This document shows positions 1 to 64,000 of a stretch of 64,000 nucleotides of DNA, piece by piece. The translations under genes and the position numbers were made by a program. The stretch comes from Chlamydoabsidia padenii (lineage: Eukaryota; Mucoromycota; Mucoromycetes; Mucorales; Cunninghamellaceae). The notes under the pieces were generated by a model. The model ran no database searches and was not told where the DNA came from. It worked only from the letters and a program-made list of their open reading frames with translations. The DNA lies in contig JAIWND010000033.1 in the NCBI GenBank assembly GCA_025330725.1, positions 124,001 through 188,000 on the forward strand, given 5' to 3'. Numbering within the stretch: the stretch's first letter is position 1; every line of letters begins with the position of its first letter.

Positions 1-1820
1 CGTCGTCATCGTCATCTTTGTCTTCACGGACCACCACCTCATCGACCTCCTCTACTCTATCACCGACACACTCTCCTCCGGCACCGTTTACAACACCTTC
101 ACCAGCACAGACTTGTTTGACATGGACATCCACTGGTTCAAGTATCGTCTCTTTGGATCAATATAGCATGTTTGGGATCATTCATGCTATTGCTGAAGCA
201 CTCAGGCTGTCTCAGGTACTGGTGGTGCCCCAGATGGATGTGTTCCGTCAAGTGAACACCATTCAACTAATGAAACAATGCGTCCAACTATTTATTATGT
301 GCGACAGTGGTGCCTTTTTTATGGATGTACCTGATCTGTTGTCTAAAACTGATCTTGTCTTGACCACCGCCAACTCTACTCTCTTTAACAACAATAACAA
401 CAACAACAACAACGAACATGCTCTGGACACACTCTTATTGCTCAGTATTTGTTGCATGATGATACGTCATGTTATGGTCCACCGTCGGGGTCATACTGCT
501 GTCTCTGCAGGTTTGGCACATGCTTTTTATTCTCATGCTCGGGTGCGTTTACAAGACCTCTTTGATATTCCTCACATTACTGTATTGCGTTCCGCCTTTC
601 TCCTCTCGGTCTTCCCTCATGGTTTTCTGGATCTCTTCTCTACCTCAAGGCTCTCCTCTCCTCTACTGACAAGTGCTACTAGAATGATGTTGGCTATGAA
701 TCTTCATCAATTGGATGCACCTAATAACAACAATAACGAAGGATACGATGCGGATGAAAAGGAACGACGGCGGCGATTGGCTTGGATGATACTTTGTGCT
801 GATCATTTCTCCACCATGAATCGGACAGGGCAATCTGGATTGATCGATGTGAATCTTTGGCACGTTGATTTCCCACAACCCTCAGAAAACGAACAAGCAG
901 TAAAACGACGGGTGGAACTCTTCTCTCATTATTGTCGGATTGTCATGATTCGCAAGTTGGATCTCTTTCAGTCTGTCTATAGGGTGGTATCACAATCCAA
1001 CAAAGCATTGGCATCATTTATGGATCAACATTTATTCGACATGTATACAAGCACATCTGATCATCATCTTCACTTGGACCTGGATTTGGATTTGGATCAG
1101 CACCTGGCGCGACAATGGACTAAAAAGGATGATTTGGAATCTTTGTTATTGGAAAGTTTGCACTGTAACTCATTGATCATGGCTCTAGTTCCCTTCTTGC
1201 CGCGACGGTATCTGGCGACATTTGAACAAGGTATTGTTTCTCGAGAAGCGGGTATCAGGGACGTTTATCAATCCATGAAACACCAATCGTCGGCTTCCAA
1301 CTGCTCCATCACACCTTTACCGCCACGAACCCCATTCCACCATGGATACCAACGGAGTAACACTAAAGGCGGCGACAATGACGACGACGATGAAGAACAA
1401 CAACATTTGGAAATGCATACAGTGATTAGATGTTTGACGGTAGCGAATCGACTATCGTACATCTTGGAAATTCTCGGTGGAGTGGACTCGATACATTGTC
1501 ATCATCAGCCTACACATGCAGCACTTGTCTTGGCGTACGTATACGATATGATCCAGACGAATTGTCAACATTCCAAGGTGGCTATGATCTGTCGGTTGAA
1601 TCTGATCCGACTATTACGATTGGTGCAACAGGCTCGACTTGTGGATCCCGATTTGACCCTTGTCTATTTAGATCGTACACTGACCAGTTATATCGGCTCC
1701 ACCACAGATGAATCTTCAGTATCTTTGGAACGGACAACAGCGTCACTACTCTTCTCTTTACGTCAACAACAGGCCGCAGCTACATTGGATGGAATTATAA
1801 AGTCGGAACCCTTGGGTTAA
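1..1820 (+). CDS. Fungal-specific transcription factor, 3' part (5' end outside window)
   Basis: The reading frame is open from the left edge and ends with TAA at 1820, giving about 605 residues of a longer protein. No intron is evident. The DNA-binding region, normally an N-terminal Zn2Cys6 cluster, is not in the window. What is visible matches the middle homology region of fungal zinc-cluster activators: a long helical region, then a segment around 740-880 with the run ERRRRLAWMILCADHF and a downstream NLWHVDFPQP motif. This pattern is typical of the 'fungal_trans' domain that follows the zinc cluster. Asn repeats (about 385-415 and 725-740), a Leu-Asp repeat (1070-1095) and an acidic Asp/Glu stretch (1370-1400) are low-complexity insertions. 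The target genes cannot be read from the sequence. An alternative would be a related regulator lacking the zinc cluster. Confidence 0.75.
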   Translation, partial: SSSSSLSSRTTTSSTSSTLSPTHSPPAPFTTPSPAQTCLTWTSTGSSIVSLDQYSMFGIIHAIAEALRLSQVLVVPQMDVFRQVNTIQLMKQCVQLFIMCDSGAFFMDVPDLLSKTDLVLTTANSTLFNNNNNNNNNEHALDTLLLLSICCMMIRHVMVHRRGHTAVSAGLAHAFYSHARVRLQDLFDIPHITVLRSAFLLSVFPHGFLDLFSTSRLSSPLLTSATRMMLAMNLHQLDAPNNNNNEGYDADEKERRRRLAWMILCADHFSTMNRTGQSGLIDVNLWHVDFPQPSENEQAVKRRVELFSHYCRIVMIRKLDLFQSVYRVVSQSNKALASFMDQHLFDMYTSTSDHHLHLDLDLDLDQHLARQWTKKDDLESLLLESLHCNSLIMALVPFLPRRYLATFEQGIVSREAGIRDVYQSMKHQSSASNCSITPLPPRTPFHHGYQRSNTKGGDNDDDDEEQQHLEMHTVIRCLTVANRLSYILEILGGVDSIHCHHQPTHAALVLAYVYDMIQTNCQHSKVAMICRLNLIRLLRLVQQARLVDPDLTLVYLDRTLTSYIGSTTDESSVSLERTTASLLFSLRQQQAAATLDGIIKSEPLG

Positions 1821-1989
1821 ATAGGTCCTTCATATATACATATACATACTCTCTCTCTCTCCTACTATTACTTGCTGTCATTTGATACCCCTTCCTCTTC
1901 TTTTTATATACATAGTTTATTTTATTATTACTGTATTCACTTGTTTTTTTTTTTATTATCTTCCCTTGTTACGCATTTTGTATACATGT

Positions 1990-2024
<35 letters not shown>

Positions 2025-2217
2025 TTCAATAAAATCCTTCAAACAGCTTGATCCATTAATATATGATCTGTATTTATAATACTAACAACGTCTTGTGCTT
2101 ACTGTTTATGTGTCATGGAAGAATAAAGAGGGCAGGACATTGTGACGGGAAAAAAGTGGGTGTTTATGATTATGCATACCGTATTGCTGCTCTCTATATG
2201 CTTTTATAGGTTTTGTT
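1821..2217. other. Intergenic, 3' flank of the transcription factor gene
   Basis: This stretch is AT-rich, with CT runs, a T tract of about 27 nt near 1997-2023 and an AATAAA-like signal near 2028. No supported gene is present. It runs into the LTR-like fragment at 2218. Confidence 0.5.
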
Positions 2218-2414
2218 GTGAAGGTGGCGTTTGAAAACCCGGCCGTCTTTTGTGATCTTACTTTGGTGCAAGGTCTACATCTATTTTTACTTTTAAATCT
2301 CGCATTCCAAATTGGGATTCTCTCTTTTTTTTTTTTTTCTCTTACATTTTTAAATACATTCAAGTACATCTCAAAGATTGAATCTAAACCAAAAAGATTC
2401 TGATGCTCACTACA
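2218..2414 (-). repeat. Diverged LTR-like repeat fragment
   Basis: Read on the minus strand from 2414 it begins TGTAGTGAGCATCAGAATC and continues with GATTCAATCTTTGAGATGTA. This parallels the 5' end of the repeats at 12983 and 40377. Similarity continues through a CCAAAGTAAGA block and then fades. It lies about 130 bp beyond the 3' end of a tRNA-Ala gene. It is interpreted as a truncated solo LTR. Confidence 0.55.
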
Positions 2415-2544
2415 TTTATAATATCTATATACACTTTTCAAGCCCAAGTTGCCCTACATTCTACCAGAATTAGCCGTAACAAGCTGCAACAAGACGGAGG
2501 TCTTATTTCAAACACCGCTTCATGCGGTGAAATGGAAAAAATAA

Positions 2545-2616
2545 TGGATACGCAGGGAATTGAACCCCGGATCTTCTGCATGCAAAGCAGACGCCATACC
2601 ACTAGGCCACGAACCC
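2545..2616 (-). tRNA. tRNA-Ala (anticodon TGC)
   Basis: This is a 72-nt cloverleaf identical in its body to the copy at 12051. The anticodon stem is TCTGC/GCAGA around loop TTTGCAT, with anticodon TGC. The acceptor GGGTTCG pairs with CGTATCC and includes a G3:U70 pair, the alanine identity element; position 5:68 is a U-U mismatch. Box A (TGGCCTAGTGG) and box B (GGTTCAATTCC) match the Pol III promoter consensus. The discriminator is A and there is no intron. An oligo-T run lies just downstream as the terminator. Confidence 0.93.
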
Positions 2617-2644
2617 ATCCGATGGAAATTTGACAAAAATGTTT

Positions 2645-2660
2645 TATATAAATCACAAAA
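2645..2660 (-). promoter_or_regulatory. Upstream TATA-like Pol III element
   Basis: TTTTGTGATTTATATA (minus strand) lies about 30 bp before the tRNA-Ala 5' end. The same TTGTGAT-ATATA arrangement precedes the other two tRNA genes in the window. Upstream TATA elements at tRNA genes are known from fission yeast. Confidence 0.55.
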
Positions 2661-3061
2661 TCGGGATTTTAAAACCGGCCAATCATATTTGGTTATTTTT
2701 TGTTGGCACGCATGAGTGACGTATAAAGTGACACAGTTCAACACTATCGTCATCTGTCAAACACCTACAGATGTATACACGTATTCCTAGAGTCCTATTC
2801 TGAATTAAAGCCATCACTTGGAATTATAATATGTCAAAGGTTAAGAGCCGGTATCGGGATTTGAAATCATGCATGATGATTCCATTCAGCCCATCAAAAA
2901 GGAGGTGGGTCTGATATGATAACATGATCTATAAATTGTATGCCCTGCCTGAAAAGGGACTCTTTTATTAGTTTGTTTAATAATAATAATAATAAAAAAT
3001 GAATAACTAATAAGACATAATACAAAAGCGATAAAACATAAAGGGGGGGATAAGTATATAA
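2661..3061. other. Intergenic region between tRNA-Ala and the bHLH gene
   Basis: No gene was found. It carries two copies of the recurrent motif, TCGGGATTTT at 2661 and TCGGGATTTGAAATC at 2854-2868. An AATAATAATAATAA tract lies near 2980, just beyond the bHLH stop. Confidence 0.4.
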
Positions 3062-4195
3062 CTAGGATTGAGAAGTAGGATCATCGCTGGCAATATGCAA
3101 GTTACCGAATTGTTGTTGGAATTGAAGTGACCTAACCCGTTCGTGTCTGTTATCTCTAGTTGTGGATGAAGCATTGGTAAAAAGAGGACGATCACCTTTT
3201 AAATCAGAAGATGGACTGATGATATAACATGCAGGAGTAGGTGATGTTTGTTCATGATATTCTTCCTTGTAGCTTCTTTGTTGTTGACCATTTTTTGCCA
3301 ATTCGATCATCCGTTCCAATTCCTGTACCCTATCTTGATACCGTGCCACTTCGTCCCGTAAATCCTTTATATGATCCACCGAGAGTTTTAAAATAGTTCC
3401 CTTGTTGATTGCTTTACCACCATTTTGAATACTTGAGCTATTGACGTTGGAACAACTGGGTACATTATCCAACAAGTGTTCAGGTAAAAGAGTGGAGAGT
3501 TCTATTTTATATTTGAAGAAGAAGGAAAAAAAAAAAAAAGCGTGAGAAAAAAAAAAAAGAGTGTTGGGTCCCCCCCCCCAACGTTTTTATTTTATTTTTA
3601 TACCTTGTATGCGTTCATTGATATTATCCCTACGTCGTCGTTCCACCGCGTTATGAGATTCCCTGCGCCTTCGCCGTTTTTCAAAGATTTCCTGTAAGCT
3701 ACGTTTTTATTTTTTATTTATTTATTTTTTTTTTTAAAAAAAAAGACCATTAGCCACTGAATAACCTTCCCCTTTTATCACTTACTTTCGTTGTTGGACT
3801 TCGTCGTCTTCATTACCACCAGTAAACCCATCCAAGTGACTAGTAGATGTGGAAGGTGAGACAATCAAGTCGTTTCTACCACTAGAGCCAGCAGTAAACA
3901 TGGTTGGTGGAGATTGACCAAAAGACGAGCTAGAGTCAAGACTAGTACCAAACCAATTAGGAGCTTGTGGATTGACAGTGTTAAAAGGTGGACTCATGGC
4001 AATAGAGGCTGCTGTTCCAAAACTATTTTGTCGTTGGTGATAGGAGCTAGGATGGCCAAATAATCCACTGTTGCGATGATGGTGTTGTGAAGCTCGTACA
4101 GGCACGGCACCGACTGTTGTATGTTGCGACGTCATGGCTTGTTGGAAAGAATCAGAGTCCAAGTTAAAGTCTTGTTGTGTTGGAGAATACATCAC
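3062..4195 (-). CDS. Basic helix-loop-helix (bHLH-zipper) transcription factor
   Basis: There are three exons: 4195-3786, 3698-3604 and 3501-3062 (945 nt, 314 aa). The start is the first of two Met codons at 4195. Residues about 1-135 are Ser/Gln/His-rich and probably disordered. Exon 2 encodes the basic region and helix 1, with KRRRRRESHNAVERRRRDNI; it contains the H-N-x-x-E-R-x-R-R signature of factors that bind E-boxes (CANNTG). Exon 3 gives the loop and helix 2 (GTILKLSVDHIKDL), followed by a short coiled coil (VARYQDRVQELERMIEL), so a leucine-zipper extension is likely. The class resembles USF/TFE/Cbf1-type dimeric nuclear regulators; which one is not clear. A TCGGAATTTAAATT motif lies about 160 bp upstream of the start. 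The introns are rich in A/T homopolymers. Confidence 0.85.
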
Positions 4196-4282
4196 TTTAT
4201 TTAAAAAAGATTTAGGATAAAGGAGAGATAGAGAGAGAGAGAGAAGGTGACAAATGAATCAAGTTGGAAGAGAAGAGATAAA

Positions 4283-4325
<43 letters not shown>

Positions 4326-4410
4326 CCGTGATCCAAAAAAAGGGGAAGGACCACATCGGAATTTAAATTCCATACTGCCTTGCTTGATTTCAGTTACCAA
4401 TCTATGTAAT

Positions 4411-5479
4411 CTAATTATAATTTACCAACTGTTGCTTGATATCATGTTCCCATGAGAGGTAGTCCTTGTATTTCTTGGAGGATTTGTAATCTTGTAGGTT
4501 GATCATCGAAACAATACCAGAGACAACGCCTTTTTTGTTTGGTGTCCTTTTTAATAAAACAGACGCCTTTTGCTTAGTGGTGGATGATGATGATGAGTTG
4601 GGTATAGAGGCGACAGGTTGCTTTTTCCTTGATGTGGTGGTAGTGTCATTTGTGGTAATATTGTCTTGTTCATTATCCATTGTCCGTGTTTTACGTTTCC
4701 TTGTTGATCGTGTTGTATCAGTCGATTGTATCTTGAGTTCATTCAACTTGATTCGGCATTCTTCTTTCATTAGTTTGACACTCTTGTTGAATTCCGAGGC
4801 ACCACAAGTACAAGTAGTTTGTAATTTTGTCTTGTCGATTTGTACCTATTAAAAAAAAATCATGTATGTGAGTGAATCTTTTATATGATGTCACTTTTTA
4901 ATTTTACCCCCACTGCTTTGGCACAAGTATAAAAAGCAGCAGCCTTCCAAACGGCAGTGTTCAATTGATCCTTGGCCGAGATTTGTTGAGCAGGACCCAT
5001 CTTTTTGATATGTTGTTTTACAAAACTAGTCCATAAATCTTGAGCATGTGTCGCCAGAGCAGTGGATCCAAAAGTAACCCCAAGTGTGTCAAAGGTAATG
5101 GTAGACTGTAGATTCAAGTGTTTTCGGACTGCTGACATTGTCGTATCGTAGGCTTTGGGAGTACAACCAGCTAATTCTGCTGCTAATTTGTTATTCCACC
5201 CAAACAATCCTAGACTATTTTCAGTTCAAGATAAAGGTTAAAAAGTGTGTTGTCTACCTTTTTTTTTTTTTACCGGGTTATGTCCTGTGTTGTTGTTGTT
5301 TTCACTTACCTTTCATAGGCTAAATGAATACTGGCGACATGGTGACTGTTGGGTCCCTTGAAGGTAATAGAAGGTACTTTGGCAGAGCATTGTCCTTGAT
5401 AGTATTTCGCACGTTCGAGTAATTGATTGTTGTCGTTTAAATGGAGTCGTTCAAGACAATGATCTAAAGGATTGAGCAT
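4411..5479 (-). CDS. ORC6: Origin recognition complex subunit 6
   Basis: There are three exons: 5479-5310, 5214-4908 and 4845-4411 (912 nt, 303 aa). The Met at 5479 (MLNPLDHCLERLHL) is preferred over upstream in-frame codons because it begins the family's usual N-terminal helix. The protein shows the ORC6 layout: two cyclin-like (TFIIB-like) folds, the first with the HHVASIHLAYERL helix and GWNNKLAAELAGC, the second with TAVWKAAAFYTCAKAVGVKL. A basic, Ser/Thr-rich linker (STRKRKTRT) and a short conserved C-terminal tail (SSKKYKDYLSWEHDIKQQL) follow. ORC6 is the smallest subunit of the complex that marks replication origins and helps load MCM. A GTCGGGATTT motif lies about 90 bp upstream. The next gene upstream, UTP23, is on the same strand. 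Confidence 0.88.
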
Positions 5480-5570
5480 ATGATTTTTGGTAAAAAGTAA
5501 GAAGAGGGACAAGGAGAGTGTTTTTTTAAAAAAATAAAGTCCAACGTGAATTTTATTGGTGTCGGGATTT

Positions 5571-5594
5571 TTGCAGGACGGGGATTTAAATTAG
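5571..5594 (+). promoter_or_regulatory. Recurrent GTCGGGATTT motif upstream of ORC6
   Basis: GTCGGGATTT is followed ten bases later by a second GGGATTTAAATT. Both lie between the UTP23 stop and the ORC6 start, about 90-115 bp before the ORC6 ATG. They are members of the window-wide motif family. Confidence 0.4.
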
Positions 5595-5675
5595 CAGGAT
5601 TCTACTTTTTTATATAATGCAATTCACTTTATTAATGTAGTTGGATTCTATTACTAGTAGTATTCTATTCTATAA

Positions 5676-6631
5676 TCAAGAGTCCTTGGTATCTTCAGAT
5701 GATCGTTTCCGTTTTTCGCCTGTTTTTGAAGAAGAGCCCGTCGATTTCTTCTTCTTTTGAGGAGGAGGAGCCTGTTTTTTCTTCTTTTTCATGCTGAGAG
5801 GATTAGCCCCTTTCACTTTGCGTTTCTTGTGGACGGGTCCGCCATCTGTACTTTCGACTTTTGATGGTTCTTGAATTAATCGAGCAATCTTCAATTGTTG
5901 AGCTTCAGAGGCAGATGGCATTGTTTTAGCTTTTTCTTTCTAATATATATATATATATATAAACAAGACAGTTAGTAATTTCTTGACAATGAATAGGCAA
6001 AAAAAAAAAAAAAAAAAAAAAAATTACCTGTTGGATAGCGTCTTTTGTAGCTTTTGTGAGAGGTTCCAGAATGATCATCCCCTTTTGGACTTTTAAGACA
6101 GGAATACCCGGCATAAGACGGACTTGTTTTCGATGATCGTCGTTTTGGGTGGCGAGACAGTAATTATTTCCATTCGTCGAGCCAATCAGTTCCATTACAC
6201 AGTGAGCACTGGAAACAGGATGTAAATGTTTGCATTTTCGACTTTCAAACTGTTTGGCTATGGTTGCTGCACGATGATCGCCTTGTTTCTTAAGTTCGTG
6301 AATGACACAATTCGTTACCACTAAGCTCGAAAAGACAATAGGTATTATTAGTAAAGTTTCCTTTTTCTTCTTTTTCACTTACATGGTCGTGTTGGGCTAG
6401 ATAATAAGGTTTGCAAGTCATCTTGTAAAGAAAGACGTTGTTCCGTGGCTAGTTTGATAAAACTGCTATCCACTAATGTTCCAACAAAATAAAAGGTGAG
6501 TAAAGAAAAAATATAAAGTCCGATAGCTTGTTTGACAACTTACATAAGATTTGATATGGAGCATGGAAACCAAAACCAATACAATAAGAATGCATGGCCT
6601 TTTTATATAGACGACTTGTTTTAGCACGCAT
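5676..6631 (-). CDS. UTP23: rRNA-processing protein UTP23 (PIN-domain family)
   Basis: There are four exons: 6631-6544, 6472-6383, 6320-6028 and 5939-5676 (735 nt, 244 aa). The start at 6631 gives MRAKTSRLYKKAMHSYCIGF..PYQIL, the standard N-terminus of this family. Hallmarks follow: TNCVIHELKKQG, a CKHLHPVSSAHCVMELI zinc-binding-like segment, and YCLATQNDDHRKQVRLMPGIP. The C-terminal 75 residues are Lys-rich (KKRKVKG, runs of K), as expected of a nucleolar factor. In other eukaryotes UTP23 is part of the small-subunit processome and acts with snR30/U17 in 18S rRNA maturation; its PIN fold is usually considered catalytically impaired. It is divergently paired with uS9m, with 202 bp between the start codons. 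Confidence 0.85.
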
Positions 6632-6760
6632 GATGTGAGAAGTAAGGTAAGAAGGAAAGAAAGAAAAAAGTTGATCCGCTTTAGGATTTCCCCCTTTTCT
6701 TCTCAGCCACACAATTTTAAACCCTGTGACTTTATGAAATGTCAACCCCTCCCCTCCTCA

Positions 6761-6774
6761 TGAAAATCCCGACC
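6761..6774 (-). promoter_or_regulatory. Recurrent GTCGGGATTTTCA motif in the UTP23/uS9m divergent promoter
   Basis: On the plus strand it reads TGAAAATCCCGACC. It lies 60 bp before the uS9m start and 130 bp before the UTP23 start, so it could serve both genes. A T/C-rich tract (6778-6815) follows on the uS9m side. Confidence 0.4.
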
Positions 6775-6833
6775 TGATTTTTTTTTTTTTTTTTTTTCTT
6801 TTCTTTTCTTTTTTCTTTCATTACCATACCACC

Positions 6834-7906
6834 ATGTTACGCCGGGCACTTCCAGTGGCAACCACTTTGGTCAAAGCCAACTTGACTAAATCCATTATTT
6901 CCCCCACTGTTTTACGTACCTTCACTACACTCCAACCTCAACAACCTATTGTGTTTGATGATATTCTCGCCTATCGTGAAAAACCTGACTCGTTATCTTA
7001 CTTTACCGGCAACTATAAATACAATGACCTTTTGATTGAATTGGATGCGCTTTACAAACAACACTCTGAATGGAAACCCACTGTTACCGACGACGACGCC
7101 ACTGAAGAAAAGACATATGCCTGGAAACTGCGTGACAAGATGTCTGAAATGCTCGCTATTCCCTTGAAGACTTCTCAATGGCGTAAAATCACTTTGCAAT
7201 TGAACCAATTGGCGTCTTTACCTCGACCTCTCCCTCCTCAAGTAGCTCAAGTATTGGCCCTTTACGAACGATTCGACGTTACAAAATCAGCAGCAGCAGC
7301 AACAACAACAACAAGTAAAGTAAAGACTGCTTTGGATGATATGGGTCGTGCTTATGCGGTAGGACGAAGAAAAGAATCCAGTGCTCGATGCTGGGTGGTA
7401 AAAGGTGAAGGTAAAGTATTGGTCAATGGTGTCGAACTAAAGGACTACTTTAAGCGTCCAGTGGATCGTGATCAAGTGGTGTTACCTTTGGCTGTTACTG
7501 AATTGGCTGACAAGTATAATGTATGGACTCTTGTTACTGGTGGTGGTACTACTGGTCAAGCTGAAGCTATCAAATTAGGTGTGGGTAAGGCCTTATTGGT
7601 GCATGATAATGAACTGAAGCCTACTCTTCGTAAAGGTAAAAGCGAAAAAAAAAAAAAAGAAACCCCTTCCCCAAACAAACTTGGATATCATGATGTGATC
7701 ACTGACTTTTCTTTCTTCTCATACTTGATAGCTGGCTGTATTACTCGAGATCCTAGAGTGGTCGAACGTAAAAAGGAAGGTCAACGAAAGGCTCGTGCGA
7801 AGTATACCTGGTAAGTTTGGGGGGGGGAAGATAGACAAGGGGAACAATGATAAATCAAAGTGGCAATCACTCACTCTTCTTTTATTTAAATAGGGTCAAA
7901 CGTTAA
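6834..7906 (+). CDS. MRPS9: Mitochondrial small-subunit ribosomal protein uS9m
   Basis: There are three exons: 6834-7635, 7732-7810 and 7894-7906 (894 nt, 297 aa). The N-terminus (MLRRALPVATTLVKANLTKS) is basic and amphipathic, a typical mitochondrial presequence. Residues about 165-297 form the S9 domain: GRAYAVGRRKESSARCWVVK, GEGKVLVNGVELKDYF, TGGGTTGQAEAIKLGVGKAL, then RDPRVVERKKEGQRKARAKY and the C-terminal VKR tail that reaches toward the decoding site in S9 proteins. An extended N-terminal domain is normal for fungal mitochondrial S9. Intron 1 (7636-7731, 96 nt) is a multiple of three and has no in-frame stop, so its retention would insert 32 residues. The final exon encodes only the last codons and the stop. 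Confidence 0.92.
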
Positions 7907-8364
7907 ACACACATGCCTGGCGTCAATACACTCGTTTACAACTTATCCTCTCTCTCTCTACTTGTTTTATTCCTTCATATGTAAATTACCTTGTCTCTTT
8001 TAGATCATTCCTGTAGAATCTTTCCCACCTGTTGGTTGTTGACTAGTTTAGATTGTATGGGGTTTTTTTTTAACAATAACAAAATAAATAAAATCTATTT
8101 GACATGTCTTCACAACATCCATATGACCCATACTCCATCTTTTTTTTAACCAAACGATTGAAAAAGGAGGAAATTTTAGGCTACAATACCCCCTTTGAAG
8201 ACGATCGATACCACCAAGTGTGACCAATGCACATCCAATCATTAATCCCAGACTCATAGTCTCCTATAATCAAGACAAGTTTAGGAGAAGTAGACGGGGG
8301 AAAAAAAAAAAAGTTTATTTTATTTTATTGAAACATATCAAAAAACTACAAATACAATTCTAAT
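7907..8364. other. Convergent 3' flanks of uS9m and LMW-PTP
   Basis: CT-rich and A-rich sequence between two convergent genes. A 69-codon minus-strand ORF (8257-8048) begins with a hydrophobic stretch, but I found no recognisable family and do not call it a gene. Confidence 0.4.
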
Positions 8365-9175
8365 CTAATCCAAGAGTCCAAGGTGTTTCAAAAAGCCTTC
8401 ACTAGCTCTAGTGACCTGTTTATAGTTATGTTCAAAGCCATCGATAGCACCATAGTAAGGATCGCGAATGATTCGATCCCCTTGAGGGTCAAAGTCACCA
8501 AATAAGGATACCACCGCTTTAGATCCAGCCGGTTTCTTGTGCTGTTATCAAATCAACCCCAAAGAGTAACACGTTTTTATGTCAGTTTCTATACTGTATG
8601 TATTATTTTGTTTATTACCTTTAAATCTTCCAGATTGGATTCATCCATACACAAGATATAATCGAATTCTTCAAAATGTCTATCGATAACCTAAACAATA
8701 AAGATGATGAATGTTAAAACAGGTGTGGATAGTGGTAAGCCAATGTTCTTTACCTTTTGTGCACGATGATTCACAGGTACATTGTGTTGTTTGCAAGTAG
8801 CCGCACTTCGACTATCTGGCTTTTCACCTACCTTTTTTTTTTTTAAGAAAGAGAGAGAGAGAGAGAGATCATGTTTAGTATAAGAGTAAGCAGCACTCCT
8901 TCCCCCCTCCCTCTTTTTCCCCTTCTTACATGATACCCTGCAGTCCCTGCCGAATCAATCTTGGTAAAATGATCAGTTAGTTGGTGTTGTTTGACTGTGT
9001 GAGCAAAGACAGCTTCAGCCATGGGTGAGCGACAAATGTTCCCTAACAATGCAAGTTTGAACTAATCCATTAATACTGCATCCTTCCCCCCCCCTACTAA
9101 TTTATCTTTTCCTTTTTCTTCCAACTTACCCAAACAAACAAAAAGGACACTGATCTTGGCAGTATTATCCACCAT
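8365..9175 (-). CDS. LTP1: Low-molecular-weight protein tyrosine phosphatase
   Basis: There are five exons: 9175-9130, 9042-8930, 8831-8754, 8690-8619 and 8541-8365 (486 nt, 161 aa), the usual length for the family. The catalytic P-loop C-x5-R-S is VCLGNICRSP, split by the first intron after CL. Exon 3 carries GEKPDSRSA, exon 4 the DYILCMDESN segment, and the last exon the conserved RIIRDPYYG, whose Asp is the general acid. These are cytosolic enzymes that dephosphorylate phosphotyrosine, and in several organisms low-molecular-weight substrates. All catalytic residues are present, so the gene looks functional. A GCGGGATTTGAAT motif lies about 80 bp upstream. The next gene upstream is divergent. 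Confidence 0.93.
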
Positions 9176-9251
9176 GGTTTTTTTTTTTTATAAAAAAAAG
9201 TAATAGAGCGGAAAAGAAGAGTGGGGAAATTTTTTCAAATGAAGCGCAGGA

Positions 9252-9265
9252 GCGGGATTTGAATC
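9252..9265 (+). promoter_or_regulatory. Recurrent GCGGGATTTGAATC motif upstream of the LMW-PTP gene
   Basis: It lies about 80 bp before the LMW-PTP start, in the 459-bp divergent spacer shared with the membrane protein gene. It matches the consensus described in the findings. Confidence 0.4.
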
Positions 9266-9634
9266 TTTTACACTACAAAATAATGCTGATGGTAATCAAA
9301 TCGATATGAATTCATTATAAAGACGATCTTTTTAATGATACATCAAAAACGTATATATGTCAATCAGCTTTTTTGTAAAAAGAAGGAGAAAGAAAAAGGG
9401 AGAAGAGAAAACAGCTTGAGAACCAACTTTTAACTTTCCTGCTTTCCATTCCTAGCATGTTGCCAAGCGCGCCTTGACGATTCTCCTTTTTCGTGTTCAT
9501 TGTCTCCTTAATCTTAGCTATTATTTCTCCCTCTTTTATCGGCACAACCATAAATATCAATGATCTTGCACTCTTTTTTCCAAACTTCTTTTTTCCTTTT
9601 ATTCTTATTCAAAAAAGAAAAAAAAAAAAAGAAG

Positions 9635-10673
9635 ATGTATTCCCCTGACAATCTAGAAATCATTTCTGAAATTATCATCGTATCATGCATTACTGCCCTG
9701 TCTTTATTTTTTGGTAGAAAGATCGCCAGCATTGAAGGTCCTGTACGGTACATTCGTGGCCTTTTATTGCTCTTGTATGGTCTCAGTTGGGCATTTGATT
9801 TGATCTCTTGTATGTCTAGTAGTACAAACAATGGTAATTACATTTCTTGTCTGGTGGGATTCTTCAACTGTGTCATTTTACATACTGTTACCAAAGTGGT
9901 CCTCTACCTCTATTTTGCGGAGAAGGTAAACTTAGTTCATGCATACATGGGATTTCAAATCCCGGCATTTTTTTTTTTTCCTTACTGGACTTTTTTTTTT
10001 TTTTTTTTCGATAGGCATATATCATCTCGGTTCCCAAATCAAATCGATTATCATCTTCACTCTACATTTGTAATGTATGCATGTTGGTTCCCTATATTGG
10101 TATTGTCATCATGATGGTGGTGTACCGAGAAACCTTGGTCAGTGCTGATTACCCCTTCTTTTGCTCGATCGGATATCAAATGCCCGCTTCTGTTGCTGTT
10201 CTAGCCTATGACTTTTGCGTTAATCTGATGTTTACTGGTGTCTTTATTAAATATGCCTATTGGCCCAATACTGGACAACAAACATCGCATCAATCCTCTT
10301 CTTTGCATATGATGGCCAAGCGGAACATTGTGGTGGCGATGATCTCTGCCCTGATGACAGTGGCTAATTATGGTGTCATCATTGCTTTTAGTGGATCTCC
10401 TCGTGGTTTAATGACAATGACTGTTTCCGCTATTGTAAGTTGTCGATATATCGAATCCTATCTTGTGTTTAACTCTTTATCTTTTTTTTTTTTTTTTCCC
10501 AGGATGTTACTGTCGTGGCTGGTGTGGTACAATGGGCTACTTCTCATCCCGCCGAAATCCAATGTTTGGAAAAGCTACTACAACGTGGCAATGGCGATAA
10601 ACCAGTCAAACTAGAAATCAAACAACATCAAGAAGTGGTTGTTTTGACTGAATTGGCAAGTCAACGTGTGTAG
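9635..10673 (+). CDS. Orphan seven-transmembrane-like membrane protein
   Basis: There are three exons: 9635-9925, 10015-10434 and 10503-10673 (882 nt, 293 aa). I do not recognise the family. About seven hydrophobic segments are visible, near residues 10-28, 38-60, 70-97, 118-140, 158-182, 200-222 and 225-245. A charged cytosolic-type tail follows (QCLEKLLQRGNGDKPVKLEIKQ). The segment between TM4 and TM5 contains DYPFFCSIGYQ. The layout is like a GPCR or other 7-helix receptor, but no receptor motif (DRY, NPxxY, retinal Lys) is evident, so no function is assigned. Intron 1 (9926-10014) contains the perfect palindrome GGGATTTCAAATCCC. The start follows an A-rich leader (GAAG ATG). Confidence 0.75.
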
Positions 10674-11983
10674 ATTATCAAGTATCTTGATACCTGTTTC
10701 CCCCCCCCCTTTTTTTTTATAATCATAACTTTAGTAGTAGTAAAAAAAATAATCATGTTTATTTGTTCAAGTAATATCTAGTATTCTAATCATATCAATT
10801 ACAAAATAAAAGCGTAGTGTCATCATCCGTTTTGTTGATCAAACCATCGACTATATTCTGCATGTTCATTCTATTCAAGCGATGTCTATACTATCTCTAC
10901 TTTATCTATCCATATCGAGACATGTATGATACAACATTTATATCAGCTGATCCCCCACCAAGATCATGTCAAACTTTATCGTCATATATGCTCAACTATA
11001 AAATAAAAAAAAGAGTAAAAAGAGAAAGTAGTTAGTTATACCTTTTTTTTAGACCATCCTTTGTTCTCCTCTTTGTATATTTACTTTAGTATATTTGGCA
11101 TATCAAGGGAATACAGATACCATTTTCATTTCCCCCCCCCCCAGTGATCCACTATAATAAAATGTTAAAGAGATGTATCATTAGTTAGCAAAAAGCTCTA
11201 TTCCCGAATGATCGACAAATTTCTTCTCCTTCTTTGTACTTACAGTATCAATTCAAGTACCTAGATTATCGCCGATCTACTGGAAAAGGTGAAGGAAGCT
11301 AAAGGATCAGTTCTGGAGAAGCCCATTTTTGAATGTACAAGTTCTATAAAACCAACCACGTACAAAAGCACCACCACTTCATAGCCACATCTTTGCTTTA
11401 TGAGATCAACTTGACGCACCATTACTATCAAGTCAGAGTTATTAAAAAGCCATGTCGCCCCAAACCACTTTTGCCATGGAGAGATTCGACCTATCACCAA
11501 ACCTAATCAGATCGACTTTGTCCAGTCAAGTTGTCGACGCACGCACTTTGGGAATCATCTTTTTCGTCACCACCAGTCGCATTCATCTATTTATAAACTA
11601 GAATAGTAGATAAAAGCAGCTGTGTACTGAGTTATACTATCAAAGGGGGGTTCGTTGTTTAATTTTGGAAGGAGGTACCTGAATTAAAGCATCTGTGAAG
11701 GAGAAAAAAAAAAAAAAAGAAGAGGAGCAAAATCAGGAATCGCATTTTTATTCCACCCAAATTTTGAAACCCCGGTATACCCCGATATACGGCTTTTTTT
11801 TTTCCTACTCTCTTCCCTCAATCCTTTTATCAATGGAACAGATGTTAACGCAGAATCTTCTTACCAAACAATATATAATCCACAACACTTTTATTATTTT
11901 TATATTGCCAATTATTCTTTCAAGGATATTGAACTCTTTATTTGTACTCAAGACAACGTCAGGCTACCCTATCCTCGTCTTTC
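10674..11983. other. Gene-poor AT-rich interval
   Basis: No supported gene is present. It contains poly-C tracts (10699-10708 and 11131-11142) and many A/T homopolymers. A minus-strand ORF of 79 codons (11500-11261) has no recognisable motif. Nothing resembles a transposase or reverse transcriptase. Confidence 0.45.
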
Positions 11984-12008
11984 ATTGGCTGGTTTTGGTA
12001 CCCCGACG

Positions 12009-12022
12009 TTGTGATTTATATA
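12009..12022 (+). promoter_or_regulatory. Upstream TATA-like Pol III element
   Basis: TTGTGATTTATATA ends 28 bp before the tRNA-Ala gene at 12051. It matches the element upstream of the other tRNA genes in the window. Confidence 0.55.
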
Positions 12023-12050
12023 GAATATATTTGCAAACTTCCCATCGGAT

Positions 12051-12122
12051 GGGTTCGTGGCCTAGTGGTATGGCGTCTGCTTTGCATGCAGAAGATCCGG
12101 GGTTCAATTCCCTGCGTATCCA
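12051..12122 (+). tRNA. tRNA-Ala (anticodon TGC)
   Basis: A 72-nt cloverleaf with acceptor GGGTTCG/CGTATCC (G3:U70 alanine identity pair, one U-U mismatch), D arm GCCT..TGGC, anticodon arm TCTGC-TTTGCAT-GCAGA and T arm CGGGG-TTCAATT-CCCTG. Boxes A and B are good. Discriminator A is followed by TTATTTTT, a Pol III terminator. There is no intron and no encoded CCA, as usual for eukaryotes. Confidence 0.93.
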
Positions 12123-12513
12123 TTATTTTTGCCATTTCGCCGCATGAAGCGGGATTTGAAATGAAACCTCCGTCTTGTTGCTGTTATTGTCGTTTGAACT
12201 ATAAGACGAGTATTCCTTTTTTATATCAGGTGAAGAATAATGTTTTTATTAAAAGTAAAGTACACATATATATATACTATTCTATTATCGGAGTCTATGG
12301 CTGAATTGGTTATATCGAAGCATCTAGATGTTAAAAGATTTATCGAGAGAGAAAGAAGAGAAAGGAGAAAGAGACAAAAAGAAATTTCCAGATTGATATC
12401 TATTTTTCCAGAGAAAATCACTTTTTATCTCCGACATTATAACCGGTGTTACGGCTATATATGTTATGTATATAGGTAACTAATGTGTTTTTGGTCTTTT
12501 TGTATGATTTTTA

Positions 12514-12600
12514 TAGAGTGAGCACCAGAACTTTTATGGTGAAAGTTCAACCTTTTTGATAGAATAGAGTGAAATAAAGAATCTACGACTAAATGTGTCG
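12514..12600 (+). repeat. Diverged LTR-like 5' fragment
   Basis: ATAGAGTGAGCACCAGAAC followed by GTTCAACCTTTTTGAT parallels the beginning of the repeats at 12983 and 40377. Similarity to them is lost after about 80 bp. It is probably an older, partly deleted copy. Confidence 0.4.
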
Positions 12601-12825
12601 GATTTTAAATAATCAAGACTTATAGTCTGAAAAAAATATGAATATGCTCTATATAAATGATAGAGACTAAAAGAATAAGACAGTATTTGGTTGGATCGAA
12701 GTCCTTTTATACTGCTTTTATTGAGTTAAATAATAAATAAGAGATAACTATCCAAAAAAATAAAATTGCGGGGAGAGGAGGGTATTTATACTAATAATTA
12801 AAACTGCGCATCCAACAATGAACAA

Positions 12826-12870
12826 GAGGTGCATATAACCTGAGGTGCATATAACCTGAGGTGCAGATAT
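12826..12870 (+). repeat. 16-bp tandem repeat
   Basis: GAGGTGCATATAACCT occurs twice in a row (12826-12841 and 12842-12857), followed by a partial third unit. It lies between two LTR-like fragments. Confidence 0.8.
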
Positions 12871-12982
12871 TACTATATCTGGTCGGCCCAAGCCATTAGA
12901 CCTGGAATTCCAAATATGGCTTGCAAAATATCATCCTCGTCAGGCAACAAGGGTAGTAGAAGTAGGTTTTGCTTGTATAATA

Positions 12983-13404
12983 TGTAGTAAGCACGATAAT
13001 TTTTTTGGTAAGATTCAACCTTTAAGATGTACTTGAATGTACTTGGTAATTCAAAAGAAAAAGATCGACCGAGGTAAGTCGGGATTTAAAAATAAAATAA
13101 AAAGAGGCTCTTGTTCTAAAGAGCAGTAAAGACAATAGTTACGCTTGTCAAGTAACTTGGTAATAAGATGGGTAGCTTGTAATAAGGACCTTTTTGATTT
13201 GTATTGAAGTTTTTTATTAAAAGAGAAACTTAAGAAAACTGAAGAAAAAAGAAATGAATTCTGAATGAAAAGGGTGCCATTTATACCATTGATTCACATT
13301 GATTCAATTCATTGTGATCATTGGTAAATAAAAAGATGATTTGCACTCGGGGTTGCTTAATCCCCAGTTGAGATTTGTGTGTCACCAAATCCAATGTGGT
13401 AACA
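12983..13404 (+). mobile_element. Solo-LTR-like element (about 422 bp)
   Basis: It starts TGTAGTAAGCAC and ends GTGGTAACA, so it has TGT..ACA inverted termini like retrotransposon LTRs. It is homologous along most of its length to 40377-40921: GATTCAACCTTTAAGATGTA, GATCGACCGAGG, GGCTCTTGTT, CTGTCAAGTAACTT-like blocks, GAAATGAATTCTGA and a terminal AGATTTGTGTGT segment. No internal gag/pol coding was found nearby. No clear target-site duplication is seen, which suggests age or recombination. Confidence 0.6.
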
Positions 13405-14596
13405 GTATGATGGGTGGCAAAAAAGTCAAATTACAGTCCTCTTTTTTTCATTTCCCCGCTGGAAGGAGAGGACAACATGGGTCCAATCTTTTTTTTTTTT
13501 TTTTTTTTGAGTCTATTGCGTTGGAAAGTATATAGAAGTGTTCCTGAGCGGAATTTGAACACATCTTTCCTTTTTTGTATTTTAATCAATGTAGACTCTT
13601 TCATCTCCCCCCAGATACTTAAATCATTCTTTATTAAATTGCTTTTTCTATTACAACCACTAGACATACGAAGATGGCATTTAAAAGCTGGATGGGTAAT
13701 ATAGTTAAAAGACATACATTAAAAGGTGGAGGTATTAAATAATAAAGCTTTATTCAATCAAGTACATATAATTAAAACAATACCAACAGGTCTATTCTAT
13801 TCTATTCTATCATATTAATGCTAAGGGTTTAACTTTATGGTTAAACAGATAGCGATGTGTGCATTTCAATCAAAACCATTACAGCAGCCCACCCAACGGA
13901 GCCGAACTTTTTTGCCTGAATGACTAACAGTAGCTAGTATGATCCAGCCCCAAGTCATTTCAAAATTACTTACATTACTGAATTTGATAACCCTTTAAAA
14001 AAGACCCATACCAGTAAGCAATGTACTATTACACCAGGAAGGATTCTTGAGTTGGGATTCTTGAGTTGGGAATCTATAAAATAAAAGATAATGGAAAAGG
14101 AGAGGTTAGTTAATCTATTTGATGCTGATCGTGTTAATTCTTACCTAAGAGTCGTAATCACCGCGTCTTTATTTGAAGCGAGTGATTGTAGCAATAGAGT
14201 ATTGTTTCATTATCACCCAAGGATTACATAAAATAAAAATAAAAAATTGGAGAAGAAAGAGTTTAATGGACGGCACATAAAAATGAATGTTATAAATATT
14301 ATAATGTCGGCATTTGAATATTTCCTTCTTTCGTCTAGGGCACCGTCAGGTCGAAGACAACATGCATAAACCAACTGTTTTTTTTTGATACACACACTAT
14401 AAAGTTGTTTATTAAAAGATATTTGTTTTGTTGAGAATAATAAAAGATTGGGACACACACTATAATAAAAGAGATAACAAAATGCTAATATCTAAATAAA
14501 CTAATTAGTAAAAATAAGGAAAGGATGATGATAAGAGGGGAATGATATAAACGAGAGATGACAAAGATAAAAAAGGAATATACAAAAGGTAATAAT
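13405..14596. other. Gene-poor interval downstream of FAS
   Basis: AT-rich DNA with homopolymer tracts, a TCTATTCTAT repeat near 13791 and a duplicated TTGAGTTGGGA(A)TTC near 14045. The last roughly 200 bp are the likely 3' UTR of the FAS gene. No supported ORF or RNA gene. Confidence 0.4.
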
Positions 14597-17500
14597 CTAT
14601 TGAGCCAAAGCGACAGCCACACTATAAGCACCACTATGACTAATAGACACATTGATTTCCTTGATACCAGCAGATTCAGCGAGGGACTTGGCCTTGCCAG
14701 CTAATTGCACTTGAGGGGCACCGGTAGATTCGTCCGCCTTGATTTCGATTTCATTCAAAGGAGCAGCAGCACCATCAGAAGGAATACCACCATAAGAAGA
14801 GATAGCCTTGAAGACAGCTTCCTTTGCAGACCATCGACCAGTAAAGCTTGCTTGAGGATCAGGGCGCGAAGCACAATAAGAGATTTCAGCAGGGGTAAAG
14901 TTGCGCTTTACAAAGGTATCATTGTCAACATTCACAGAGGATGTCAATTCCACATCGACACCAACACCCTTCTTGCCAGCTTGTTGTTCGGTCAGAGATA
15001 ACAATACTTGTCGGGTAGCTTCAGCGTCACCAGAGGAGATAGCACTGGCATTGGCAGACTTGGCATCAAAGGTCCATGTCTTCTTTTCCTTGGAGTATTG
15101 AGCACGGGCATTAGGGTTGAGGTACACAGTATGTTCCAATTCGTCGCTGTAAGGAGGAGCATCCTTCACTTGAATAAAGTCGCTAACACCAGTTAAAGAG
15201 TCATGGAGGTATCGGTAAGCCTTGGCATAACGTTGAGCATTACGAGCCTTGTAATTGTTAAAGTCGGATTCTTCCAAAGCAGCAAGGACATAATCAGGAT
15301 GGATAATAAGGATTTCACCACCAGCTTGACCAAAACCAAAGGACTTGAGTAAACCGGCCTTGAGACCATCAGTTTGGATAGATCGAGATGGGTACACAAT
15401 GTAGTCGAATTCCTTGAGCACTTCATCCACATTGTCGGCATTTCGGTTACCGGGGATAAGACCACTGAGTAAACATTGAATCATACCGTTTGCCATCCAT
15501 GAAGCAGCAGGACCCTTGGGATGACCAGTCAAGTACTTTTGAGTGATAGCAAGAAGAGCATTACCCTTGGATCGGCCGAGATGCTTGAGTTGAGTGTTCA
15601 ATACACGAGATTCGTTCTTGTCGTTAGCCTTGGTTGAAGTACCATGGAAGGAGGCGACATTGATATCATCAATAGTCAAACCATACACAGCCAAAGCACC
15701 ACGAAGAGGAGAGATGGTAGGGTCTTGTTGGTAAAAGTTGTGACTCCAAGTAGAGAATGCTTCCTTTTCTTGTCGAGAGGCTTCCTTGTTGATAAAGTCG
15801 CTACGTTCTTGTAACCAAGCTTGTTCTTCGGATACATCCAATTCACCAGAGGCCTTGAGTTCATCCAATTCTTCACGCAAGTTGTCGTATTCAGCTTCCA
15901 ACCATTGCTTGATTTGGGCACGGCGAGACTTGAGTTGACGGGCACGGTACTTGAAGTTGAGGAGAGGAGAAGTACGCTTGCCAGATTGTTCACGAGCAGT
16001 AGTCAAGATACCAGCACCAGGAGCGGGCACAGATCGACCTTCCTTGTCAGTAGCAGTGTTGGTCAGAGCAATAATACCATAGATAGGAGCACCAATTTCA
16101 ATAGCAGTGGCAGCAGTCATCAAGATGTGGTTAGCAGCACCGTGCGATTCCATGAAACCGCTTCGAGTGGTAGTAGCAGGGCGAGACATTTCAGAAGGAG
16201 TACGACCATGAGCAAGTTCATCAACAGTATTGGAGGTGGCCTTCATATTTGCGAATTCATAGCTGGATTCTTCGGTAATATCTTCGGTGGCACCAGCAAT
16301 CATAATCTTGGCTTTTCCAGTGAGAATACTATCCACAGCCAATTCGACAGAGACAGCAGATGTAGCACAAGCATTGACAGGAGTTCTAATAGGGCCAGAG
16401 GCAGACAAGAGAAGAAGATTAACCCAAGCAGGCATGGTGTTGATGAAAGATTCTTGCAAGATATCCTTTTGCACAGGCTTGTCGAGGAGACGATCACGGA
16501 AGAGACCACGTTGAGCTTGTTGACCACCCACACCAGAGCCAGTAGTGTTACCAATTTCAGACACATGCACGTACTTGAAGAATTCATAAGGATCAGTGAT
16601 ACCACAAGAGACGAAGGCTTCCACAGTAGAGACAATGTTGAAGAGAGTGACAATATCCACTTGATCGATGATATCCTTTGGCACACCATAACGAGCAGCA
16701 TCCCAGCCAGTAGGAACTTGACCAGCCACCAAACGATCGAATCGGAGCGCCTTGGGGACATACAATGTAGCACCCTTCTTCAAAACGACAACCCATTCTT
16801 CAGGAGCAGTTTCATAAACATCAGCCTTGTCACCTTGTTGCATCTTGAAGTTTTGAGCTTCTTCTTGAGAGCAGGCGAAGGGTTCCAAGTCGTGATCAAC
16901 CATAATTTCTTGCATAAGCATCTTCTTGTTGGGATCATAGCCATCCATAACAGAGGGATCTAATAAACCAAAAAAAAAAAAAAAAGAGCATGAGTACAAC
17001 ATTGTTTTCTTTTTTCTTTAGCATATAGGAAGGATATACTTACCGACGAAGCGAATACCACTGTGTTCCAAGATTTGTTTTTCGTATTTGGACTTGATAT
17101 CTTTGTCTTGTACAGGTTCATTCGTCGTGGCATCAACCCAACCAGAGTAATGAGTGCCATTCTTGAGATTACCATGATGGTGCTTGATGTAACCCATAAT
17201 CCAAGACATTTCAATACAACCTTCCAAAGAGAATTCACCAGTAGCTTCCATTTCCCACCGAGTACGAGCGTTACCCCAAGGAGATACTTCACCAAAACCA
17301 GCCACGACCACCACCTTTTCGAGATCCAACATTCCTTTAAGATGAGACAAGTGCTTGTAGTTGTCATATGGCTTGAGTTCAGGGAAATCAAACTTCATAT
17401 TGGCACGAGGAGTAATCTTGTGAGTCATGTACTTGCGGTCAGCTTCATTACCATTAACAGTTATGAAGTCAAGGGAGAATTCGTAAGCCACGGCACCACG

Positions 17501-20500
17501 AATTTCAGCAGTTTCCTTGATTTCTTGTCGCAATTTGTTTGTAGCTTCTTGAAGATTAGGAATGTATTGGAATCCACCATTAAGATCAGCCCACACAGGT
17601 TCGTTTTGACAAAGTTCGACAATGCTAGGATGCATAAGACCAAGAATGTTGAATGACATTTCAGTAGCAGAGAATGTACGGATACCAAGAGCTTCCATAC
17701 CTTCAGCAACCATGTTGTTAGGGCTCATGAGGCCAGTGCCACGAGTCCATCTAAAAGCGAAGAAATTTTGTCAGTATTAAAAAAAAAAAAAAAAAAGAGA
17801 AAGTAAAAAATTAAACATCCGACTTACCCAATAACAGCACCAGTGATGAGCAAGTAGCTAGACCAATCTTCAGAGTACCAACGAGAGAAGAGAGTTTCGA
17901 GAGAAATCTTGGATTCACTGTATAAACCATCAGAACCAAAGTTACCATGATTGGGAGACAAAGGCAAAATGACTTGAGCAGGACGAGTGTCAGATCCAAT
18001 ACTTTGCTTGTGTTTCTTGACACTACCCAAAAGACGGAGCAAGTTGGTCAACATCATACGGTGAGCCAATTCAGATTTAGAGTCAATATCGTCAATTTGT
18101 CGTCCATTTTCAGGCATAGCAGCGAAGGGAACCACATAGTCCAAATCCCAACCGAGACCCTTGGGATCATAGATATAATCCATAAGAGCTTCGACATCTT
18201 GTTTGGAGCCTTGGTTGAAGGGCACCACCACCAATTCAGAGCCACGGGAGCCAAATGCTTGATAGATAGATTGGAAGTATTCGGTAACAGATTTGCTAAA
18301 GCGAGATGTAGTCACCACAACCTTGGCACCACCAGAGACAAGACCCTTGAGAATTTCAGAGCCAATTGAGCCCTTACCAGCACCAGTAAGCAAGACACAT
18401 TTGTGAGCAAAAGTAATACCTTCAGTAGCGACTTCATTGAGGACATCCAAGTAAGTAGCAGTCAAACGGTTACTGAATTCCCAACCACTAGGATCGTTCA
18501 CATTCTTTCTCTTAAGATGAAGGAATGGAATAGTTTCAGATTTGGCAGAGCGTTCAGCAACACGTTTACGTTCAGCAGTACGACCAGTAGAGGACAAGCG
18601 ACGTTGACGAGCTCTGTTTTCCTTGACAATAGTGTTGGACATGGACATGGCGCGCAAAACATCACCATACAAATCGCGGATCGCAAGCTTGGTAGTCTTC
18701 TTCATCTTGTTTTGGTTGCGGATAATCTTGTAGAGACGACCCAAGTTTTGTTGCACCTTGAGACGGTTAGAGTATTCAGAGATCTTGGAACCAGCAGCCA
18801 TATCCTTGACATAGTCGGAGAACTTGCGGCATCCAGGGCGAGGCACTTCAGCGTACTTGATATCACCCTTTTTGGTAATAGTGGTGCTTGGTCCAGTAGG
18901 GAAGTTGACTGTCAAAAAAAAAAAAAAAAAAAAAAAAAAGGGAATTAGCAATGCATTGACTTTGACACAAAACCAGATATTACCATCCTTGTAAACAGGG
19001 TTTTCAGCAAGTACTTCCACACAGTTTTCAATCAAAGCTTGACCGAATTCCTTGGCCAATCGGTAAGTTTCACCCTTGTCACCAGCACAGTTTTCCACAT
19101 TGTAACGCATATAATCCACGAGTTGAGGGTAGGCGCGGTTCATGATACCCAAGCATTGAGCTGTCACTTCACGATCCACGATAGCCAATTTACCAAAGAT
19201 AATAGCATACCACATTTCGAGAGCATCTTGACGAACCCAGTTCCAGTAAGAATCATAGCGACGAGCCTTGAGAGGAGAGAAAGCGGGAGCAATACCTTCA
19301 GCATAAGTATCACCGTGTTCAGCAAGCCATTGATCCAATTCAGCTTGTAATTTGAGGGTAGTGGTCTTTTCTTGTTCGTAGAGCTTGTGGCCATCACGGA
19401 GATCCTTTTGCAAGTAATGAGCATACAAGTTGAGTTGTTGATAGATAAGAGCATCTTGTTTGGCCTTCATAGCATCAAATTCTTCACTGTTGATCATGGC
19501 CACAGCACCACCAGCAGCGCCACCAGCACCAGCACCAGATCCACCAGCAGAGAGGGTTACACCAGCCTTCTTTGCATAAGCTTGTGTGACAGAGTCTAAC
19601 CAAGACTTGGCTTCGGCTTCGGCACCGAGACGGCTAGCAGGTTCCATAGTAAGACCCATCAACAACACACCATCCACACGACCAGAGCCCAAACCGTAGG
19701 TAGTAGAGAGATAAGATTTGGCATTGGCCAAAGTGAAACCACCAGGCATCTTCGCACCAATCATCTTCGCCACAAGAGAGCTTGTATGTTTTCCGAGAGA
19801 GCCAGAGAAGCTACCATCCAAAGAGGCACCGAGTTCATCGAGCGGAGTTTCTTCGGCCTTTTCAGGTACAGCATTGTTAAATTCTTTTTGAAGATCACCG
19901 AGAATTTCGTTTTGCATGGTTGATTTACCGCCCACCAAATCCTTGATAGCCTTGGACAAAGGAATTTCGTCGACAGATTTCTTCAACTTTTGAGCAATGA
20001 CAACATGAATCACTTCGGTTGCAGTTACAGGCACATCACTAACCCCCCCAAAAAAAATCAGCATACATATAACCATGTCCCCCTCTTTCTTCTTCTTTTT
20101 TCTTACCTGACAGGTGCGGCAGGACCAGCAGATGCAACAGGAGCAGCAGCCACAGGAGCAGCCACAGGAGCAGCGGCAGCGGCAGCAGGAGCAGGAGATC
20201 CAGAGGCAGCAGCAGGTACTTCAGCTTCTTCTTCGGCATTTTCGAATTCGTAGTAGATTTCTTGAGAGTTCTTGGCAATACACAAGTTTTGACGGCGGTT
20301 GCTTAAAGCGTCATCGTAAGCTTGGTACTTGAGGTTGAGAGTGCGAGTAGCCATGCCGCTGAGAGTAGGAGAGGGACCAACTTCAATGAGACGTTCGATT
20401 CGGAAGTTCTTGAAGAGTTGATCTTGAGTTTCGATCCAACGGACAGGAGAGGCAAATTGATAAGCAAGCAATTCCACCAAGATGATGTAACCCAGACGTT

Positions 20501-23500
20501 GTTGTTGAGCAGGAGTCACATATTTGTCGTCAGTCCAATTCTTGAGCACCTTGGCCAAACGAGGACTAGAGGTCAGGTTGTATACGTTTTCGATATAGCT
20601 CTTCTTGGTGCTGAAGGGTTGAGCAGTCAAGTTAGGAATGTACTTGGAAGATAATTGAGCCACGTCAATGTCGGATGGATTGAACTTCTTGGCCAAGTAG
20701 CTACGGAAGGGAGCAACACCGCTAAGCAAGAAGGAAGAGTGGAAGGGCACATCAATACCAGGAAGAGGAACAGTAGCATGACCACGTTCGAGCTTGATAC
20801 GGCCTTGAGCTTCCTTTGCACGAGTCTTTTCCAAGACACCATCGATGATTTCAGACAAATGTTTCTTCACATCTTCAAGAGGCATTGTTTCCATCAGTTC
20901 CTTCAAATCAATACCAGACACCTTGATGTAGTTCAAGACGTTAGTGAGCACATCCAAGTTGGGAATGGAGCCAGCTGCCACATATTGCCAGTTTTCAACG
21001 TTAAAGTTGACGATTTCCAGCACATCACCGCTGATACGAGCGATCGAGTCCACAACATATCGTAAAGCAGTATCGTTGAATGACTTGGACACACGAGCAG
21101 GATTGACAGCAGCCATACCATAATTAGATCGACCTTCTGAATCACGTTGCACAGCCGATTGCATAGTCATACCACGGTAGAAGACAACATCCACCAAAGA
21201 TTCCAAAGGAAGCACATCACCGACGGACGCCAAAGCAGCATATTCACCCAGAGAGTGACCGGCGAAAGCACAGTTGCCTTGGATAAGTTCCTTAGATCGC
21301 ATATCTTCAAAGGCAGCCTTTTCCAACAAAGTCAATGCAGGTTGAGTGAATTGAGTGGCAGACAAGAGACCATTGGGAGCTTGGAAGGTGTAGAAGGAGG
21401 TACGTTCGTTAATAGTAGGGAACAAGGGCAAAGTCTTGACGGAGCCATCGCTTTCCACCACATCGTAAGTCATACTCATGTAGTTTTGACGAATTCTGTT
21501 ACCACGAGGACCACCAAAGTACACAGTCTTTTCTTTGGGGTTGGATCGGACGATTTCCAAGATAGAGAAGCCATAGTTTTCGTTAAAGTGCTTGTCGGCG
21601 CGATCCCAGATTTCCTTGGCCACGCTGGAGGTGTTGTAAAGAGCCATACCCATACCTTGTTCTTGAGAGCCTTGACCTGTGAATACATAAGCAGTGACAG
21701 GTTGTTCCACTTCAGCAGTACCAACAACCACCTTTTCGTTGTTTTGGTTGATGGTTTCGATTTGGATGATCTTGCGGCCATTCTTCATACCAGTGTGAGA
21801 GAGCTTGGTTTCAAGACGGTCAGAAGGCAGAACCATACCCATGAAATGCACATTGTAGGCCACCACACGTCGAGGAACATTGTCGGCAGCAAAGATTTCC
21901 ACAAACTTGCGAGTAGAAGCGCTGGTCCACATACCGTGAGTGATAGTACCAGGAAGCACAGCAAGATCGGCAAAGTAAGGGTTCACATGGATAGGGTTGT
22001 AATCACCAGACACATTAGCATAAGGTTCGTTGGAAGCAGGCGCATGGACCACAGAAGAGTAGATCGATTGAGCAGGCATGACAGAGTAACCACCATTTTC
22101 AAAGAAGTGAGCTTGCTCGATTTCTTGTCCGGTACGCTTGAGGTATTCGATCACAGGGTTACCATGACTTTCATCAGCTTCGTAAACGACATCGGCAACC
22201 TTGACGAATTCCTTTGTAGACACCTTCATATCGACAGTACCGGTGGTCTTTACACTGGCAAACACGCGCTTGTTGAGGTAGCGGAGTTCGGTGGTGAGAC
22301 GGAATACAAGAGAAGTACCAGGGGCGAGTTCATAGTTGTCTAATTCCTCGGTCCAATTGATCCATTCCTTTGACTTGAGCACAGCAATATCCTTGACAGA
22401 TTGAAGGTTAAGGTTCATAGGAGTTTCCACCTTGCGTTCAAAGGTGTGTTCAAAGTCGGTAAAGTTGCCACGATACAAGAACTGACTGGTGACTTCCATC
22501 ACAGCCTTTCCTTCGCGAGCAATCACACCCTTGACTTCAATGAGCTTGCCAGAGTCGTTGTTGATAATAGCATTAATCTTGGCATAAGTGTCGACAACAT
22601 CACCAACAGAGAGCAGATCACCACCTTCGAGGAGACGGAAGCCGTTGGACAAGTGCACCAATTTCAAAAGATCACCATCGATTTCACGAGGGAAGATAGC
22701 CTTGATGATAGCCTTCCAACCAACAACAATAGCAAAGTCCATAGGAGCATAGACCATCTTTTGTCCTCGATCAACATAAACTTCAGCTTGGTTTCCGACA
22801 GCTTGGCAGAATTCCTTGATTTCGGTAGACTTGACAGTTTCACCCATACCAATAAGTTTTTCAGTAACAGGAATAGATAAGAAGTCATCGTTTGCATCGA
22901 CACCGAACCAAAGTTTCCAGTAAAACTCCTTGATGCGGTTGTTGCGTCCCTGAAAAAAAAAAGTTAGTATAACATGTCATAATTTTGTATTTCTTTTCTA
23001 ATACTTACATCCATAACTTCATGAATAGGAGCATAGCCAAAATCGGGCTTGTAGAGGAAGTGTAACTTCAATGGCACAAAGTCATTATCACGTTTTTCAT
23101 ACAGAGTAACATCAATGGTACCGTTGTTGTTTGTGGCTTCGACAGAGGTAACATAGTCTTCAGATTTACCAGAAGCACTCCATAAGCGTTTGTCTTGGAC
23201 CTTGAGAGAGACAATTTGACCTTGAGCATTAGATGACACAGTCACTTTTTGACCAGCACGAGGACGCAAGATACGGGCCAGAGGATTGTCAGAGAATTTC
23301 TTGCCCTGAACCACAAATGGAGAAGTAATCAAAGCACGCAACCAGTTGAAGGAGGCACCAGAGATAGTTTGGAACCAATCATCATCTTGAGGAAGGGCCG
23401 CATCGCTGTCACCAGTTAAATACACCCGTTCATTGTCGGTAGAAGCATCGGAAGCAATGAGTTTGTTACCAGAGTTGGAGACACCACCGAGATATTCGAT

Positions 23501-26500
23501 TTCGGGGATAGATGATTCGTCGTTGTTGTAGTATTTTTCCTTCAAACTTGCAATGTGGCTAGCATAGATATCACCGAGGATTTCACCGACAGGTTGATCA
23601 ACACGAGTAGCATACTTGGCAGCAACAGGACCATGGAGAATACAAGTACGTTGGACATCTTGATCGACAACAGCGCCAAGATCTTCGGATTGCCACAAAG
23701 AGTCCTTCTTGAACCACACGTCAAAGTCTTTGTCCATCACAGGAATGAAGGGCACAGGCTTTTGACCACGGCGTTGGCAAAGGGAGACAAAGTGGAGGAC
23801 ATCTTCGGAGGTCAAAAGTTGAGAATCGGCATCAGGGAATTGAGAGAGGAATTCAGCAACAAAATCATGAGGATGATCCAATTGGGTGAAAGATTGAAGA
23901 GTAGAGACAGCTTCCACCTTTGAGAATCGTTCTTCAATACGGCGCAAAAAGTCACCAACGAGGTTACGAAGAGAGATATCGATCCATCGGCGTTCATGCT
24001 TGATATACAACAGTTCCACCATGCGGTCCACCACTTCAGTATAGGTCATTTCTTGAAGGTCCACGACATTACCGCTCTTCTTCTTACCAAACCACACCTT
24101 TTGGAAGTCAGCATTGAGACGCTTGATGATGTAATCCTTCTTGGCGAGTAAAGCAGGGAGGCGTTTGTCACGAGGCAAGTTGAAGATAGTTTCGTCCAAT
24201 TCCTTCCAGAGACGCACACCACGAGTAGCAACTTTGTGAATAGGTTCACCGAGTTCAGATCGGACAGTCATGATACCACCAGCGGGACCCTTGTATGTCT
24301 TTTCCCAATCTTCATCATCCACACCGGGAGCATCCACCATGGCTTGTTTAACAGCTTCAGACGCAAGACCTTCTTTAGATACCATCATACGAGAACCAAA
24401 CATCACACCATCAAAAGGCATGGGAGGATAATCAAATTTGGCGGCCCATTCACCAGTAAGGTAAGGGAGAGTATCATCAGCACCACCAAAACCAGACCCA
24501 GCGACGAGGACAATGTTTTCTTGACGACGAATAGAGGCGTAGGTTTCAAGAATAGGTTGGTGAACATCTTCAAAGCTGTGATGACCACCAGCACGACCAC
24601 CAGTCCATTGCATGATGATAGGCATGGTAGGATTGGCCGCAGCAATAGAGACGACCTAAAAAAAGAGACAAATGTATGAGTTGATGCCCGTTTTTTTTTT
24701 TTTTTTTTTTGCTACCCCACCCCCATATTTTATTATTATTATTATTTACCTGACGAATGGTTTCCACACTTCCGGGTTTGAATGCAACGTGGCGAATACC
24801 GGCGGCCTTCAAATTGGAAATGACTTCATTGGCGACATCCAAAGAAGGAACACCAGCAGCAATACAGATACCTTCCATGGGAAGACCTTCTTTACGCATG
24901 ACTTGGACCAGAGGGTATTGGAAGCCCCATTGACGTACATTCAAAAAGAGAATGTTCAGAGTAACACCTTCACCAGGACGAGTCAAGTTCATAATTTTGT
25001 CGACCTTGCCACGGAGAGCTTTTTCGTTATAGTGACCACCACCGGCCAATTCAACATGATAGCCAGCGTTCATGACAGCAGAGACAAACTTTTCGCTGAC
25101 AGTGGAAGGGGTCATACCGGCAACCATCAATGGAGGTTTACCCAACAAACGTGACATACGAGTATCCACGTGAATGCGTCCGTTACTACATAGTACAATA
25201 GAAGTTTTTTTTTAGTATGTGATACCATTGTCGGCGATTGAATTTCATGAGGCCAATGCGTTTTTTTTTTTTTTTTTTGCCTTACCTTGTAGTCTTGACG
25301 AGTTTAGGTTGGAAGACCTTGGCCCAGTTTTGGGAGTATGTAACAGCACGTAAATCAGCATCAAAGAGATCGGCCTTGTAAGACAGATCACGATTACCAC
25401 CTTCTAAAGCACCAGCCAATAATACTTGAGCCCCGGTACCTTCCTTATTGCGGTAAGTCAAACCACCAACACCCGAAGTTCCACCAGGTCCAAAGTCGAT
25501 AATGTGAGTCAAATCCTTTGGAGCAATTGCCTTTTCCCAATGCACATGTTCAGAGTAAATCAAAGACACCAAATCAGTTGTTAATGATGCAGATGATCGA
25601 AGATCTTTGCCTATAAAGATTCAGTCAAGTTGATAAAAAAAAAAAAGTGATGAGTTTCTTTTTGTGGTCAAAATTGAATCTCCACAACCCCAACGGCCCC
25701 AAATAAAAACAAGTCCCCCCTTTCCCCAATATAAAAAACATATTACTTACCAGTATCAGTAGCATAAACAGGAATCTTCAAATCCTTGGCATCATGTTGC
25801 AATTGGTAACGTTCAATATCACGCATCAAAGTTTCAACAGCAGGTTGCAAGTAAGAGCTGTGGAATGGAGCAGTGATAGGCAAGAATCGAGATGAGAATT
25901 TGATTTTGCGTTGAGAGAATGGTACCCGAGATTGATCTAAACCAGTAGGAGCCTTGAGTTTACGAAGACTAAGGTTAAGACCATAAAGAGATTGAGGGGG
26001 ACCAGTACACACAAAGGATCGAGGGCCGTTGAGAAGAGTGATTTCAATTTGTCGATCAGGTGCCAAATGCGCATTGGTAGCTTCCAAATGCTTCAATACT
26101 TGAGATTCACGTAAACCAGTAACAGCCAACATAGGAGTAGGAGTACCTTCATTGTTGTTGAGAGAGTCTTCCAAAACAGTGGGGTTCAAGGTGGTAGGAG
26201 GGAAAGCTTGTTGAGCCCTAGTACCCATCCAGAATAAGAAACCCAATGCCTTTTCGGTGTTTACCAAGAATTCATCATAAGTGGTGGAAGAAGAGATGAC
26301 AACAGAAGAGATGACACCTTGACTATGACCAGTGGTACCTATAAGTTATAAACAAAAACAAAAAAGTGGATTAGTAACCAATTTCCTTTGTCTCCTATTC
26401 CCCTCCCCCTCCTCCTTCCGCCATTTAAAAGCATATTTTTGTTTTGTTTTGTTTTAACCTTACCACTAATCAATTCCCTAATGTCACCAGGAGTACGATC

Positions 26501-27244
26501 CATCACCCGAAGCATGACATAATAATGAAGAAGTTGAGTGAGACCAATCAAAGGCAAACTGACAGGAGCAGACACTAAATATTGCAGATCGGGTCGTACT
26601 TCAGGGTTCTTCAACCAACGCATGACATCAAGACCCTTGGAGTGGAATACACTTGCTTCGGAACTACGAGCATAATCGGCCAAAACACCGGCCATACGTT
26701 CAATAAAAGGTTCCACCAAACCATCATAAGTTTCCCAAATATCAGCCAATTCATCAAAGTATTCTTCGATATTTCCTTGACCACCAAAGATAGCAAAGAT
26801 TTTAGTATCCCCCCGTTGAGCAGCAGCAAAAAGAGCGGATTGAGCAGGCTTGGCTTCGTCAGGAGTAATGATTTGGTGTTTCTTGAGGACGACCAAAGAA
26901 GTAAAATAAGCCTTCAACACCACCTTTTTAGAATCAGAAGATAAGGATCTAGTGATAGCATGGACATCGTTGTTTTTGAGATATTGGACACCAAAGTCAA
27001 CAAAGACAGTTCTAGCCACAGGAAGGAATTGAGTTTCTTTGGAGGCACGTTGACTGGCAAAGTGAAGGAATCGAGCAGACAATTCAATATCAGGAATGTC
27101 TTCATCAACTTGTTCCGATTCCACAGGGAATTCTTCCTTCAATTGTTCGGCGAGTACCCAAATGTCGGCAGGCACCAAGACAGAGACTTCGGTGTTATTT
27201 TGTTTCACAGAGAGAGGGCGCAGAGCTTGAGGTTTGTGTTCCAT
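14597..27244 (-). CDS. FAS: Fused beta-alpha type I fatty acid synthase, 3941 aa
   Basis: There are ten exons: 27244-26464, 26338-25751, 25610-25286, 25185-24750, 24655-23009, 22949-20107, 20038-18984, 18908-17828, 17750-17044 and 16959-14597 (11,826 nt). Domain order is acetyltransferase (GHSQG, Ser about 266), enoyl reductase ([21 protein letters not shown]), dehydratase ([10 protein letters not shown], Asp about 1575 and His about 1580), malonyl/palmitoyl transferase (GHSLGEY, Ser about 1825), ACP (GGKS, Ser about 2246), ketoreductase (TGAGKGSIG), ketosynthase (NACATS, Cys about 3352; FHGTSTKAN) and phosphopantetheinyl transferase ([16 protein letters not shown]). It makes palmitate and stearate from acetyl- and malonyl-CoA in the cytosol. 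In yeast the beta and alpha halves are separate genes; here the beta C-terminus runs directly into the alpha N-terminus ([19 protein letters not shown], about 20,500) inside exon 6, with no stop. All catalytic motifs are intact. Codon use is strongly biased, as in highly expressed genes. Confidence 0.97.
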
Positions 27245-28352
27245 AGTAATAGATAGATTATGTATATAAGGGGATGTAAGAATAAAGTGTGTATGTAAAA
27301 GTTATATAAGAATGACAATCAATAAGATCAAAAAGTGTGTGTATAAATGATTGTATGATTGTATGTGTTGAGAAGTAAAAAAGTATCAAAGGAGGCAAAT
27401 CTACAAGGATTAACAAGAAAAGCAAAAGATTAGTTGGGGTATCACAAAGATAGTCGCACTCTTTCTTTTTTTTTTTTTGACAGTTAGATCCTGTTACCTT
27501 TTAAGCGTGAAGTAAAGTGTGTATTATAGTGTGTGTGTGTGTATCAGACTTTACGCTTCAAAGAATAGCTAAACGAAACTTGATTTTGCTTTTCCCAACA
27601 AATTGTTTAAAAAAGAAAGAAGAAGAGGAAGAAAAAAAAGCTTTGAAAAAATATTTTTAAAGGCAGAAAGAGACCCCCCATCAAAAAAAAACCCACTCAA
27701 CTTTTTCCCCCTACATTTTTTTAAATGCCGGAAATCGGATTTTAAATTGATGTATATTTAGTATTATAAAATCCTCTTGATCTTTTTTTTTGGGTGCCTT
27801 TGATAACCCCAAAAAGATCCAGCCGTTTCCGTTCCAACAATAGAAGGTATATTGGTCTTTGGGACCCTGTCTCTCTCTCTCTTTCTCTCTCATTTTATGA
27901 TTATTGCTTGAACCCCAAAATTTCACAATCCTTCCCCTATCGTTTATCAATTGTGTGCTTCCACGTATAGTTATCGATGACAATGCCTTTTTCCCTCATA
28001 TGAGCAACTACCATTGCGTCGGGGTTTAAATTACTTGCAATGAAACATTTTTGACCAATGTATCCTTCAGAGACTTTCGGCTAGTGACTATCGGGTTTTA
28101 TTTTGATGATCATCACTTTGACGGCATTTTTTATTCTAACATCAATGGTGATAGACATTCGGTATAATAATCAAAAGATATTTAAAGATAAGCGCACGCC
28201 CTTGACTTGAGGTGAGTAAAAAGGTACGCATAAAAAAATTGGAAACCCATGGCATGAAAATTTTTACTTGGTCGTGAGTAAAAAAAGAAGATTTGTGTGT
28301 AACCTTATTCGACTTTCTCTTTCGCTTACTTTTTTTTTTTTGTGGTTTCCTT
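27245..28352. other. FAS promoter region and spacer to the RING ligase gene
   Basis: A divergent 1.1-kb spacer. It holds (GT)n near 27530, a (CT)n tract at 27870-27892, and motif-family members CGGATTTTAAATT near 27734 and CGGGGTTTAAATT near 28020. The first 200 bp next to FAS are GT/TA-rich leader. No gene. Confidence 0.45.
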
Positions 28353-30129
28353 ATGCTATCTTACATTCTTCCTTTCTTTGGATGGTTACAATGGCTATGG
28401 TTGCTATGTCTATTATATACAATGGTTAGTGCACAGTCACCTTCTAATCCTGTCTTTTGGCAAGTCCCCATGGTCTTTAACACCTCTGAACCACTCGACC
28501 AAGGTAGTATGCTTAATGACGAATCACGACTGGCCGTATCTCAAGATTTCCAAGTGATCAATCCTGGTGATAGTGATAGTTATGAACACAAAGTAAGGAA
28601 AACATATATTGTACGTCTTTTACGTTTATCACTCACTCACTTCATAAAACTTGTCTTTCTTTTTTATCTTTTTTTTTAGCGAATAGTTGTGGATATGTCA
28701 AATGGCTGCTCCAACAATACTAATTTGACAACGATACAACAATGGAACGACAAGACATTAACAGCACCAGTTATTCGGACTTTACCTAAAATGGCCTTGA
28801 TTGAACGTGGTGGCTGCTCATGGAATCGAAAAGTGTCATCAGTGAACGACTTATCGGCACGGTATCAACTCAACATCGAAGCCCTAATGATATATGATAA
28901 CGATACCCATGGATCTAACACAACATTCGAATTACAACCTATTGGATCAAGCGAATCACAGGACCCACCATCTTACGACTCACCTTTACCATATGATCGA
29001 AATGTCTCGAACATGAAGGATAATGATATGATTACAACTACATATGACAGCGGAAATAATATGTCACATCTGTCTGTATACTTTATCGCCAAAGATTATG
29101 GTCTTCAACTGAAACAACTGAATCACACTTACATATCTCATGCAACAGACAGTAACTCGTCATCGTCATCTGATTTACACCAATTCTATCAAATCACTCT
29201 CTTCCTCTCTCAATCCCCTCGGCAAACCACTGATACATCAAAGGACAACAATAACGATGATAACAGTAATGGATTTTCAAGTCTTCTTGCTTCTAGTAGG
29301 GGCTATCTCTCATATATCATTGCACTTATCGCGGTGTTTCTAATAGGTAAAGAAAAGAAGAAGAATAACAGTGGGGTATATGGAGTGTTGTTTGATACTA
29401 ACTCAATGTTTATTTTTTAATTCTTTGAGGAATCCTAGGTGTAATACTCTTACGATGGTGGCGACTACGGAAGATGCGCCAAAGGGTAGCAGCACAGAAC
29501 CAACAAGACGTTTACCGCGGCTACATCTTACATGCTCGGGTGAATCATATCGACCCATTGCCTGTCACTATAGTCAACTCTCTGCCTATCATTTACTACA
29601 CCTCGGATAGGGTCAAGAATAACAACTGTGCTATCTGTCTCGATGATTATGTAGAAAACAAGAGTCAATTGCGACTGCTACCATGTGATCATGGATTTTG
29701 TGTCTTGTGTATAGGTAAAAAAAATAAAAAAAAATAAAAAGTGCAGACATTGTACTCGGGTATCTAATCTCTCTTTTTGTTCTCTTTTCAGATCCTTGGC
29801 TTACTCAGAAATCCACGTTTTGTCCAATATGTAAATATGATTGTCTTCCCCCAGAGCATCGCCAAAAACAACAATTACAACAACTCCAATTACCTTCATC
29901 ACAACAGGCACAGTCATCACAAGATCAGCATTCAAGCACGTCTGTTGCAACTGCTCTCCCTCCACCTACTGCCACTGTCCGACCTAATACTCACCAACTT
30001 GAGCCTACACCAACGATTTCTTCATCAACAGGAAATGATCAGCAGGAAAGCCATTCCCCTTTAACATCACCCTCTCTCGACCCACAGGACGCAGAACAAA
30101 CAACCAATCAACAAAACAACCTGGGGTAG
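28353..30129 (+). CDS. PA-TM-RING E3 ubiquitin ligase
   Basis: There are four exons: 28353-28592, 28680-29346, 29439-29714 and 29792-30129 (1521 nt, 506 aa). The ATG at 28353 opens a hydrophobic signal sequence (about residues 1-30, ending near VSAQS). A lumenal protease-associated (PA) domain follows (about 80-230), with RTLPKMALIERGGCSWNRKV and EALMIYDND. A transmembrane helix lies at about 287-308 and a RING finger at about 367-412 (CAICLDDY...LPCDHGFCVLCIDPWL...CPICK). The tail is Gln/Ser/Pro-rich. The layout matches endosomal or vacuolar membrane ligases such as RNF13/GRAIL and fungal Tul1-like factors, which recruit E2 enzymes to ubiquitinate membrane proteins. The RING reads C3HC4 because the usual second His of RING-H2 is Cys here. 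Confidence 0.88.
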
Positions 30130-31090
30130 CTCACATACTCCATCGTATCCCTTATCTTTACTTTAATACTGTCACATATGTCCATAGAATAGCCATCCTA
30201 TCATTACTTTAATACTATTACAACTGTACATCATAAATGCATTTACATTATTATACTTTGATTCAATAAACAATTCATGCAAAAAAATTATTTTAATCGC
30301 CGTTTTAATATTTTGTTGGGGAAGGTTCTTGGGTTTCATTCGATATAGTAGAAGCAAATATACTATGTCCTTTAAAGGATATGGAAAAACAGTCAGTAGT
30401 GGTCCGTTTAGTAATAATCTGTATGAATAGGATTGCGCGGAAAAGGGGAAAATCGGTATACATTAAATCACCCGTTACATACCAGGCATCCTTGATTACA
30501 ACTAACTAGTGCCTATGTTGTGGTATGTGGTATTGTATGCCCGAAAATCATATATGACATGGATCAGTCGTTCGGACAGGTAGCGGCATTGTGTATCACA
30601 TGAAAGAAGCTTGACAATAAACTCGTTTATGTAAAGTGGCTAATTAGTGAACTATAGGAATAGAATAAAGGAAAACAAAGTGTTGGTATCAGGAGAAAAG
30701 AAAAAGATGCTGAGGCTAATGGTCCAAAAAAGGCAGTTATTGGTGCATTTATTTTTAGTCGCCGGAGATTCGGCACCCTCATCATCATTTGAATGAGCCC
30801 CGTGCGACAATGAATGAAACTTTTTTTTACTATCATTGCCAAGAGAATTCTTCTCTCCCACTCTTTTACTTCTTCTGTAATGGAATGCAAAAGCGTATAT
30901 AGCAGTAAAGAGATGTAATTTTAATTGAATGGGAGTAAATTCGGGGCTAATGTCCGATGGATGTTTTAGGAAATGTATTAGATTGTGGCGCAAATAGCAG
31001 TACTCGCCTTTCCCAAAACGGTTACGACTATCAGAAAACTCATGATCGATTTGTATGCGTTGGATGAGTGCTGTGCACTTTTACGCGTGG
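30130..31090. other. Intergenic region
   Basis: 3' flank of the RING ligase gene and upstream region of the RHO1-type gene. Mixed-composition DNA without tRNA, repeat or convincing ORF. Minus-strand ORFs at 30652-30993 lack an ATG start and any recognised motif. Confidence 0.4.
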
Positions 31091-31104
31091 GCGGGATTTG
31101 AACT
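31091..31104 (+). promoter_or_regulatory. Recurrent GCGGGATTTGAACT motif upstream of the RHO1-type gene
   Basis: It lies about 140 bp before the GTPase start codon. It is the same family as the elements near LMW-PTP, ORC6, uS9m and PP2C. Confidence 0.4.
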
Positions 31105-31233
31105 ATTTTTTGGGCTCTTCCATAAAAAAAAAAAGAAAAAATTTGGGTTTTCTTCTCTCTTTTTTTTCCGTTTTATCATCACTTTATTTTTGTTACCCTT
31201 CTTCTTTACGTACCAAACTTGTATATACATATC

Positions 31234-32495
31234 ATGTCCGAAGTCAGAAGAAAACTTGTCATTGTTGGTGATGGGGCTTGTGGAAGTAAGTGGACGATGA
31301 ACAGACAAATTGATAAAAGATGAAAAGGAACTAACTAATTCACCTTCTTTTTTTTAAAAATAGAGTATGGGAAAACAACGACTTTATATGCGTAAAAGGG
31401 AAAACGAAGCACTAACTAATGACTTTTTATTACATTCTTATTCTTGGATTGTTTTTTGATTTTTTTAAGGGTAAGTATCACTGGGAAAAAAACAGGCTGA
31501 ACGGAAACTACAATAGTGGTACCAAGAAACTAACTCCTTCTTCTTCTTCCATATATTTTATTACTATTAGACTTGTTTGCTTATGGTCTTCTCCAAAGGT
31601 GCCTTCCCTGAAGTAAGTGGTTGTTGTTAATGATTGCGGGGTGTTTGACTTTCTACCTACATATTATATCTTTCTATATAGCGGGGACTAACACACTTTT
31701 GTTTATATGTATATAGTTCTACGTGCCTACTGTATTTGAAAACTATGTCACCGACGTTGAAGTGGATGGAAAACATGTAGAATTGGCTCTCTGGGATACA
31801 GCTGGTAAGTTACATCTATCAACCCACATAACATAAACTAATCCTCTCTTTCTTTCTAGGCCAAGAAGATTATGATCGACTACGCCCATTGTCATACCCT
31901 GATTCCAATGTTATCTTGATCTGTTTTGCTGTGGATTCTCCCGATTCCTTGGACAATGTTCAGGAAAAGGTAAATAGATAATGATGATAATAGTGGTGAA
32001 AAACGGAAATGCATACTTGTTGGACTCACTTAATCTCTCTCTCTCTCGCTCTCTTAATAGTGGATCTCCGAAGTATTACACTTTTGTCAAGGGTTACCTA
32101 TCTTGTTGGTTGGTTGCAAGAAGGACTTGCGAAATGACCCCGGTACTATTGAAGAACTTCGACGAAACTCACAGAGACCTGTTGCCTATGAAGAAGTAAG
32201 TCTAACAAAAAAAGAAGAAGATAACAAACTTATGCTCTCTTTCTCTCTCTCTCTCTCTATTATCTCACATAGGGCACTGCCGTTGCACAAAGAATCGAAG
32301 CCTACAAATACTTGGTAAGTCAGTCTAAACCATGAAGTAACTTGATCCATTTTATCTTATGGTTTGTTAAATGTATAATAGGAATGCTCGGCCAAGACCG
32401 GTGAAGGTGTCCGTGAAGTATTTGAACATGCTACCAGGGCCGCTTTACGAGTCACCAGGAAAACCTCAAGTAAAAGCAAATGCTCTATTTTGTAG
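31234..32495 (+). CDS. RHO1: RHO1-type small GTPase with two single-nucleotide exons
   Basis: The proposed exons are 31234-31285, 31364 (A), 31470 (G), 31571-31612, 31717-31804, 31860-31969, 32061-32195, 32273-32314 and 32382-32495 (585 nt, 194 aa, the normal RHO1 length). Motifs are the P-loop GDGACGKT, switch [10 protein letters not shown], switch [21 protein letters not shown], a GCKKDL base-recognition motif (usually NKKD or TKxD in related proteins), ECSAK, and C-terminal CSIL, a CAAX box predicted to be geranylgeranylated. In fungi RHO1 controls beta-glucan synthase, protein kinase C and actin polarity at the plasma membrane. Exon 1 ends in the first base of the P-loop Lys codon and the next large exon starts with the following Thr codon. 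The two missing bases lie between good splice sites. Alternatives are a 28-nt plus 1-nt exon pair, which would insert nine residues into the P-loop, or a damaged allele. Confidence 0.85.
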
Positions 32496-32925
32496 AAACA
32501 TAGTTTATTAGTATATATGTATATATATACATATATATCTCCCAACCCTACTATTATCTTTATTATATCATCCTCTTCCCCTTCATTGTGGTCTTTAGTC
32601 TTTATTTTACTCCTCCGCCCCTGCCGTTTTTTTTTATTTTATTTTTTTACCTATGTTGTTGTTGTTATTAAACAGACTTACTATTTTATTCCTCTCTTTT
32701 ATTAATCAACATTAATTAATAAAGAAATATTTGATGTTTTGATCATGTTTATGAAAAAGTCAAACAAAACCAAGCATATTGATATGTCCTTTTTAAGATT
32801 AGCTGTAGTATGCGGACTATCTAACTCCTCGTGATTTCTTCGAGCAATCAGGTTATAAAAGGTCTTGTTGTTTTAGCTCTTCTGTTGTCTTTTTACCTTC
32901 TATTCAATCAGTCTATCTTTTATCA
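32496..32925. other. Intergenic region between RHO1 and the caleosin gene
   Basis: AT-rich 3' flank with TATATA runs, then the caleosin leader. No gene or clear motif. Confidence 0.4.
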
Positions 32926-35312
32926 ATGTTGACTGAAAATCGTAAGTACCATGAATTTGCTTCATGCATGTTATAGGAAGGAACTCACTCAAGTGTCCTT
33001 TTTAGAAACTCTGACCACAAAAGCGACTCATACTGTAAGTGAAACCCTATGGCACCTGATCATTCCCATTCACACTCTTTTTATCTTCTTTTATCTAGAA
33101 TGTGGACAAGCATGTTCAATTCTGGGATCGTAAAAACAAAGGGTATATCACACCAGTAGACACAGTATTCGGTAAGGGCCAAAAAAAAAAAAATCAGGGG
33201 CGATTGTCGGAATTTGAAATTGGTTTGAAGAGGGCAAAAAAAAAAAAAAAAAAAAAAAAACGCGGGGGAATATCTGACCTCTTCCTTTTCCTTTACTGTA
33301 TTTTGGGCACTACTCGTCAAAGGCTTTATTCATTTGGGCTATGGTATCGTCATTAGTGTCACTTTGGGCACTTTTATTGGTATGCTTCTCTCCTACTCTA
33401 CTCAAGACTCTTGGATTCCTGATCCCTTGTGTCGCACTCGTGTGGAAAAATGGCGAAGAAAGGTAAATGTAATCTCTCTCTCTCCCCCCCCCCATCTCTC
33501 TCACAAATTTACCTTTATGACTCTTTTACTATAGAATACCTCTGGCCAATTGTATGGTGAAGATGGAAAACTGGACTTGGAACTCTTTGATAAACAGTTT
33601 ATGAAATATGCTAAATCTGACATTAGTGGCAAGTCAGTCACCATCAAGGAACTATTGGAATGGAACGAAGCAACCTACAAAGAACCCTTGGCTTGGTAAG
33701 TATTATACTAAAATTGTCTATATACATATCAGGTTGATAATACTCAACTCTGTTTTATTTATACTTTTAGGTCATCTACCGCCCTTGAATGGTTTGCGAT
33801 ATACCTTTTGGTTGGAAATAAGGGTGTTGTGAAAAAACAAGATATTCAAGCTGTATATGATGTAAGTCATTCACATAAACAAACAAACAAACAAAGCATA
33901 AAAAAAAAAGGTTTAATATAAACAATTCATTAATTCAATCTGACCTTTTGTTATTATAGGGCACCTTATTCTATCAACTACGTGATCGTAACAAGACTTC
34001 TCGTTCGATTCAAGGTCTAGGTAATGGTAACTCGTCATCGTCATCGTCATCATCTACTATCAGTATCTCTGGTGTCAAGGTACCAAAATCTTATATTCAA
34101 CAATTGGAAACTCAACTGAACAAGGTTATCCATACTTTACCCCATCCTACTGTCTCGGTACTAGAAACAAGGCTACGACACTGGCTCTCTTTTACACAAC
34201 AACAACAACAACAAGTAACGATCATACACAACAGCAATACCAACAATACTATGAATCCAATTCTTAAAGGTGTGATGACTCCTGATCCAGTTCGTCGAAC
34301 TCTATTCTCTGGTTCGTCCCGTGGTGGTGGTGGTAATGAAACAACACAAGACTCTCTCTTTGTTGATCATGACAACGGACTGACAGGTGTGATAACTGCT
34401 GATAAAGTGGAACAAACAATATCTTTGGCTGGTGTACAAGGTTACGAGTACTCTGCTAATGATGATGATGTTACAGGTGATGGATCTACTTTGGACAGCA
34501 AGCACGGTGTTGAAATCTCTGACCAAATGGCACTCTCAGTTATGGACAATGAACATGGATCTGATTACAATGATGGCTTGTCATTTAGTATGGCGGGTAT
34601 TAGGTCTGAAGAAAAAGAAGAGACTGATTGGCTTTATTCAGGACAGTTGACTGGTGTGTCCCCTTCCCCTTCTTTGAACTTGGCAGATTATCAGGACAGC
34701 GACAAGACGAATGGCGGAAGCAGCAATGACAACAAGGATGGTGCTATGTTGGAATCTGAATCTTTGGATGACACTCATTCGGTGGCAACACCATCTCTCA
34801 TTGATAATGGCTCAACTGCTTCGGACCTGGATGACCCTTATGATGATAACTCAACAAGGGAAATACACAGTCAAGAAAGCAAGAACACAGACATGCAACA
34901 AGATAGCAAGAACACAGACATACAACAAAGTGTCAACACAGACACCCGACAAATTAACAATGAAATTAGTAACGGAAATAAAACCAGTGGTGGTAAGAAG
35001 AGCAAAAAGAACAAGAAAAAGAAGAACCGACAACAACAACAACAACCAGCATCAAGTCCATCTGCAAAGGATTACAATGTCGATTACTACATGGCGGAAC
35101 AACAACAACAGCGGAACCAATCTCTCCCTTGTAAGAACTCAACGACCCCTCCTTTTACACATAGCTCAAGCTCTCAAGAAGATGATGACGATGACTTACC
35201 TTCTTCTCCTAGTGACTACACCAACACAGCATCTCATGACTCAATGAAGAAAGTGCCTCCTCACCTCTCTGGACTCATGCTGGAAAAATTGACCCCAAAT
35301 CTTGTAGACTGA
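32926..35312 (+). CDS. Caleosin-domain lipid-droplet protein with long disordered tail
   Basis: There are seven exons: 32926-32941, 33006-33034, 33099-33171, 33323-33462, 33535-33695, 33771-33861 and 33960-35312 (1863 nt, 620 aa). An alternative start at 32951, reading through intron 1, is also open. The caleosin part is about residues 15-200: HVQFWDRKNKGYITPVDT (heme-linked His plus a Ca-binding EF-hand), a hydrophobic hairpin (GIVISVTLGTFIGMLLSYST), WIPDPLCRT at the proline-knot position, and the C-terminal WSSTALEWFAIYLLV. Caleosins sit on lipid droplets and ER, and many are heme peroxygenases. The second conserved His, normally in an NIHKxKHG-like segment, is not visible (VEKWRRKNTSG), so peroxygenase activity is doubtful. 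About 390 residues of Ser/Asn/Asp/Gln-rich, Lys-patched sequence are appended in one exon, which is unusual. Confidence 0.85.
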
Positions 35313-35837
35313 TTTGGTTTTATTTGATTCCATAGTATAGTTATCTCGTATATATCCTTATTTGTGCGTTTATGTATTACCTTCCCTTCCACCTTTATTT
35401 ATCTTTTACATTAAAAATAAAAAATAAACTTGATAAAAACAGATGATCTACCATCATCATCATAAATGCGTAAATATGTATTGTAAAATATCTTTATATC
35501 AATGCGGGTATATTATGGGCATGATTATATCAATTTGGGAGATTATTATCAGAGGAGCCAAAGTAGATGTGGGTATATTCCTAAATTGGAACAAAACATA
35601 AAACATGGCATATAATTGTAAGAGAGTAGCATATTGATGCCGCATCGTTTTTTATTGTGGTTAAATATATGAAGAAGCCAAATCAGGTAAGATGAAGTGT
35701 TTGAAGTAACAAAAGAAAAACCATAATATACAAGTGGGAGTTAAATAAACAGCTTGGCATAACTACAAACAAGGGCGTCCCGTTTGTATCAAAAGAGAGT
35801 AATAAGTTATCCTAGTAATAAAATTAAAAAAAGTCCT
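35313..35837. other. Convergent 3' flanks of the caleosin and PP2C genes
   Basis: AT-rich, with an AAAATAAA-like signal near 35415 and no ORF or RNA gene. Confidence 0.4.
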
Positions 35838-37530
35838 TCATGCCGTTTTCTGTGGTTTGGTATCGGAGTGATTGGGTGTGTTGATTTCGGATTTAACATC
35901 AGATTCTAAAAAGAAATTTCATATAATGTCAATATCAAATATGAGTAATTATTTTCAGTTACCTTTTACTGTATCGTTGGGTTGTTGTTTTTCTTCAAAT
36001 GGTACTACAGCAGACGATTTGTTAAACCCGGAAGCCATATAATCGTACCATTCTTCGCTTGACTTTCCATGAAGCAAGGCAATGATGATGACCGTCATGT
36101 TATCACACCCATATCCACCTATATCAGTTTCGCTTGCCAAACAGTGATCCATCATTGTTTCACAGATTTTGCCAAGTTCTTTCTTGTTGCTTAATCCAGC
36201 CCGTACAAAGTTCACTGCTTCTTGATTCGTCATACAATCCCAGATACCTAAATATATCAACTTGCTGTTAGAGGGAGTCACAATGCAATGGGTTCAGTTT
36301 ATATATACATCTTACCGTCGCAGGCAATAATGATAAAGTCATCCTTCTCTGTAAGTTGACGTTGAGTTACATCAGGGTCCGCTAGGTAATGTAAAGTAAA
36401 CCAGTTAGATATCTTTTTCTTGGCAAGCCATTTATTCATCCCCTCTTTTTCTTCTTCTTCTTTTTCCTACCTGTTACCACCTGTTGCTCGGCCGATAAAT
36501 CCGGTCTTTGCTTGAATTCAAAATCGCCAAGAGCTCTTGATAGTGCCAAGTTACCTAGATACAAACAAAATAAAAAGTCAATATCATTTTCCTTCCACCA
36601 TCTCAACCCTCACTTACCATTGACCCGACCAAATTCGACATAACCACCAGCGTCTTTGATTCGTTTTGTTTCCTTATCGTTTGTAGGTTTATGATCTTCA
36701 GATAATGCAATAGCATGTCCATCAGTACAAAGTACTGCCCTAGAATCCCCGACATTGGCCTATAAGATTTATTACGTGGATTAGGGTCATAGATTAAATT
36801 AATCATGATGCTCTTACCACATATAAAACATTATCTTCGGTAATCAGAGCCGACACTGCAGTACACCCCGATGGTACCCGGTCTTGAAGTGGATCTAGGA
36901 GCGTTAAAAAAAAAAGAGAGAGAGAGAGAGAGTGACAAGATGAGACCCAAATTATATTTTATGTAATACTTTTTTATATTTACCAGCACGAAGATCTTCA
37001 TCAATACCCAAGTAGCCTTGAATCAAAGCTTCCCGGAATTTGTTTTCACGAAACGCGTCAGCATCCAAAATCCTATGGTGAAGGTGTTCCCCACTGTATT
37101 TGGCCACTTCGGACCCTATATATATATAATACCCATCCCATGTAAATTAATGAGTCAAGTTAGTTACAGTTTTTTTTTTTTTTTTTTTTTTTTCTGAGTA
37201 TCCCATTCCAGGTCGTGTTCTATTTACCGCCATGTCCATCGAAAACGGCAAAAAAGCTTGTTTTTGTGTCCTTGTATTCAGGAATGGTTGTGTGAGCATC
37301 TTCCATAGCTAGTTAAAAGGTACAGGTACAAAAAACCAAGTAGAATAAATAGAAGAATGTTAGTAACCAAATTCCCACCACCCCTACAACCCATGATTGC
37401 CTATTTAGCTGGACCAAAACTACTCACTAAATCTCCATCCTTGCATTCCAGAAGCAGCATACATGACACGAGAGTCTTTGCCTTCAGTGGTGTGTTTTTC
37501 AGTGACAGGTTCAGACAATGTTTGACCCAT
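35838..37530 (-). CDS. PTC2: PP2C-type Ser/Thr phosphatase (Ptc2/Ptc3-like)
   Basis: There are nine exons: 37530-37428, 37308-37228, 37115-36984, 36894-36818, 36759-36618, 36554-36471, 36381-36316, 36247-35963 and 35905-35838 (1038 nt, 345 aa). The N-terminus [19 protein letters not shown] is diagnostic of the Ptc2/Ptc3 group. Metal-binding motifs are present: [58 protein letters not shown] and [13 protein letters not shown]. These Mn/Mg-dependent phosphatases act on stress MAP kinases, CDK and checkpoint kinases in yeasts. All acidic metal ligands are present. The exon 6/7 join uses the donor at 36470; an alternative GT six codons upstream would shift the frame. A TTTAAAATCCCGAC motif lies about 90 bp upstream. 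Confidence 0.93.
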
Positions 37531-37616
37531 GATGTGTGTGTGTGTAAAGTAAAAAAGTAAAAGAAGAAAGAGTTTCATTTCAGGAAAATGGAATGTTGCG
37601 ATTCAAATTGGTGTAT

Positions 37617-37630
37617 TTAAAATCCCGACT
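37617..37630 (-). promoter_or_regulatory. Recurrent AGTCGGGATTTTAA motif upstream of PP2C
   Basis: On the minus strand it reads AGTCGGGATTTTAA, about 90 bp before the PP2C start codon. Same family as the other listed motif sites. Confidence 0.4.
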
Positions 37631-37866
37631 CCTGCTACCAAAGTTGGTTGAAACTCCCAATAAGAGGTATCACATGACATCGGGCGGGGAGCCGGAGTCA
37701 TGCCTATGACAACAAGTAATCCATTCATGGTCGTTTGGATCAAACAAACAAAATAAAAAGATATCACTAAAAAAGACAAGAAGAAGAAGAAGAAGAAGAA
37801 GAAGAAGACAGGAAGACAAGTTTATTAAGAATAGTGCAAGTGTATAAAACTATGTAATGATGGGAG

Positions 37867-38211
37867 CTAATCTTGTGATAAATAAAAATGTCGAATCATA
37901 CTGCATAATCGTGGTATGAAGATGGGGCGGTCACATGAATATACTTGTCCCACATACCGTCCACCGGGATTGTAGTCTGACTGGCGTCCAATCACTTGTC
38001 TGTCCTGGTTGCTGTTTGTGACAGGTTCAAGAGCAATCGTATCCTTGTCCTGTCCGTCCCCAGTTATAAAGAAACAACCCAAAGAGCATGTGGATGTTTC
38101 ATAAACATCTAATATGGTAGGTGCCTTGTCGATCGAGTTGACAGGATGTTGTTGTTCAAAGGTATAAGACAAGCCAGATTGATTCAATACAAGTTGTGAA
38201 TGCTGATCCAC
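37867..38211 (-). CDS. Hypothetical protein, possibly last exon of an unresolved gene
   Basis: An open frame of about 115 codons with complex, non-repetitive composition: HSQLVLNQSGLSYTFEQQHP, CSLGCFFITGDGQDKD and YSCDRPIFIPRLCSMIRHFY. The frame starts with GTG, not ATG. A TTAG acceptor (AG at about 38219-38220) sits just upstream, so this is probably a terminal exon, but I could not place the first exon in 38220-38600. No family is recognised. It lies between the PP2C promoter and PCNA. It could also be a chance ORF. Confidence 0.35.
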   Translation of the reverse strand: MDQHSQLVLNQSGLSYTFEQQHPVNSIDKAPTILDVYETSTCSLGCFFITGDGQDKDTIALEPVTNSNQDRQVIGRQSDYNPGGRYVGQVYSCDRPIFIPRLCSMIRHFYLSQD

Positions 38212-38457
38212 GAGTACTAATTAGGTGAGTATGATGTGAAGACGGTCATTGGTTCAAAAGTTGGTACCTATTGAAGGGGAGGATCAAGTGGGTGAGTATT
38301 TTACTAGGATGAATAGATTCGTTCTGTCGTAAGTAAAGTAGTAAAAAAGGATTCAAATATAAGTGGCATCCTTAAGCCTTAATTAAGGTTGATCGTTTGT
38401 CGTTTTATATTCGCCTATAATGTTGAAGGCAATAAAAAAAGAAGAGAGAACCTTTTG

Positions 38458-38460
<3 letters not shown>

Positions 38461-38495
<35 letters not shown>
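38461..38495. repeat. Poly-T tract (about 35 nt)
   Basis: An uninterrupted T run of about 35 nt between the hypothetical minus-strand ORF and PCNA. It may affect nucleosome placement in the PCNA promoter. Confidence 0.8.
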
Positions 38496-38496
<1 letters not shown>

Positions 38497-38618
38497 GTGC
38501 TCTGTCGGTTTTTGAAAATATCATAGTGACGTTTTTCCAAGCGCGATCACTTCAAAAAAAAAAAAAAACTCTTTCCGCGCCTTTGATACTCTTTCTTTTC
38601 CTTTACCAACTCAAAAAT

Positions 38619-38685
38619 GTAAGCAAGTGACAATTACTTTGATTACACTTCTAACTGGACCCTTTTGGTGATCTATTTTATTTAG
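38619..38685 (+). other. Likely 5'-UTR intron of PCNA
   Basis: A GTAAGC donor at 38619 and TTTAG acceptor ending at 38685, nine bases before the PCNA ATG. A CTAAC-like branch site (TCTAACTGG) is near 38650. Unspliced RNA would carry a start-stop ATGTAA across the donor. Confidence 0.55.
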
Positions 38686-39880
<1,195 letters not shown>

Positions 39881-40153
39881 AATACACACAGTAACGAACC
39901 CTGCCTCACCCCGACAAAACACACATACAAATCGTAGTCAATCACCCCATCACATTAGTTTAACTCTTACACAACACCTTTTATCCATATAACCATTTGA
40001 ATATAAATATAAAGCTGGAATACATATTGATTCTTATTCTTTTAAAACTGATGATCAGATCAATTTTACTCTTATATCGAGCCTGATGACGAAACATGAT
40101 GACACAAACAATGCAAAATAATACTTCCTTTTTTGTATTTTTAAACTCCGCTT
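39881..40153. other. PCNA 3' flank and tRNA-Arg upstream region
   Basis: AT-rich 3' flank of PCNA. A TTTTTAAACTCCG block, similar to the motif next to the tRNA-Ala genes, lies just before the Pol III TATA-like element. Confidence 0.4.
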
Positions 40154-40170
40154 TTGTGATATATATATTA
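40154..40170 (+). promoter_or_regulatory. Upstream TATA-like Pol III element of tRNA-Arg
   Basis: TTGTGATATATATATTA ends about 26 bp before the tRNA-Arg gene. It shares TTGTGAT plus a TATA run with both tRNA-Ala loci. Confidence 0.55.
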
Positions 40171-40195
40171 ACTTAACTTAAAATTTTCACCAAGT

Positions 40196-40268
40196 GGTTC
40201 CGTGGCGAAATGGATATCGTATCAGACTTCGGATCTGGGGATTGCGGGTTCGAGTCCCGTCGGAATCG
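40196..40268 (+). tRNA. tRNA-Arg (anticodon TCG)
   Basis: A 73-nt cloverleaf with acceptor GGTTCCG/CGGAATC, D arm GCGA..TCGT, anticodon arm TCAGA-CTTCGGA-TCTGG (anticodon TCG, reading CGA) and T arm GCGGG-TTCGAGT-CCCGT. Discriminator is G. Box B is GGTTCGAGTCC. TTTT runs downstream serve as terminator. No intron. Confidence 0.93.
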
Positions 40269-40376
40269 AATATTTTGTTTTTTCTTCGATTAAATCGGAG
40301 ATCGAATCGTGTTTCCCTTTTTTGGCTGTTGTTGTGGCTAAACTTGGGTAGTAGAAGTTTGTTTTGTTTTATAAAA

Positions 40377-40921
40377 TGTAGTGAGCACCAGAATCTTTTT
40401 GTTAAGATTCAACCTTTAAGATGTATTTGGTAATTTAAGAGGAAAAAAAAAAGATCGACCGAGGCAAGCCGGGATTTGAAAATGAAATAAAAATTGGCTC
40501 TTGTTCCAAAGTAAGAGCAGTAAAGACAACACTTACACCTGTCAAGTAACTTAATAATAAGAGAGGTAGATTGTAATAAAGATCTTTTTGATTTGCAAAG
40601 ATAGTTTTTATTTACTGAGATACTAAAGAAAAAAGAAATGAATTCTGAGAAAAGAGGTGTGATATTTATATGTAGTATCATACATAATTCAGGGGTAAGG
40701 TATACTAAAACTAGTTTTTGGTCATTGTCAAAAGATAGATATTGGTTCAAAATGAACAATTATCTAGACCTTAGTTACTGCCATGGAATAGATATTGTAT
40801 ATGGGTGAACCAAGAGATAGAACCTGGCTATGGGTAAAAGTAGATAAGAGTCAGATGGAGCGTCGGAGTTAGTTACTCCCCAATTTAGATTTGTGTGTTG
40901 CCAAATTTGATTTCCTCAACA
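40377..40921 (+). mobile_element. Solo-LTR-like element (about 545 bp)
   Basis: It starts TGTAGTGAGCACCAGAATC and ends CCTCAACA, with TGT..ACA-type termini. It is homologous to 12983-13404 over most of its length, with about 120 bp of extra sequence in its second half. It lies 108 bp downstream of tRNA-Arg, in keeping with retrotransposons that target Pol III genes. No coding region and no obvious target-site duplication. Confidence 0.6.
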
Positions 40922-42215
40922 GGCTGTCGATCGGGTTCGAAGTGTCTTTTTTTCGCTTCTTACAATTTGGAAAGTAGGAAAAGTATCATACAAGTCCTTC
41001 ATCATTAAAATGTGTGATGATGATGGTCTATTTATGTTGTTTTTATTCTTTCTATTCATTGATTTTTTACTTCTATAGAGTTATTGAGGGTTATGTCCAA
41101 TCCAATATCCAGCAAGTTAAAGGAATATCAGCGATAATCCCATTTGATACATCGTACCACTCTCCCCCTCCCTTCCTGAAAAGTATTTCATGCATTGAGA
41201 TCAGCTGCAATTTGGAAATTTAAACACTGCCACCAATGCAAAAACACCTGCTGGGATATTTGCTACTCTTTTTTTTTTTTTTCCCCAAAGACCATTGAAA
41301 TCAGAGTGTGTTAATTCAGTAAGCCATTTCTACAAAAAAAAAAAAAAATCAGCAAGGCATAGATGATATTATTAAAGCCAACAGTCTTCAATACATCATC
41401 GGAACATGAAAACGGGGTTTGTGAAATAAATATGCAGACACACAAATACGCTTTACATCGCGGAGGTCAGTCTACTACTATCGCTTCAAGTAGCGACTCA
41501 TATCAGCCAAAACCTTGATGAGTTACAATAGTTGTACAAGCTCATTGTAAAGAAGAACACTTTGAGCTGAGATGCATCATAAAGCGGTGTTTGAAAAATC
41601 GGAACGGCGCTTCATTCAACCGAATTTGACAACAACGCCGGGGTGCGTTTGCAGGTAGGATAAGAATGAAAAAAACATCCATGACACTTGATACTAAAAA
41701 AGGTAAAACCATCGAAGCGTCCTATGATCGACAAAAGTGCTTGATCTTGTAATGTATGAAACTGGGAAAGTATTTACATCCAAGCCATCATATGATTGGT
41801 TAATAAATCAGCATGATCTCTTCGAGTTTTCCCTTGCCTACAGACTAGGAATAACCTAGAATCATTGGATGCATTCCTAAATTGGCAGCTGTCGAGTTTT
41901 CCCAGTTGAAGTGATTCATTCATTCGGCACGTCACTGAAATTCAAATTCAAAATTCTGCAAGTGAGTGAAAAAGGATTTTTTTTTTTAAATTCTTTCTTT
42001 TTCTTTCTCTTTCGTTCTCTTTGATTTACACCTCCTCGATTCAATCTAACCTCCTCATCCTTCTCACAAAGCTTGTCTATATATAAATCTTTATTCTTTG
42101 TCTTCCTCTTTTTATAAATATATCTAAACCTCCTCTTCTTCATTCTACCCTTTTTACATTCATGGCCAATTATTTGATCTTGACAAGAAACGAAACAAAA
42201 AGAAGATAAAAGAAA
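40922..42215. other. Upstream region of the histidine kinase gene
   Basis: No supported gene. A GATCGGGTTCGAAG sequence at about 40928 resembles an isolated box B but lacks a tRNA fold. The last 200 bp are T/C-rich leader before the kinase ATG. Confidence 0.4.
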
Positions 42216-45200
42216 ATGGATGTTACTGGATCACCTACTTTTCAACAAAAGAATCAACAGTCTATCCCATCTATGATTCCATCCAAAACCTCACAGTATC
42301 ATGCACAACTCTATTCTGAACAAAAACGACTTCAAAACCAACTACTACAACAACATCGTCATCAACAAAAAGAAGGCGGTACTTCTTCTTCAAGTGAAAA
42401 CATTGTGCGGATCACTTTGCCTACTTTGACTTTTGACACTCCTAATCTGTATCGGACCTCACTCAAGTTAACAAAAGAGCTCCATATTCAAGGCTGGTGG
42501 GCTACTGTGGTGGACCTTTTTACCAACGATTCCTTTCGAGCCTCTCGTGTGACACTTTGTACTCCGCAGGATGCAAGTGACCCTTATAATGGACCCTGGG
42601 GACTAAAGGCAATATATGACAGCAACAGCAACAGCAATAACAACAAAAGCACCAACGGTTTTAAGGGCAACAACAACAACACTGCTTTTAATGGTAATAG
42701 TGGTATACTGTCTAGCAATAAGGATTATTGGCAAAATCAACATCAGACATCTACACCAATGAATGAAGCATCATCCTCATCATCATCCTCATCATCATCC
42801 TCATCATCATCCTCATCAAAGGCAACTCGTAAATGTTTTGATCGCCTGCAACCATTGGATTCGGAACCAGCACCACTCATCGTCAACTCCAACATTCAAC
42901 AAATACTCAAACGTAATGATATTGTTGTTGTCTCAAGAGAATATAGATTGCAACCCAACATATCTATTCCACCTCAACGAAATTGTAGTTCGGTCAATTC
43001 TATGCTGTCAGATCAACGGTTACGGGATCAACCAAAGGCGACAAATGGCGGTAGTGGCGATGGTGGTACTAATACTATCACCAGTAAACATGGTGTGCAT
43101 TACAATGATGATCATGATGGTAAGAAAAAAAAAAAAAAAAAAAAGGGTAAAGAGATGATATATGTATATTGGACCGACACATTTTTTATTTTATTTTATT
43201 CAATCATAGTGGTCCTACAATCTTTACATTTGGCTGATTACGACGAATATGAACAGCAACAACCTTCACCTTGGTCACGTTCGCCAGCACCTTCCTCAGC
43301 ACTAATGGATCCAGACATCAACCCATTCTTCCAATCCATACCTGATATCGATGATGACGCCTTCAATCCTGATGCCACTCAATCCTTTATTACTCACTCA
43401 ACAACCATGTCATTCCCACCACCAGCCACTAATGCACACTCACTTGTACATATTCCAATCGTCCATCCTGGTGATATCGATAACGATTTGAACGCAACAG
43501 CACACGACCAATCATACTCAACACCTATTGCTATACTCTCCTTCTTGTCTCCTGTGGTCCCATACCCTGTTGTGCTTTTAAAGTATCTTCGATCTCTACA
43601 ATCATTCCTGGCGACAAGTCTATCCAATGCTCTGGCTTACTCTCGAATAGCTCAAAATCAATTTAACTCTAGCAGCATTAATACTGGTGGTGGTGGTGGG
43701 TCAAGTAATATGAGGCCTTTACTAAGGAGGCATTCGTATAAAATCAGACGGTGGCCAAGTCAATCACTCACACCATTATCAAGTATACCCAGCAATACTA
43801 TGTCTTCGCCTACATCGGGACATGGAAAATTACCATCAAGATCAAAATCTTACAACAATCACAATGCCAATGCAACAATGTCAGCATCATCATCAACATC
43901 CTCATATACATCAGCAACAAGTCAATGTCCATCCATCAATCATGAAGACAACACCAATGGTTTATCACTTTCAACACAATCAACACCGACAGCGGATACC
44001 TCTCGCAACATCAATAGCACCGATACATCGGGTTTAACTCAACAAGATCAACACAACACAGCAAAATACGATGACAAGGTCTATTCCTCTGTAGATCTCA
44101 CTGATACTATGGCTCCAGCAACAGACGCCAAGATCAACAATCAGGAACAGCAAAAGTTTTTTGGGATAAAGAAACAACAATCACCACCCACAGCAAAGTG
44201 TACACCATCACGCCAAAGGCCAGTATCTTCGACATCCACCACGTACGAACATAAACGATATACGACCATGCGACGCACTAAAACAAGGGCAAGGTGTATC
44301 GACAAGTATTTTGAATCGCCGAGATCAAGTTTACTGCGACTTATAATTGATGGCATCCCAATACATGTCTTGTAAGTGTCAAAAAAATTGTAGGGGAAAT
44401 AGCAAGTATGAATTGTCACTAACTAACCTTTTCATTAGCACATGCTCAACAAGAACTGGAAAAATCACCTGGGTCAACAATCGGATCCTGCAATACACTG
44501 GGCGTGGACTCGAAGATCATTTAGGACCTGGGTGGTTATCTCATATGCATCCTGATGATCACACCGACTTTCGTCAATCATGGGAATCAGCATTTGAAAA
44601 AGGAAACGGATTTGCGGGTGAATATCGACTACGAAGATTTGATGGGATCTATCGGTCCTTCTTATGGCGAATTGTACCTTTACGCGATACTAAATGTAAA
44701 ATCATACATTGGTTTGGTACTTGGTAAGTATCACTATTTATTACTGGACGGGCTTTAACATCCTCTCTCTCTCTCTTTATTAATTCAAGTACGGATATAC
44801 ACGATGAACAATTGGCTAAGGAAAACACCCTCCGACAACTGGAAGTCGAAAGTAATGAAAGGAAATACCGTTTGTTGGCTGATGCTATTCCGCAGATTGT
44901 GTTTACTTTCTCTCCTGGTATTGGACTGACTTACACTAATGGAAAATGGGAAGACTACTTTGCACAATCTTTTGATCGCACCAAGGGCTTTGGATTTATG
45001 TCTCAAGTACATCAAGACGATCGACACAAACTTCAACTACCTGACCTCTCTCCCCACAACACTGCTGGTATTGATTGGCAAACGGAAATTCGACTTTTAG
45101 GAGGCGATGGAAACTATCGTTGGTTCTTGGTCAAATGTATCTCGGTGGATGAACTCGACACTGGTGAAGTACGCTGGTTTGGAACTTGGTAAGTAACCAT

Positions 45201-47893
45201 AATTTATCAGGCTCAAAGGCATGTCATACTAATGGTTTGTTTGCTCAACTCTTTTTATTTATTCATATAGTACTGACATCAATAATCACAAACTACTGGA
45301 ACATAAACTAAAAGAAGCCCACAACGCAGCCCAGAAGTCGACTGAAAGCAAGACTCGCTTCTTGTCCAACATGTCTCACGGTAAGATAAATAGTCTGACT
45401 GGGCCAATACTTTAGTTATTGCTCACTTTCTTCTTCGTTGTAATGTATATAATAGAAATCCGGACCCCACTTATTGGGATCACAGGCATGCTCAACTTTT
45501 TACTGGATACTGATTTGACTGCGGAACAGTTGGATTATGCTCATACAATTCAACAATCTGCCGAATCCTTACTAGTGGTCATCAACGATATTTTGGATCT
45601 CAGCAAAGTGGAAGCAGGCATGATGAAATTGTCATCGGAACCTTTTAGCTTGATTACAATGATGGAGGATGCTAATGAATTGCTATCAACACTCGCCATA
45701 CAAAAAGGTCTGGAACTTAGCTTTTGGGTGGATGAAGATGTGCCCGCGGTAGTTAATGGGGATCGTATTCGATTGCGACAGGTGTTACTAAATCTGATCG
45801 GCGTAAGTAATGAAAACAACAGGGGGTAATCGGAAAAGGGTCCCAACTTCTTTGTTTTTTGTAGAATGCAATCAAGTTTACAACCACAGGTGAAGTTTAT
45901 ACAAGGTGCCAAGTACAACAGCATTGTCATACCGATGAAAAAGATCCGACATTGACTCTGCTCTTCCAAGTAATGGACACTGGTGCTGGATTTGACTCTG
46001 AAGGTGAAGCGGTCATGTTTAAACCTTTCTCACAGGTTGACAGCTCGGTAAGTATATTCAGCCAACAATTTTGTGATTGATAACATGTGACCTAACACTC
46101 CCTTTTTAAACTACAGAGTACACGGAAATATGGTGGAAGTGGACTTGGCCTTGTGATTTCTCGGCAATTGGTCGAACTGCACGGGGGGAAAATGGAATGT
46201 AGCAGCAAGAAAGGTCAAGGATCCATCTTCTCATTCACGGCAGTTGTTGGTCTACCAAATCCCAACACGCAACCACAACCTCAAACACCACAAAATGAAA
46301 ACATGGACCCATTTTACCGAACGGATGCATACAAGGTGGTGCATGATTTGACATACCAACAAGAATTATTTCGGCAACAACAACAGCAACAAACTCTTGA
46401 AACTAATGATGATCACTCTTCATCAAAGGATAGTATACCTGATATGACGACTTTCTCTCCTTCACCATTGGCACATTCGATAAAACACTCTCAATTAAAC
46501 GAACTATCACCACCATCAACCAACTTATTCCGGGACGTATTGGCCAACAAACCTATCAATATGCAGCTCAAGTCACCACCAAAACGAAAGCAACGATCTT
46601 TAGAGAAGGCATCCTCATCATCACCGACCAATAAAAACAACATATCAACAGCCAAGCTCACCATACCTACTATACACATGGAGAAATCAGCAAAAACAAC
46701 ACCACCTACCAGTACCTTCAATACTCCTGATTCTGAATATATGTTACACAACGCTTCTTTGGAAACACCAGATTTGATGTTCGCTAACACAACAAATGTC
46801 ATATTACCACCTCGGACACCAACCCGACTATCGCCCTTACGAACCTTGATTGTTTGTGAATGGCCTCATTCTCGGGATACAATGGAAAAGCATGTCCGAC
46901 GAATCGTCAACGAACTCAGCTCGAATCAACATTATATTTTGGATATCGCTGTCAACACAGCCGAAGCACGATCCTACCTCTTATCTCTACCTTCTGAAAG
47001 CTATGATTATGTTTTGGTGAACCTTCGATCGGAAACGGATATACTGGCCTTGACAAGCATTATTTGTGAATCACCCATCCAACGTGATGCTCATGTCATG
47101 ATTGTAACCACGCCGATTCAACGATCTGCCCTTATGGAACGTGTTACCCTTGACGCTTGTGAACAAGGTGGCGGCAAGAACGCTAGTGGTATTCCAAGGC
47201 ATTGTGGATTTGTATTCAAGCCTCTTAAACGCAGCAAACTCAACTGGTACTTTGGCATTCGGGACACTGGCGTTGCTTCAACCAACAATCCTATCAACAC
47301 AAAAAGCGATATCTCCTCGGCGCATGAAGCACCACAACGTATCGCCACAACGCAAAAGGAAGTTTTCAGCAAAATGGAAACTGATGTAGGTGGAAAAGGA
47401 TTTCGGATTTTATTAGTAGAAGGTAAAAAAAGATGAAGATGACAAGGAAAATCATTCATCTAACTTTCCTTTACCCTCTCCCCCCCTTTTTTTTTTACCA
47501 TGCATAGATAATCCTGTCAATCAAAAGGTTTTAACTCGATATCTTGTCCGTGTGGGTCTACTTGTTGATGTTGCAAACGATGGTGAAGAATGTATTGCCT
47601 ATTTTATGAAGAAGCCTTATGGTTACTACTCCATGATCTTGTGTGACCTCTTTATGCCGAAGAAGGATGGTTTTGAAGCAACCAAGGAAATACGACAATG
47701 GGAAGAAAACAACGTGGATTCCAACAATAAATGGCGAACACCAATTGTGGCTTTATCTGCTAATGTCATGAGCAATGTGGCTAGTAAATGTCTGGCTTGT
47801 GGATTCTCAACTTATATCTCTAAACCTGTCAACTTTGCCATACTCAGTGATGTGATGCGGAACTACTTGCTACCTGGACATAACTTTACCTAA
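42216..47893 (+). CDS. Hybrid histidine kinase (PAS-PAS-HisKA-HATPase-pseudoREC-REC), 1693 aa
   Basis: There are nine exons: 42216-43119, 43210-44371, 44439-44723, 44790-45188, 45271-45380, 45456-45802, 45865-46047, 46117-47422 and 47508-47893 (5082 nt). Residues 1-690 are largely Ser/Asn/Gln-rich, with folded-looking segments (IVRITLPTLTFDTPNLYRTS; PVVLLKYLRSLQSFLATSLS) that could be a divergent GAF-like sensor. Two PAS domains follow (about 689-784 and 800-917), each ending WFGTW. HisKA has SHEIRTPL (His 953); the ATPase has an N-box (NAIKFT) and G-boxes (DTGAGF, GGSGLGL). A degenerate receiver-like domain lies at about 1372-1510, and the C-terminal receiver has phospho-acceptor Asp about 1612 (ILCDLFMPKKDG) and Lys (ISKPV). 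Such kinases relay phosphate through a phosphotransfer protein to response regulators. The stimulus cannot be read from the sequence. No transmembrane segment is seen in the spliced form. Confidence 0.92.
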
Positions 47894-48209
47894 ACTTACA
47901 TAGTCTTATCATTCTGCCTCGAATCGCATACACACATATATATACTCTTATTTAAACTTATACTTCATTCCTCTGTATTAATTCCTTTTACACTTTTACA
48001 TATTACAATAAAAATGGATTTTTTTTTTTTTACATTTGATATCAGTCACCGCCATTGCCTTTTTTGATTTTGCGGTTACAAAATTTTTGATTTTCTGTTC
48101 TGCAGTCAATTTTTCTCTTTTCTTCCTCTTCCTCTTCATTTACACATTCCCCTCCCTTTTCTTCTTCTCCCCCCCCTCCTCCTTTGTCATTTCACATAGG
48201 CCTTTTAAC
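47894..48209. other. Histidine kinase 3' flank and Dicer leader
   Basis: A T/C-rich spacer. A CACATAG near 48199 could be the acceptor of a 5'-UTR intron of the Dicer gene. No separate gene. Confidence 0.4.
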
Positions 48210-51200
48210 ATGACAAAGAAAGGCCTTAATCTAACTCAAGATGATCTGGATACTGCTGAATCGTTTAATGTAGCTCCTGAACAAATCGAAAACACCATGA
48301 ATTCTGGAAGGGATTTTGATTACTTGTCAAGATATATTGATGCCGAATTTTTAGAAGCCTCCCCTGATGCACTTGCGAAGTCTATTGAACAACTGGAAAT
48401 GGAACGCAAAGAAAAGGTGGATGAAGATGAAACGCCTGAAATGACCGATGAAGAAAAACAAGCACGACAACTCAGTCCACGGGAATATCAAAACGAACTC
48501 TATCAAAAGGCACTCAAGGAAAATGTTATTGCTGTGCTTCATACTGGTAGTGGCAAAACCTTGATCGCGGTGATGCTAATCAAACAGATGGCTCTACAAG
48601 AAAAGCTTGATCGTTTGGTTCGACACAAGGTAAGAATCATACACAATGGGATCGTCTGCCAACTCACCTTACTCTTCTTCTTTTTTATTATTTTGAATAG
48701 ACGAAACTGACCTTCTTCTTGGTGGATCGTGTGCCTCTGGTATTCCAACAGGCTGGAGTGATACGTGCCAACTGCGATGTAGAAGTACAACATATGTGTG
48801 GTCAAATGGATGTGGATCATTGGTCTGAAAAGAAATGGAAAACCCTGTTTGAAGAAGTTGATGTTTGTGTGATGACGGCTCAAATCTTCTTGGACATCTT
48901 ACGTCATGGTTTTGTACGAATGGATAACGTAAGTAATCATAATGATTATATCAAGTCGGAAGCATATACTCATGTTTTTTTTTTTTTTTTTATGGATATA
49001 GGTAAACCTGCTTATCTTTGACGAATGCCATCACGCTATTAAACGACACCCATACAATGTGGTTATGCGGGAATTCTATGATACATGCCCTGAATTGGAA
49101 CGACCTCGGATCTTTGGAATGACAGCCTCTCCGTTGAACTCAAAGGCCAAAGTTCAGTATAGTGCAACGTAAGTCCCACTCCACACATTAATGATGGTAG
49201 CATGAATTAACGATATAATCAATTCACTTAATTAGGCAACTGGAACAAAACCTTTGTAGTCTGATCTATACTGCTACCAATCAAGAATTATTGACTGCCG
49301 TCCTCAAACCACCTATCGAACTCACTATTCCTTTTAAACACCATCCTCTCCTTATTGACACTCCTTTAACTGCAACTATACGACAAAAAATTGGCCACAT
49401 TGAACGATATCATCTTTGCTTCAAAAGAGTGACACAAGTATTGAATGATCTAGGACCTTGGTGCTCTGACAGACTATGGGAATACATGCTGATGGAACTT
49501 GATCGAAAATTAAAGGGGGGCTACCAAGGTATGGATACGGAATATCTGCTGGCAGAAGACAGGGCTTTACAAGAATGCACAGAACTGGTGGAAACTAACA
49601 AGTTGATCGAATATCCTGAAATCAACACTGAATGGTTTACTCCCAAGATGATAAGGCTATTCCAAATCATGAAGACTTATACTGTTATGGCTCGTGATGA
49701 TCGATTTTGTGGTATCATCTTTGTGGAAACCCGACATACTGCCAAAGCTATCCAACTCGCACTTGAAGCTAATCGTGATTTACATGGCTGCTATAAATGT
49801 GATATACTTATTGGACATGGTGGCCGCGAAGAAGGTGACATGAATATGGGATTCCGTGAACAAAATCGCATCATTGAAAAGTTCAGAAGGGGGGATCTTA
49901 ATCTGCTGATTGCGACTAATGTGGCTGAAGAAGGTTTGGATATACAACCTTGTAATGTGGTGATTAGGTAAATATCTCGTGGAAAAAAAAGTGCTTACAT
50001 ATATCATTAAACTAACCCTTCTTCCTTTTTATTAGATTTGACTTTATGACCACTCCAATCGGGTACATTCAGTCCCGTGGCCGGGCAAGACGGGAAAATT
50101 CCAAATTTATCATCATGATGGAAAAAGACAACAACAACCAACAGGGGCAACTACAACAATTTAGGGACTCTGAAGTAGCGATGAAGGCATTCTGTCAAGA
50201 ACTACCGGCGGAACGAAATGTGGCTCTCAAGTTTGCGACTGACCCTGGCGATCGACCATATGACCCTGAAGAAGATGACGACGAAATGTATATGGAGGAT
50301 GCTTACGTGGTGGAATCAACTCAGGCAACGGTGACCAGACAATCTGCTGTGCCTTTGCTTCATCGATACTGTGGTTCGCTTCCTTCTGACAGGTTTACAG
50401 CTCTCCAACCTGCTTTTGAAATCGCTCAAACACTAAACGAAGGATTCACTTGTACGGTCCGATTACCATCCAATGCCGCTGTACGCGAAATCACCTCCAA
50501 AGTCTGCCGGACAAAGATTCAAGCAAAAAAGGTGGCAGCTGTCGAATGTTGCAAGGCGCTTCATCTCAAGAAGGCTCTGACTGATCATCTTCTTCCTATC
50601 AACTACAAGCGGGAACTTCTTGGTAATATGGAACCTGTATTGGATGAAAATGGCATGGTGGTGGGTAGTCGTCGGCGGAAGGCAATGTACGAAAAACGAA
50701 TCCCTTCCTTCTGGAAACGGCCTGTACCGTATACTTTGGATGGTGACGAAGAAGAAGACGGTGATGAAGGAGCAGGCGATAACGAAAACAAGGAAACAGA
50801 TGTGGATCTACTGAAAGCAAGGAAGGCGCCAACGAAGAACATTGCTAATGGAGATCAGGACGACACTCATCAAATTTCGACGATATCTACCAATGGTGAC
50901 GGTATTACAAGCAATGACGACTCTTCCAACAATTTGATAGACTTTGAAGTCGAAACAACCAACAATGACATCAATGCAAACACTCTCCAGAATCAAGTAG
51001 AACATGATACATCAATGGTCACCGTACAAGAGAAAGCAAAGGTGGAACGAATGGAAATCGATGAAATTCCCCTGGAGGACACGGATGGGCCATTTGACTT
51101 GCACGTATCTCTGATTGAATTCAATGTGGACGGAGGCGCTATTGATGGTATTAAACTCCGACGTTTATGCATGATGACATGGAAACCATTCCCTGAATTG

Positions 51201-53451
51201 CCTGAAATGGAACTCAACATCCGTGGCTCTCCCTTTATCGTGCAAGTACGACCCTTCGATCTTCCTATCTCTGTTGATAAAGAAGCTATCATGGTTCTCA
51301 AAGACTTTAATATCACCATGGCGTCTGCAATCACCAACAAGGAATTCTCCTGTTTGCTCGGTGACTTTCCCTATTTTTTGGCTCCATTGGTATTAGGTAG
51401 TAAATATGATACAACGCCAACCTCAATCTATGATCAATTTGATTGGCCAGCAATACATCAAGCGGTTGGAAAAACATTATCACCATTGGAATTCGACAAG
51501 AACAACGACAATGACTTTGACGACGTAATTATTGTGGACTATGCAAACCGAAGTCAGCGATACTTTATCAACCGAGTTTGCCATGAACTGACACCTTCAT
51601 CACCCATTGTAACTTCTGACGCGGTTCGTGAACTTGGATATGACAGCATGGCGGACTACTATCAAAAGGCGTTATTGGTGGAAGTGACAAACTGGGAACA
51701 ACCGATCCTCAACGTGCGCAAGATATCCAAGGTAATGAATTACTTGTCTCCATCTACGGTGGTAGAACCTATTATTCGGAAATCAACAGCTGCTTATGTG
51801 ATACCTGAATTCTGTCAACGATACTACATCAGTGCCAGTGTCTTCCAAAGTTGGATGGTGATTCCTTCAGTAATGACTCGTCTGGATGCCTTTTTGTCTT
51901 CACACGATGCTAGAAAACGGTATGATTTATTGATCGAAGACAACTTGATGCTCGAAGCTTATACCACGCCATCAGCCAATATGAAAATGGACTATGAACG
52001 TTTGGAAACTCTTGGTGGTAAGTCGGATAAAAAGGTATTCGGGGATAAAGCATAACTAACTTTTTTTTTCATATATATAACCTAGATTCATTCTTAAAGT
52101 TTGTGGCCACCTGTCGATTGTATACAAATTACCCTGCAAACGATGAAGGTGAACTCCATTGCCAACGTATTCGTGTGATTTGTAACAGAGCGTTGTACCG
52201 GGCGGCAAAGCGACTCAAGATCTACCGATATGTGACCAGTCATACCTTTAACCGACGACATTGGCGACCTCATGGATTTATTGCGACAACCGATACAGAA
52301 GATACATTGAAAGATGCACGTCAACACACTCTATCCGATAAAACCCTGGCTGATATTGTTGAAGCATCTTTGGGTGCGGCATTCTTAAGCGGGGGTCTAG
52401 AAGCTGGATTACGGTGTGCCATTGCGATGCAAATTCCATTTGATGATATCGAAACATGGTCCGACTTTTATCCCACCTATTTGTCTACTCGTAGTACACT
52501 ACCTCCTCGGGCTGAAGTCACTGCATTACGATCGGTCAACATGATGCGAGTTCAACAAATCTGCAATTATGAATTCAGTAATGGTTTATTGGTGGTAGAA
52601 GCCTTGACACACGCCAGTCTTCCCAACTCTACGGCGCCATGCTACCAACGACTGGAATTCTTAGGTGATGCGATTCTGGACTTTTTGGTCATCCAATATC
52701 TCTACAACAAATATCCTGATGCGGATCCAGGAACTATAACTGACCTAAAAGACTCCTGTGTCAACAATCATGTCCTTGGTATAGTGTGTATTGAAAATGG
52801 CCTCCACAAGCAAATCATCCACTTCTCTTCCATCCTCATCCGATCCATCGAAGAAACTGTCAAGGAAATAAAAACGATCAAGGAAAACAAACAAGATATT
52901 GGCGAATACTGGCTCAGCTTGAATATACCAAAGGTGCTATCTGATGTGGTGGAAAGTATGCTAGGTGCCGTCTTTGTAGATGGTCAGTTCCACTGGGAAC
53001 CTGTTCAACGCTTGTTTGAACACTGGTTGGTGCCTTTACTGGATGTCCATGTTACTCCCGAATTGGTCCAAGTTCATCCTGTCAATCGATTAGTCACCAA
53101 ATTACAACGCCTTGGGTGTGAAGCTTTTATGCTCAGGTAAACTACACGTACATAAATGATATCTTTTAATTTTTTTCTCCCCCTTCTCTTCCAAATAGAA
53201 ACGTTACCACTTCTTCGACTGGTGCAACTGGGCAAAAGTGTGTCATCTTTTTGCATGAAAAAGCATTTGCTTCTGGTGCTTCGGACAATATCAAGGTGGC
53301 AAGAAGACAAGCAGCTGAAAGAGCATTGGATCGAATCGCGGAGGAACCAGGTCTACTTGAAGCCGTTTGTAACTGTGGGGTGATCCGAGAACAGAAGGTG
53401 GCCAAACTGCTTATTGAAGAAGACCATAAGGAAGATGACGTCGGCTTTTGA
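48210..53451 (+). CDS. DCL: Dicer-like ribonuclease, 1610 aa
   Basis: There are seven exons: 48210-48629, 48701-48928, 49002-49168, 49236-49967, 50036-52017, 52086-53136 and 53199-53451 (4833 nt). Domains in order are a DExD/H helicase (HTGSGKT at about 111-117, FDECHHA at about 222-228, GMTASPLN), helicase C ([27 protein letters not shown]), a Dicer dimerisation fold (about 623-705, [11 protein letters not shown]), an acidic linker, a PAZ-like region ([26 protein letters not shown]), RNase IIIa ([28 protein letters not shown]), RNase IIIb ([27 protein letters not shown]) and a C-terminal double-stranded RNA-binding domain. Dicer cuts double-stranded RNA to 21-25-nt guides for Argonaute. Both catalytic Glu/Asp sets are present, so the enzyme should be active. 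It follows the histidine kinase gene on the same strand. The paralogue class (Dcl1 or Dcl2) cannot be decided here. Confidence 0.95.
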
Positions 53452-53666
53452 TGAATGGCCATTTAACTTATAATACTCCTCCATTTAAAATATATGCATC
53501 AATCTTCCCAAATCCACATACCCACCAATTTTTTTTGTAGTTATATAATGTATATATACAACCAATTTTACTAATAAAGATGCATTTGTCTTGACTAAAT
53601 AATATCCCTCGTCGGCGTTGTATATGATATCATTTAATGGAACTTGTCCATGTTTTTTTTTAATTA

Positions 53667-53843
53667 TTATAATATACCACTGACTTTGCTCACCTGGCCA
53701 GTCTGATCTAAAACAACTAGACCATAACAATTGGGGATATAGCTGTATAAAAAATAAGCCATCAAACTGAAGCTATAATTTGAAGCCTCTTTGATATACC
53801 GATGAACATAGGGTAAAGGGTTGATATACTTTTGACAAATCAT
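53667..53843 (-). CDS. Possible small protein, 58 aa
   Basis: An ATG-initiated frame of 58 codons (MICQKYINPLPYVHRYIKEA... ending VSKVSGIL). It has a hydrophobic middle (FSLMAYFLYSY) and then IPNCYGLVVLDQTGQ, which is non-repetitive and protein-like. A GTGAGC after TGQ could be a splice donor, so the C-terminus is uncertain. It is convergent with Dicer and divergent from the PH-domain gene (184 bp between starts). I do not recognise the family; it may be a chance ORF. Confidence 0.25.
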   Translation of the reverse strand: MICQKYINPLPYVHRYIKEASNYSFSLMAYFLYSYIPNCYGLVVLDQTGQVSKVSGIL

Positions 53844-54026
53844 GCTTTTGTCTTCGATGGTTTACTTTTTGCATTTACTACCTAAAATTTAAACGCCGTC
53901 ATCCCGAACTCCGATTTTTACCCCCGTGCAAATCCGCCAAATAAAAGGGGAAGAATCATTGTTTCTTTCTTTCTTTCTCTTACCTATTTTTTTTTTTTTT
54001 TATGATATCAACTGATGAAGCACTGA

Positions 54027-57011
54027 ATGCCTTTCTCAGTAAACAACAAACTTATACCATTCCCAATTGACAATGATACCAAGGATATGGTAGTTGTGAA
54101 CAATACCGATTATCCTTTTAATTCTTCGCTTGCCACTGATCGACTACCTCTCACCAAAGAACTACCACCTTCACAACTTCATCCTAATAGGTAAAACCAA
54201 TTGTTTCAGGTGTTTTATGATGTTATTAATCTTTTCTTCTTCTTCTTTTTTTTTTTGAAACATAAAGTAGACAAGACGAACACAGCCAACCCACTCACGA
54301 CAATACCAAGATGATGAAGACATCACCAACTAATCAAATCAAGCAAGATCAACAACTCTGTGATCTCGATATTGGCTCTACCAGCAGTGCAGCAATACCC
54401 TCCATTCATCAAGTCATGGCGACACCGACGGATGATAATCAATTATGTGACCTGCCAACGTGTGCACCAAGATTACTCTTACCACCTTCACCTCAAGCAG
54501 CCACCATCCCGGTATCTTTTGCAACACAACCTATTCCCACACACAAGGACTTTGTATTAAAAACCGGCAGACTACTTTGTGCCAAATCTAGTGTATGGTA
54601 TACATCTCTTCAACAACGACGTTTACTTCGGCAATCTCCTGGTCAAGAACAACGAGGGGTGCAAAGACAAGAAACTCAGCTTGGTTGGCGTGAATTCAGG
54701 GCCGTATTGAAACCGCATTGTTTGGAACTCTATTTGGTGTCACCTCTGCTTTTACGTGGTCCTCGACTGGCACATACCATCTACTTTTCGTACCGCACCA
54801 AATACAACAGCAAATCACGGCGATCTCATCAAAAAGTCCATCGACAGCACTCACGTCACAGCACCGTCAAACTCTCATTGAACTCATTACCTGACTATAC
54901 AATACGATTGGATTATCAAAATAAAACTGGGGGGACTAGTACTTTTTTACTCAACGCACCGACTGTCTCTGCTTCTCAATCTTGGTATATGGCTCTTTAT
55001 AAACAAATACCCATAAAAACTTTACATACTGCTTATACTTCACTGTCTCATGATCAACAGCAACAACAACAACAACAAATCACCAGCAAGAAACCAATTC
55101 CTCCTTGGTTGGATATTATGATTCAAAATCCAGCAAATATCTATACAGATCATACCATCTTTATACGTATACCTTTGGACTCTATAGTAAAACAAGATGC
55201 CTTCTCCGTGATACAAGCAAAGGATGTCAAACAATGTGTCTTCAAGATGTGTCAAAATCCCAATATACAAAAAGGGTGGAATGGCCGCTTGATGGTCCCC
55301 GACATGATGTCTTTATGCTGGCGATATGGGCACCGTATAGAATGGATACCTGATTCTGCATCATTAATATGTCCACAGTTGATTGAAAAGGTAATAGTAA
55401 ACGTAAAAGGACTGGGAAATGAAGGTAGCACTAACAACTCTTGATATTATAGGAACACATCCTGGAACTTCGCTCCCTCTCTCCTCAAACTGGACAAGTA
55501 TTAGAGGTAAAAGTATATTGTTGATGAATAAAATTAAATATTGTATTAACCTTATCTATATAGACACCAGTGGCAATGGAGGGATTTTTGATTCAATCAA
55601 GCAACACACACAACCAATTCAAACATAAGCACCAATCACGTATATATGCACTCACAGATGGGCACTATCTCTTCATGATCGATCCATCCAAGGCCGTCCT
55701 CCCTAATCAACAAGAAAATCAAAAACGTGGATGGAGTTTGAATTGGTTATCAGCAGCTACCTTGATGAATCTGCACCCTCGACGATACGGCAATGGCAAA
55801 CAGAACAACAAATTAGATCGACATCGACATTTCCAATCTGTCCCCGGATTCTTCACAAAACCATCCTCTTCTCAAGACACCAAATCCTCCTTCTTTTTCC
55901 GCCATAGAAAATCTCCACCAGATAAAGGGCAGCGACATGATGGTGTTGATGATGATCCGGAACAATCAGCGATAAACGTTAACGACGATGACGACGATAA
56001 TGGGAACCAACAAGAAGCAGCAAGAACAGCCGACAGAATACGACGTGCCGGCCAAGTAGGGTATGCTTACGCAGTCATTGATCTCAGTCTTGTGGGTCGT
56101 GTCCAGCCTGTACGAATGAACAAGAACAACAATAATCAATCTCAACCCCCTTCAACTGCTATATCTAGAACAGCAACATCAATACTTGCTTCTCCTCTCT
56201 CTAATGAACAGCAACCCTTCTCGACTTTGATATCACCCTCCTCAACCTCATCACAGCTTTTACAAGACGAAATCAACAAGCGACAGAAACGATTATTTGA
56301 ATTGGTTATGAACGACGGCACACGCATCCAATTTGAAGCCACTTCAACTCAAGCCATGTTTGAATGGGTGCAAAGATTACGCCGATGCATCCACTACGGA
56401 AATGAATGTCGATCCAAAGGTATTGTCCTGTCTCAAGCTATCTCAAGTCTCTGGTATCAAAACACCCACAAAATAATCTTGGTAAGCAATCACTCTCTGT
56501 CCATGTACAACTGTGTTTTCTAATCTTTTACTTTATATATTTTTGATAGCAATCGGGAATACTTTATGTGCGAAAAAATACCCAAAAGACTTACCGAAGA
56601 TACCTCTGCGTGCTCTCTCGGAATCAAGGACTCTTATTATACCGCTACAACCAACATGGTATCATGACACGACGACGCACTATCAAAATCTCACCAACCA
56701 AGGATGGTAAACCAACTTATGTATATGCCTTGGATCAAGCGGCCGAACTCAGATCAAACGATGCACCTACTACCATGATGACCTCTGACGGGATTCGTAC
56801 ACGGGACGAAATTTATCAATGCGCTTTTGTGGTTTGGCAACGCTATTCTTTTTCCAAAAATCTCTGGATCATGCAAATCAAGGAACATCTCACCTTTCTA
56901 AAGATGGGTCACCGTTTGGGCCGGAAAGGTCACAGTTTTCTCTTTCTCGCCTCCACTGTCGAAGAAAAAGAAGCTTGGATCTGGGCATTACAACAAGAAT
57001 TGGAACATTAG
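54027..57011 (+). CDS. Multi-PH-domain protein (possible Spo71/Mug56-like), 905 aa
   Basis: There are five exons: 54027-54190, 54271-55390, 55453-55506, 55564-56481 and 56550-57011 (2718 nt). The ATG at 54027 opens the only frame that joins to exon 2. Visible parts are a first pleckstrin-homology-like fold (about residues 150-270, TGRLLCAKSSVWYTS, GWREFRAVLKPHCLELYLVS, ..SWYMALYKQI), a conserved middle region (IFIRIPLDSIVKQDAF, NGRLMVPDMMSLCWRYGHRI), a second PH fold split by a disordered insert (about 447-740, MEGFLIQSS..HYLFMIDPSK..MFEWVQRLRRC), and a third (about 753-905, SGILYVRKNTQKTYRRYLCV..EEKEAWIWALQQEL). PH domains bind phosphoinositides, so a membrane-associated scaffold is likely. 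In yeasts the most similar layout I know is Spo71/Mug56, which acts in prospore membrane shaping; this is inference. Confidence 0.75.
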
Positions 57012-57182
57012 AATAGTTAGTTTAAATAGATATTATCCTTTTTTATCAATAAAATACCCATTACTTTCTTTTTATGATATATGGTTTATCATTTGATGCA
57101 TCAAGTGACATTTAAAACCCGGGCTATGTTGGGTCTGTCCTTCTTTTTTTGTGAATTGCTATGCGCCTGGAAATTTGGTGTT
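57012..57182. other. 3' flank of the PH-domain gene
   Basis: AATAAAA near 57048 is a likely polyadenylation signal. TTTAAAACCCGGGC near 57111 is motif-like. No gene. Confidence 0.4.
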
Positions 57183-57606
57183 CGGCGTTTGAAAATGGTT
57201 TCCTTCCTCTAGAAAAAATAAAATAATCTTCGTCGCAAAGGACAGGTAAAAATCATCGCAAACCTGAACATACTGACCCAAGGGTATTGGAGCTTGGCTT
57301 TTGGGGGTGAATTCTGTTGGAAATATGCTATAGTGTCCACATCGCCACTTTAATCATCAGCATCTGTTGGCGATTGAGCGAGTAGAGCCCTTTCCAAATG
57401 TTAGTAGAGGTAGGCGGGATCTGAAAATGAACTCTGGTGCCTCTTCGTGCAAATGACAGGTAAAAATCATCGCAAGCTTGGACATACCGACACAAGAGTT
57501 TTGGAGCTTGGCTTTTGTGGTGACTTATGTTGGAAATATGCTATAGTATCCACATCGCCACCTTGATCATTAGCATCCGTTGACAATGGAGCAAGTGGTG
57601 CTCTTC
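57183..57606. repeat. Near-tandem duplication of an unknown about 200-bp sequence
   Basis: Copy A (about 57183-57390) and copy B (about 57411-57606) share long blocks: GACAGGTAAAAATCATCGCAA, TTGGAGCTTGGCTTTTG, TTGGAAATATGCTATAGT and CCACATCGCCAC. Each unit starts with a motif-like stretch (GGCGTTTGAAAATGG; GGCGGGATCTGAAAATG). Neither copy has a sustained ORF. The conserved core looks constrained relative to its edges. Confidence 0.75.
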
Positions 57607-58035
57607 CAAAATTCCGTGCGCCTAGCATCCCCCCCTTTTTTTCCCTCTGGTTTTGGAATAGATTGCTTCGCATATGTATTGGAGATTGGAAGGCGCTTGC
57701 ATGGCTGTCGATGGGCTTGGTGGGAACGATCAGTCTTGGGACCAGCGTTTAAACCGGTTGTCAACTGACACCCATACGATAAAAAGTGGCTATTAATGAC
57801 CACTTTATGAATTCCATTTGAGCGCCCCTGATGTCGGAGGTTTAATTCGACACTTGGTACTTGTTGACCACTAGCATGATGCATTAGATGAATCAAGGCA
57901 TTCATGCAACTTCACACCATTAACACAACCAACCCAATTACAAAGACAATACCCATGGTGTTTTTTTTATTTTATTATTTATTTCAATACAATCTAATGA
58001 TAACAAAAATAAAAAAAGGAAGGGAGACTATCTGT
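57607..58035. other. Intergenic region upstream of the convergent eS17 3' end
   Basis: A minus-strand ORF of 111 codons here has unremarkable composition and I do not support it. The last 90 bp are the eS17 3' UTR. Confidence 0.35.
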
Positions 58036-58651
58036 CTAAGCTTCAGTCTTGCGAGGACCACGGGGAGCACGAGGACGACGGACATCAGATTGAGCATTGG
58101 CAGAGACAGGGTTGGTGACTTGAACACCGGGCAAATCATCAAAGTTAAGGGAAGCCAACAAAGCCTTGGTATCAGGATCGATATCGATAGCAGAGGTTTT
58201 CAAAGCAGATTCTTCGGGCACATAGTTATCACGACGTTCACGTTCTTCTTCTTGCAATTTGAAGGAGATACCACGGACAGGACCACGAGAGATACGGCGC
58301 ATCAAGTGAGTGGTGAAACCAGCAATCTTGTTGCGGAGACGCTTGGTGGTGATGATAGCGACTTCATCACAGATCTTCTTGTTGGTTTGGAAGTCGAGAG
58401 TAAGACGAGGGTAGTACTTTTCGATCAAGACACGAGAGGCCTTCTTGACAGTCTTAGTTCTAACACGACCCTAATTGATTGAATTAAAGAAGAAAGGGAG
58501 AGTTAATGCCAGCATCTTATTCCAATCTCTTTTATATCCCATCCATCCATCCATCTATCCATCCGTCCCTTTTTTCCATCTTGATGAGTATAAATTGGTG
58601 TGTGATCATCATCCAACTGATCATGGTATTACTTTTTTCGAATCTTACCAT
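58036..58651 (-). CDS. RPS17: 40S ribosomal protein eS17
   Basis: There are two exons: 58651-58649 (the ATG alone) and 58470-58036 (438 nt, 145 aa). The protein reads [16 protein letters not shown], then [37 protein letters not shown] and [20 protein letters not shown], matching eukaryotic eS17 throughout. The C-terminal tail is Arg/Pro-rich ([14 protein letters not shown]) and about ten residues longer than usual. It is a component of the small cytosolic ribosomal subunit near the beak. The coding part of exon 1 is exactly the start codon, with the donor GTAAG directly after it; the intron is 178 nt, long for this window, as is common for ribosomal protein genes. Confidence 0.95.
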
Positions 58652-59962
58652 GATGATTTAGCAGAGTGTTCAAAGAGAAGGAGAGAAAGAATCCAGTTTT
58701 GAAAATGCCTAAATCAAAAAATCAATTTCAACTCCGATTAATTCATGCATGTATCCCCCGATCGCCCCGCTTTTGAAATTCGACATAACAATATGCGAAT
58801 CGCAACATGTAAAACAATTGAAATTGATAAACGTTACTTTATTAAAACAATGCAGTGTTTCATACAATCTGTTGTATGTCAGTAAAGAAGCTAAATCATT
58901 ACACTGTTTTAACGCAGCCTATTAAACATCCACCTATATACCGAGCCCAAACCATAATGAGGGAGAGGGAGAGAGTTATAAACACGGTACTATAATTTGT
59001 TTCCATATCCAAAAGGTCCTATGTGTCAAAAGTTAAGAGTGAGAGCCAAGAAGTAAAAAAATTTACCAACTGTTCCTTTTTTTGTGAGTCCTGAATTTCA
59101 AGTGCCGCTTTGCCGTCAAAAAGCTTGAGGATGCATTGTTAGTAATGTGCATACGATTATGCTTGTTATGACAAGAAAAAAAAAAGAGAGAGATGGAATC
59201 AAGTCTTTTAGGGTAACTTGAATAAGCAGCGAATGAAATATGAGTTTGTATTATGTGGGAAGTATGTGGTTTCTTTTTCTTTTTCACTTACCGTTGGCCG
59301 AAGCCCATATTCTCATTCCAAGAATTGGCCGACAAGGGATGGACATCCCCAAAGAAAGTTGAAAAGAATTTACAGAATGGGCAGCTGGGAATTAAAATAA
59401 AAAATCAAATGATCAAAAACCATGCATTGTCAAATTATTACAATCTTATACAGGGCATTGGCCATCAGAGTTCGCATTAATAAAGTGATGTCTATATGAA
59501 GCCACTCGGGCTAAAGTTTTCCCCACTCGACGAAAAATTTACTCAGACTTTCAGATGACGGGGTTTAAAAATAAATTCATGCAATCAAAACCATGAAGGG
59601 TATTCGGTCAAGATAGACAAGATCATTTTGTCTTGATACACCCCCTACATACAGAAAAGAAAGAAGAATATGAAGTATAAGAGAACAAAGATAAATTACA
59701 GAGAGTGATGTGAAACTATCAATTATCCCCAAGACAGAGCATGCATTGTAAATAGATCATCATCAAGTTACTGTTATAAGACTTTTTTTATTATTATCAT
59801 AAAAACGATGTAGAAGACAAAACACCGATTTTTTTTAAAATCTAATCAAAAAAAGTTAAACTATGTGTATATGTAAATAAAAGAGTGATAAAAATATGGG
59901 GGAGGAAGAAGAGTAAGTTCAACTATAATCTATCCAAAGCACTTTAGAGAGTAAGAGCTAAT
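58652..59962. other. Intergenic region between eS17 and the Stm1-like gene
   Basis: AT-rich. It contains partial motif-family members (TTTTGAAATTCG near 58772; ACGGGGTTTAAAAAT near 59558) and the 3' UTR of the Stm1-like gene. Short ORFs at 59218-59480 have no recognisable features. Confidence 0.4.
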
Positions 59963-61083
59963 TTAAGCGGAAGCAGCACCGAGAGAGGGGAAAGCGGAAT
60001 CATCTTGGAGGTTGACATTGACACCATTGGATTGACGACCACCACGACGGTTACCGTTCTTACCACCACGACCACGAGTAGGACGTTGTTCACGTTGGAA
60101 GCGAGGCTTTTCTTGGAATCGTTGTTCGATTTCAACAAACACCTTACCAGACTTGGCAGCCTTTTCCTTCTTGGCGGCCTTTTCCTATAAGATTTGAAAA
60201 AAAAAGAACATTTAGATCCAGGGGCACGGTTTTCAATTCCCGACAGCTGTCATTTTACCTTGGCGGGCAAGTATTCAGGTTCTTCAGTCTTGGTGAAGGC
60301 AACGGTGTCCTTCCACTTGGCATCATCAGCACCTTCGTTAGCCTTACGAGCTTCGGGGAGAGCGATCTTCAAGTTCTTGTTAGCCTTTTCAGCCAAGTAT
60401 TCGTCCAAAGTCTTGACAACTTCTTCGGGTTCAGTAGGGGTCACAGGTTCTTCAGCGGCAGCAGGGTCCTTGGGGTTGACAGAGTCAGTAGCACTATAGA
60501 ATGTAGAAATATATTCAAGTCAACTCCAATGGTTCCTTTCACCATCACACTTACGCTTCGGCTTCAGCAGTTTCGGGATGGCCCCAACCTTGCTTTTCCT
60601 TCTTTTCGGAATCACTATAACACATACACACACAAAAAAAAGCAGTAATGAGTATTTTGTAGGTTTACTCCCACTTTTTTTTTTTTTTTAGACAACTACT
60701 TACACGATACCAGTGGCACTGTGGCGATCGAATTGACGACCACGTTGAGGGCGACCACCTTGACGCTTTTCACCATTAGCACCACGACGCTTGTCACCAC
60801 CACGCTTTTGAGCTATTGTTGAGAAATAAAAAAAAATGTTGCATTAGTTTATCGTGAGGCCGGGAGAATTATTCGAAATCGGTTTGTTGTCGTGTAGATA
60901 GTGTACATGTGTCTTTTTCTTTTTTTATCAAGAGTAATCATTACCGCCAGTAGCCTTGGGAGAGCGCTTGTCATTCTTGGCTTGTTCGACAGGCTTGGTT
61001 TCTTCCTTGACAGGGACGGGTTGAGGGCGCACTTCACCATCTTCACTGAGAAGAGAAAAGAGGTTCTTGGAGAAGGCAGACAT
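59963..61083 (-). CDS. Stm1/SERBP1-like ribosome-binding protein (HABP4/PAI-RBP1 domain)
   Basis: There are five exons: 61083-60945, 60812-60704, 60614-60555, 60493-60259 and 60184-59963 (765 nt, 254 aa). The N-terminus is MSAFSKNLFSLLSEDGE. Residues about 47-85 are an RGG-like basic stretch (QKRGGDKRRGANGEKRQGGR, RQFDRHSATGIV), where the RHSATG segment is the family signature. KKEKQGWGHPETAEAE follows, then a helical TLDEYLAEKANKN segment that resembles the part of Stm1 threaded into the ribosome, and a second Arg/Gly-rich tail (RPTRGRGGKNGNRRGG) ending LQDDSAFPSLGAASA. Family members bind the 40S mRNA channel and eEF2 to stabilise idle ribosomes in stress. The composition is highly biased, so orthology rests on motif order. 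Its neighbours eS17 and a cold-shock protein are also RNA-related. Confidence 0.85.
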
Positions 61084-61818
61084 GATGAATAGATGGATGG
61101 ATTATGTGTAAAAGAGGGTGGATGGATGGATGGATGCAAAGTAGACAAAAGAAGTCTCAAAATAAAAAAAGGGGACATGGACCAAATATAGTTTCTCACC
61201 TCTTGAAAAAAAATAAAATTGAACCGGCGATTGAATGAATGAGCTGAAAGATTTTTTCATTCACAGCGCCCATTTAAAAATCTGTATTTGAAATCAATCA
61301 ATGTGATTGGACTAAAAAATTGAGATTGTAATGCATAACGAAGGGCAGGATTTGACATTAACACTTTTACACATTCCACAGTGAGGACCACTTGTAACCT
61401 AAAGTGTTTACTGAAGATGAGGAAAAAAAAAGGTTAGAAATATCTATAGTAGTAGGCTCTAAATCAACTCTTGTCAAATTTTTGGAGTCGGGATTAGAAA
61501 AAAATCTTTGCGTGTGGATTGCCTAAATGGTCGTGTGCGAGAGAGGAAAGACAAAAAAATAATCTTCCGGTTTTTGGTTTTAGCTACATACATCACTTGT
61601 CAATAAAGAGCAATGGATTGATGTTTAAAGATATATATTACTGTAAAGAGAGAGAGAGAGAGATTTATTAATAATAGAGACACATGATTTTCAAGTGAGT
61701 GAGAGGGACAAATGGATGACTTTATTTGATAATAAAAAGTGGAGAAGAGGGGGATACCAAACAAATTATTTGCAGATGCAAAGTAAGCATGATGAATGTA
61801 TACTAGAAGCTAACTATA
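61084..61818. other. Intergenic region upstream of the Stm1-like gene
   Basis: It holds motif-family members GCAGGATTTGAC near 61347 and AGTCGGGATTAGAAA near 61484. A GA repeat lies at 61648-61662. A GGATGGAT tract near 61091-61137 is in the Stm1-like leader. No gene. Confidence 0.4.
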
Positions 61819-62762
61819 CTAATGTCCTTGGTGATGATCAGGGGAAGATAACCTTGGTGAGCCGTATTGCTGCTGCTGCTGTTGTTGTTGTTGTCCAAAG
61901 GGGGGTTGTTGTTGATACCCAAATTGTTGTTGCCCAGTACCATACATTTGCATAGGTTGACCATATTGGAAGCCTTGAGGGAGGCCTTGATTTCCACCCA
62001 TACCAGCATTGCCACCATAGGCAGGAAAACCATTCGCACCCATTGGATATCCATAACCAGCAGAAGCATAAGGATCGAGCGCATACCCTAAATATTCAAT
62101 CACATTACTTTATATATATATATATATGTCCCATTCATCCCCCCTCCCTCCCATATTTACTTACCGGCATTGTATTGATTCCGTCCACCATTATATCCAC
62201 CACCATTACTATCCAAAAAGATATAGGTTAATACATGAATCATACTAGTTTGTAGTAATACTTACTTTTGATAATGAGGAGGACGTTGTCCGGCGCGAGG
62301 ATCACCTTTCACTGGACCACCACCAATGGCAGTGACATTCGCAGCTTGCATTCCTTTGTTACCTTGTACCAGATCATATTCCACCTATTTCCATATGTAA
62401 TTTCATCAGTTATTGTTATCCCAACTTGTCTATTTTGATTACCTCTTCAGCCTATTAAAAAAAAAAAAAAGAGAGTCAAATTTAGTACCACATACACACA
62501 CACATACTATATATCTTCAAGACTTACTTCGCTTAGACTTTTGAATCCACCGTCGTTGTGTATTGCTGTGTGGTGTACAAAGACTAAGGGAGTTAAACAA
62601 AAAGAATGATATTGTTAGTTTTCAACGTCGTACTTTTCTTTTTTTACTATTACCTTCCACTTCCGATTGGTCCAGTTGATCGTCCGGTATGATAAAACCA
62701 TAACCTTTCGTAGAGTTGAAGAATTTGACACGACCAGTTTTGCGTGATTCTGATGTTGACAT
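61819..62762 (-). CDS. Cold-shock-domain RNA-binding protein with Gln/Gly-rich tail
   Basis: There are six exons: 62762-62654, 62583-62528, 62451-62443 (9 nt), 62384-62266, 62208-62165 and 62087-61819 (606 nt, 201 aa). The cold-shock domain is residues about 8-80: GRVKFFNSTKGYGFIIPDD carries RNP-1, VFVHHTAI is RNP-2, and GFKSLSEAEEVEYDLVQGNK closes the barrel. The remainder is Gly/Gln/Tyr-rich and prion-like (QQQFGYQQQPPFGQQQQ). Such proteins bind single-stranded RNA or DNA and act as RNA chaperones or translational regulators. Joining exon 2 directly to exon 4 would also be in frame, removing only Ala-Glu-Glu, so the micro-exon could be alternatively used. Confidence 0.9.
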
Positions 62763-64000
62763 TAGGTTGTAATATAAAGTTGGAAAGGGAGAGTGATGTA
62801 ATAAGTAAAAAGAGAGAGAGGAAGGATGAAGATTATAACAAGTGGGCAGATATGAGCATAAATTGTTCACACCAATTGAGTATAAAAGAAGTATATGGTT
62901 TTTCCAATGAAAACCAGATAAAGTTGAAGAGTAAATAAAAAAGTGAAGGAGGTAGGAAGAAGAAGGAAAAAAGAAAAGAAAAGAAAAAGAGCGAAAGGGA
63001 GTGAAGAACAAATGCAAAAAAAAAAAAAGTTTCTCCCAGTTTGACTAAATTTCCACTGACGCTATGAATTCATCCAATCAGATGCTCGCATTGAAGCGGT
63101 CTAGTATTATTTTCAAATTCCGTCTTGTTGGGTTGAAACCAACACACAATCTGATGATAATATGTATCAAAGGGTCCCCTCCCCCTCTATAATAACAAAT
63201 AGAACCATGATACTTTATTTTCTTGTTTGAAAAGATGCCTCTATTTATGCAACTTGAACAAAATTCCATTAAAGTCATTGTGGATCTCACGCACTTCACT
63301 CTGCAGACAATCCCATTGAGTACCAAGTGAAATCAAGTCATGCTTTCGCCCGCCCTCTTGGATCTATATGAATGGAGGATTACAACCACTCATGCAGATT
63401 GAATTCCCGACTTCAAATTCCGACGGGGTTTTTCCCAAACTAAAAATTGTCTCGTTTCTTTTCCGCTTTAATTGATTCTCACAATTTATCGCACTTGTGG
63501 ATGCCCAGGTAATATAATAATGGACCCAACCATAATCTTGAAATACTGATGCTTTGTCTTTTTCCTTTATTCTTGGAATCTATTCAAGTCCATGGTACTT
63601 TTTTAAATACTACTCTTGCTTGATCTCATTAGTTTGGAAAACTCGTCTACAAATGGAAAAAAAAGGTCAGGTGAAGTAATGGATTAAAAGGCAATCAATT
63701 TATCATGTTAAAGGAATTCGACTGACGCAAAAAGACAACATTGGTACCTTTAACCAAAACTCCTCACAACGACTGATCCAGCTCAATCATATATATAATG
63801 GCATAAACAACTAGTTAATTAGTCATACTCCTTACTATATTATAGTCTCGATTGCTTATTAGAATGAACCCCGATAAATAAAAAGAAAACTTTATTAGTT
63901 TGACCTGTTTGACATGTGTGCAAGTGAATACCAATGTTAGTGCCATGGTATTTTATATTCTCCCTATATAATCAATGTGCTGGGAAACTCTCTTCCCCCT
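62763..64000. other. Upstream region of the cold-shock-protein gene to window end
   Basis: No supported gene. It contains an adjacent pair of motif-family sites at about 63400-63430 (GAATTCCCGACTTCAAATTC followed by CGACGGGGTTT). T-rich and A-rich tracts elsewhere. A gene might start beyond the right edge. Confidence 0.35.

Follow-up and report, generated by a model that had tools for sequence, protein, structure and literature searches.

How can a RHO1 gene supply its invariant P-loop lysine when the bases of that codon lie scattered over an interval which, removed as a single intron, puts the protein out of frame? This question is raised by the plus-strand gene at 31234-32495 of the window, the 64-kb stretch of DNA analysed here, in which a gap of 285 nt separates GGA-A from ACT. 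A preliminary description of the locus had proposed that the gap contains three introns and two consecutive exons of one nucleotide each, both within the same lysine codon.

Results

Structure of the RHO1 gene

Joining nine exons between 31234 and 32495 gave a 194-amino-acid product ending in CSIL. Exon 1 (31234-31285) closes with an A that is the first base of the P-loop lysine codon, and is followed by an intron of 78 nt (31286-31363; GTAAGT at 31286, CTAAC at 31331, TAG at 31361-31363), a single A at 31364 providing the second base, an intron of 105 nt (31365-31469; GTATGG at 31365, CTAAC at 31412, AAG at 31467-31469), a single G at 31470 providing the third base, and an intron of 100 nt (31471-31570; GTAAGT at 31471, CTAAC at 31530, TAG at 31568-31570). 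Exon 4 (31571-31612) begins with ACT, the threonine of GKT; exons 5 (31717-31804), 6 (31860-31969), 7 (32061-32195), 8 (32273-32314) and 9 (32382-32495) complete the gene on the same strand, the last of them encoding CSIL before the stop.

Read in this way, the gap yields GDGACGKTCLL in frame, with a lysine codon AAG composed of the A of exon 1, the A at 31364 and the G at 31470, and both single bases are needed for the RHO1 frame and for the conserved lysine of the P-loop (GDGACGKT). Both are flanked by AG and GT (TAG-A-GTATGG and AAG-G-GTAAGT), and each of the three introns has its own donor, acceptor and CTAAC (29, 54 and 37 by the branch-point distance measure). All bases, splice signals and coordinates named in the preliminary description were found where it had placed them, and its introns of 78, 105 and 100 nt and its 194-residue RHO1 were reproduced by the joining of the exons. 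We consider it very probable that the 285-nt interval consists of three complete U2-type introns and two real one-nucleotide exons.

The same codon in the RHO1 paralogs

A whole-genome protein search identified, besides the window gene, one RHO1-type gene on contig C71 (L032) and another on contig C56 (L033). Both have the anatomy of the window gene, GGA A and ACT enclosing three introns, with a single A after the first intron and a single G or A after the second. The A-A-R chain was thus present in each of the three RHO1 genes that were detected, on three contigs, and this recurrence speaks, at the level of sequence, for the proposal of two consecutive one-nucleotide exons in one lysine codon. 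The first single base is A in both paralogs, the second is A in the C71 gene, and the lysine codon accordingly reads AAG in the window, AAA in C71 and AAG in C56, a synonymous change inside a one-nucleotide exon. The GTATGG donor of the second window intron recurs in the C56 gene.

The three proteins are 90-95% identical over the first 182 codons, with differences at 39 of 70 (window-C71), 30 of 76 (window-C56) and 34 of 74 (C71-C56) four-fold sites, and all three genes reach an intact CaaX end. Intron lengths at the lysine are 78/105/100 nt in the window, 93/154/95 nt in C71 and 120/107/150 nt in C56. Measured against letter shuffles, seven of the nine comparisons between matching introns gave a z of 2.2 or below, the third introns being above shuffle level in window-C56 (z 7.7) and C71-C56 (z 5.6). 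A predicted structure that is preserved despite changed introns, and in which the base shifts only synonymously, is the trace expected of a functional codon. The RHO1 cluster looks old, since it is common to all three paralogs and CDC42 carries a related series of 2-nt exons.

Similar chains in other gene families

In two CDC42 paralogs (C2 and C29), the same P-loop lysine as in RHO1 is reached through two successive 2-nt exons, the order GTT GG, AA, AA, AC[CT] giving GGA AAA AC[CT]. Two alpha-tubulin paralogs (C15 and C51) carry three micro-exons of 1, 1 and 2 nt (AGA G, C, G or T, TG, T TGT) that lead to RACCLLSNTT, and their alanine codons, GCG and GCT, differ synonymously within a 1-nt exon. 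Alpha-tubulin readings with a single 1-nt exon were rejected; they give RACLLSNT, RGCLLSNT or RVCLLSNT, one residue short of the homologs seen. Two copies of an exchanger gene on contig C12 (L045, C12:1449478-1452569; L046, C12:1847345-1850436) read GGG, A, A, T GCC, in which the asparagine of GNAAEH comes from A, A and T. Residues 7-123 of the spliced exchanger piece match positions 208-324 of the calcium/proton exchanger model TIGR00378 with 152.6 bits, a score below the whole-protein cut-off of 211.15 and obtained with a partial protein. L045 and L046 are almost identical and lie about 398 kb apart, the gene having been duplicated either recently in the genome or in the assembly.

The other Rho-family P-loops inspected in the genome have a single intron and no micro-exon, at GG/A AAA in L036, at G/GG AAA in L037 and at GDG/A in L038-L040, which by eye we take to be of Rac type. 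RHO1 and CDC42 have two intron positions in common, after the first base of the lysine codon and after the codon itself, while a position inside the preceding glycine is common to CDC42 and L036. Given single introns at several nearby P-loop positions in L036-L040, this motif looks like an intron hot spot in the Rho family. As predicted from sequence, micro-exon chains span four or more gene families of the genome.

Splice signals across the nine genes

We tallied the signals of 29 introns and 20 micro-exons in nine genes (three RHO1, two CDC42, two alpha-tubulin and two exchanger genes). Donors were GT in 28 introns and GC in one, and the acceptor was AG in all 29. Branch-point candidates of the form YTRAY were present in 27 of the 29 introns, with CTAAC in 18; YTRAY was not found in intron 1 of the C71 RHO1 or in intron 4 of the C15 tubulin, and in intron 2 of the C71 RHO1 the sole plausible candidate lies 102 nt from the acceptor. 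GTAAGT stands at 17 of the 20 donors directly downstream of a micro-exon, and is no peculiarity of these exons, since it is also found at four of the five later donors of the window RHO1. Recursive AG-GT sites with a zero-length exon were absent, one or two coding bases being left at each of the 20 micro-exons.

Inspected by hand in the nine genes, removal of the upstream intron did not place consistently better exonic bases before the next donor. To see whether the introns of a chain could be recent copies of each other, as in introner or tandem intron duplication, they were compared within each chain; against simple letter shuffles, a p of 0.02 or less was reached in nine of 33 cases, with the highest z (12.1) between introns 2 and 3 of the C56 RHO1; we suspect that CT repeats lie behind this similarity.

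Alternative readings of the gaps

All gaps were parsed with GT or GC donor patterns, introns no shorter than 45 nt and at most two internal exons, each of up to 120 nt. The window gap gave 22 parses, three of which were open and in frame: the two single bases, a 26-nt exon, and a 28-nt exon combined with the single G. The latter two insert 8 or 9 residues into the P-loop, and the 26-nt exon replaces the lysine. The micro-exon parse was the sole open, in-frame one in the C71 RHO1 (9 parses), the C2 CDC42 (24 parses) and the C29 CDC42 (7 parses); other open, in-frame parses numbered 2 in the window RHO1, 12 in the C56 RHO1, 2 in the exchanger, and 16 and 7 in the alpha-tubulins of C15 and C51.

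Use of the 28-nt exon (31364-31391) together with the G at 31470 is open and in frame in the window gene and would add nine residues to the P-loop, and its insert reads GKTTTLY. This second P-loop-like string, which the start of intron 2 happens to encode, is probably due to chance, as the C71 RHO1 has no matching parse. The 28-nt exon is without a counterpart there, the C56 gene has a different set of parses, with the insertion in the P-loop the Pfam Ras score is 160.2 bits, compared with 175.9 bits for the form with two single bases, and the parse still requires a 1-nt exon; we therefore rate it as very improbable. A single intron of 283 nt, cut two bases early so that the terminal AG of TAG-ACT is kept as the end of the lysine codon, is likewise hard to credit. 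The gap does end in TAG-ACT in all three RHO1 genes, where A plus AG would also make lysine, but such an intron leaves the AG-A-GT and AG-R-GT sites common to the three paralogs unexplained, and an early cut made by hand at the other loci throws CDC42 and alpha-tubulin out of frame and turns the asparagine of the exchanger into serine. Cleavage ahead of the AG is not known to us from any spliceosome.

A gap of two bases in one gene alone would resemble an error, yet the reading of the missing AG as an assembly fault or the mark of a pseudogene has to account for a gap of the same kind, resolved in the same way, in three RHO1 genes on separate contigs, all continuing to an intact CaaX end, and for comparable gaps and solutions in three further gene families, which leaves it with an almost negligible probability. 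Nested introns of the stwintron type, in which a splice element of one intron is broken by another and the order of excision is obligatory, occur in fungi (PMC5639578), and consecutive excision is likely here as well; nevertheless, donor and acceptor, the two elements inspected, are unbroken and contiguous in all 29 introns of the nine genes, and we find this arrangement highly unlikely. The reading with two one-nucleotide exons is thus the one retained below.

Chance occurrence of the chain was estimated with dinucleotide shuffles. For the window gap, 44 of 20,000 shuffles contained an AG-A-GT...AG-[A/G]-GT chain whose introns measured 45 nt or more, and none did when the internal donors had to be good ones (G[TC]A[AT]G). 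With good donors and the required bases, the nine gaps pooled gave two chains in 180,000 shuffles; chains with any GT donor (for CDC42 also GC) appeared 44, 119, 456, 40, 40, 5, 2, 4 and 2 times per 20,000 shuffles in the nine gaps, of which the two exchanger copies are not independent of each other.

A lenient two-micro-exon pattern matched twice in the 64-kb window, at RHO1 and at 8733/8885. The pattern is therefore no proof by itself, and it is the RHO1 paralogs that decide. The match at 8733 and 8885 (plus strand, AG-NN-GTAAG...AG-N-GTAAG) lies antisense to exons of a minus-strand gene, by eye presumably a low-molecular-weight phosphatase, and is probably a chance arrangement.

Elsewhere in the window, a row of long minus-strand open reading frames at 14597-24625 carries fungal fatty acid synthase domains, with helical, meander, dehydratase and acyl transferase domains at 20103-24625 and ketoacyl synthase and ACPS domains at 14597-17002. 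A Dicer-like gene on the plus strand (50046-53140) has Dicer dimerisation, PAZ and RNase III domains.

Genome scans

The 34.2-Mb genome was scanned with patterns for single micro-exons and for double chains. One single micro-exon pattern gave two matches, the exchanger copies, and none in the control, and a second gave one match (the C51 tubulin) and two in the control. A relaxed version showed no excess (nine matches, two of them the exchanger copies, versus 11 in the control), nor did a further scan (12 versus 42), although five of its 12 matches were micro-exon genes (both exchangers, both tubulins and the C29 CDC42). Taken alone, the single micro-exon scans are uninformative.

The double-chain scans returned 15 rows, compared with six in the control. 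Nine rows corresponded to seven of the nine micro-exon genes, among which the window and C56 RHO1 genes were matched solely by the pattern written for them and count as positive controls rather than independent finds. RHO1 on C71 and CDC42 on C2 fell outside the patterns, the reasons being a long intron and a GC donor. The remaining six rows, in five genes (C5, C89, C30 twice, C1 and C12:206830), were rejected as chains, having been judged by eye to be longer exons of the usual kind, with AG-N(N)-GTAAGT or -GTATG at their ends. Within reach of strict patterns, micro-exon chains are rare in the genome; further cases are possible beyond them.

Gene models in relatives

Among the named relatives listed, the nearest alpha-tubulins were those of Chlamydoabsidia padenii (96%) and Absidia glauca (95%), which makes an Absidia-like member of the Mucorales the probable source of the genome. 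RACCLLSNTT, as the micro-exons predict, was found in one of 24 fungal alpha-tubulins compared, taken from a list of 120, namely that of Chlamydoabsidia padenii (P0202); 22 of the 24 have V, L or I after RA, with C as the next residue. The Absidia glauca alpha-tubulin model (P0203) is garbled at exactly the micro-exon site: GDLAKCTYPVSSHRTHPPIISHSCLLSNTTA. A search with the RHO1 tail placed another Absidia glauca protein (P0241) at the top among the fungi listed; this model has 171 residues and starts with MVFSKGSFPES, whose methionine corresponds to the one four codons past the gap in the window RHO1. The simplest reading of these two models is that the gene finder applied to Absidia glauca may have been defeated by the same micro-exons. 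RHO1 of Halteromyces radiatus (P0034) is annotated with an intact GKT, which is compatible with the presence or the absence of the chain.

Discussion

The positions, the signals, the reading frame and the conservation among paralogs, including its synonymous change, are direct observations. We infer from them that the chain is actually spliced, in an order and from an origin discussed below. More broadly, it is likely that an Absidia-like lineage of the Mucorales evolved clusters of tandem introns with one or two bases between them, which interrupt or border single codons of RHO1, CDC42, alpha-tubulin and a Ca2+/H+ exchanger, with codons assembled from three exons.

Under this reading, the mature RHO1 mRNA would read GGA-A-A-G-ACT and so supply the invariant P-loop lysine. 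Each acceptor in the chain would lie a single base from the donor of the following intron, which makes exon definition or simultaneous recognition unlikely; with neighbouring sites overlapping, a spliceosome able to process such exons very probably works by intron definition and takes the introns out in order. The likeliest route would be that the introns leave one after another, each excision joining a single base to an exon of normal size and thereby opening the next junction for use. As to the origin of the clusters, our preferred guess is the insertion of new introns beside old junctions.

Isolated exons of one nucleotide have been described before. Nuclear cases are APC11 in Arabidopsis and VPS55 in land plants (PMC4674806, PMC8831610), which also have one base between AG and GT, are essential for the frame and were overlooked by annotation; the VPS55 donor is given as GTRAGT (PMC4674806, PMC8831610). 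As described, they have one such exon per gene, whereas here there would be two within one codon and up to three micro-exons consecutively. The one-nucleotide exon of Fusarium CYP621A (AG-G-GT), confirmed by reads according to PMC12940212, is likewise fungal, lies in the codon of a conserved motif and was detected through a phase mismatch (PMC12940212), but it is a single 1-nt exon, in contrast to the tandem 1-nt and 2-nt exons in four families of the Mucorales genome studied here. A plant peptidase M1 gene has two neighbouring micro-exons of 5 and 12 nt (PMC8831610, PMC11096116), which are far longer and do not split a codon over three exons. Mitochondrial single-nucleotide exons in fungal rnl and placozoan cox1 (PMC12308204, PMC5436844; with reference entries on the topic in PMC8208691) likewise place one base between two introns; these introns belong to group II or group I and are not spliceosomal, and there is one such exon per site. 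Stwintrons resemble the present chains in their back-to-back intronic units and consecutive removal (PMC5639578), with the difference that their internal intron splits a splice element, while here the elements are contiguous and a coding base stands between the introns.

In the open-access literature searched, we recognised no case of consecutive exons of one or two nucleotides, which is in line with the view of the preliminary description that a pair of them in succession would be without precedent.

Gene finders can fail at such chains, and the RHO1 and alpha-tubulin models of Absidia glauca appear to lose or garble coding sequence. If the reading is true, spliceosomal exons may be as small as one base and may follow one another directly, and a series of two or three exons of 1-2 nt each would test the lower limit of exon size directly. 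It would also point to a mechanism of intron gain aimed at or beside existing splice junctions, and to splicing that is obligatorily one by one. RHO1, CDC42 and tubulin are core genes, so that the fidelity of this splicing must be high. The nine genes constitute a comparative series for the order in which introns are removed and for the way in which new introns settle beside old ones.
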